A program made the position numbers and the translations under genes. Positions 1 to 32,634 of a DNA stretch of 32,634 nucleotides are shown here, one piece after another. Under the pieces are notes generated by a model. It was not told the origin of the DNA, did no database searches, and saw only the letters and a list, made by a program, of their open reading frames with translations. The stretch is taken from contig JAKQII010000304.1 of NCBI GenBank assembly GCA_029557535.1, positions 1-32,634 of the forward strand. The letters run 5' to 3'. How positions within the stretch are numbered: position 1 is the first letter of the stretch; every line of letters begins with the position of its first letter. The DNA is from Acidobacteriota bacterium (GTDB lineage: Bacteria; Acidobacteriota; Blastocatellia; Pyrinomonadales; Pyrinomonadaceae).

Positions 1-2703
1 GAACTTGAGCCGATATTGGATCTTGAAATTCCGTCCGGCGCCGTCAATTCCCCAGCTTGGTTTTCGGTTGTAGCCATCGAGGATGTTTTCGAAGCTCCAG
101 AATATATCGGAGCGCTCGCCGATCTTGAATCCGCCACGAACATTAAGCAATGCGTACGACGGCAAATAGGTGAACAGTTGTCCCGAATTCACTCCGACCC
201 CGAGTACCCGATCCTGTACCTGAAGCAACGTTTCACCGGTCGCCAGAAGAATGGTCTCGTCGCCGGTTCCGCAGACACCGTCGGGGTTGTTTGTCAGTCC
301 GCGGACACATGCACCGCGCCGGAAAAAGTTCTGGATCTGAGATCGCGATCGGGGAGCGCCGGTGCGGCGATCGCTGAGATCAAGCGTCGAAAGTCGGTCC
401 TGTTTCTGAACGAGGTTGGAGAAAAACTCGAACCACATTGTCCGTCGCGGCTGGTATCGCAGGCTCACGAGGCCCTGCGGCGGCGGGGTTCCGCCCTCGA
501 TGTTCGGCGGCAAACCGGTTTCTTCATCCTCCGCATGAATGAAAGTGTAGTTGCCGCGAAGTTCGATCTTGTCGGTGAGACTCGCTTCAAATTCATATTC
601 GAAGCCGTAAAGTCGGGCCGAGGTGAAGTTGCTCCGGACAAGCACCGGCGCGGACGAGAGCGCGACGAAAACCGTTCCGTTCGGGCGCTGGCTGACGATC
701 TGCTGGTCGCCAAGGAACTGACCGACCGAGCCCTGCGGCAGGATCAACGCCTGTTTTGTGATCGTGTCTTTCAGTTTCAGGTAGAAGAACGTGAAATCCG
801 TATCGAAACGCTTGTTTGAGTAACGCGCGCTGAAATCGAGACCGTCCGAATACTCAGACCGCTGCTTTGAAACCGGAAGTCCGGTCGAGACCGCGTCGGC
901 GCTGGCGTCGGTTCCGATCGTTCCGCCGAGATTGATCGCCGAAGTGTAATCGACTTCGAATCCGTCGCCGGTCAGTCCCAATGTGCCGAGGTCGGTCATG
1001 CTCGGGTATCGGAATCCGCGCGTATAGTTGAAGGCCAGGTTGAATCCTTTGGCGACCCGTCCGACGAGCCCGATCCGGCCCGAGAAGTCGGCGACCCTGA
1101 GCGAGTCATCCTGCCACAGCCGCGAACCGCTGACTATCGGGCTGGCGTTCCCGTAAGCCCGGTACGAGCCGACGTTGTAGCGAAGCGCACCGCTGAAACG
1201 AAGCCGGTTCGGGATGGCTTCCCACGAGTCCTGGACGTAAAGACCGGACGTAACGAAGTGCGATTCGTCCGGCACTCGCGGCCGGGACAGCACGACCGTG
1301 TTGTTCGCCGGATTGAAAGTGAACGCGGGTGAATTGATCTTCTCGAAGTAGTAATCGCCACCGATCAGAAACGAATTTCCCTTCGGCAGCTGCTTGTCGA
1401 GGAAAAAGCTGAAGCCGGTCACCGAGGTGCGCTCGTACTGGTGGGTGATCGTCCCAAGCGGATTTCCCTGTCCGCCCTGGTTGACCCGCTCTTCGCGCTG
1501 GCTGTTGTATGACACGGTGAACGAAGCGTCATCAAAGATGCCGAAATTCTGCTTGATGTACCGGACATATCCGAAATCGAGCATCAGGTTGCGCAGATCC
1601 GCGATCAGGTTTCCGTCACCGCCAAAAAGTTGATCGTAGCGCTTTCCGTCGTCCTGCTGGTTGCGGTTGTACTTGACGATGAACGTCTGATCCGGAGTCG
1701 GCGAGTAGTTGAACCGCACGCCACCACCGTACTGACTGAATTCAGTGTCGGGTAATCTGTCGCCGAGAATGTTCGAGGGCAAGCCGAGAAATCGCGTCAC
1801 CGCCGCGTGCGAATCGATCCCGTCGGCCGCACGGAACGTCCCGACACGGCGTCCGCCGAGTGTCACGCTCCCTCCAAGTCTCGAAGTTCCGTAACTAAGA
1901 TTCAAAGAGCCAAAATAACTTCGGTCGGCGGTCGCGAGTCCGGTAATGAAATCACCGTGAAACTCGTTCTTATCAGAATTGAAACTCGGAGTCCGGCTCA
2001 CGAGGTTCACCGTTCCGCCGAGCGAATCCGAGCCGTATTGGGCCGAGTTCGCGCCGCGGAGAATCTCGACCGACTGCAGTCCGTTCGGATCGTTGAGATT
2101 CAAGAACGTGTTGATTCCGCCGCGCTGGGCCGAATTCGTGTACCGAACCCCGTCGACGTAAACCGAAACATTCTTTCCAGTCAGTCCGCGAACAACGATG
2201 CCGCCGATCGTTGGACTCGTTCGTTGCAGAGAGACACCGACCTCCTCGTCGGCAAGCTGAGCCAGGACCGTCGGCGACTTGCGGACGATGTCCGCATTAC
2301 CGATCAGCGTCACGCCCTGGGGAACGCTCGCTCGCGATTCGGCCCTTCCGGTCTCGGCAGTCACGGTTACGCGCGGTTCGTCGATGTTGAGTACGATCTC
2401 GATCGGTTCGTTCGAGTCCACCGTTCGTGTAAACGGCGCGAAACCGGCCTGCGCGACACGGATCTCACATCCTGCGATCGCTCCCAAATATGAGAAAGCG
2501 CCGTCGGCGTTGGTCGTCGTCGAACTGCCGCGGCCGTCCTTGCACCTGATCGTGACGGTTGCCCCGGCGACGACGGCGCCGTTCGGGTCCTTTACCGTTC
2601 CGGTGATCGGTGATGCGATCTGGGCGAATACGGCGGGTATGAGCGACAGCAGAAGCGCGAACGATCCAATAGCCCGGAAGGTGGTTTGGCTCTGGTTGTA
2701 CAT
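1..2703 (-). CDS. TonB-dependent outer membrane receptor, C-terminus at window edge
   Basis: The frame is open from an ATG at 2703 to base 1, giving 901 residues. It has a signal peptide (about residues 1-28, ending AVFAQ), then a carboxypeptidase-regulatory-like beta domain (about 29-110, starting ITGTVKDPNGA). A plug domain follows (about 125-235) with VVRGLTGKNVSVYVDGVRY and the ILRGANSAQYGSDSLGG motif, then a long beta-barrel. The last residues read QYRLKF; outer membrane barrels typically end in an aromatic residue, so the protein is probably complete except for its stop codon. By family knowledge it imports a large substrate (siderophore, cobalamin or glycan) using TonB energy; nothing here identifies the ligand. 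No clear Shine-Dalgarno precedes the ATG. It lies downstream of fumarylacetoacetase on the same strand, 82 bases apart. Confidence 0.9.
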   Translation of the reverse strand, partial: MYNQSQTTFRAIGSFALLLSLIPAVFAQIASPITGTVKDPNGAVVAGATVTIRCKDGRGSSTTTNADGAFSYLGAIAGCEIRVAQAGFAPFTRTVDSNEPIEIVLNIDEPRVTVTAETGRAESRASVPQGVTLIGNADIVRKSPTVLAQLADEEVGVSLQRTSPTIGGIVVRGLTGKNVSVYVDGVRYTNSAQRGGINTFLNLNDPNGLQSVEILRGANSAQYGSDSLGGTVNLVSRTPSFNSDKNEFHGDFITGLATADRSYFGSLNLSYGTSRLGGSVTLGGRRVGTFRAADGIDSHAAVTRFLGLPSNILGDRLPDTEFSQYGGGVRFNYSPTPDQTFIVKYNRNQQDDGKRYDQLFGGDGNLIADLRNLMLDFGYVRYIKQNFGIFDDASFTVSYNSQREERVNQGGQGNPLGTITHQYERTSVTGFSFFLDKQLPKGNSFLIGGDYYFEKINSPAFTFNPANNTVVLSRPRVPDESHFVTSGLYVQDSWEAIPNRLRFSGALRYNVGSYRAYGNASPIVSGSRLWQDDSLRVADFSGRIGLVGRVAKGFNLAFNYTRGFRYPSMTDLGTLGLTGDGFEVDYTSAINLGGTIGTDASADAVSTGLPVSKQRSEYSDGLDFSARYSNKRFDTDFTFFYLKLKDTITKQALILPQGSVGQFLGDQQIVSQRPNGTVFVALSSAPVLVRSNFTSARLYGFEYEFEASLTDKIELRGNYTFIHAEDEETGLPPNIEGGTPPPQGLVSLRYQPRRTMWFEFFSNLVQKQDRLSTLDLSDRRTGAPRSRSQIQNFFRRGACVRGLTNNPDGVCGTGDETILLATGETLLQVQDRVLGVGVNSGQLFTYLPSYALLNVRGGFKIGERSDIFWSFENILDGYNRKPSWGIDGAGRNFKIQYRLKF

Positions 2704-2785
2704 AGGAAGAACAAGAGGCCTCGGAAGACCGAAGACCTTCGTGAGAATCATATGATGCCGGAGGAATGTATTACCAACGATAGTA

Positions 2786-4054
2786 TCAATTCGAGGGAAT
2801 AATCTTGCCGCGGCATTCGCCGAACCCGATGCGTCGGAAGCCATCGCGCTCGCAAAATCCCTTCATGATGATCTCATCGCCGTCTTCCAGAAACCTCCGA
2901 AGCTCGCCCGTCGGCAGTTCGAGCGGCTCGGATCCCCGCCATGTCAATTCCAAGAGGCATCCGCGTTCGTTCTTCTCGCGGCCCGAGACCGTTCCGGTCG
3001 CGAGCAGGTCGCCGCGGCGGAGATTGCAGCCGTTCGAGGCGTGATGGGTCAGCATCTGGCCGATCGTCCAATAGAGATCCTTCATGTTCGAGCGCGAAAG
3101 CAAGAACGGATCGATCATTTCCGCGCGCATCATTTCGGTTTGCAAGTAGACTTCGAGGTTGACGTCGAACCCGCCGCGTTTGCGGTTGGCATCGCCGTCC
3201 AGGTGATCAAGAGGCTGCGGATCGTCGGGATCGCGCTCGAAAGCGGGCACGCGGAACGGTTCCAGAGCTTCGAGCGTGACGACGAACGGTGAGACCGTGG
3301 TCGCGAAATTCTTCGCGAGAAACGGGCCCAGCGGCTGATACTCCCAGGCCTGTATGTCGCGGGCGGACCAGTCGTTGACGAGTGAAAGACCAAGAATATG
3401 ATTCTCAGATTCTTCGAGCGGAACCGGAGTACCTAACTCATTCCCGCGGCTCACGTAGAACCCGACCTCAATCTCGTAGTCAAGATTGCGACAGGGAATG
3501 AAAACGGGCGGCTTTTCGGCATCCGAACGGTTTTGCCCGTTTGGGCGACGAATTTCAGTACCGGAGATGACGATCGAAGACGCGCGCCCGTGATATCCGA
3601 TCGGAATATACTTGTAGTTCGGAAGCAGCGGATTGTCAGGCCGGAACATCGCCCCGACGTTCGTCGCGTGAAAGATCGAGCAATAGAAATCGGTGTAGTC
3701 GCGGATCTCGAACGGAAGCGCGAATTTCGCGGATGCGAGCGGAGTCAGAAAATGATCGCGTATCAGGTTTCTTGTTGACTCTTTCGCACTTTCCGACAGC
3801 GCTTCAATGATCGCCGTTCGTGCCTTGTGGCTGGCCGCCAGATCTAGATCGATGCGCTCATAACCGTCGGCACCGAACGAGTTGTAAAACGGTTCGAAGT
3901 CGAGGATGAAGTCGCCGACGGCAATTCCGATCTGAACGTCATTGCCTTTGTAAAAATGACAAACCGGAAGGTTTTGAAGCGGAAACTCGGTATCGGGTCG
4001 GTTCGCCGACTCGATCCAGCTTCGAAGATTCGAATCGTGGGTTTCGTTGATCAT
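2786..4054 (-). CDS. fahA: Fumarylacetoacetase
   Basis: This 422-residue protein has the usual length for the family. It hydrolyses fumarylacetoacetate to fumarate and acetoacetate, the last step of tyrosine/homogentisate degradation (EC 3.7.1.2). An N-terminal SH3-like domain (about 1-118) precedes the catalytic fold. Residues matching the metal and catalytic site of mouse FAH can be read: D122 in YTDFY, H129 in FHATNVG, E194 and E196 in YEIEVGFY, and D228 in VNDWSARDIQ. The stretches PIGYHGRASS and EYQPLGPFLAKNF are also family hallmarks. No homogentisate dioxygenase or maleylacetoacetate isomerase lies next to it, so the rest of the pathway must be elsewhere. The start is the first ATG of the frame. 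Confidence 0.95.
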   Translation of the reverse strand: MINETHDSNLRSWIESANRPDTEFPLQNLPVCHFYKGNDVQIGIAVGDFILDFEPFYNSFGADGYERIDLDLAASHKARTAIIEALSESAKESTRNLIRDHFLTPLASAKFALPFEIRDYTDFYCSIFHATNVGAMFRPDNPLLPNYKYIPIGYHGRASSIVISGTEIRRPNGQNRSDAEKPPVFIPCRNLDYEIEVGFYVSRGNELGTPVPLEESENHILGLSLVNDWSARDIQAWEYQPLGPFLAKNFATTVSPFVVTLEALEPFRVPAFERDPDDPQPLDHLDGDANRKRGGFDVNLEVYLQTEMMRAEMIDPFLLSRSNMKDLYWTIGQMLTHHASNGCNLRRGDLLATGTVSGREKNERGCLLELTWRGSEPLELPTGELRRFLEDGDEIIMKGFCERDGFRRIGFGECRGKIIPSN

Positions 4055-4169
4055 ATTAAATGCGGCAGATCTTGTTTTTCGACTCGAGAAATTCGAGTCT
4101 GAGACTGCCGATGCATGTCAAAAGTTTACCACGAACGGATTGGCAAGTCGGGATTCCGAACTCCGTTGG

Positions 4170-4247
4170 TCACGCGCATCGAAACGGACATTTCTTGCAC
4201 GCCTTGCCCTTTTTGTATTTCTTGCAGCACTTTTTCTTTACTTTCAT
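4170..4247 (-). CDS. Mini-protein of 25 residues, Cys/Lys-rich (hypothetical)
   Basis: A short minus-strand ORF encodes 25 residues: ten Lys, three Arg/Tyr/Phe positions and five Cys (C7, C8, C17, C20, C24). It starts MKVKKKCCKKYKKGKACKKC. An in-frame TGA sits two codons upstream, so the ATG at 4247 is the only possible start. The CC...CxxC pattern suggests metal or redox chemistry, and the strong positive charge suggests nucleic acid or membrane contact. I recall similar CC-K-Y-K-K-G-K-x-C-K-x-C peptides in Bacteroidota and other Gram-negative genomes, but cannot verify this here. No strong Shine-Dalgarno is visible. A candidate promoter lies about 220 bases upstream. It could be a chance ORF, but its composition differs sharply from random coding at this GC content. 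Confidence 0.55.
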   Translation of the reverse strand: MKVKKKCCKKYKKGKACKKCPFRCA

Positions 4248-4279
4248 ATTTCACGACCGATGCCGTTCTGAACGCGTGA

Positions 4280-4300
4280 CCGGAACTGTCGATGTTCCGG
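4280..4300. repeat. Perfect 7-bp inverted repeat (CCGGAAC / GTTCCGG)
   Basis: CCGGAAC and GTTCCGG are separated by 7 bases. The element lies 33 bases upstream of the 25-residue ORF, inside its presumed leader. It could be an RNA hairpin or a protein-binding site; the sequence alone does not decide. Confidence 0.45.
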
Positions 4301-4441
4301 CCGCACATGAGCACATTCAAGACTGATCCCTACCCGTCCGCCCGCGCGGTTTGCCGGGAACTTACGACGGCAGAGTCGCGACGTCATTCAAGAATGCTAT
4401 TTCAATTAACGCAAAGTCTCCGCGCCCCGGTACTGATATGC

Positions 4442-4460
4442 ACCGACAATGAATGTCGGT
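4442..4460. promoter_or_regulatory. Operator-like inverted repeat (ACCGACA / TGTCGGT)
   Basis: Two perfect 7-base arms are separated by 5 bases. It lies six bases past the -10-like box of the minus-strand promoter candidate, where a repressor would cover the start of transcription. The regulator is unknown. Confidence 0.4.
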
Positions 4461-4466
4461 TTCAAT

Positions 4467-4496
4467 AAGGTAGTAAATTGAACTGCGATTTGTCAA
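4467..4496 (-). promoter_or_regulatory. Candidate sigma-70-type promoter toward the 25-residue ORF
   Basis: Read on the minus strand, a perfect TTGACA (4496-4491) is followed by an 18-base spacer and TACCTT (4472-4467), a weak -10 match. It points toward the mini-gene and, beyond it, fumarylacetoacetase. Confidence 0.35.
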
Positions 4497-4589
4497 TGAG
4501 GACTTGGGGAGCGGCGCGGAAGTAACAGAAGCACGGTTACGGATCCCGGACGGTGATTCAGTCTTCCCGGGCTCCGTTTGATCGAATCG

Positions 4590-5855
4590 TCAATCCTGAT
4601 CGGCATCTGCACCGAATGTCACCAGCAAAGCGACGATCTCGTCACTGGCGGCGAAGTCGATAGCGGTCTCACCGTCGTTGTCCCGAAGACGCGGATCGGC
4701 GCCTGCGAGCAGCAGCGCGCGAACGTTCTCGAGATTCTCCGCGAAGGCCGCTTCCATCAGCGCGGTTCGTCCGTCAGCGTTTTTCGCGTTTATGTCGTTG
4801 GTGTTTCTGATAAGCACCTTGAGGACCTTCTTATCGACGTCCCCCGCAACAGCGATCAGCGCCGTTTCTTTCTCTTCCCCGACCAAGTCCGCGTCGGCGC
4901 CATATTTGAACAATAGTTCTACAAGTTCAACCGACGAATCTTCATCCAACGACATCAGCGGAGTTTGTTGCGCGTCGTCACGGGCGTTGACCTCGGCACC
5001 CATTTCGAGAAGAAGCCGGACGATTTCCGTACTTCCGTTCTCGACCGCGAGAAAGAGCGGTGTCCCGCGGTTGCCGTTCTTATCCGTTTCATTGACGTTC
5101 GCGCCCTCGCCGATAAGCCGTTTGACGGTCGCAACGTCGTTCTTCGAGACGGCCCGAAACAGCGGATTCTTAAACTCGGTGATCGCGACCATCCCCATTA
5201 TCACGAGTTCGACTGAAGCCGGCAGTTCGACGTTGAGGGTCATGCGATCAGTCGAAAGCGTGAACTCGGCAGTCTTCGCTTTGAACATGTTTGCCGAGGC
5301 TTCCAATCTATAGTCGCCGGGTTCTAGCCCCGAAATCTCGTACGCTCCTTCCGCGTTCGCCGTGTAGGCCGCGCTCCTGCCGGTCTTGGAATTGACAAGC
5401 GTGACAGTCGCGTTTGGGATCGCGCCGCCGGATTCATCGGTGACGATTCCGGCGAGGATCCCCTTTCCGCCTGCGCGATTCGTGCGGTCATTCTTTGAGA
5501 CGGTTTCGACCTGATCGCGACCGGGTCGAAGAACCTGTGAATACGACACGGCCGTCAACGTCAGCGACGCGCCGATGATACCGGCGGCGATCCGCGAACG
5601 ACGCGAGATCTGATGCAGTTTCTGAGCAAAAATCGGAGGACCGCCGATCGACCCGGATTCGTACCGGACGCAGACGCGCCCGTCGGATTTCCGGATCAAA
5701 CGCATCGCCTCCCGTCGAGTCATTTCCGATATGTTGTTCACACTCTGGGCGCAGTGACTGCAAAAGCGTACCTGATCGTTCCCGGTCATCTGGTTCCAGT
5801 CCTCGTGGCAGGGCTCGCCCACCAATAAATGTTTTCCGTTGTTCATCTTCTTCAT
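4590..5855 (-). CDS. Membrane-anchored ankyrin-repeat protein with Cys-rich N-terminal domain
   Basis: The protein has 421 residues. The ATG at 5855 is preceded by AGGAGA at good spacing, so I prefer it to the longer frame that opens at 5909. The N-terminal domain (about 10-65) contains PCHEDW and FCSHC, with cysteines C16, C32, C35 and C62 that could form a metal site. I recognise this N-terminus from membrane proteins of Bacteroidota and Acidobacteriota, with no known function. A single transmembrane segment follows (about 88-106), then a carboxypeptidase-regulatory-like beta domain (about 132-215), then about five ankyrin repeats (225-421) with motifs such as GTPLFLAVENG and GRTALMEAAF. 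The topology suggests the Cys domain in the cytoplasm and the ankyrin part in the periplasm, probably as a protein-binding scaffold. The partner is unknown. Confidence 0.85.
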   Translation of the reverse strand: MKKMNNGKHLLVGEPCHEDWNQMTGNDQVRFCSHCAQSVNNISEMTRREAMRLIRKSDGRVCVRYESGSIGGPPIFAQKLHQISRRSRIAAGIIGASLTLTAVSYSQVLRPGRDQVETVSKNDRTNRAGGKGILAGIVTDESGGAIPNATVTLVNSKTGRSAAYTANAEGAYEISGLEPGDYRLEASANMFKAKTAEFTLSTDRMTLNVELPASVELVIMGMVAITEFKNPLFRAVSKNDVATVKRLIGEGANVNETDKNGNRGTPLFLAVENGSTEIVRLLLEMGAEVNARDDAQQTPLMSLDEDSSVELVELLFKYGADADLVGEEKETALIAVAGDVDKKVLKVLIRNTNDINAKNADGRTALMEAAFAENLENVRALLLAGADPRLRDNDGETAIDFAASDEIVALLVTFGADADQD

Positions 5856-6157
5856 ACCTTCTCCTGAACGCAGTTCGGCCTCCGTCCTTGCGCCTGCAAG
5901 AATCTTCAATGGAAACGAAATTGGTCGAATTTATCGACGCGCGGCACCAACTCGCGCCAAAGACTAACCAGCTACAATCCCCTTGATGCGCGACGATTTC
6001 CGATTGGTTGCAGGTCCGACCGGATTTTCTTTGCGGCAAACGAAAGAATTCGTTTTGGAATCGGATTTTGCTAGACTGTATGAGCTCTCCGATTATGAGA
6101 TTTTTGAACCGCGGCACGGTCCCGCGCATCGGTTCGCATGTCAAAAGTTGAAGACAA
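5856..6157. other. Intergenic region between divergent genes
   Basis: About 300 bases separate the divergent ankyrin gene and the Omp85 gene, so both promoters should lie here. Apart from the AGGAGA ribosome site of the ankyrin gene I see no convincing promoter boxes, repeats or small ORFs. Confidence 0.4.
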
Positions 6158-9100
6158 ATGGCGCCACCGCGAGCTGGAAAAATCTATCCGCACCGAAATT
6201 CGTTTGGCCTCGCCGCGGCTTTGCTCGTTCTGTTTGTCTTCGGATTTTCGGTTACCGCGCAACAGGAATTCGAGAGAAAGAAGATCGCCGAACCGATCGA
6301 AGTGACTTTCGAGGGGAACGATCGGGACCTTTCGGCAGCCGAGCAGTTTCGGTTGATCGCCCGGGGAGCGGTCGGAAGCGAATTTTCGGCTGTCAGGATC
6401 CGCGAAGCGATCCAGCGGGTTTATGATACCGGCCGCGTCGCGTCGGTCAGCGTCGAAGCCGAGACCGGAGGCAACGACACCGTGCGTCTGCGGTTCGTGA
6501 TCAAACGCAAGACACAGGCAAGTTCCGTCGTGGTAAAGCTCGGCAAGTACACGGGTGAACCGGTCTCGGAAGACGAACTGCTGTTCAAACTCAATCTGCT
6601 GGCTCCCGGAACGGCGGTCAGCGAACAGGTCTTGCAATCGAACGCCAATACCATCCTTGAATATCTTCGCGATCGCGGATACTACAACTCGGAAGTCAGC
6701 TACACCCAAACTCCGTTGCAGAACGACAGCCAGGTCAACGTCCGCTTTGACGTCACACCAAACGTGCAAGCGAGAACCGGCGCGTTCAATATCGAGATCG
6801 AGGGATTCGATCCGGCCAAGATCCGTCCCAAACTCCAGCTCACCGAGAAGGGGGCTTTGTTTTCGCGCGAGAAGTTATTGAGCGATGTTGAGCGGGTGAA
6901 GCAGGCGCTTCGGGAAGAGGAGCGCTATGCCCCGGAAATCATCGAGCCTCGCGTGGTTTTTGATTCCGAGAATAACGCGATCGAAGTTACATTGACCGGC
7001 AAGGTCGGCCCGGCGGTGAAAGTCGGGATCGAATCGGAGAACGAAGACGTCGGCAGCGGCACGCGGGCGAAGCTCCTGCCAATCCTCAGAGAGGGCAACA
7101 TCGACTATTCGGCGATCGTCGAGGGCGAACGGCGACTCGAAAACCATTTCCAGGAACAGGGCTATTTTTTCGCGGACGTCACACCCGTTTGTTCGGTCGA
7201 ACCGGCCTTCGTCGAAGGCGACGCGAGTTTCATCGAGAACGGAACCGAGACGCTTTGCTCGGCGCTGGCGGGTGCGGAACTTCAGGGTCGGACCGTCGAC
7301 ATCAAGTACATGGCCGACTTGAATCGCCAGTTCAAGCTCGTCGACATCCGCATCGCCGGAACGACCCTGCTTCCTGTCGACGAAGTGAAAACGGTGCTGG
7401 AATCGCAGGAAGCGTCCGTGCTCGGGGTCATTCCCTTCCTTGGATACGGCCGCGGCTATACAAGCACCGAGCTTCTTCGTGAAGATCGGGACACGATCCA
7501 GTCGCTCATGCGCGAGCTTGGATACCGCTCGGCAACGGTCACGGTTCGTCAGGGTGTTTCGCCGAACGGCGAGGACCTGATCATCACCTTCGTCGTGAAC
7601 GAGGGTCGCCCGACGCGGATCGATGACGTTCAGATCATCGGAAATTCGGCGTTATCCGAATCGGAGCTCAAAACGAAATTGCCCAACCTGATCGGCCAAA
7701 ACTACTCGCGCGCACGGATCCGCAACGGGATCAAGAAACTCGTTGAATTCTACTCGAATCAAGGATTCTATGAAGCCGGAATCAATTTCGAGATCGAAGA
7801 GAAGGAATCGGACGAGAACGAAGACCGGATAAAGGTCATTTACAGGATCGAGAACGAGGGCAAGAAGGTGCTGATCAGCCGGATACTCGTCAGCGGAAAT
7901 GATCGAACATCGCGTGACGCGATCTTCCGGGCGCTGAACCTCGAAGCCGGAAATATTTTGCGTTCCGCGGACATCTTCGCGAGCGAGCAGAATCTCTACG
8001 CGACGGATGCGTTCAAGCGTGTCGAAATAAAGACCGAACCGGCAGGCGAGTCACCCGAGGGCAACCGCCTGATGGACGTTCTGATAAATGTCGAAGAACA
8101 GGCACCGAGACTTATCACTTACGGCGGCGGTTTCTCGACCGATTCGGGGCCGTTCGGTTCGTTCGACATCAGGCACTACAACTTGTTCGGAAAACTTCAG
8201 CAGGGAGGGGCGCGTGTCCGGATCAGTCGGCTGCAGCAGATCTTTCAGATCGATTACGTAAACCCGCGTTTTATGAAAGACGGCAAGACCGAAGACAACG
8301 TCAAGCGGTTTTCGCCGCTGACCTTTACCGCACAATATCAACGTGACTCAACGGTCACGCGCTTTTTCCGATCCGCCTTCGACAAGGGAACTTTTGGCAT
8401 CGTCCAGCGGATCGACGCGAACGGGAATCCGATCGACGAATTTGGCAGCAACGTGAGCGACCCGACGATCAATCGTCTCACGCTGACCGCCGAAACGAGC
8501 CGGACCATTGATGCGAAAGAGCGTAGCCTGGTCTTTTTCCGCTATCGTTTCGAGGACGTTCGGCTTTATAACGTCGAGAGCTTGCTGATCAAGGATCTGC
8601 TTTTGCCCGACGCGAAGATCCGGATCTCTGGATTCGGCGCGACATACGTCCGCGATACGCGTGAAAACTGCAACTACCGGTATTCGGTGCTGGAAATCAT
8701 TTCCAAAGGTGAACCGGGCGATCCGTGCCGCTACAATCCGGGCGATCCGACGAAAGGTGAGTACATCACCGCTGAATACAACATAAGCATGCCGTTTCTC
8801 GGCGCGAATATCGGGTTCCAGAAGTTTCAGGCTTCGTATTACAGGTTCTATACCCTCAAATTCCTAAAAAACACGACACTCGCCGGCCGCGCGGTGCTCG
8901 GTTTGGCGAATGTCTTCTCAAAGCGGACGCGTTTCAATTCAGTACAGTTTCCCGATCTCAATGGGATTCTTCCGATCAGCGAACGGTTCTTTGCCGGTGG
9001 ATCGACCTCGGTTCGCGGTTTCGATTTCGAATCCGCCGGACCGCGCGTCGTGATCGTGCCGCAAGGAACATTTCGCGATCAAAGCGGACAGGTCGTGACC

Positions 9101-9475
9101 CTGAACCCTTTCACGGTACCGTTCGGCGGAAACGCGCTCGCGATCGTAAATCTGGAGGCCCGGGTCCCGCTCAGCAAATCTGTACGGGCCGTGCCTTTTT
9201 ACGATGGGGGCAATGTGTTCCGACGCGTCGGCGATATCTTCAATCCACCCGACGTGACTCCGGGTGACGAGTTCCGGCAGAATCTTCGTGCGATCTGGAC
9301 CCACACCGTTGGAATCGGTTTTCGAATCAAAACTCCCGTCGGCGGCGAATTCGGATTCGATTACGGCTACCTATTGAATCCGCCGCGTTTTCTGATACCG
9401 CAGCAAAACGCCCCCAGCGCTACCTTTCAAGTGCGCCAGGGGCAGATCCATTTCAGGTTCTCACAGGCCTTCTAA
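6158..9475 (+). CDS. Omp85/BamA-TamA family outer membrane protein with extended POTRA region
   Basis: This protein of 1105 residues is longer than typical BamA (about 800) or TamA (about 580). A signal peptide (about 17-35, ending VTAQQ) is followed by what I read as seven successive POTRA-like modules, roughly at 45-120, 125-200, 203-285, 288-360, 395-480, 485-570 and 572-645. Each has the beta-alpha-alpha-beta-beta layout with recurring G-x-Y and GYY/GFY elements. A 16-strand-type barrel follows, opening with TYGGGFSTDSGPFGSFD and carrying the conserved VRGF loop at 952-955. The C-terminus HFRFSQAF ends in Phe, as a beta-signal should. By family knowledge it inserts or translocates outer membrane proteins. 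Whether it is the housekeeping BamA or a second paralogue cannot be told; no skp, lpxD or fabZ is adjacent. The start is an ATG with only weak GAAGA upstream. Confidence 0.9.
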   Translation: MAPPRAGKIYPHRNSFGLAAALLVLFVFGFSVTAQQEFERKKIAEPIEVTFEGNDRDLSAAEQFRLIARGAVGSEFSAVRIREAIQRVYDTGRVASVSVEAETGGNDTVRLRFVIKRKTQASSVVVKLGKYTGEPVSEDELLFKLNLLAPGTAVSEQVLQSNANTILEYLRDRGYYNSEVSYTQTPLQNDSQVNVRFDVTPNVQARTGAFNIEIEGFDPAKIRPKLQLTEKGALFSREKLLSDVERVKQALREEERYAPEIIEPRVVFDSENNAIEVTLTGKVGPAVKVGIESENEDVGSGTRAKLLPILREGNIDYSAIVEGERRLENHFQEQGYFFADVTPVCSVEPAFVEGDASFIENGTETLCSALAGAELQGRTVDIKYMADLNRQFKLVDIRIAGTTLLPVDEVKTVLESQEASVLGVIPFLGYGRGYTSTELLREDRDTIQSLMRELGYRSATVTVRQGVSPNGEDLIITFVVNEGRPTRIDDVQIIGNSALSESELKTKLPNLIGQNYSRARIRNGIKKLVEFYSNQGFYEAGINFEIEEKESDENEDRIKVIYRIENEGKKVLISRILVSGNDRTSRDAIFRALNLEAGNILRSADIFASEQNLYATDAFKRVEIKTEPAGESPEGNRLMDVLINVEEQAPRLITYGGGFSTDSGPFGSFDIRHYNLFGKLQQGGARVRISRLQQIFQIDYVNPRFMKDGKTEDNVKRFSPLTFTAQYQRDSTVTRFFRSAFDKGTFGIVQRIDANGNPIDEFGSNVSDPTINRLTLTAETSRTIDAKERSLVFFRYRFEDVRLYNVESLLIKDLLLPDAKIRISGFGATYVRDTRENCNYRYSVLEIISKGEPGDPCRYNPGDPTKGEYITAEYNISMPFLGANIGFQKFQASYYRFYTLKFLKNTTLAGRAVLGLANVFSKRTRFNSVQFPDLNGILPISERFFAGGSTSVRGFDFESAGPRVVIVPQGTFRDQSGQVVTLNPFTVPFGGNALAIVNLEARVPLSKSVRAVPFYDGGNVFRRVGDIFNPPDVTPGDEFRQNLRAIWTHTVGIGFRIKTPVGGEFGFDYGYLLNPPRFLIPQQNAPSATFQVRQGQIHFRFSQAF

Positions 9476-9481
9476 TTCAGT

Positions 9482-12136
9482 TCAATTGATTGCGTTGGAT
9501 ACGATGTGGCTTTCGTCAAGCTCGACGAGAAGGCTCTCTTCGGCCACTTCCACCGATCCCACGATCAAGTTCTCGTCGATCACTTCGACCGTTTCCACGA
9601 TTAAGTTCTCCTGTTCCAACATCACCGTTTCCGGTTGTGCTGACCGAGCCGTGGGCGCTGTCCGCGAATCGCCCTTCCCGAGATCCTTCGGCTGCAATTC
9701 GACGGTCTGTTTCGCCTTTTTCGCTGCATACTTGAGTCGTTTGCGCCTGACTTTCACCTCGTACATCGCTTTGTCGGCGGTGATCAGTAATTGGTCCAGG
9801 AGCTTTCCGCCCCCCGGGTACGTGGCCGCGCCGACGCTGATCCCGACACGGGCAAATCGGCCGTCCCCGACAGGCAGAATGAAATTCGAAACCGCCTTCT
9901 CGATGCGTTGGCACAGTTCGTTGACCGATCGGTCGTCCGTTTCCGGGATGATCGCGACGAACTCGTCGCCCGCGTACCTGGCGAGAAAATCGTAGTCGCG
10001 AAGCTGCCCGCGCATGACCTTTGAGATTTCCTTCAGAAGTTTGTCGCCGACCTTGTGGCCGAAAGTATCGTTGACCGCCTTGAATCCATCGAGGTCGAGC
10101 ATAAGCAGCTGGAACTTCGAGTCGTGGCGATCCGAGCGGGCCGATTCCTTCTCAAACTGGGCCTGCAGACTGCGGGCGTTCGGCAGACCCGTCATCGGAT
10201 CCGTAAGCGCACGCGATTCGGTTTCGGCGTGATTGATCGATTTGAAGATCGCGTCCGCGGCGATTCGCGAGACGGTTTCAAGCAATCGCAGGTGTTCGTC
10301 CTCGTAACGGGCGATGCTGCACGAATAAATAGAGACCGCGCCGAGAAGCTTTTCCTTTGCGATCAGCGGAAGCGAAGCCATCGCGGAATAGTCTTGCGTC
10401 AATGTTACCTGGCTGAATGAGAACTCGAGGTTCGGAACGTCCGAAGCTACAGCCTGTCGCTTCTTAAGCGCAAAGCCGGTTCCGCCCTCGCCGGATTTCA
10501 CATAGACATTTTTCAATGCCGTGTCATTCACTCCTTCGATGTAAACCGCTCGGGCCTCATCGGTGAGTTCGTTGTGCTGGTAAATGACGCACGTATCGAA
10601 CGGGACAAGCTCGCGGATCTTCTGCGCGAAAAGCGAATAAATACTCTCGGTCGAGAGCGAGGCACTGAACGTTCGGGCAAGTTCGTAAAGCGTGAACACC
10701 TCGCGGTTCGCGCGCTTTATCTGCTCGATATAACTGCGGTTCTCTTCTTCGGGAACGCCGGCCGATTCAACCGAAACGACGTCCGCGTCGTAGTCCAGGC
10801 TTTTTGTGGCGATCTGTTCCTCGAACTGCGCGAGATTACGGCAGAAGACATCGACTATCGTTGGATCGAACTGAGACCCCGCGCCGTTTATCAGAAATCT
10901 CCGTGCCTCTTCCTTTGAAACTGCGGCGCGGTACGGACGGGCGCCGCGAAGCGTGTCAAAGGCGTCGGCGACTGACAGAATGCGGGCGGTCAGGGGAATC
11001 GCCTTCGCCTTGAGACCATCCGGATAGCCTGTTCCGTCCCAGCTTTCGTGATGGTGACGGATCGTCGGAATGACGGGGTCGCTGAAACCGATCGATTCAA
11101 GGATCGACGCGCCGACCGACGCGTGTATCTTGATTTTCTCCATTTCGGCCGGGGTCAAGCGACCGGGTTTGTTGAGAATATGATCGGGTACAGCCAACTT
11201 GCCGATGTCATGCAGCAGCGCACCGGTTCGCAGTGCCTGGATCTCATCTTCCGGCAAGCCCATACACTGACCTACCCCGACGGCGTAGATCTGTGTTCGC
11301 AAAACGTGTCCGCGGCCGACTTGATCGCGAGCGTCGATCGCGGTCGCCAGGGCTTCGACAGTTGCCAGATGAATTCTGCTTGCCTCGCCGATCTCTCTGA
11401 CCTTCTGTTCAAGCCTGTCGTTGTGAATCCGGTACGCGAGATGCCCGACCACTGCCACGGCAAGCATTACCCAGCCGAAGGCGAGTCCGAAAAAGTCGAG
11501 TACGAAGTTGAGAAGCAGCGTTCCCGCGACGCTCAACGCATACGGGACCGAGGTTCGGACGATCTGTGCGTTGAACGACTCGTAGATCGCCTCTTTCCCA
11601 TTCACGAAAGCGTAGAGGACATTGAGAATTCGTGTAACGCCGAAGTGCACGACCGCTGCGATCCCCAGCAGTCCGGCCATAACTGCCGTTCCGACGGGAG
11701 CGTCACTTGCAAACCCGACCTCGGTCCCGACGATACGGGAAACCGCGACCGTGAAAACGAGGGCTGACGCGAGTCCGGCGACGACGCTGTTGAAAACGCT
11801 GAAAAGCCAATCGAATCGGTCCTTGTCGGTAAAATTCAGCTGTGCCAGCGACGCCATTGCGGAAAGCACTACGGCCCCTGGGACTCCAAGCCAGATCATT
11901 CCGAACAGAACGGTAAGCTCCTTCGCGGAATAAATGATCCCGTACCTGGAAAAAGTTGCCTGATGCTGGTTAACGAGTCCTGCGATCGCAAGGGCGACGG
12001 TGAAGTTTGCCAGCGTCTGAGCGGTAAACCCGATGATATTGTAAATGGCCAAACCGCACGCCGCAGCGCTCGCCAACAACATCAATCCCCAGTAGAGTCT
12101 GGTCGGCAGATTTATCGTCGATCCTTCTTTTGGCAT
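9482..12136 (-). CDS. Membrane c-di-GMP hybrid: HD-GYP, GAF and GGDEF domains
   Basis: The protein has 884 residues from the ATG at 12136; the frame also allows an ATG at 12166 and a TTG at 12199. A hydrophobic region with about seven to eight helices (10-235) precedes an HD-GYP phosphodiesterase domain: H309-D310 in LLHDIGK, HHH at 361-363 and GTGYP at 368-372. A GAF domain (about 480-640) and a GGDEF domain follow, with AGDEF at 722-726 and an inhibitory-site RxxD at 713-716. Both catalytic motifs look intact, so the protein could make and degrade cyclic di-GMP, with GAF and the membrane part as sensors. The C-terminal tail carries three acidic repeats of about 12 residues (around 841-876). 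It converges on the Omp85 gene with 6 bases between stops. Confidence 0.9.
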   Translation of the reverse strand: MPKEGSTINLPTRLYWGLMLLASAAACGLAIYNIIGFTAQTLANFTVALAIAGLVNQHQATFSRYGIIYSAKELTVLFGMIWLGVPGAVVLSAMASLAQLNFTDKDRFDWLFSVFNSVVAGLASALVFTVAVSRIVGTEVGFASDAPVGTAVMAGLLGIAAVVHFGVTRILNVLYAFVNGKEAIYESFNAQIVRTSVPYALSVAGTLLLNFVLDFFGLAFGWVMLAVAVVGHLAYRIHNDRLEQKVREIGEASRIHLATVEALATAIDARDQVGRGHVLRTQIYAVGVGQCMGLPEDEIQALRTGALLHDIGKLAVPDHILNKPGRLTPAEMEKIKIHASVGASILESIGFSDPVIPTIRHHHESWDGTGYPDGLKAKAIPLTARILSVADAFDTLRGARPYRAAVSKEEARRFLINGAGSQFDPTIVDVFCRNLAQFEEQIATKSLDYDADVVSVESAGVPEEENRSYIEQIKRANREVFTLYELARTFSASLSTESIYSLFAQKIRELVPFDTCVIYQHNELTDEARAVYIEGVNDTALKNVYVKSGEGGTGFALKKRQAVASDVPNLEFSFSQVTLTQDYSAMASLPLIAKEKLLGAVSIYSCSIARYEDEHLRLLETVSRIAADAIFKSINHAETESRALTDPMTGLPNARSLQAQFEKESARSDRHDSKFQLLMLDLDGFKAVNDTFGHKVGDKLLKEISKVMRGQLRDYDFLARYAGDEFVAIIPETDDRSVNELCQRIEKAVSNFILPVGDGRFARVGISVGAATYPGGGKLLDQLLITADKAMYEVKVRRKRLKYAAKKAKQTVELQPKDLGKGDSRTAPTARSAQPETVMLEQENLIVETVEVIDENLIVGSVEVAEESLLVELDESHIVSNAIN

Positions 12137-12485
12137 CCTTATTTCCGTTCCCCTAATTCCCGACATCGGCGAGACCTGTTCGGACCCGCAAGAATCCAAT
12201 TTCCTAAGTCATTTCCCGTGCCAAATTGAAAAGTAGTTCGTCGACAACACTTACTAAGAATCATGTAGGCCGGCGCCGGTCAAATTGAACGATGCTCTGG
12301 TCAGATGGCATCACAATGAAAGAAGAATTGACGATATTGATCATGATTTCGGGGCATAATGAGGTTTAGAATCGAATTCCGATTACTGTAAAATTACCGT
12401 GTGCCGGAGCGTGAGAGTTGTTTCAACAAGGAATAGGGGAACCCCTAAGTCTCAATTCTACAACGAATAGTAAGTATCTGACAAT
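12137..12485. other. Intergenic region between divergent c-di-GMP and VWA genes
   Basis: About 350 bases lie between two divergent starts. I see one plausible plus-strand promoter (12366-12394). No RNA gene, repeat array or small ORF stands out. Confidence 0.4.
12366..12394 (+). promoter_or_regulatory. Candidate promoter for the VWA gene
   Basis: TTAGAA (12366-12371), a 17-base spacer and TAAAAT (12389-12394, five of six to consensus). The spacer region includes AATCG/CGATT inverted arms (12370-12384) that might bind a regulator. The implied leader is about 85 bases. Confidence 0.35.
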
Positions 12486-13481
12486 ATGTTTTTTGGAGTA
12501 CGAAAATCAGTTACCGAGTCGTTTCCACTGCATTTCTTATTCATATTTCTATCTCTGACAGCGATCTTCTTGCCCGCGCCCCTGCCGATCCGCGCCCAGA
12601 CACCGGACGATACGATCAGAATTGAAACTGAGCTGACGGCGGTTGAGGTGACGGTCACGGACGCTGACGGCAAGCCGGTGCGCGGACTGACCCCGAAGGA
12701 CTTCAAGCTGTTTGAGGACGGCCGACCGGCCGATATTTCGTTCTTCCAACCGGTGCTTCGCGACTCGGGAAACCGACCGCTTTCGGTCGTCTTTCTTCTC
12801 GACATTTCGGGCAGTATGACGACCGAAGAACTGGGTGTTCTCCGTGACGCGCTGAGGCAGTTTGTCGGAAAACTGGCCAATTCGGAATCCTATTTTGCGT
12901 TGATGACGTTCGGAATGGAGGTCAAGACGTTGCAGGAATTCACGAACCGTCCGGAAAAACTCGAGAAGTCGTACGGCAAGCTGGTCCGTGCTGATGACGG
13001 CCTTTCCACGCATGCGTACGATGCGGTCGATGCGGCCATCCGGCTGTTGAACCGCAAGTCTCCCAAGTCGATCCGGGGACGGTTCCCGCGCCGAGCCGTC
13101 ATCTTGGTAACCGATGGATTCCCGGTCGGCGACACCGTTACTCCGGCGACGGTGATCGAGAGGGCGAATGATGCCGAAACGACCGTCTTTTCGGTGATCC
13201 TGCCCTCGTTCTCACGGCTCCAGGCGACGAAGCGACCGCTGCCGACACTGCTCGAAACGAGCGGGCTTATCGAACGCACCGGCGGCAAGTCGTTTTACGC
13301 AACGGACCGCAATTTTGAAAAACTGTTTGAGAGTTTGGCGGTGGAGATCACCTCATCTTATGTTCTCGCTTTCTATCCCGTATCGGGAACCAACGGCGAA
13401 TCGCACGAGATACGGGTGGAGGCACCGCCCGGTTTGAAGATTGTCCAGAATCGAACCCGCTACAAACGCGTTGGGAAATGA
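12486..13481 (+). CDS. Secreted VWA-domain protein, acidobacterial type
   Basis: This 331-residue protein has a signal peptide (about 12-37, ending PIRAQ) and so is exported. Residues 45-92 form the beta segment typical of the VWFA-related Acidobacterial domain family, with VTVTDADGKPVRGLTPKDF and LFEDG. The VWA domain follows with an intact MIDAS metal motif DISGS (D106, S108, S110) and a later LVTDG. Such domains bind a divalent metal and protein ligands; the family is strongly expanded in Acidobacteriota but its role is not established. No sorting signal or second transmembrane segment is visible. There is no obvious Shine-Dalgarno. It converges on the LysW-like gene with a 3-base gap. Confidence 0.9.
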   Translation: MFFGVRKSVTESFPLHFLFIFLSLTAIFLPAPLPIRAQTPDDTIRIETELTAVEVTVTDADGKPVRGLTPKDFKLFEDGRPADISFFQPVLRDSGNRPLSVVFLLDISGSMTTEELGVLRDALRQFVGKLANSESYFALMTFGMEVKTLQEFTNRPEKLEKSYGKLVRADDGLSTHAYDAVDAAIRLLNRKSPKSIRGRFPRRAVILVTDGFPVGDTVTPATVIERANDAETTVFSVILPSFSRLQATKRPLPTLLETSGLIERTGGKSFYATDRNFEKLFESLAVEITSSYVLAFYPVSGTNGESHEIRVEAPPGLKIVQNRTRYKRVGK

Positions 13482-13484
13482 CGA

Positions 13485-13697
13485 CTAGTAGCGGTCGTCT
13501 TCGTAATCGTACGAATCGCCGTCATAGTCGTCGTAGTCCTCTGTTTTTTCTTCCTGGTACAGATCAAGCTCGACCGGATCGAGGCCGACGACTTCAAGAT
13601 CCGATCCGCATTCGTCACAGGTCACAACGTCGCCCTGCTCCGAGTCCGCATCGACGTAAACTTCTTCATTACATTCCGGGCAAATTGCAGTCGGCAT
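13485..13697 (-). CDS. LysW-like zinc-ribbon mini-protein with acidic Tyr-rich tail
   Basis: The ATG at 13697 follows GGAG at 8-base spacing, giving 70 residues. The first 48 resemble LysW, the amino-group carrier protein of lysine/arginine biosynthesis: CPEC (C6, C9), then VTCDEC (C27, C30), then GSDLEVVGLDPVELDL. Four Cys should bind one zinc. LysW proper ends in EDWGE, whose last Glu carries the substrate; here that end is replaced by a 20-residue run of Asp, Glu and Tyr. No lysX, lysZ or argX neighbours exist. I therefore call it LysW-like rather than a carrier in a known pathway. A promoter candidate with good spacing lies upstream. Confidence 0.8.
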   Translation of the reverse strand: MPTAICPECNEEVYVDADSEQGDVVTCDECGSDLEVVGLDPVELDLYQEEKTEDYDDYDGDSYDYEDDRY

Positions 13698-13755
13698 CGT
13701 TGATTCTCCAAAAGGACGATCGGCAAACAAATCGTAAATCTAACCCTATGAACAA

Positions 13756-13784
13756 GTTATCTCATCTACAGGCACGCCTGACAA
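13756..13784 (-). promoter_or_regulatory. Candidate promoter for the LysW-like gene
   Basis: On the minus strand TTGTCA (13784-13779), a 17-base spacer and GATAAC (13761-13756) lie about 60 bases before the ATG. The match is five of six and four of six to consensus. Confidence 0.45.
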
Positions 13785-13901
13785 CACTCTTTCCGTGGGC
13801 GCCTGAGTCGGGGATTTAAATAGTTTTCAATTTGTTTTCGGATGATATTTATTAGATATTATTCATTGATTTTTTCAAATTTCAAATCCGCCCGGCGAAA
13901 A

Positions 13902-14834
13902 ATGCGCTTTCCTTTTGAACTCAAAAAAGACCGCCGATTCGACGTTGTCGGATTCGGCACGAACGCCGTCGATTATCTAATCCGAGTCCCGAAATACCCC
14001 GAATTCAACTCAAAGATCGAACTTACGGACTTTGTCCAGGCGGCTGGCGGTGAGATTGCCACGACGATGGCCGGTCTATGCCGCCTCGGGGCTAGAACCG
14101 CATATGTCGGCCGCTTCGGAGACGATCCCGAAGGCACGTACGGACTTGATTCGCTGCGGTCCGAAGGCGTCGATCTGACATACGCTGAAACGATCAAAGG
14201 CGCCCGTACCCAGATCGCGTTTATTGTGATCGACATCCGGAATGGCGAAAGAACCGTGATCTGGAAGCGGGACGCCGCCCTCGGCTACTTGCCTGCGGAA
14301 ACACCCCTCGAGGCAGTTGCCGATTGCGGAATTCTTCATTTCACTCCGCACGACGCGGCCGCGTGTCTGAAATTGGCGAAGGCTGCAAAGTCCGCCGGCG
14401 CGGTCATCTCGATCGACATCGACAACATTTTTGACGGTATCGAGGACGTTCTCCCGCTGGTTGATATTCTCGTCAGTTCGGCGGAGTTCCCGAAGAGGTT
14501 CCTGGGAATCACTGAGCGCGAAGCCGCTCTGCGAGAATTCCATTCTCGCTACGGTTGCGCGGTTGCCGGAATGACGCTCGGCGAGAGCGGTTCTCTTCTT
14601 TTCTGCAATGGTCAGTTTGTGACTACGCCCGGCTTCGCCGTTCCGGGCGGATGCAAGGACACGACGGGCGCCGGCGATTCATTTCGCGTCGGACTTCTTT
14701 GGGGTGTTTTGCAGAACAACAGCGTTGAAGAAACCGCACGGATGGCGAATGCGGTTGCCGCTCTGAAATGCCGCGCGGTCGGTGCCCGAACGTCACTTCC
14801 GACAGTCAGAGAGTTGTTCTCACTGCTCAAATAA
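13902..14834 (+). CDS. PfkB/ribokinase-family sugar kinase
   Basis: I choose the ATG at 13902 (310 residues) because homology-like sequence (RRFDVVGFGTNAVDYL) begins just after it; an ATG at 13842 would add 20 residues of unlike composition. The N-terminal PfkB pattern is visible in AAGGEIATTMAGLCRLGA (about 47-64) and VGRFGDD. The C-terminal signature DTTGAGDSF gives an anion hole and catalytic base D259. Family members phosphorylate sugars, nucleosides or fructose-6-phosphate with ATP. The substrate cannot be read here and no sugar operon surrounds it. The Shine-Dalgarno is weak. Confidence 0.88.
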   Translation: MRFPFELKKDRRFDVVGFGTNAVDYLIRVPKYPEFNSKIELTDFVQAAGGEIATTMAGLCRLGARTAYVGRFGDDPEGTYGLDSLRSEGVDLTYAETIKGARTQIAFIVIDIRNGERTVIWKRDAALGYLPAETPLEAVADCGILHFTPHDAAACLKLAKAAKSAGAVISIDIDNIFDGIEDVLPLVDILVSSAEFPKRFLGITEREAALREFHSRYGCAVAGMTLGESGSLLFCNGQFVTTPGFAVPGGCKDTTGAGDSFRVGLLWGVLQNNSVEETARMANAVAALKCRAVGARTSLPTVRELFSLLK

Positions 14835-14918
14835 AAATCTGGACGCAGGTTTCCGCGGTGTGAGAAAATTTAGCTGGGCCGAGCGAACGGCCATCATACT
14901 CCGATTCCCTGATCTCAA

Positions 14919-16136
14919 ATGGATTCAAAGACCGGGCTCATCATCCAGTTCACTGGAATTATTCTTGTCACAGCGCTTTCTCTTTTCCTTCGCCGCTCGA
15001 TGAAAACGCCTGCATCGACACTCTGGCTTGTCGCATGGTCGAGTTTATCTGCGGGACTCCTCTCCTTGAGTCTTGCGTTCGTGAATCCGGCCGCCACGTT
15101 ATATGCCGGCTATTTCTTCTTTGAGTATGTCTTTGGACTGATGTTGTTCCTTGGCTGTCGCAGCCTCGGTGAACCGCCCGAACCCAAACGACGGACGATC
15201 ATCAGACTCATACCTTTCTTTTTTCTTTCGATCACCCTCTCAATCGGGATCATCGACTTCAACTTTGTCTTTAACGTTCATGCACTCGTGATGGGCGTCT
15301 TTTTTCTCGCATCCTTCATCGTCCTTGGGAAATCGTCGATCAAGAGTTTCGGATGGCGCGTAATGAGATTCGCCCTCGCTCTCCTTGCCCTCGATTTCGC
15401 CCATTATGCGATCATGTTCACTCTCCTTATGGTCTTTCCTCATCTTCTTCCCGAGAACAATTACCTCGCTTTTGAGCCGATAATCGATCTCGTACTGGAG
15501 ATCATGCTTGGGTTCGGGATGGTCATCGTTCTACTCGAACAAATTCTCGATGAGGTAAAATCGGTAAATCTCCGCTTAAACGAAGCGCATGACAAACTGA
15601 AGGAAATCGCTCATATCGATCCACTGACGGCGGCGTTTAACCGTCACGCATTCTACGGATTTCTTGGCCGTGATGACCGGGAGGAAATCTCAGGCTGCGT
15701 TGGTTTCTTCGACATCGACGATCTGAAGCCGATCAACGATCAACTCGGACACCCGGTGGGAGATTCGGTGATCCGGAAGGTCGCGAGCTCGATCCGGCAG
15801 TTGATTCGGGCCGAGGATCTGATCTTCAGATGGGGCGGAGACGAATTCTTTGTCGTAATGGTCGGGCTCACCGAAGAAATGGCGACGAAGCGAATGGAAA
15901 CGCTCGATCGGAAACTGACCGATGTCGAGGTCGAAGGAACCGAACGCGCCCTGACGATCCGGGTCTCATACGGATTCAAGTACTTTGCGGATTCTTCGGG
16001 ACTCGAATCGGCGGTTGCGGCTGCGGATGAATTGATGTACGCCCGGAAACAAGCACGCAAATTGCGTCGCCGACGTCACGAAAATGGCTCGGTGTTCGTC
16101 TCAAACGAGAACATCGTTTTTCAAGTTCAAGGCTGA
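14919..16136 (+). CDS. Membrane-bound diguanylate cyclase (GGDEF)
   Basis: The protein has 405 residues. About seven transmembrane helices (1-215) form a sensor region that I do not recognise as a named family. A short coiled linker (about 218-238) leads to the GGDEF domain, starting at HIDPLTAAFNRHAFY. The active-site signature is canonical (GGDEF at 306-310) and an inhibitory-site RxxD is present (R297, D300). It should make cyclic di-GMP with product inhibition. There is no EAL or HD-GYP domain. Its 3' end overlaps the convergent CBM9-like gene by 10 bases. Together with the hybrid protein 3 kb away it makes this a c-di-GMP-rich region. Confidence 0.9.
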   Translation: MDSKTGLIIQFTGIILVTALSLFLRRSMKTPASTLWLVAWSSLSAGLLSLSLAFVNPAATLYAGYFFFEYVFGLMLFLGCRSLGEPPEPKRRTIIRLIPFFFLSITLSIGIIDFNFVFNVHALVMGVFFLASFIVLGKSSIKSFGWRVMRFALALLALDFAHYAIMFTLLMVFPHLLPENNYLAFEPIIDLVLEIMLGFGMVIVLLEQILDEVKSVNLRLNEAHDKLKEIAHIDPLTAAFNRHAFYGFLGRDDREEISGCVGFFDIDDLKPINDQLGHPVGDSVIRKVASSIRQLIRAEDLIFRWGGDEFFVVMVGLTEEMATKRMETLDRKLTDVEVEGTERALTIRVSYGFKYFADSSGLESAVAAADELMYARKQARKLRRRRHENGSVFVSNENIVFQVQG

Positions 16137-16765
16137 CCACCGAAGATCAGCTCGCCGAATCGGTCGGGAACGTGGAAGTTCGGCGCCGGCGTCATTGTCG
16201 GTGACCACGCGAGATAGCCGCGGCTTTCACCGACACCGACGCACCGAAACAGATTGACGCGCCAAGCGTCGTTCGGTTTGGGCCGCTTCCCGAATGCCAG
16301 CCACGGGACCTCGATCGTCATAAGAGTCGCGTTCCCGCCGATCCTGGCCATCGCCTTCATTCCCGAGATAAACGCCCAGTCCGTTTCGCGCCGGTCCGGT
16401 AACTGCCGGATCCCGAGATCGATCCACTCGCCCGTTGGGGACACCTCGAACTCAAAATAACGCTCGGTTTCATGCGAGTTCGGCGCCAGAAAGATCTCGC
16501 AGACATCGAAATCCCAAAGTCCGATCGTCTTCTGGTCGAGGTTGGGTTCGGGATTGAGGTTAAACGGCTCGGCCTGTGCCGCGTCGAAGCGGACGTAAAG
16601 AGCGGTATCCGACCAGAGTAATCGAAATTCAACGTGCCGTCCGGCCGGCGCGTCCTCGCCGGACCAGTATTTGCTGATAAGACCCGGCTCGGCTTGATGC
16701 CAGATCGGATTCTCGAGATCGGTCGCGTCGAAATCTGCCGCGACGCGTTTCGCGGTTATCTTCAT
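16127..16765 (-). CDS. CBM9-like carbohydrate-binding (DOMON-type) protein
   Basis: This 212-residue protein has the layout of the carbohydrate-binding family 9-like beta-sandwich: ENPIWHQAE near the N-terminus, [14 protein letters not shown] in the middle, then [15 protein letters not shown] and [11 protein letters not shown]. No signal peptide is present, which is unusual for a secreted sugar-binding module and suggests a cytoplasmic role. The start codon overlaps the stop of the YjbQ gene by 4 bases (ATGA), so it is the last gene of a translationally coupled operon. Its role there is unknown. A lone CBM9-like domain is common in Acidobacteriota and Bacteroidota. Confidence 0.8.
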
Positions 16766-17181
16766 TCACCAATGATCTTGACGAGTACGCGTTTGCGGCG
16801 CCCGCCGTCGAATTCCCCGTAGAAGATCTGTTCCCAGGGTCCGAAATCCAGATCGCCGTTCGTGATCGCGACGACGACCTCGCGTCCCATCACCTGACGC
16901 TTCATATGGGCGTCGGCGTTGTCTTCGCCGGTATCGTTGTGTCGGTAGCCGCTGACGGGCTCGTGCGGCGCGAGTTTTTCGAGCCACACTTCGTAGTCGT
17001 GATGCAGTCCGCGCTCATCGTCGTTGATGAAAACGGACGCCGTGATATGCATCGCGTTGACCAGGACGAATCCCTCTGAAACGCCGCTTTCACGAAGGCA
17101 GTGCCTGACGTCCGACGTGATGTTGATGAATCCGCGGCGACCCGGGACATTGAACAAAAGCTCCTTCCGGTAACTCTTCAC
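16762..17181 (-). CDS. YjbQ/UPF0047 family protein
   Basis: The protein has 139 residues, the usual length. Family features are [12 protein letters not shown] (H45, T47) and the [12 protein letters not shown] motif (88-99), plus a C-terminal [13 protein letters not shown]. The family was long annotated as UPF0047 and more recently as a secondary thiamine-phosphate synthase enzyme on the basis of complementation; the physiological activity is uncertain. The gene sits 3 bases after the AarF-type gene and overlaps the CBM9-like gene by 4, so the three are almost certainly cotranscribed. Confidence 0.92.
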
Positions 17182-17184
17182 TGC

Positions 17185-18927
17185 CTATTTCCCCGTGTTG
17201 AAGACCGTCTTGAACGCCATTTTCGCAAGCTTCCAGGTGCGGTCGAGATCGATCTTGCCGCCTTCCTCGTCACGCCCGAGCAACTTGTCGACCACCAGTT
17301 TGCGAAGATCGCGGCCTTCGCGTTTCAGCATGAATTCCTTCGCGTACGGTTTGGCCGTCTCAAAGAAATTGAACTCAGGATCGGTGATAATGCCGATGCC
17401 CTCGAGCGTCATCAGCGCGCGCATGATGTACGTGAAATTCGACGGCAGGCGGAACGGATAGTCGTACATGACATCGGCCAGATCGTACGTCAGCTCCTTG
17501 AAATTGACCTCTTTGAGCTTCAGGTCCAGATGGAAACTGAACATTTTTTCGACAACCGGCCGGACGATCTCCGGATTCGCTCCGGGTTTTAGGAAATCGA
17601 GGTCGATCAGATCCTGAGCGATTCCCGCCGGGTCCTTGCCGACGACGTGGAAGAACGCGTCGATCATCTTCGCCTGCAGCTTCGGAGTGATGCGTCCGAC
17701 CATCCCGAAATCGAAGAAAGCAAGGCGTCCGTCCGGCATCACGAGCAAATTGCCCGGATGCGGATCGGCATGAAAGAAGCCGTCTTCAAGGAGCTGCTTG
17801 AGATACGTTCTGATCAAAAGCCGGTTGACCTTTTCCGGTGAGATATTTCGGGCCTTGAGATCTTCGAGGGCCGTCACTTTTGTCCCGTGAATGAACTCCA
17901 TCGTGATGACTTTCGACGTCGTCGCGCTCCAGTAGATCCGCGGAACATGGATGTTCGACCAATCACGGAAGCTGTCACGAAACCTTTCGGCGTTGCGTCC
18001 CTCGGCCGCGTAGTCCATCTCCTCGTGGATGGTTTCATCGAATTCGCGGAGCATTCCGCTCCAGTCGGCATTTTCGCTGAGCGCCGGAAAGCGTTCCGCA
18101 AAATTCGCGACTTTGCGCAAGATCTCGATGTCGCCTCGGATCATTCCGGCGAGGTTCGGACGCTGGACCTTGACCGCGACCTCTTCGCCGGTGAACAGCT
18201 TCGCGCGGTAAACCTGGCCGAGGCTCGCGGCCGCAACGGGTTCGATGTCGAATTCTTCGTAAACCTCGTTGATCTTCTTTTCCAGTTCCTTTTCGATCCG
18301 CGCGAAGGCGATCTCGTTCGGGAACGGCGGGACCGAGTCCTGCAATTCCCCCAGAGCCTTGACAAACGGGAGCGGCAGAAGATCGGGACGCGTCCCCATT
18401 GACTGGCCTATCTTGATGAACGTCGGGCCGAGTTCGATCAGCTTCTCCTTGAGCCAAACTGCCTGTTTTTCCTGATGCAGCTCCTGATTCTGTTCCGAAC
18501 CGAGAAAAACGCGACGCAGGAGCAGCATGAACCAATGGAAGACCGCGAGCCGAATCGAGTACAGTTTCTCGCCGAAAACCGCCATTCGGGTCAAGCGGCT
18601 TGCCGTTTTGAGACGCGCCCTCGCTTGTTTGACGTGCTGCGCCCGATGGATATCGTACTGATCGAGGTAAAGGTACAATGAGAGCTTTCCGAGGACCGAC
18701 GAGACTTCAAAGAGCCGCCAATATCCCCGCCAGCCCTGATAGCTTCGCTCGACCGCGGTTTCCCTGTCGATCAGAAAGCGCTCTTCGGCAATCAAGTTCT
18801 CGTTGCTGATCTGTTTTGAGATTGGCAGAACTTTTGTCGGCACGAACGAGTGCCCGCTCACGTTGTTTTCGACGATCGGCACGATCGCTGTTTCCTTGAT
18901 TGCCAGCCCGCTGGTTTCTTCCATCAC
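17185..18927 (-). CDS. AarF/UbiB (ABC1) family atypical kinase
   Basis: This 580-residue protein carries the UbiB hallmarks: KIGQ (172-175), the Ala-rich nucleotide loop AAASLGQVY (about 232-240), K253 in AVKVQRPN, HADPHPGN (386-393) and DFG (406-408). The family consists of ATPases/atypical kinases tied to quinone biosynthesis and membrane lipid homeostasis. The first 100 residues are an extension beyond the conserved core. The protein ends soon after the kinase domain without the two C-terminal transmembrane helices of E. coli UbiB, so membrane association, if any, must be peripheral. It heads the operon with YjbQ and the CBM9-like gene. No ubi or menaquinone genes are adjacent. Confidence 0.92.
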   Translation of the reverse strand: MMEETSGLAIKETAIVPIVENNVSGHSFVPTKVLPISKQISNENLIAEERFLIDRETAVERSYQGWRGYWRLFEVSSVLGKLSLYLYLDQYDIHRAQHVKQARARLKTASRLTRMAVFGEKLYSIRLAVFHWFMLLLRRVFLGSEQNQELHQEKQAVWLKEKLIELGPTFIKIGQSMGTRPDLLPLPFVKALGELQDSVPPFPNEIAFARIEKELEKKINEVYEEFDIEPVAAASLGQVYRAKLFTGEEVAVKVQRPNLAGMIRGDIEILRKVANFAERFPALSENADWSGMLREFDETIHEEMDYAAEGRNAERFRDSFRDWSNIHVPRIYWSATTSKVITMEFIHGTKVTALEDLKARNISPEKVNRLLIRTYLKQLLEDGFFHADPHPGNLLVMPDGRLAFFDFGMVGRITPKLQAKMIDAFFHVVGKDPAGIAQDLIDLDFLKPGANPEIVRPVVEKMFSFHLDLKLKEVNFKELTYDLADVMYDYPFRLPSNFTYIMRALMTLEGIGIITDPEFNFFETAKPYAKEFMLKREGRDLRKLVVDKLLGRDEEGGKIDLDRTWKLAKMAFKTVFNTGK

Positions 18928-18999
18928 AAACCCCTTGCAAGAACTTCATTAGAATCACAAAAAACGAAGCGGTTTGCAAAAAAGTTCTCGCGGACCTCG

Positions 19000-19992
19000 T
19001 CACACGAGTTCAAGTTGGCGGTGAACGCCGCGGCGTTTGAAGAAACTCACCGCACGTGCGCTGTCCTTTTGGATCTGGGCGCGAAGCTCGTCGATACCGC
19101 TGAACTTGCGTTCGTCGCGGATGCGGTGCAGGAACCTGACGCGGAGAACCTCGCCGTAAAGATCGCCGTCGAAGTCGAACACGAACGTCTCGATCGACGG
19201 CACCCGGTCGTCATCGAAGGTCGGACGGATACCGACGTTCGTAATGCTTTTTCGCCAAACGCCGTCGATCAAAGACGCCGTCGCGTATACGCCGTACTTC
19301 GGAATGACGCGGTTGACAGGTTTGAGGTTCGCGGTCGGGAATCCGATCGTACGTCCGCGTTCCAGACCGTGAATGATCTGTCCTTCGACGCCGTACGGAC
19401 GCCCGAGCATCCGTCGCGCGAGGTTCACCTTACCATCGGCAAGCAAGCCCCTGATCTTCGACGATGAGATCCGGGTGCTGTGAAGTCGAACTTCCTCGAC
19501 CTCATCTGCAGAGAATCCGAGTTGCGCGCTCATGCGACGCAAAAGCTCAATGTTGCCGCCACGGTTCTTGCCGAACGCGAACCCGGCACCGAGATAAACC
19601 TCCTTCGCATGCAGGCGTTCGCAAACGATGTCTTTGAGAAACCTTTCGGCGTCGATACCGGCGAAGTGCCCGTCGAACCTGATGACGATCGCCTGCCCGA
19701 TTCCGAGGAAATCGAAATTGGCGAGACGTTGGTCGAGAGTTTGGAGCAGCGGCGGTGCGTTGTCAGGGTGAAGCACGGCCCGCGGATGCGGATCGAAGGT
19801 GATCACCGTCGGGACCGTTCCCGTCACGGCGGCACGTTCAACAACCCTCTTCATGATCGCTTGGTGGCCTAGATGCAATCCGTCGAAGACGCCCAAAGTA
19901 AGCGTCGTCCCGCGCAGAATGCCGGCATTGTCGGTTCCGTGAAATACCTTCATGAAAGAATCGGTGATTTTTGGTTGACGTTCGAAAATCAT
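19000..19992 (-). CDS. ribF: Bifunctional riboflavin kinase / FAD synthetase
   Basis: This 330-residue protein converts riboflavin to FMN and then FAD. The N-terminal nucleotidyltransferase part shows LGVFDGLHLGH with HxGH at 40-43. The C-terminal flavokinase part shows RTIGFPTANL, KYGVYA, NVGIRPTFDD, and a final ETFVFDFDGDLYGE with RFLHRIRDE. The ATG at 19992 overlaps the stop of the upstream metallo-hydrolase gene as ATGA. I therefore prefer it over the internal ATG at 19953, although homology-like sequence begins only at the latter. The overlap implies translational coupling. Confidence 0.95.
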   Translation of the reverse strand: MIFERQPKITDSFMKVFHGTDNAGILRGTTLTLGVFDGLHLGHQAIMKRVVERAAVTGTVPTVITFDPHPRAVLHPDNAPPLLQTLDQRLANFDFLGIGQAIVIRFDGHFAGIDAERFLKDIVCERLHAKEVYLGAGFAFGKNRGGNIELLRRMSAQLGFSADEVEEVRLHSTRISSSKIRGLLADGKVNLARRMLGRPYGVEGQIIHGLERGRTIGFPTANLKPVNRVIPKYGVYATASLIDGVWRKSITNVGIRPTFDDDRVPSIETFVFDFDGDLYGEVLRVRFLHRIRDERKFSGIDELRAQIQKDSARAVSFFKRRGVHRQLELV

Positions 19993-20750
19993 TCAACAAC
20001 CAATTCATCGTACGCAAACTGAACGTTATCAGGCAAAAGGCGCGAATCGCGCGCATGCAGGATGTCGTGATTCATATGCGTCAAATATGCCTTCTTTGGT
20101 TTGATCCGTTCAATGTACGCGAGCGCCTCTTCAAGGCACAAATGCGTCGAATGAGGTTTGATCCGAACGCAATCGAGAACGAGGACGTCGAGATCCCGAA
20201 GCCCGTCCAGACTCTCGTCCGGGATTGTCTTCAAATCAGTCGCGTAGGCGAAATCGTTTAACCTGTACGCGATGACCGGCAATTTCCCGTGTATCACCTC
20301 AAGCGGCGTTACTTCAAGATCTTCACCGAACGAGAACGGCGAATTGTGAACCACAGTGTGCGGTATCAGTTGCGGCAGTCCGCCGCCGAAATGGACCGGT
20401 TCGAAGACGTATTTGAAGATCCGACGCAGATCCTTCCAGGCTATCTCGTTCGCGTAGACGCCCATCGCTCCGTATCGGAAATTGAAAGGACGGATGTCGT
20501 CCAGTCCGAAGACGTGATCGACATGACAGTGGGTTATCAAAACGGCGTCGAGCCGCTTTATTCCGGCACGCAACGCCTGTTGGCGGAAATCGATCGAGGT
20601 GTCGACGAGGATGCTCGTCCCGGCGTGTTCGATCAGTACCGAAACCCTCAGACGTTTGTCGCGTGAGTCGGACGACAGGCACGTTTCGCAATCGCAGCCG
20701 ATGGTCGGCACGCCGGTCGATGTTCCGGTTCCCAGAAAAGTCAGACGCAT
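19989..20750 (-). CDS. PhnP-like metallo-beta-lactamase-fold hydrolase
   Basis: The ATG at 20750 (253 residues) begins directly at conserved sequence MRLTFLGTGTSTGVPTIGC. The longer frame opening at 20897 only translates a repeat array and is rejected. The metal-binding motif HCHVDH gives H74, H76, D78 and H79. The GCDCETC cluster (C19, C21, C24) resembles the structural zinc site of PhnP, a cyclic phosphodiesterase. Later ALAYIERIKPKKAYLTHMNHD carries another ligand histidine. The natural substrate is unknown, since no phn genes are near. The gene is coupled by a 4-base overlap to ribF. Confidence 0.9.
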   Translation of the reverse strand: MRLTFLGTGTSTGVPTIGCDCETCLSSDSRDKRLRVSVLIEHAGTSILVDTSIDFRQQALRAGIKRLDAVLITHCHVDHVFGLDDIRPFNFRYGAMGVYANEIAWKDLRRIFKYVFEPVHFGGGLPQLIPHTVVHNSPFSFGEDLEVTPLEVIHGKLPVIAYRLNDFAYATDLKTIPDESLDGLRDLDVLVLDCVRIKPHSTHLCLEEALAYIERIKPKKAYLTHMNHDILHARDSRLLPDNVQFAYDELVVE

Positions 20751-20758
20751 CTTTTCAG

Positions 20759-20979
20759 TTTGGGAAGTTTTGGACGTTTGGGAAGTTTCGGAAGTTGATC
20801 CGAGATCGTAATAAGAATCGGGTCTCTGCGACGTCGCCGATACTCCTAAATGTTTCAAAACCTCCTGAACTTCCCCGACTTCCAAGAGTACCAGCAAAAT
20901 AACAAAAGCGGACCAATTCTCAAATGCAATTGTTCTTAATCTTTCTAGACTTCCCCAACTTCCTAAACTTTCTTCCCAA
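20759..20979. repeat. Inverted 9-mer tandem-repeat element (arms at 20759-20794, 20870-20887, 20941-20976)
   Basis: The left arm has four consecutive 9-mers of the type TTTGGGAAG. The facing arms have units such as CTTCCCCGA and CTTCCTAAA, complementary to the left ones. The rightmost arm covers the stop codon of the DUF1844 gene (20963-20965). The element lies between two co-directional minus-strand genes, so it may act as a hairpin or terminator, but the unit structure is more than a terminator needs. Confidence 0.7.
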
Positions 20980-21499
20980 GGACATCGTTTGCCGAGAACT
21001 TCTTCGCCGCTTGTTGCTTCAAACGCTCTTCCGTCGCGCGCATGAGCTGGACATACTGCATCCGAAGGTCCCCAAGCAGTCCGTCGAGAAGGCGGGATTC
21101 CTGCGGATGAAGATTACCGGTCGTTTTGTCGCGGAGCATTCCGAGAACATCGAGCCAATACTTGGCCGAATCCAAATCGAGCTGGCGCTTTCCGGTCGCG
21201 GGATGAGGCATCGCACCGAGCGCGGCCGCGGCATTCGTCGCCAATGTCGACAGAAAGTTAACGAAGCTTGCCGGGTCGTCGGCACCGGGAATTTCTTCGG
21301 ATTCCGGCTCCGCCTCCATTTCAAACGGCGGGATCTCGGCTTCGCCGGCCGCCGAGATGAGAGGCTCGCTGACAACCGGTTCCGTCGAGACGGCCTTTGG
21401 AGTTTCGACTTCAACTCCTTCGCGCAGGCTGCCGTCGAGGTTGAATTTCCGCCTGTCCGTGACCTTTACAACTTGCTGTTCTTCTTCTTTTTCAGTCAT
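20963..21499 (-). CDS. DUF1844 family protein
   Basis: The protein has 178 residues. The first 70 are acidic and low in complexity, probably disordered. The C-terminal half matches the DUF1844 pattern: FVNFLSTLATNAAAALG, then a middle helix LDLDSAKYWLDVLGMLRDKT, then LLDGLLGDLRMQYVQL. The family is small, helical and of unknown function. The last codons and the stop lie within a 9-mer repeat array, which may have shaped its C-terminus (KKFSANDVLGKKV). Its upstream region carries another inverted array, shared with the divergent mazG. Confidence 0.85.
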   Translation of the reverse strand: MTEKEEEQQVVKVTDRRKFNLDGSLREGVEVETPKAVSTEPVVSEPLISAAGEAEIPPFEMEAEPESEEIPGADDPASFVNFLSTLATNAAAALGAMPHPATGKRQLDLDSAKYWLDVLGMLRDKTTGNLHPQESRLLDGLLGDLRMQYVQLMRATEERLKQQAAKKFSANDVLGKKV

Positions 21500-21564
21500 T
21501 TCGACACCACTTTTCTTTTTCCCGATAGTAGCATTTCGTGAAAAAAGAATTCAAAATTGGTCTC

Positions 21565-21649
21565 TGTTCATTGTTGATCGTTAATTGTGAATCGGGCCTC
21601 ATCGCCGCAGCGCGACAATTAACTATTAACGATCAACAACTTACAAACA
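21565..21649. repeat. Inverted heptamer-repeat element ending at the mazG start codon
   Basis: The left arm has four 7-mers (TGTTCAT, TGTTGAT and two relatives, 21565-21592). The right arm has five (such as ACGATCA, ACAACTT; 21615-21649). A 15-base stretch at 21571-21585 is perfectly complementary to 21625-21639, with a 39-base loop. The right arm ends one base before the mazG ATG, where a ribosome site would normally be. Confidence 0.75.
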
Positions 21650-21650
21650 T

Positions 21651-22454
21651 ATGTCCAAATCTTTCGACGAACTAGTCAGCGTGATGGCGCGCCTTCGAGC
21701 GCCGGGCGGTTGTCCCTGGGATCGCGAACAAACCTATGCGTCTCTCGCGCAGTATCTGATCGAGGAATGCTACGAAACGGTCGAGGCGATTCAAGAAGCG
21801 GACGAAACCGGAGAGACGCACAATCTGAGCGAGGAACTCGGCGACATTCTGCTTCAGGTTGTTTTCCACTCGGCCATCGCCGCCGAACGCGGCGATTTCA
21901 CCGTCGACGACGTCGTCAACAGCGTAACCCAAAAGCTCGTTCTGCGACATCCGCACGTTTTCGGCGAGAAGGAACTCGCAACGGCCGAAGATGTTCTAAA
22001 CAACTGGGACGAACTCAAAAAGGCCGAGCGCGAGGCTTCCGGGAAAGCGGAGAAGAGGGTCGAATCGATCCTCGACGAAGTAACGGTCCATTTTCCGGCG
22101 TTGCTCGAGGCCCAGAAAGTCACAAAAAAGGCCGCGAAAGTAAAGTTCGACTGGGAGAACGTCGATCAGATCTTCGAAAAGCTCGATGAAGAAACCACGG
22201 AACTCCGGGAAGCCATCGCTGACGGCGAGAACATCGAGGATGAGATCGGCGATCTGTTGTTTGTCGTCGTCAACCTCGCGCGAAAACTGGATGTCGATGC
22301 CGAGACCGCTCTCAAAAAGACAAACCGAAAATTCAGGAAGCGTTTCAAGTTCATCGAGGATCATCTCATTTCGTCGAACCGGACGCTCGATGAAACCGAT
22401 TTGAACGAACTTGACGATCTGTGGAATTTGGCGAAGGCGCGATCAAATAGTTGA
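21651..22454 (+). CDS. mazG: Nucleoside triphosphate pyrophosphohydrolase MazG
   Basis: This 267-residue protein has two MazG domains, as in the E. coli enzyme. The first shows RLRAPGGCPWD (15-24) and the metal-binding pattern EECYE (38-42) with EELGD (61-65). The second shows ETTELREAI and DEIGDLLFVVVNLAR. It hydrolyses NTPs to NMP and pyrophosphate, which helps remove damaged nucleotides and influences ppGpp signalling. No Shine-Dalgarno is visible because an inverted heptamer array runs up to the ATG. The stop codon overlaps the next array. Confidence 0.95.
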   Translation: MSKSFDELVSVMARLRAPGGCPWDREQTYASLAQYLIEECYETVEAIQEADETGETHNLSEELGDILLQVVFHSAIAAERGDFTVDDVVNSVTQKLVLRHPHVFGEKELATAEDVLNNWDELKKAEREASGKAEKRVESILDEVTVHFPALLEAQKVTKKAAKVKFDWENVDQIFEKLDEETTELREAIADGENIEDEIGDLLFVVVNLARKLDVDAETALKKTNRKFRKRFKFIEDHLISSNRTLDETDLNELDDLWNLAKARSNS

Positions 22455-22508
22455 AAATCGAGAGTTGAGAATGGAGATTTTTCAACTCTCAATTCTCAAC
22501 TTTCAATT
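22451..22508. repeat. Inverted heptamer hairpin between mazG and pirin
   Basis: Left-arm units such as TCGAGAG and TTGAGAA (22451-22478) face right-arm units TTCAACT, CTCAATT (22481-22508). The arm at 22463-22477 pairs with the right arm at 14 of 15 positions. It sits between convergent genes and begins at the mazG stop codon, so it could terminate both. Only a short T run follows either arm. Confidence 0.7.
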
Positions 22509-22518
22509 TCCGGTTCGA

Positions 22519-23217
22519 TCAGTTCAGATCAAACAACAAGAATTCAGTTTCGTTCGATCCTGAAGTGATTGTCAGGGATTTCTCTTCGCTGATAGCAGCG
22601 CCGTCGCCGGTTTCAAGCCCCGTGCCATTGACATCGAGACTCCCCGAGATCAATTGGATCCAAACATGGCGTTCGGCTTCAGGTTCGAATGATACCGATT
22701 CGCCTTTCGCCAAGACCGAAGCATAAAGCGAAACGTCCTGATGAATCGTGACCGAACCGTCGGTTCCGGCGCGCGAGGCTACAAGTTTCAATTTCCCCCG
22801 TTTTTCGTCACGCGGAAACGAGGTCTGTTCGTAGCCCGGTTCGAGATCCTTCGATTCGGGAAGGATCCAGATCTGCAGAAGGTGCGTCCGTTCGGTCGGC
22901 GAACTGTATTCGCTGTGCAAAACTCCGTTTCCGGCCGTCATCCGCTGGACTTCATCGGGAAGGATCGCGGTACCGTTCCCCATTGAATCCTTGTGCGACA
23001 ATTCGCCCCGGATGACGTACGTGACGATTTCCATGTCCCGGTGACCGTGCGTCGGGAAACCCTGTGCCGGTTCGATGTGATCCTCGTTGATGACCCGCAA
23101 ACTGCGGAATCCCATGTGGTTCGGATCGTAATACGTGTTGAATGAGAACGAATGAAATGTGTCGAGCCAACCGTAATTCGCGTGCCCGCGATCGACGCTC
23201 TTTCTTACCTTGATCAT
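22519..23217 (-). CDS. Pirin family protein
   Basis: The ATG at 23217 follows a perfect AAGGAGGT, fixing the start at 232 residues; the 20 codons upstream in frame are not coding. The bicupin metal ligands of pirin fall at expected positions: H57, H59 (THGHRD), H101 and E103 (HSEYS). The N-terminal DTFHSFSFNTYYDP is also typical. Members bind iron, some act as quercetin 2,3-dioxygenases and others as redox-sensing cofactors. The function in this organism cannot be read. The gene lies 212 bases downstream of the LD-carboxypeptidase, with a repeat element between, so it may be transcribed separately. Confidence 0.93.
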   Translation of the reverse strand: MIKVRKSVDRGHANYGWLDTFHSFSFNTYYDPNHMGFRSLRVINEDHIEPAQGFPTHGHRDMEIVTYVIRGELSHKDSMGNGTAILPDEVQRMTAGNGVLHSEYSSPTERTHLLQIWILPESKDLEPGYEQTSFPRDEKRGKLKLVASRAGTDGSVTIHQDVSLYASVLAKGESVSFEPEAERHVWIQLISGSLDVNGTGLETGDGAAISEEKSLTITSGSNETEFLLFDLN

Positions 23218-23221
23218 ATCT

Positions 23222-23229
23222 ACCTCCTT
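23222..23229 (-). promoter_or_regulatory. Strong ribosome binding site of the pirin gene
   Basis: AAGGAGGT on the minus strand, four bases before the ATG at 23217. Most genes in this window have weak or no such motif, so it decides the start and suggests strong translation. Confidence 0.8.
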
Positions 23230-23322
23230 GTTCGTACTTTCAAGGTTACAAAAAAAACGCCGCCTTGCAATCATCAATCAAGGCGACAGAATTCTAGTAC
23301 TTTTGGGGGAAGCGGTCTGCGA

Positions 23323-23432
23323 CCGATTCCAGATTCCAAGATTCCACGAATTCCAGGAAGTTGCGGATCGCTTCCGAAACGTTGATTTTGGAATCTTGGA
23401 ATCGGCCGAAGGTCGTTGGAATCCTGGAATCA
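23323..23432. repeat. Inverted repeat element built on GATTCCA / TGGAATC
   Basis: Left arm units CCGATTC, CAGATTC and two longer relatives (23323-23353) face right-arm TTGGAATC-type units (23386-23403 and 23417-23431). Unit length is 7-9 bases. The right arm overlaps the LD-carboxypeptidase stop codon. Confidence 0.65.
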
Positions 23433-24461
23433 GACGACGGCCGCTTCCGAGAACGTGACCGTCGCGCCAGATGTGTCCATTTCGGCTTCGATCCCGACCG
23501 GCAACGTGAATTGTTCGCGGATATGACCGAAGGAAAGCCCATAAATGACGGGGATGCCGAGATTGCCGAGCCGGTCACGAAGGACCTCGATCAGCGATTG
23601 CGTGTCTTTGTCCTTTGCTTCGCAGTCGGCAAATACGCCAAGCGCGATTCCGGCGAGCGATTTCATGTCAACGCTCTGCAAAAGCTGCGTCAGCATTCTG
23701 TCGATGCGGTACGGCTGTTCGCCGACGTCCTCGAGGAACAGCAGTTTGCCCTTTACGTCGCGCATTCCGAATGGTGTTCCGGCGAGCGCCGAAACGAGCG
23801 ACAGGTTTCCGCCGATAAGTCGTCCGCGGGCCTTCCCGCCGGAGATCACTTCGGTTTTGAAGACGCTCGATTCCTGCGACTTGTTGTACTCGGACAGTTC
23901 GATCTTGTACGGAGTTGACGGTTTCATCAGGACCTCGAGCACGTGCTTCTTTGTGTAATCGACCGGCGCCGAAGTTCCTACCGGGCCGTGAAAGGTGACA
24001 AGACCCGTGAGCTGCGAAATCGCGAGATGGAGCGCCGTGATGTCGGAATAGCCGATCAGGATCTTCGGGTTCTTGGCAATCAACTTGTAGTCGATTTCCG
24101 GCAACAGTCGGCCGGCTCCGTAGCCGCCGCGAACGCACCAGATGCCTTTGACGTCGGGATCTGAAAACGCCCAGTGAAGATCGTCGAGCCGTTCCTTGTC
24201 CGTTCCGGCGAGAAATCCTTTTTTGTTCCGGGCCGACTTCGCGATCTTTACCTTGAATCCGTAGGACTCGACATTTGCGATCGCGCGGTCGAAATCTTCT
24301 TTCGGAGGGGCGCTCGATGGAGCGATCACGCCGACGGTATCGCCCGCCCTTAACCGATCGGGTTTGATCATTTTGATCTTTGATCTCGATTTGGCACCGA
24401 GTGCCGGAGCTGAGAGCAGCGACAAAGCCGCCGCGGATTTCAGAAGTTCTCTTCGGTTCAT
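23430..24461 (-). CDS. LD-carboxypeptidase (peptidase family S66)
   Basis: This 343-residue protein cleaves the L-D bond of murein tetrapeptides in peptidoglycan recycling. The catalytic triad reads S139 in IGYSDITAL, E244 in LFLEDVGE and H313 in LSFGHIRE. The N-terminus MNRRELLKSAAALSLLSAPA resembles a twin-arginine signal, implying export. Most LdcA enzymes are cytoplasmic, so a periplasmic form would act on the wall directly. The ATG overlaps the response-regulator stop by 4 bases (ATGA), indicating translational coupling. Confidence 0.92.
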   Translation of the reverse strand: MNRRELLKSAAALSLLSAPALGAKSRSKIKMIKPDRLRAGDTVGVIAPSSAPPKEDFDRAIANVESYGFKVKIAKSARNKKGFLAGTDKERLDDLHWAFSDPDVKGIWCVRGGYGAGRLLPEIDYKLIAKNPKILIGYSDITALHLAISQLTGLVTFHGPVGTSAPVDYTKKHVLEVLMKPSTPYKIELSEYNKSQESSVFKTEVISGGKARGRLIGGNLSLVSALAGTPFGMRDVKGKLLFLEDVGEQPYRIDRMLTQLLQSVDMKSLAGIALGVFADCEAKDKDTQSLIEVLRDRLGNLGIPVIYGLSFGHIREQFTLPVGIEAEMDTSGATVTFSEAAVV

Positions 24462-25099
24462 AATTGCTGATTGAAATCGACCCTGACGAGGCCGCGCCTG
24501 ATCGCGGTAGTTGCCGCCGATGTCCTATCTGAAACACCGAGTTTATCGAAAATGTTCTTGACGTGGGTTTTGACGGTATTCGCGGTGATATCGAGCGCGA
24601 ACGCGATCTCTTTGTTGCTCATACCGCCGACAATCATCTGCAAGACCCGCGACTCGGTTCGGGTCAGTTCCTCGGTCCCGATGTGTTCGCTGAGGATCGA
24701 CGCGACACGTCCCGGAATGAACTTGCGCCCCGCTGCGACCGTTCGCACCGCTTGAACCAATTCGGCCGGTGCGACGTCTTTGCAGACATATCCGAGCGCG
24801 CCTCGCTTCAAGGATTTCTTGATCTCGGCGTCGCCGGCGTGCTCGGCCAAAATGACTATCCGGGCCGTTGCGTCGGCCCTGAAATAATCCGCAAGACGAT
24901 CGATGGCGCAGGAGTCGGGCATCCGCAGGCTGAGGATCACGACATCGGGCTTGAGTTCATCGAACAGCTCAAAACCGCGTGAACCATTGTCTGCCTCGCC
25001 GACGAGCCGAACGTCTGTTTCACCGGAAAGCACGGATCGGATGCCGATGCGGAAAAGTTCCTGATTTTCGACCACAAGCACCCTGATATCGTCACTCAT
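24458..25099 (-). CDS. NarL/LuxR-type response regulator with degenerate receiver
   Basis: This 213-residue protein has a receiver domain (about 5-120) and a LuxR-type helix-turn-helix (about 148-206: LTRTESRVLQMIVGGMSNKE, TVKTHVKNIF). The phospho-acceptor position, normally Asp in LLDxxMP, is Ser57 in VILSLRMP. The acidic pair near the N-terminus is Glu-Asn (VENQ) and the usual Ser/Thr is Ala in LAEHAG. The Lys of the receiver is kept (YVCKD). Phosphorylation is therefore unlikely and control must come from another signal, dimer state or expression. No histidine kinase is adjacent. It overlaps genes on both sides. Confidence 0.9.
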   Translation of the reverse strand: MSDDIRVLVVENQELFRIGIRSVLSGETDVRLVGEADNGSRGFELFDELKPDVVILSLRMPDSCAIDRLADYFRADATARIVILAEHAGDAEIKKSLKRGALGYVCKDVAPAELVQAVRTVAAGRKFIPGRVASILSEHIGTEELTRTESRVLQMIVGGMSNKEIAFALDITANTVKTHVKNIFDKLGVSDRTSAATTAIRRGLVRVDFNQQL

Positions 25100-25487
25100 T
25101 GGTCCCTGATTGTAACCGAAATCCTCCGATCACATGAAAAACGGTTCCGTACAGCGACAAATAGAGTCCGTTTCTCGAGAACTGAGAATATCCGTGAACT
25201 GTGTAGGTCTCAAAGACGAAGGCGTAGAGCACCGAAAGAGCGCCGGCGAACAGCAGAGCGGATCCCGCATACTGAATCCAACGCCTGACGCCCACGAAGT
25301 ATATTCCGAGCAGGATGTGCGACAGGGAGACAAGGAGAATATAGATGTGGCGCGACCGCATCAGTAGCCTGAACTCCTGATCGATCAGCGACTTATCCGG
25401 AAAATCGCGGCGCATGAACTGACCCGTCACAAGGAACGCAACGAAAAGCAACAACCCGAATGCCAAATGGAGACGCCTGAGTTTCAT
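25092..25487 (-). CDS. Small four-helix membrane protein (hypothetical)
   Basis: This 131-residue protein has about four hydrophobic helices, at roughly 6-22, 47-67, 73-92 and 106-122. Conserved-looking polar residues include H7, a SLSHILLGIYFVG stretch and HGYSQFSRNG. I do not recognise the family. Its 3' end overlaps the response-regulator start by 8 bases, so the two are probably translated together. That makes it a candidate partner or sensor of that regulator. Confidence 0.75.
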   Translation of the reverse strand: MKLRRLHLAFGLLLFVAFLVTGQFMRRDFPDKSLIDQEFRLLMRSRHIYILLVSLSHILLGIYFVGVRRWIQYAGSALLFAGALSVLYAFVFETYTVHGYSQFSRNGLYLSLYGTVFHVIGGFRLQSGTNE

Positions 25488-25549
25488 ATCCGCCGTGATC
25501 CGAAAAAGGGCCGTTCATGTCGCCTCGTCCCGCTCGATTTGTAAGGATA

Positions 25550-27562
25550 TCAAACCAACGATTTCGCCATCGCGACGACGTTCTCGACTGTGAATCCGTA
25601 TTCGCGGAAAACGACGTCGGCAGGCGCGGATGAACCGAAACGATCGACCGCAAGCACGTCGCCTTCGTCGCCAACATACTTGGCCCAACCAAGCGAAACG
25701 CCGGCCTCGACCGCGAGCCGTGCTTTAACTGATTTCGGCAATACCGATTCACGATATTCGGCCGATTGCACGTCAAACAGTTCCCAGCACGGCATCGAAA
25801 CGACTCGCGTCGGCGTGCCTTCAGCTTCAAGTTGCTCGCGCGCCTCCATCGCGAGGCCGACCTCCGATCCGGTGGCGATGATGATCAGCTTCGGCGCGCC
25901 GCCCGACGCTTCCGCAAGGACATAGGCGCCCTTCGATGTCGCATCGGCCGAAGCGTACTTCGAGCGGTCGATCAGCGCGACCTTCTGACGCGAGTACGCA
26001 ATCACCGTCGGTGCGTGCCGCCGGTTGATCGCGATCCGCCATGCTTCGCGCGTTTCGAAGGCGTCCGCAGGACGGATGACGGCGAGATTCGGGATCGCGC
26101 GCAGCGCCGCGATGTGCTCGACGGACTGATGCGTCGGACCGTCCTCGCCGAGTCCGATCGAATCGTGCGTGAAGACATAGATGCATTGCGCGTTCGAGAG
26201 TGCCGCCAACCGGATCGCCGGTCGCATATAGTCAGAGAAGGTCATGAAGGTTCCGCCGAAGGGGATCAAACCACCGTAGAGCGCCATGCCGTTCATCAAC
26301 GAACCCATCGCGTGTTCGCGGATTCCGAAATGAAGGATGCGACCCTGATAATTGCCGGCTTCGAGCGACGTGGACGACTTGATACTTGTATTGTTCGACG
26401 GCGCAAGGTCGGCCGATCCCCCGATGAGTTGCGGGAGTTTTTCGGCGATCGCGTTGATGACCTCGCCCGAATAAGCGCGCGTCGCTTTTGCCTCGCAGCC
26501 TTCAAACGACGGAAGCGTCGATTCCCAATCGGCGGGGATCTCGCCGGCCGCTATCTGCTTGAAGATCGCGCCTTCGGCCGGGAACCTTTCGGCGTACGCG
26601 TCAACGCGCTCGCTCCACTCGGCTTCGAGCTCGGCCCCGCTCGCGACCGCGGCGCGGAAATGTTCGTAAACTTCGTCCGGAACATAGAAGTGCGCTTCTT
26701 CGTCCCAGCCGAGATTGCGTTTCGTTTCGCGGACCGCATCCTCGCCGGGCGCGTCCGAGTGCGCTTTGTTCGTTCCCTGCTTCGGCATTCCAAAACCGAT
26801 CACGGTCTTGACGCGGATAAGCGACGGCTTGTCGTCGACTTCCTGCGCTTCGAGGATTGCCGCTTCGATCGCTTCGAGATCGTTACCGTCCTCGACCGTC
26901 AGCACGTGCCAGCCGCAAGCCTCGAATCGCCCGGTGACGTCTTCGGTGAAGGCGAGTTCGGTCGAACCTTCGATCGTGATGTTGTTGTCGTCGTAAAGAT
27001 AGATGATGTTTCCGAGGCCAAGATGACCGGCGATCGACGCGGCTTCGTACGAAACTCCTTCCATCAGGTCGCCGTCCGAGCAGATCGCGTAAATGTAATT
27101 ATCAACTACCGGACAGTCCTCGCGGTTGAAGGTCGCGGCCAAATGCGCCGACGCAATCGCCATTCCGACTCCGTTCGCGAATCCTTGTCCAAGCGGTCCG
27201 GTCGTGACCTCGACGCCCGCCGTCAGATGATTTTCGGGATGTCCGGGCGTCGCAGATCCGAACTGGCGGAAATTCTTGATGTCTTCGATCGAGACCGAGT
27301 CGTATCCCGTCAGGTGCAGAAGACTATAAAGCAACATCGATCCGTGGCCGCCCGAAAGAATGAAACGGTCGCGGTTGAACCATTTCGGATTCTTCGGGTT
27401 GTGCCACAGGAACTTCGTCCACAGGACGTAAGCCATCGGCGCGGCGCCGAGAGGCAGTCCGGGATGGCCTGAATTCGCCTTCTGGATCGCGTCGAGCGAA
27501 AGCGTACGAATGGTGTTGATTGAAAGTTGTTCGATCGTTTGTTGTGTCATCGCCGCGGTCAT
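25550..27562 (-). CDS. tkt: Transketolase
   Basis: I take the ATG at 27562 (670 residues, family-typical); another ATG lies at 27550. The N-terminal TPP part shows [18 protein letters not shown] (31-48), GDLMEG (164-169) and DDNN (191-194). The pyrimidine part shows FGIREHAMG with the catalytic Glu, [11 protein letters not shown] and [14 protein letters not shown]. It transfers two-carbon ketol units between sugar phosphates in the pentose phosphate pathway. The gene follows the FGGY kinase gene on the same strand, with a terminator-like hairpin between. Shine-Dalgarno is poorly spaced. The 568-residue open frame on the opposite strand is a shadow. Confidence 0.96.
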
Positions 27563-27641
27563 AATTTTGTGACTGAACTTCCTTTGAATGGGAATCGAAT
27601 AAATCCGGATCAACGTAGAATGTCTTGGACAAGGGTAATGA

Positions 27642-27660
27642 TAAACCCGAAATCGGGATT
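27642..27660 (-). terminator. Rho-independent-like terminator after the FGGY kinase gene
   Basis: CCCGA and TCGGG (27646-27657) form a tight stem. On the minus strand it is followed by TTTATCATT. It lies about 30 bases past the kinase stop. The T run is short, so the strength is uncertain. Confidence 0.45.
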
Positions 27661-27691
27661 CGTCATTTCGTAACATCCATTCCGGAAAAAA

Positions 27692-29179
27692 TTAAGATGC
27701 GGAGGTCAATGTATCGTAAAAGTGACGATGTCGGCCGCGCGATCTTAAGTAGGTTATCCGGCGCATCGTGTCGAATTCGAATCGGGTTCCATCTGGCGCC
27801 TTGCTATCGTGCGGCCGGTTTGAGAGCCCGAGTGCAAAGACAACCGCCCCGCGCGAAGAAGCCTCGCGGGTGTCGGGCAGGAACATGTCGCGGCCGAGGA
27901 CGTCGGCGATTATCTGAGTCCAGACCGGCGACTCTCGGAGCGCGCCTCCTGAAGCTATGATCTCCTTGATCTTACACACCTCGTTCAGCCGGTCGAAGAT
28001 CTCCGCGAAACGGTAGGCGACAGACTCGAGGCCGGCCTGGACGATGTCGATCGAGTCGGTCGTCGACTGCAGTCCGAGTATCGCTCCGCGGGCGTTTTCG
28101 TGATAACCGGTGCTCCGCTCGCCGAACAGGAACGGCAGGAACGTCAGGCCATGCGCGTCGGGTTCGCGCCGTCCGATCTCGGCTTCGACCTCGTCGTCCG
28201 TTCCCGACAATCTTAGATTGTCCTTGAGCCAGCGAAACAGTCCGCCGCCATCGGACAACGCGCCGCCGATGATCAATCGCCTGCGATCGACGCGGTAGCA
28301 CCACAGGCCGAATGGGATTCTCTCTGGAACTTCGCCTTCGAACACGACACGCATCGCGCCCGACGTGCCGATCATCAGCGCCGCTTTGTCGCCCGAGTCG
28401 CAGCCGGCGCCGAGATTGTTCGCCGCGCCGTCGCCTATTGCCGGAAGCCATCTCGTCTCCGCGAGTCGTGGCCAGCGCCGAGCGTAATCTTCGGTCAGAC
28501 GGAACGTCGCATCGTCGGTATCAGCGATCGGCGCGAGGTTTTCGCGGGTCAAGTCGAGAAAATCGAGAAGCTCAGGGTCCCAGTCACAGCGCCGCTGATC
28601 GAAAATTCCGGTCGCGGACGCCATCGAGACGCTCGTTGTCCGAGTTCCGAACAACTTCAGCGCGACAAGGTCGCTGAACGAGATCCAGCGCGCGGTCCTT
28701 TTGTAATTTTCCGGCTGCTCGTCCTTGAGCCAAAGGAGTTTCGCCGGCCAGAAACTCGAGTGAAATTGGGCTCCCGTGCGGTTGTGGACAGCAGATTCAT
28801 CGAGAGTGCCACGAAGTTCGCCGACAAACCGTGCCGGACGCTTTTCGCCCCATGCGTAGACATTTGTCGTCGGTTCGCCGGTATCGTCGATGCCGACCAG
28901 GCTGTGCCAAAAGCACGAAGCGGTCGACATGGTGATGCTTCCGTCGATCCCCGCGGACTTCCCGATCACGTCGTCGATCGCCTTAACAACCTGTGCAATC
29001 GCCTCACCGGGATCGATCTCCGCTCCGCCGTCGTCGGTCTCCGACAGGTGGCGCTCATTTTTGACAAAGGTCTGCGGGATGACTTCGGCGTCGGCGTCAT
29101 AGAGCGCCGCGCGGACGCTCGAGGTTCCGATATCAAATGCGAGTATCAGTTCGTTGTTCAAGGCAGTTAACGCACACAA
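27692..29179 (-). CDS. FGGY-family carbohydrate kinase (gluconokinase-like)
   Basis: The protein has 495 residues. The N-terminal FDIGTSSVRA is the FGGY phosphate-binding loop with D16. In the middle are GDGAANNLGAGC with a catalytic Asp, and IGTSGAMR. FHSSFWPAKLLWL and the overall pattern resemble the gluconokinase branch rather than xylulokinase or glycerol kinase, but this is a judgement by eye. A product feeding the pentose phosphate pathway would fit the adjacent transketolase. The frame lacks an ATG at the natural start: a TTG at 29179 or a TTG at 29161 are the options, and neither has a clear ribosome site. Confidence 0.85.
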   Translation of the reverse strand: MCALTALNNELILAFDIGTSSVRAALYDADAEVIPQTFVKNERHLSETDDGGAEIDPGEAIAQVVKAIDDVIGKSAGIDGSITMSTASCFWHSLVGIDDTGEPTTNVYAWGEKRPARFVGELRGTLDESAVHNRTGAQFHSSFWPAKLLWLKDEQPENYKRTARWISFSDLVALKLFGTRTTSVSMASATGIFDQRRCDWDPELLDFLDLTRENLAPIADTDDATFRLTEDYARRWPRLAETRWLPAIGDGAANNLGAGCDSGDKAALMIGTSGAMRVVFEGEVPERIPFGLWCYRVDRRRLIIGGALSDGGGLFRWLKDNLRLSGTDDEVEAEIGRREPDAHGLTFLPFLFGERSTGYHENARGAILGLQSTTDSIDIVQAGLESVAYRFAEIFDRLNEVCKIKEIIASGGALRESPVWTQIIADVLGRDMFLPDTREASSRGAVVFALGLSNRPHDSKAPDGTRFEFDTMRRITYLRSRGRHRHFYDTLTSAS

Positions 29180-29225
29180 GTTTAAATCGATATGGGCGAG
29201 CGCTCAAACCGAGCAGCCGAAACCT

Positions 29226-29253
29226 TTGATTGCGAACATGTTTGCGATATGAT
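29226..29253 (+). promoter_or_regulatory. Candidate promoter for the zinc-ribbon membrane protein
   Basis: TTGATT (29226-29231), a 16-base spacer and TATGAT (29248-29253). A near-palindrome in the spacer (GCGAACA/TGTTTGC) could be an operator. AAGGAG lies between this and the ATG at 29291. Confidence 0.5.
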
Positions 29254-29290
29254 GTGGGCGAAAACTACTTGATTTGGAAGGAGCCCCGAA

Positions 29291-30163
29291 ATGAAAACTT
29301 GCGCAACCTGCGGTCATCAAAATGCAGACGATATGAGGTTCTGCCTCGAATGCGGAAAACCGCTTCCGGACGCGCCGATCGTGTTCGATCTGCAGGGTGG
29401 CAGTTCATACCCCGGCGGCGGTCCGCCGACCAACCCGATTGGTGGCCCAACGAGTTTCGGCGGCTTTCAGCCTCAGCAGTCGCAACCGCCGCAAGGTCAG
29501 TTCTCGATGATCCCGCCTGCGAAGCCGCGCAGCAACAAAAAGATCTACATCGCTTTCGCAGGGATATTCGCTGTGGTCGTTCTTGTTTTCGTCGGTATCG
29601 CCGGGATCGTCGCCTACAACCTGATGAAAGAGGAAGAGTCCACGGTCAAGAACTCACCGACGCCGACTGCGACTCCGAAGTCGAACGATGTCTCGACACC
29701 CAAGACAAGCGACTCGTCGACGCCGAAATCGGACGACGTCTCGACGCCGCGGACCGATAAGTCGAGCACGGACCCGCGGGCGTCGATCGGCAAGATCTGG
29801 GCGGATTTCGATGTCAAAGAGGGCGGACGTTTGGGAATGCGCGTTCACACGAAATTCACCGTTTACAATCTCAGGGGCGACGATCTGTACCTGGCTCTCT
29901 ATTTTCAAAAGGAAGACGGCACGCCGTTGAAAACCTCGAACAGGAAGTTTGCAAGCACGGCCGGAGAGGTCGCGGTATTCGAATCGCTCAAACCTGGTTT
30001 CGACGAAGCGCTTTACGAAGACGTTGATCTGTTTATGCCTTACGATGAACTGAAACTGAGCAAAGGGAACTATGACTTGAGGATCGACGCAAGCGTTATC
30101 TATAAAGGCGGAGGTCTGGTCGATCACCTCGATTATTTCCAGTTCCAATACGAGAAATACTGA
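29291..30163 (+). CDS. Zinc-ribbon single-pass membrane protein (hypothetical)
   Basis: This 290-residue protein has an N-terminal zinc ribbon (C4, C7, C18, C21), then a Gly/Pro/Gln-rich linker (35-80). A transmembrane helix (about 84-112) and a Ser-Thr-Pro segment with imperfect repeats (118-162) follow. The C-terminal domain of about 125 residues has alternating hydrophobic strands (GGRLGMRVHTKFTVYNL, LALYFQKEDG) and looks like a beta-sandwich. The ribbon would be cytoplasmic and the beta domain periplasmic. I do not recognise the C-terminal family, though such ribbon-linker-helix proteins are frequent in Acidobacteriota. The start has a good AAGGAG and a candidate promoter. Confidence 0.85.
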   Translation: MKTCATCGHQNADDMRFCLECGKPLPDAPIVFDLQGGSSYPGGGPPTNPIGGPTSFGGFQPQQSQPPQGQFSMIPPAKPRSNKKIYIAFAGIFAVVVLVFVGIAGIVAYNLMKEEESTVKNSPTPTATPKSNDVSTPKTSDSSTPKSDDVSTPRTDKSSTDPRASIGKIWADFDVKEGGRLGMRVHTKFTVYNLRGDDLYLALYFQKEDGTPLKTSNRKFASTAGEVAVFESLKPGFDEALYEDVDLFMPYDELKLSKGNYDLRIDASVIYKGGGLVDHLDYFQFQYEKY

Positions 30164-30168
30164 GACAA

Positions 30169-30250
30169 GTAAAAAAGTAAAAAGTAGAAAGTAAAAAGGC
30201 AGGAAATGCCACGCTTCCTTCGCCTTTTTTACTTTCTACTTCTTACTTTC
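30169..30250. repeat. Inverted heptamer hairpin built on GTAAAAA / TTTTTAC
   Basis: Left arm units GTAAAAA, GTAGAAA (30169-30197) face right-arm units TTTTTAC, TTTCTAC (30226-30246). The inner 17 bases pair completely apart from one bulge, with GGC/GCC closing the loop. It lies between convergent genes and may act as a bidirectional terminator. Confidence 0.75.
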
Positions 30251-30251
30251 T

Positions 30252-30548
30252 TTAGCTGAGTACCTTCCTGAACCACCAGCGGAGCCCGACGAACAAGAAA
30301 CGATAGTCCTTAAAGAACTCGGGCGGCTTGCCTTCGAAGGCGTGACCGATGAACTGAAGAATCCAACCGACAACGAAAAGTCCGAGCGCATAACGCCACA
30401 TTCCCGGGACAAAGAAACAGGTTGGAATCAAAAGGATCGCGATCGCGATCATCGGTATGCCAAACTTGTGCGTCAACTTATTCATTGGATGCTGATGACC
30501 CTCAGCATATTCCTCGATCCAGTCGTCCCAGGTACGACCACCCATCAT
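30252..30548 (-). CDS. Mpo1-like (DUF962) membrane protein
   Basis: AAGGAGGT at 30558-30565 supports the ATG at 30548 and a 98-residue protein; the 79 codons further upstream belong to the neighbouring gene's shadow. The motif HQHPMNKLTHKFGIP (about 19-33) is the histidine signature of the DUF962/Mpo1 family. Yeast Mpo1 is an iron-dependent dioxygenase of 2-hydroxy fatty acids. Two to three hydrophobic segments (30-48, 52-70) suit a membrane enzyme. The Mpo1 activity is known only in fungi, so bacterial function is inferred. Confidence 0.85.
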   Translation of the reverse strand: MMGGRTWDDWIEEYAEGHQHPMNKLTHKFGIPMIAIAILLIPTCFFVPGMWRYALGLFVVGWILQFIGHAFEGKPPEFFKDYRFLFVGLRWWFRKVLS

Positions 30549-30557
30549 AACCCTTTT

Positions 30558-30565
30558 ACCTCCTT
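30558..30565 (-). promoter_or_regulatory. Strong ribosome binding site of the Mpo1-like gene
   Basis: AAGGAGGT on the minus strand, nine bases before the ATG at 30548. It rules out the longer upstream frame. Confidence 0.75.
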
Positions 30566-30582
30566 TTGATTCTCGTCGCCAA

Positions 30583-30822
30583 TCATAACTTGTTACGTTG
30601 TCTTTGATAAGCAGCCCAGAGCTTGTCAGGTTCATCCGCGTAAAGCGCGGTGAATCCGCAGGCGCCGCAGACGTCAGCGATAAGGTCTGAATGATGTCGT
30701 TTCTTGAAAACCAGAGCGTCAGGGAACACGTCGGTCGAAACGCGCAGGCCGGTGCCGCGTTGATCGAGTACCTTGGCTTTGTCAACTATTTTCTCGGATC
30801 CGCATTCAGGGCATTTTTTCAT
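30583..30822 (-). CDS. Zinc-ribbon mini-protein (hypothetical)
   Basis: This 79-residue protein has two CxxC knuckles (C4, C7 and C52, C55) separated by a 44-residue beta-rich insert, so it should hold one zinc ion. The final helix is LWAAYQRQRNK. No function is known to me. The start codon lies inside the DHFR coding region with a 17-base overlap, which implies translational coupling. Confidence 0.8.
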   Translation of the reverse strand: MKKCPECGSEKIVDKAKVLDQRGTGLRVSTDVFPDALVFKKRHHSDLIADVCGACGFTALYADEPDKLWAAYQRQRNKL

Positions 30823-31282
30823 AGGTCTTGACCGTCAATCCTTCTCCGAGGACTTCGGATGATGCAAGTTCGAATCCAACGAGAAACCCGTCGGCCAGGA
30901 AGGCGTCCGCATCGTCGATCGTCACCGGAATTTCGGTAACGATCCAACGATCGATCACGTCGGCGAATGTTCGATAGATCGCCGCGCCGCCGATAATGAA
31001 CAGATCCCGATCTTGCCCGCGAGCGAATTCGATCACCTCGTCTTTGTTCCTCATCAGCCTCACATTCGGGTCGGGGTCAACCGAACGGCTGCGGCTGAGC
31101 ACAATATTCAGGCGATTCGGCAAGGGCCTTCCGAGCGATTTCCAGGTGTTGTATCCCATTACGATCGGATGCCCGGTCGTTGTTCGCTTGAAGAACTTAA
31201 GATCCTCCGAAAAGTGCCAGGGAATTCCGCCGCCGCGGCCGATCGCCAGATTTTTCGAGATCGCAACGATCGCAATGATCAT
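30806..31282 (-). CDS. folA: Dihydrofolate reductase
   Basis: This 158-residue protein reduces dihydrofolate to tetrahydrofolate with NADPH. It shows IVAISKNLAIGRGGGIPW, the acid D27 in SEDLKFFKR, the NADPH stretch IVMGYNTWKSLGRPLPNR, and the second nucleotide loop DLFIIGGAAIYR. The ATG at 31282 overlaps the ferredoxin-like stop by 4 bases (ATGA), which fixes the start; the frame upstream is not coding. No thymidylate synthase gene is next to it, although thyA-folA pairs are common. Confidence 0.96.
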   Translation of the reverse strand: MIIAIVAISKNLAIGRGGGIPWHFSEDLKFFKRTTTGHPIVMGYNTWKSLGRPLPNRLNIVLSRSRSVDPDPNVRLMRNKDEVIEFARGQDRDLFIIGGAAIYRTFADVIDRWIVTEIPVTIDDADAFLADGFLVGFELASSEVLGEGLTVKTYEKMP

Positions 31283-31497
31283 TCTTGGTGTTTCTCGACC
31301 GTCAGTGCGCCCGAAGGGCATTTCAAGACGGCGTCCTCAATTGCAGGCGTTGGAGCGGCATTGATATTTACCCACGGCCGCTCCGCCGGGCGGAAAACGG
31401 TTTCCAGGTTGCGAACGCAATTTCCCGAATGGATGCAGACGTTCGGTTTCCAGTAGACCGTTATTTCGCCATTCGAATATTCGTGTCGGCTACTCAT
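31279..31497 (-). CDS. Small YjdI/Fer4_19-type iron-sulfur protein
   Basis: The 72-residue sequence has the divergent one-cluster ferredoxin pattern C21-x5-C27...C60, with IHSGNCVRNLETVF, RPW and CPSGAL. Only three Cys are visible, so the cluster may be [3Fe-4S], or a fourth ligand may come from a non-Cys residue. Members of this family are usually called (4Fe-4S) mono-cluster protein YjdI; the partner is unknown. The gene begins 4 bases after the SDR gene and is coupled to folA. Confidence 0.88.
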   Translation of the reverse strand: MSSRHEYSNGEITVYWKPNVCIHSGNCVRNLETVFRPAERPWVNINAAPTPAIEDAVLKCPSGALTVEKHQE

Positions 31498-31501
31498 AGT
31501 G

Positions 31502-32275
31502 TCAATGCGTGGCGAGTCCGCAATTAACGTTGAGATCCTGTCCGGTTATCGCGCCGCCGGCGTCCGAACAAAGGAACCTCACCGTTTCGGCGATCTCGTC
31601 CAAAGTTTCGAACCGTTTGAGAAGTGTCCGCGAACGGGTTGCGGAGATCGATTCCTCAGGAGTGATTCCGAATGCGTCCGCGAGTTTTTCGTTGAATGCG
31701 GAACCCGTATCCGTGTCCGGCTGGAATCCGGGTATGACCGTGTTCACCGTTACATTATAGAACCCAAGTTCCGCAGCGAGAACCCGGGTCAATGCCAAAA
31801 GGCCTGCCTTCGAACTGGAATCGGCCGCCGCGAAAGGCAGCGGATTCTTTCCGGAAAGCCCGCCAATGTTGATGATGCGGCCGGCGTTACTTTGCTTGAT
31901 GAACGGGGTCGCGGCCTTGCAAAAAAGGAAGACCGCGCGGAGATTCGTGTAGATCACATCGTCCCAAACCTCGACCGGCATGTGCTCGACCGAATATCCG
32001 ACACCGACCGTGGCGGCGTTATTGACCAATATGTCGATCCGTCCGAAATACTCGACGGTTTCCTTCACGATCCTGGAGATTTCTTCTTCCTCACGGGCGT
32101 CTGCCTGGATCCCAAGAACCCGTCCGCCGAACGCTTCGATCTCCGCCTCCGCGGTCCGCAGACGGTCCAATGTTCGGCCGTTGATAACTACGCTGGCACC
32201 GGCTTTGGCAAGCGATTTGGCGATCGCCAGGCCGATACCCGCCGTGCTCCCGGAAATAATTGCGACCTTGTCCAT
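31502..32275 (-). CDS. Short-chain dehydrogenase/reductase family protein with atypical active site
   Basis: I take the ATG at 32275 (257 residues; the alternative is 32278). The Phe-Pro-rich extension back to 32428 is only the translation of the adjacent G4A4 array. The Rossmann part is normal: SGSTAGIG (9-16), NNAA (85-88) and N111. Aligned with E. coli FabG without gaps, the catalytic Ser becomes Gly139 and the catalytic Tyr becomes Asp152; only Lys156 remains (ADSSSKAG). Some SDR subgroups without the canonical Tyr exist. Enzyme activity of the usual kind is doubtful. It is the first gene of the SDR, ferredoxin, folA, zinc-ribbon, Mpo1 series. Confidence 0.88.
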   Translation of the reverse strand: MDKVAIISGSTAGIGLAIAKSLAKAGASVVINGRTLDRLRTAEAEIEAFGGRVLGIQADAREEEEISRIVKETVEYFGRIDILVNNAATVGVGYSVEHMPVEVWDDVIYTNLRAVFLFCKAATPFIKQSNAGRIINIGGLSGKNPLPFAAADSSSKAGLLALTRVLAAELGFYNVTVNTVIPGFQPDTDTGSAFNEKLADAFGITPEESISATRSRTLLKRFETLDEIAETVRFLCSDAGGAITGQDLNVNCGLATH

Positions 32276-32293
32276 CATGTCGCTATTTTGCAC

Positions 32294-32532
32294 GAAAAAA
32301 GGGGAAAAGGGGAAAAGGGGAAAAGGGGAAAAGGGGAAAAGGGGAAAAGGGGAAAAGGGGAAAAGTGAAAAAGGGGAAAAGGGGAAAAGCGGAAAAGGGG
32401 GAAAGGGGAATAGAGGGAAAAGTGGCAACGGTAACCGGGTTCAGGTCAGGTCAGGATAGGCGTGGATCCGACATTTCCCCTTTCCCCCTTTTCCCCTTTT
32501 TCACTTTTCCCCTTTTTCCCTTTTCCCCTTTT
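32294..32532. repeat. Inverted octamer array (GGGGAAAA)n / (TTTTCCCC)n
   Basis: The left arm holds eight perfect GGGGAAAA copies in a row (32301-32364) and then about seven degenerate ones to 32423. The right arm has seven TTTTCCCC-type copies (32474-32532). Between them are short GGTCA tandem repeats (about 32440-32455). It fills the region between the divergent SDR and murA genes. Pure purine tracts of this length could form triplex or G-rich structures. Confidence 0.85.
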
Positions 32533-32583
32533 TCAATGATAAGATTTGCTTTTTGAATCTATAAGCAATCGTTAATTCACTCT

Positions 32584-32634
32584 ATGGACAAATTTTTGGT
32601 TCGCGGCGGAAAGCCGCTTCATGGAAAGATCGAG
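32584..32634 (+). CDS. murA: UDP-N-acetylglucosamine 1-carboxyvinyltransferase, first 17 codons
   Basis: Only the N-terminus is present, MDKFLVRGGKPLHGKIE. It matches the conserved start of MurA (M-D-K-F-x-I/V-R-G-G-x-P-L-x-G), which adds enolpyruvate to UDP-GlcNAc in the first committed step of peptidoglycan synthesis. The rest lies beyond the window, so the call depends on 17 residues. Confidence 0.8.
   Translation, partial: MDKFLVRGGKPLHGKIE

Follow-up and report, generated by a model that had tools for sequence, protein, structure and literature searches.

Bfd, the bacterioferritin-associated ferredoxin, is a small [2Fe-2S] protein which mobilises iron from bacterioferritin. It is approximately 64 residues long, has a cysteine pattern that differs from the one considered here, and serves the haem-containing bacterioferritin; to our knowledge, the release of iron from non-haem bacterial ferritins is largely unresolved. 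FeoC, an approximately 80-residue winged helix, is a small cysteine-containing protein encoded with FeoAB. FhuF binds a [2Fe-2S] cluster via a C-terminal CC-x10-C-x2-C motif (PMC8068687). In E. coli, the protein totals 262 residues, with a long siderophore-reductase part ahead of that motif.

Here, we describe a protein of 25 residues that stands alone, unlike the FhuF C-terminus, and that is encoded in a 32,634-nucleotide stretch of acidobacterial DNA (the window). Its proposed role would be analogous to that of Bfd, in that iron would be released from a storage protein, but the partner to which the gene family is linked scores as a non-haem ferritin. No Bfd model was among the Pfam and NCBIfam matches of 35 family members, nor was a FeoC model among the matches to these libraries.

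The 25-residue gene and its surroundings

The original prediction placed a Cys/Lys-rich ORF at 4170-4247 and put a promoter candidate with an operator-like repeat upstream of it. The coordinates proved exact, and the strand, which had been left unstated, is minus. A plus-strand reading of 4170-4247 gives SRASKRTFLARL..., which differs from the peptide described, and was rejected. The features are as follows:

4170..4247, minus strand: coding sequence of the 25-residue Cys/Lys-rich mini-protein MKVKKKCCKKYKKGKACKKCPFRCA, with ATG at 4247 and the stop codon TGA at 4172-4170
4186..4229, minus strand: conserved core CC-x2-Y-x5-C-K-x-C-P, a candidate FhuF_C-like metal or [2Fe-2S] site (metal binding putative)
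4442..4460, strand not assigned: inverted repeat ACCGACA-N5-TGTCGGT, the operator-like repeat of the original prediction, of unproven function

The protein MKVKKKCCKKYKKGKACKKCPFRCA contains the predicted five Cys (C7, C8, C17, C20, and C24) in 25 residues, together with one Arg and 11 Lys, one Lys more than had been counted. The core residues in this copy are C7, C8, Y11, C17, K18, C20, and P21. An in-frame stop lies two codons 5' of ATG 4247; therefore, no other start is possible, as had been claimed. Only one ATG ORF of 18-40 residues with at least five Cys and at least eight Lys occurs in the window, and none occurred in 60 Markov shuffles.

Both neighbours are on the minus strand. Upstream, 342 nt away, is the gene for an ankyrin/CarboxypepD protein (4590-5909), and downstream, 115 nt away, is one for a fumarylacetoacetate-hydrolase-like protein (2786-4054); the window copy adjoins these two instead of iron genes. 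The 4590-5909 protein combines a carboxypeptidase-regulatory-like domain with ankyrin repeats and has an N-terminal stretch with Cys and His (EPCHEDWNQMTGNDQVRFCSHCAQSVNNIS).

The regulatory elements fared less well than the ORF. A scan of 4000-4650 returned 0 sigma-70-like promoter sites, leaving the promoter candidate unsupported, and no strong Shine-Dalgarno sequence is visible ahead of ATG 4247 in the window. The predicted repeat does exist. It is located approximately 195 nt 5' of the start codon and does not stand out, given that a search of the 551 nt surrounding the mini-gene gave six inverted repeats; an operator role is unsupported. A scan for intrinsic terminators near the mini-gene found none. 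A perfect inverted repeat, GACTCGA-N5-TCGAGTC, is located at window positions 4081-4099, between the mini-gene and the fumarylacetoacetase-like gene, but lacks the subsequent T run of an intrinsic terminator.

A widespread family under purifying selection

We searched with the pattern CC-x2-Y-x2-G-x2-C-x2-CP alongside a control pattern. Copies were found in the window's own genome, in a same-genus genome (L003), and in a same-family genome (L002), while the control was silent; the L003 and L002 proteins are MSKKKCCKKYKKGKACKKCPLAK and MSKKKKCCKKYKKGKACKKCPLFK. Across the 19-codon core, the three pairwise comparisons of these acidobacterial copies contain 30 nucleotide differences, 28 of them at third codon positions, and only 0-1 amino-acid changes per pair. 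Replacements remain fewer than expected once the pattern-fixed codons are excluded (P = 0.003, 0.0003, and 0.002 for the three pairs). Third codon positions also dominate the variation across 113 loci, to which the search patterns contribute partly. The mini-gene family is thus under purifying selection. The original prediction had proposed looking for synonymous-biased substitutions, and had named a lack of homologues or of coding bias as grounds for abandoning it. Neither was seen, as homologues exist and their changes are silent-biased, also outside the pattern-fixed codons. The window ORF is a genuine protein-coding gene that annotation would normally overlook.

A profile built from the three copies led to further acidobacterial members. 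One scan of 84,980 species genomes gave at least 119 matching stretches, with at least approximately 107 family members among the matches listed. Including six acidobacterial loci from the earlier search, 113 loci carry the motif in a Lys/Arg-rich core; L105 and L128 look marginal and were excluded from the Pfam neighbour scans. The named hosts among the matches listed are mostly Bacteroidota, including Pedobacter, Sphingobacterium, Spirosoma, Salegentibacter, Tenacibaculum, and Saprospiraceae. Others are Acidobacteriota, Desulfobulbus and other deltaproteobacterial MAGs, a Spirochaetales MAG, and the Chromatiaceae Allochromatium, Thiocystis, Thiohalocapsa, and Rhabdochromatium.

The family core is CC-x2-Y-x5/6-C-K-x-C-P. 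In 35 diverse members, C7, C8, C17, K18, C20, and P21 are invariant (35/35), several of them being required by the pattern, and Y11 is conserved in more than 90%. Conservation of C7, C8, C17, and C20, another check that had been suggested, therefore holds at positions that are partly pattern-required. Most members are approximately 23-60 residues long, and the close acidobacterial relatives have 23-25. Many have Lys-rich tails. In many of the longer Bacteroidota members (for example, L031, L043, L065, L080, L042, and L079), at least one additional Cys precedes the core, as in ECVFKKCC and CSSSCASNC...KCC. The copies in three same-genus acidobacterial genomes (L168, L169, and L170; 3.7 Mb, two contigs) read ...RKRKDKCCKKFKKCGKHCKGCPRL with no nearby upstream ATG, and perhaps use a non-ATG start.

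Profile (HMM) searches found the family in 11/347 Acidobacteriota, 9/296 Bacteroidota, and 0/274 genomes of the class of the Chromatiaceae; these are lower bounds and give no prevalence figure because known carriers were missed (G435 holds L017, and G426 holds L056). Exact patterns in Bacteroidota gave 6/178, of which one (L185) resembles chance, and 1/178. The Cys motif is missing from two weak HMM matches, L012 and L013, which we discarded as chance matches of Lys-rich sequence.

No Pfam or NCBIfam model covers the family at its cut-off, a sequence search of the PDB gave no relative with a solved structure, and a DNA search in plasmids gave no match to the mini-gene. A tblastn search of plasmids with two peptides also had no match, although its low-complexity filter may mask Lys-rich queries. 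A literature search outside subscription journals and preprints found no paper with the motif. The suggestion of a widespread unannotated family in other Gram-negative phyla is supported, given that several phyla carry members and no curated model exists. This family of tiny proteins is widespread and apparently undescribed; curated libraries miss it, large as it is, because most of its members have only some 23-60 residues.

FhuF-like motif and iron-gene neighbourhoods

The original prediction gave no function; the resemblance to FhuF_C and the link to iron come from the present analysis. Alone, the window protein had no match in the Pfam scan and a weak NCBIfam match to TIGR03950 (E = 0.49), which falls at the C-terminus of the model. 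When 35 members were compared with 18,950 NCBIfam models, 30 matched TIGR03950, one matched TIGR03951, and nothing else was matched; both are models of FhuF-type siderophore reductases. The best individual E-value for TIGR03950 was 0.013, and the best Pfam match of the 35 was to FhuF_C (PF11575) at E = 0.087. The curated cut-off of PF11575 or TIGR03950 was reached by no member, with scores far below it.

As a control, all residues except Cys were shuffled in the 35 members, and 0/35 of these sequences matched either FhuF model. Aligning the family profile with FhuF C-termini in hhalign gave E = 2.3e-4 and a probability of 45%, compared with E = 0.076 and 0.7% for the Cys-preserving shuffles. 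Since the shuffles lose the match, the similarity resides not only in the Cys spacing but also at the Tyr, Pro, and basic positions, and at the level of profiles it is specific to FhuF C-termini.

FhuF C-termini from E. coli and plasmids (RRTCCQRYRLPDVQQCGDCTLK, RQRRVCCLRYLIPTLPYCGTCPLDRD, and similar) and the window relative (KKKCCKKYKKGKACKKCPLFK) share a residue order: basic residues, CC, two residues, usually Tyr, and then C-x2-C, after which Pro and a hydrophobic residue come in most cases. The order CC ... C-x2-C is present in the 35 aligned members and at the 113 loci, where it is partly required by the patterns, and an iron context is common to FhuF and the family. The two differ in spacing, with CC-x8-C at 70 loci and CC-x9-C at 43 against CC-x10-C in FhuF, in the loop, which has a conserved Pro in FhuF, and in composition, the mini-protein being Lys-rich. 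With no member above the cut-off and a spacing one or two residues shorter, we regard this as resemblance and not as FhuF membership. None of 15 genomes carrying the mini-gene yielded a TIGR03950 protein, and a PF11575 search in relatives rose no higher than sub-threshold noise; FhuF is therefore not evident in the relatives.

Other Cys-rich models did not account for the family. Zinc-ribbon, rubredoxin, and metallothionein models had no match in the Pfam and NCBIfam scans of the 35 members at E up to 10. NF041603 (Cys_rich_47, PSPA7_2676 family Cys-rich small protein) is likewise a curated family of small Cys-rich proteins, and it was matched by no real family member and by one shuffled control only (E = 0.063).

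To survey the neighbours, we grouped the nearest ORFs flanking the 113 loci on either side, with no labels assigned beforehand, and ferritin formed the largest cluster (16 loci). Among immediate upstream neighbours on the same strand, Pfam Ferritin was the commonest family (13/56), followed by TonB-dependent receptor barrels (5/56). The gap from the ferritin stop to the mini-gene start was mostly 7-106 nt, and 238 nt in one case. At three further loci, ferritin lies two genes downstream of the mini-gene. The Bfd-like trait of a gene beside an iron-storage protein is therefore found at 13 loci, with three more two genes off, the window copy not among them. If a genome of several thousand genes has one or two for ferritin, we roughly estimate that approximately 0.03 of the 56 neighbours would be ferritin by chance. 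The adjacency count includes related genomes that are not independent, but separate lineages remain: the linked ferritins form four groups (Chromatiaceae, one Saprospiraceae, Cytophagales, and Pedobacter) with only 21-50% identity between groups. One ferritin tested per group, four in total, scored best as a non-haem ferritin and not as bacterioferritin.

Uptake genes recur as well. In Marinoscillum (L080), the mini-gene lies downstream of FeoA-FeoB, in a position reminiscent of FeoC, and DUF6686 follows it. The same-genus acidobacterial copy (L003) neighbours a TonB receptor with HemS/HutX proteins, the same-family copy (L002) a TonB receptor, ChaN, and a DUF6686-like protein, and a same-class copy (L010) a TonB receptor and Fur. 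The L010 mini-gene precedes a gene for a Cys-rich CWC-domain protein (PF14375), and Fur is close by (coordinates 1157-1405 and 26-580). In eight Flavobacteriia, a [2Fe-2S] ferredoxin and a reductase-like gene are found upstream of the mini-gene, and a possible reading is that the three form an electron chain. The loci with this arrangement are L018, L019, L024, L071, L086, L089, L112, and L124, in Christiangramia/Salegentibacter/Salinimicrobium and relatives. At many other loci, the neighbours are unrelated (histone deacetylase-like, formyltransferase, CoA-transferase-like, and acyl-CoA-dehydrogenase-like genes). Overall, linkage of the mini-gene family to iron genes recurs.

A second small protein, DUF6686 (PF20391) or similar, also recurs beside the mini-gene. 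It has 68-120 residues (70-120 for DUF6686 itself), some copies with a CxxC pair, and is a neighbour and not a homologue; its companion may be just the mini-gene, or ferritin or FeoAB may be present too. The Cytophagales order is mini-gene, DUF6686-like gene, ferritin; in Pedobacter, it is a small gene that clusters with these neighbours, ferritin, mini-gene, and the small Pedobacter protein has no Pfam match. Its examples, DUF6686 or similar, are:

L002, 1564-1773
L011, 1629-1868
L081, 3260-3466
L050, 5503-5853 and 3694-4056
L080, 1720-2073

A literature search outside subscription journals and preprints found no paper with DUF6686, and it may be a second unstudied component of iron handling.

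Proposed function and alternative explanations

Two independent lines point to a function: relatives in distant bacteria lie beside iron-storage and iron-uptake genes, and the Cys pattern is of the FhuF type. On this basis, these are possibly very small Fe-S proteins that help to move iron. We tentatively favour, at a little under even confidence, a stand-alone FhuF_C-like [2Fe-2S] mini-protein that is a redox or iron-handling partner of non-haem ferritin and of imported iron. The four conserved Cys (CC...C-x2-C) would hold a [2Fe-2S] cluster as in the FhuF C-terminal motif or, failing a cluster, a single iron. The basic mini-protein would then pass on electrons or iron at the step that frees ferric iron stored in non-haem ferritin or just brought in as ferric chelates or haem, helping to reduce that iron or to receive it. 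We infer that the mini-protein binds iron or a cluster, and it would presumably bind its partners and serve them as a reductase or accessory. The window copy would presumably do likewise, though its own neighbours are not iron genes.

The main rival is a chaperone or buffer for iron or another metal, in which CC and CxxC would bind mononuclear Fe(II) or Zn(II) in a rubredoxin- or zinc-knuckle-like manner, with no electron transfer, and the Lys-rich surface would dock to ferritin, Feo, or a receptor. The same iron neighbourhoods suit it, as do the four invariant Cys of a protein whose size leaves room for little more, the variable additional Cys ahead of the core in many members, and the capacity of CC/CxxC motifs to bind Zn or other soft metals. 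We nonetheless consider it somewhat unlikely: outside the Cys, the sequence bears a specific resemblance to the [2Fe-2S] FhuF C-terminus that shuffles lack, and the models of zinc-ribbon, rubredoxin, and metallothionein proteins were silent.

Less probable again is a basic regulatory or structural peptide, binding for example nucleic acid or the ferritin surface, with the Cys forming a Zn knuckle, which would control translation or assembly of the neighbouring iron genes. The very high Lys content, extended by the tails of many members, and the absence of catalytic residues other than Cys and Tyr are in keeping with such a peptide, but the specific similarity to FhuF_C is not. The neighbours also vary between ferritin, TonB receptor, and FeoAB, and thus shared iron chemistry fits better than control of one transcript.

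That the protein is a toxic or antimicrobial peptide destined for secretion, as its composition alone (small, cationic, and Cys-rich) might suggest, is very improbable, and this reading was rejected on conservation and context. The window copy has no apparent signal or leader sequence, and among the neighbours it is ferritin, Feo, and TonB receptors that recur, whereas genes for export or immunity do not; selection is strongly purifying instead of diversifying. Least credible is the reading that the ORF arose by chance and yields no protein. The plain intergenic position and the lack of a strong Shine-Dalgarno sequence might speak for it, but conservation and context refute it at the family level: the protein is conserved between three acidobacterial genomes whose DNA differences are silent-biased, third positions dominate the variation over 113 loci, and the motif is kept across phyla.

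Returning to the [2Fe-2S] partner that we favour, its wider form is that [2Fe-2S] proteins of approximately 25 residues are a class of general redox partners for iron release from non-haem ferritins and for imported ferric iron in many bacteria, which we regard as doubtful. A conserved protein of this small size, whose gene closely follows that of a non-haem ferritin in separate phyla and which has the Cys motif of a ferric reductase, would be a directly testable candidate for the release of iron. If the proposal is true, a Bfd-like role would be filled for ferritins without haem, and few natural iron-sulphur proteins would be smaller than those of the family; at 25 residues, such a protein would offer an unusually small and easily synthesised natural Fe-S system.
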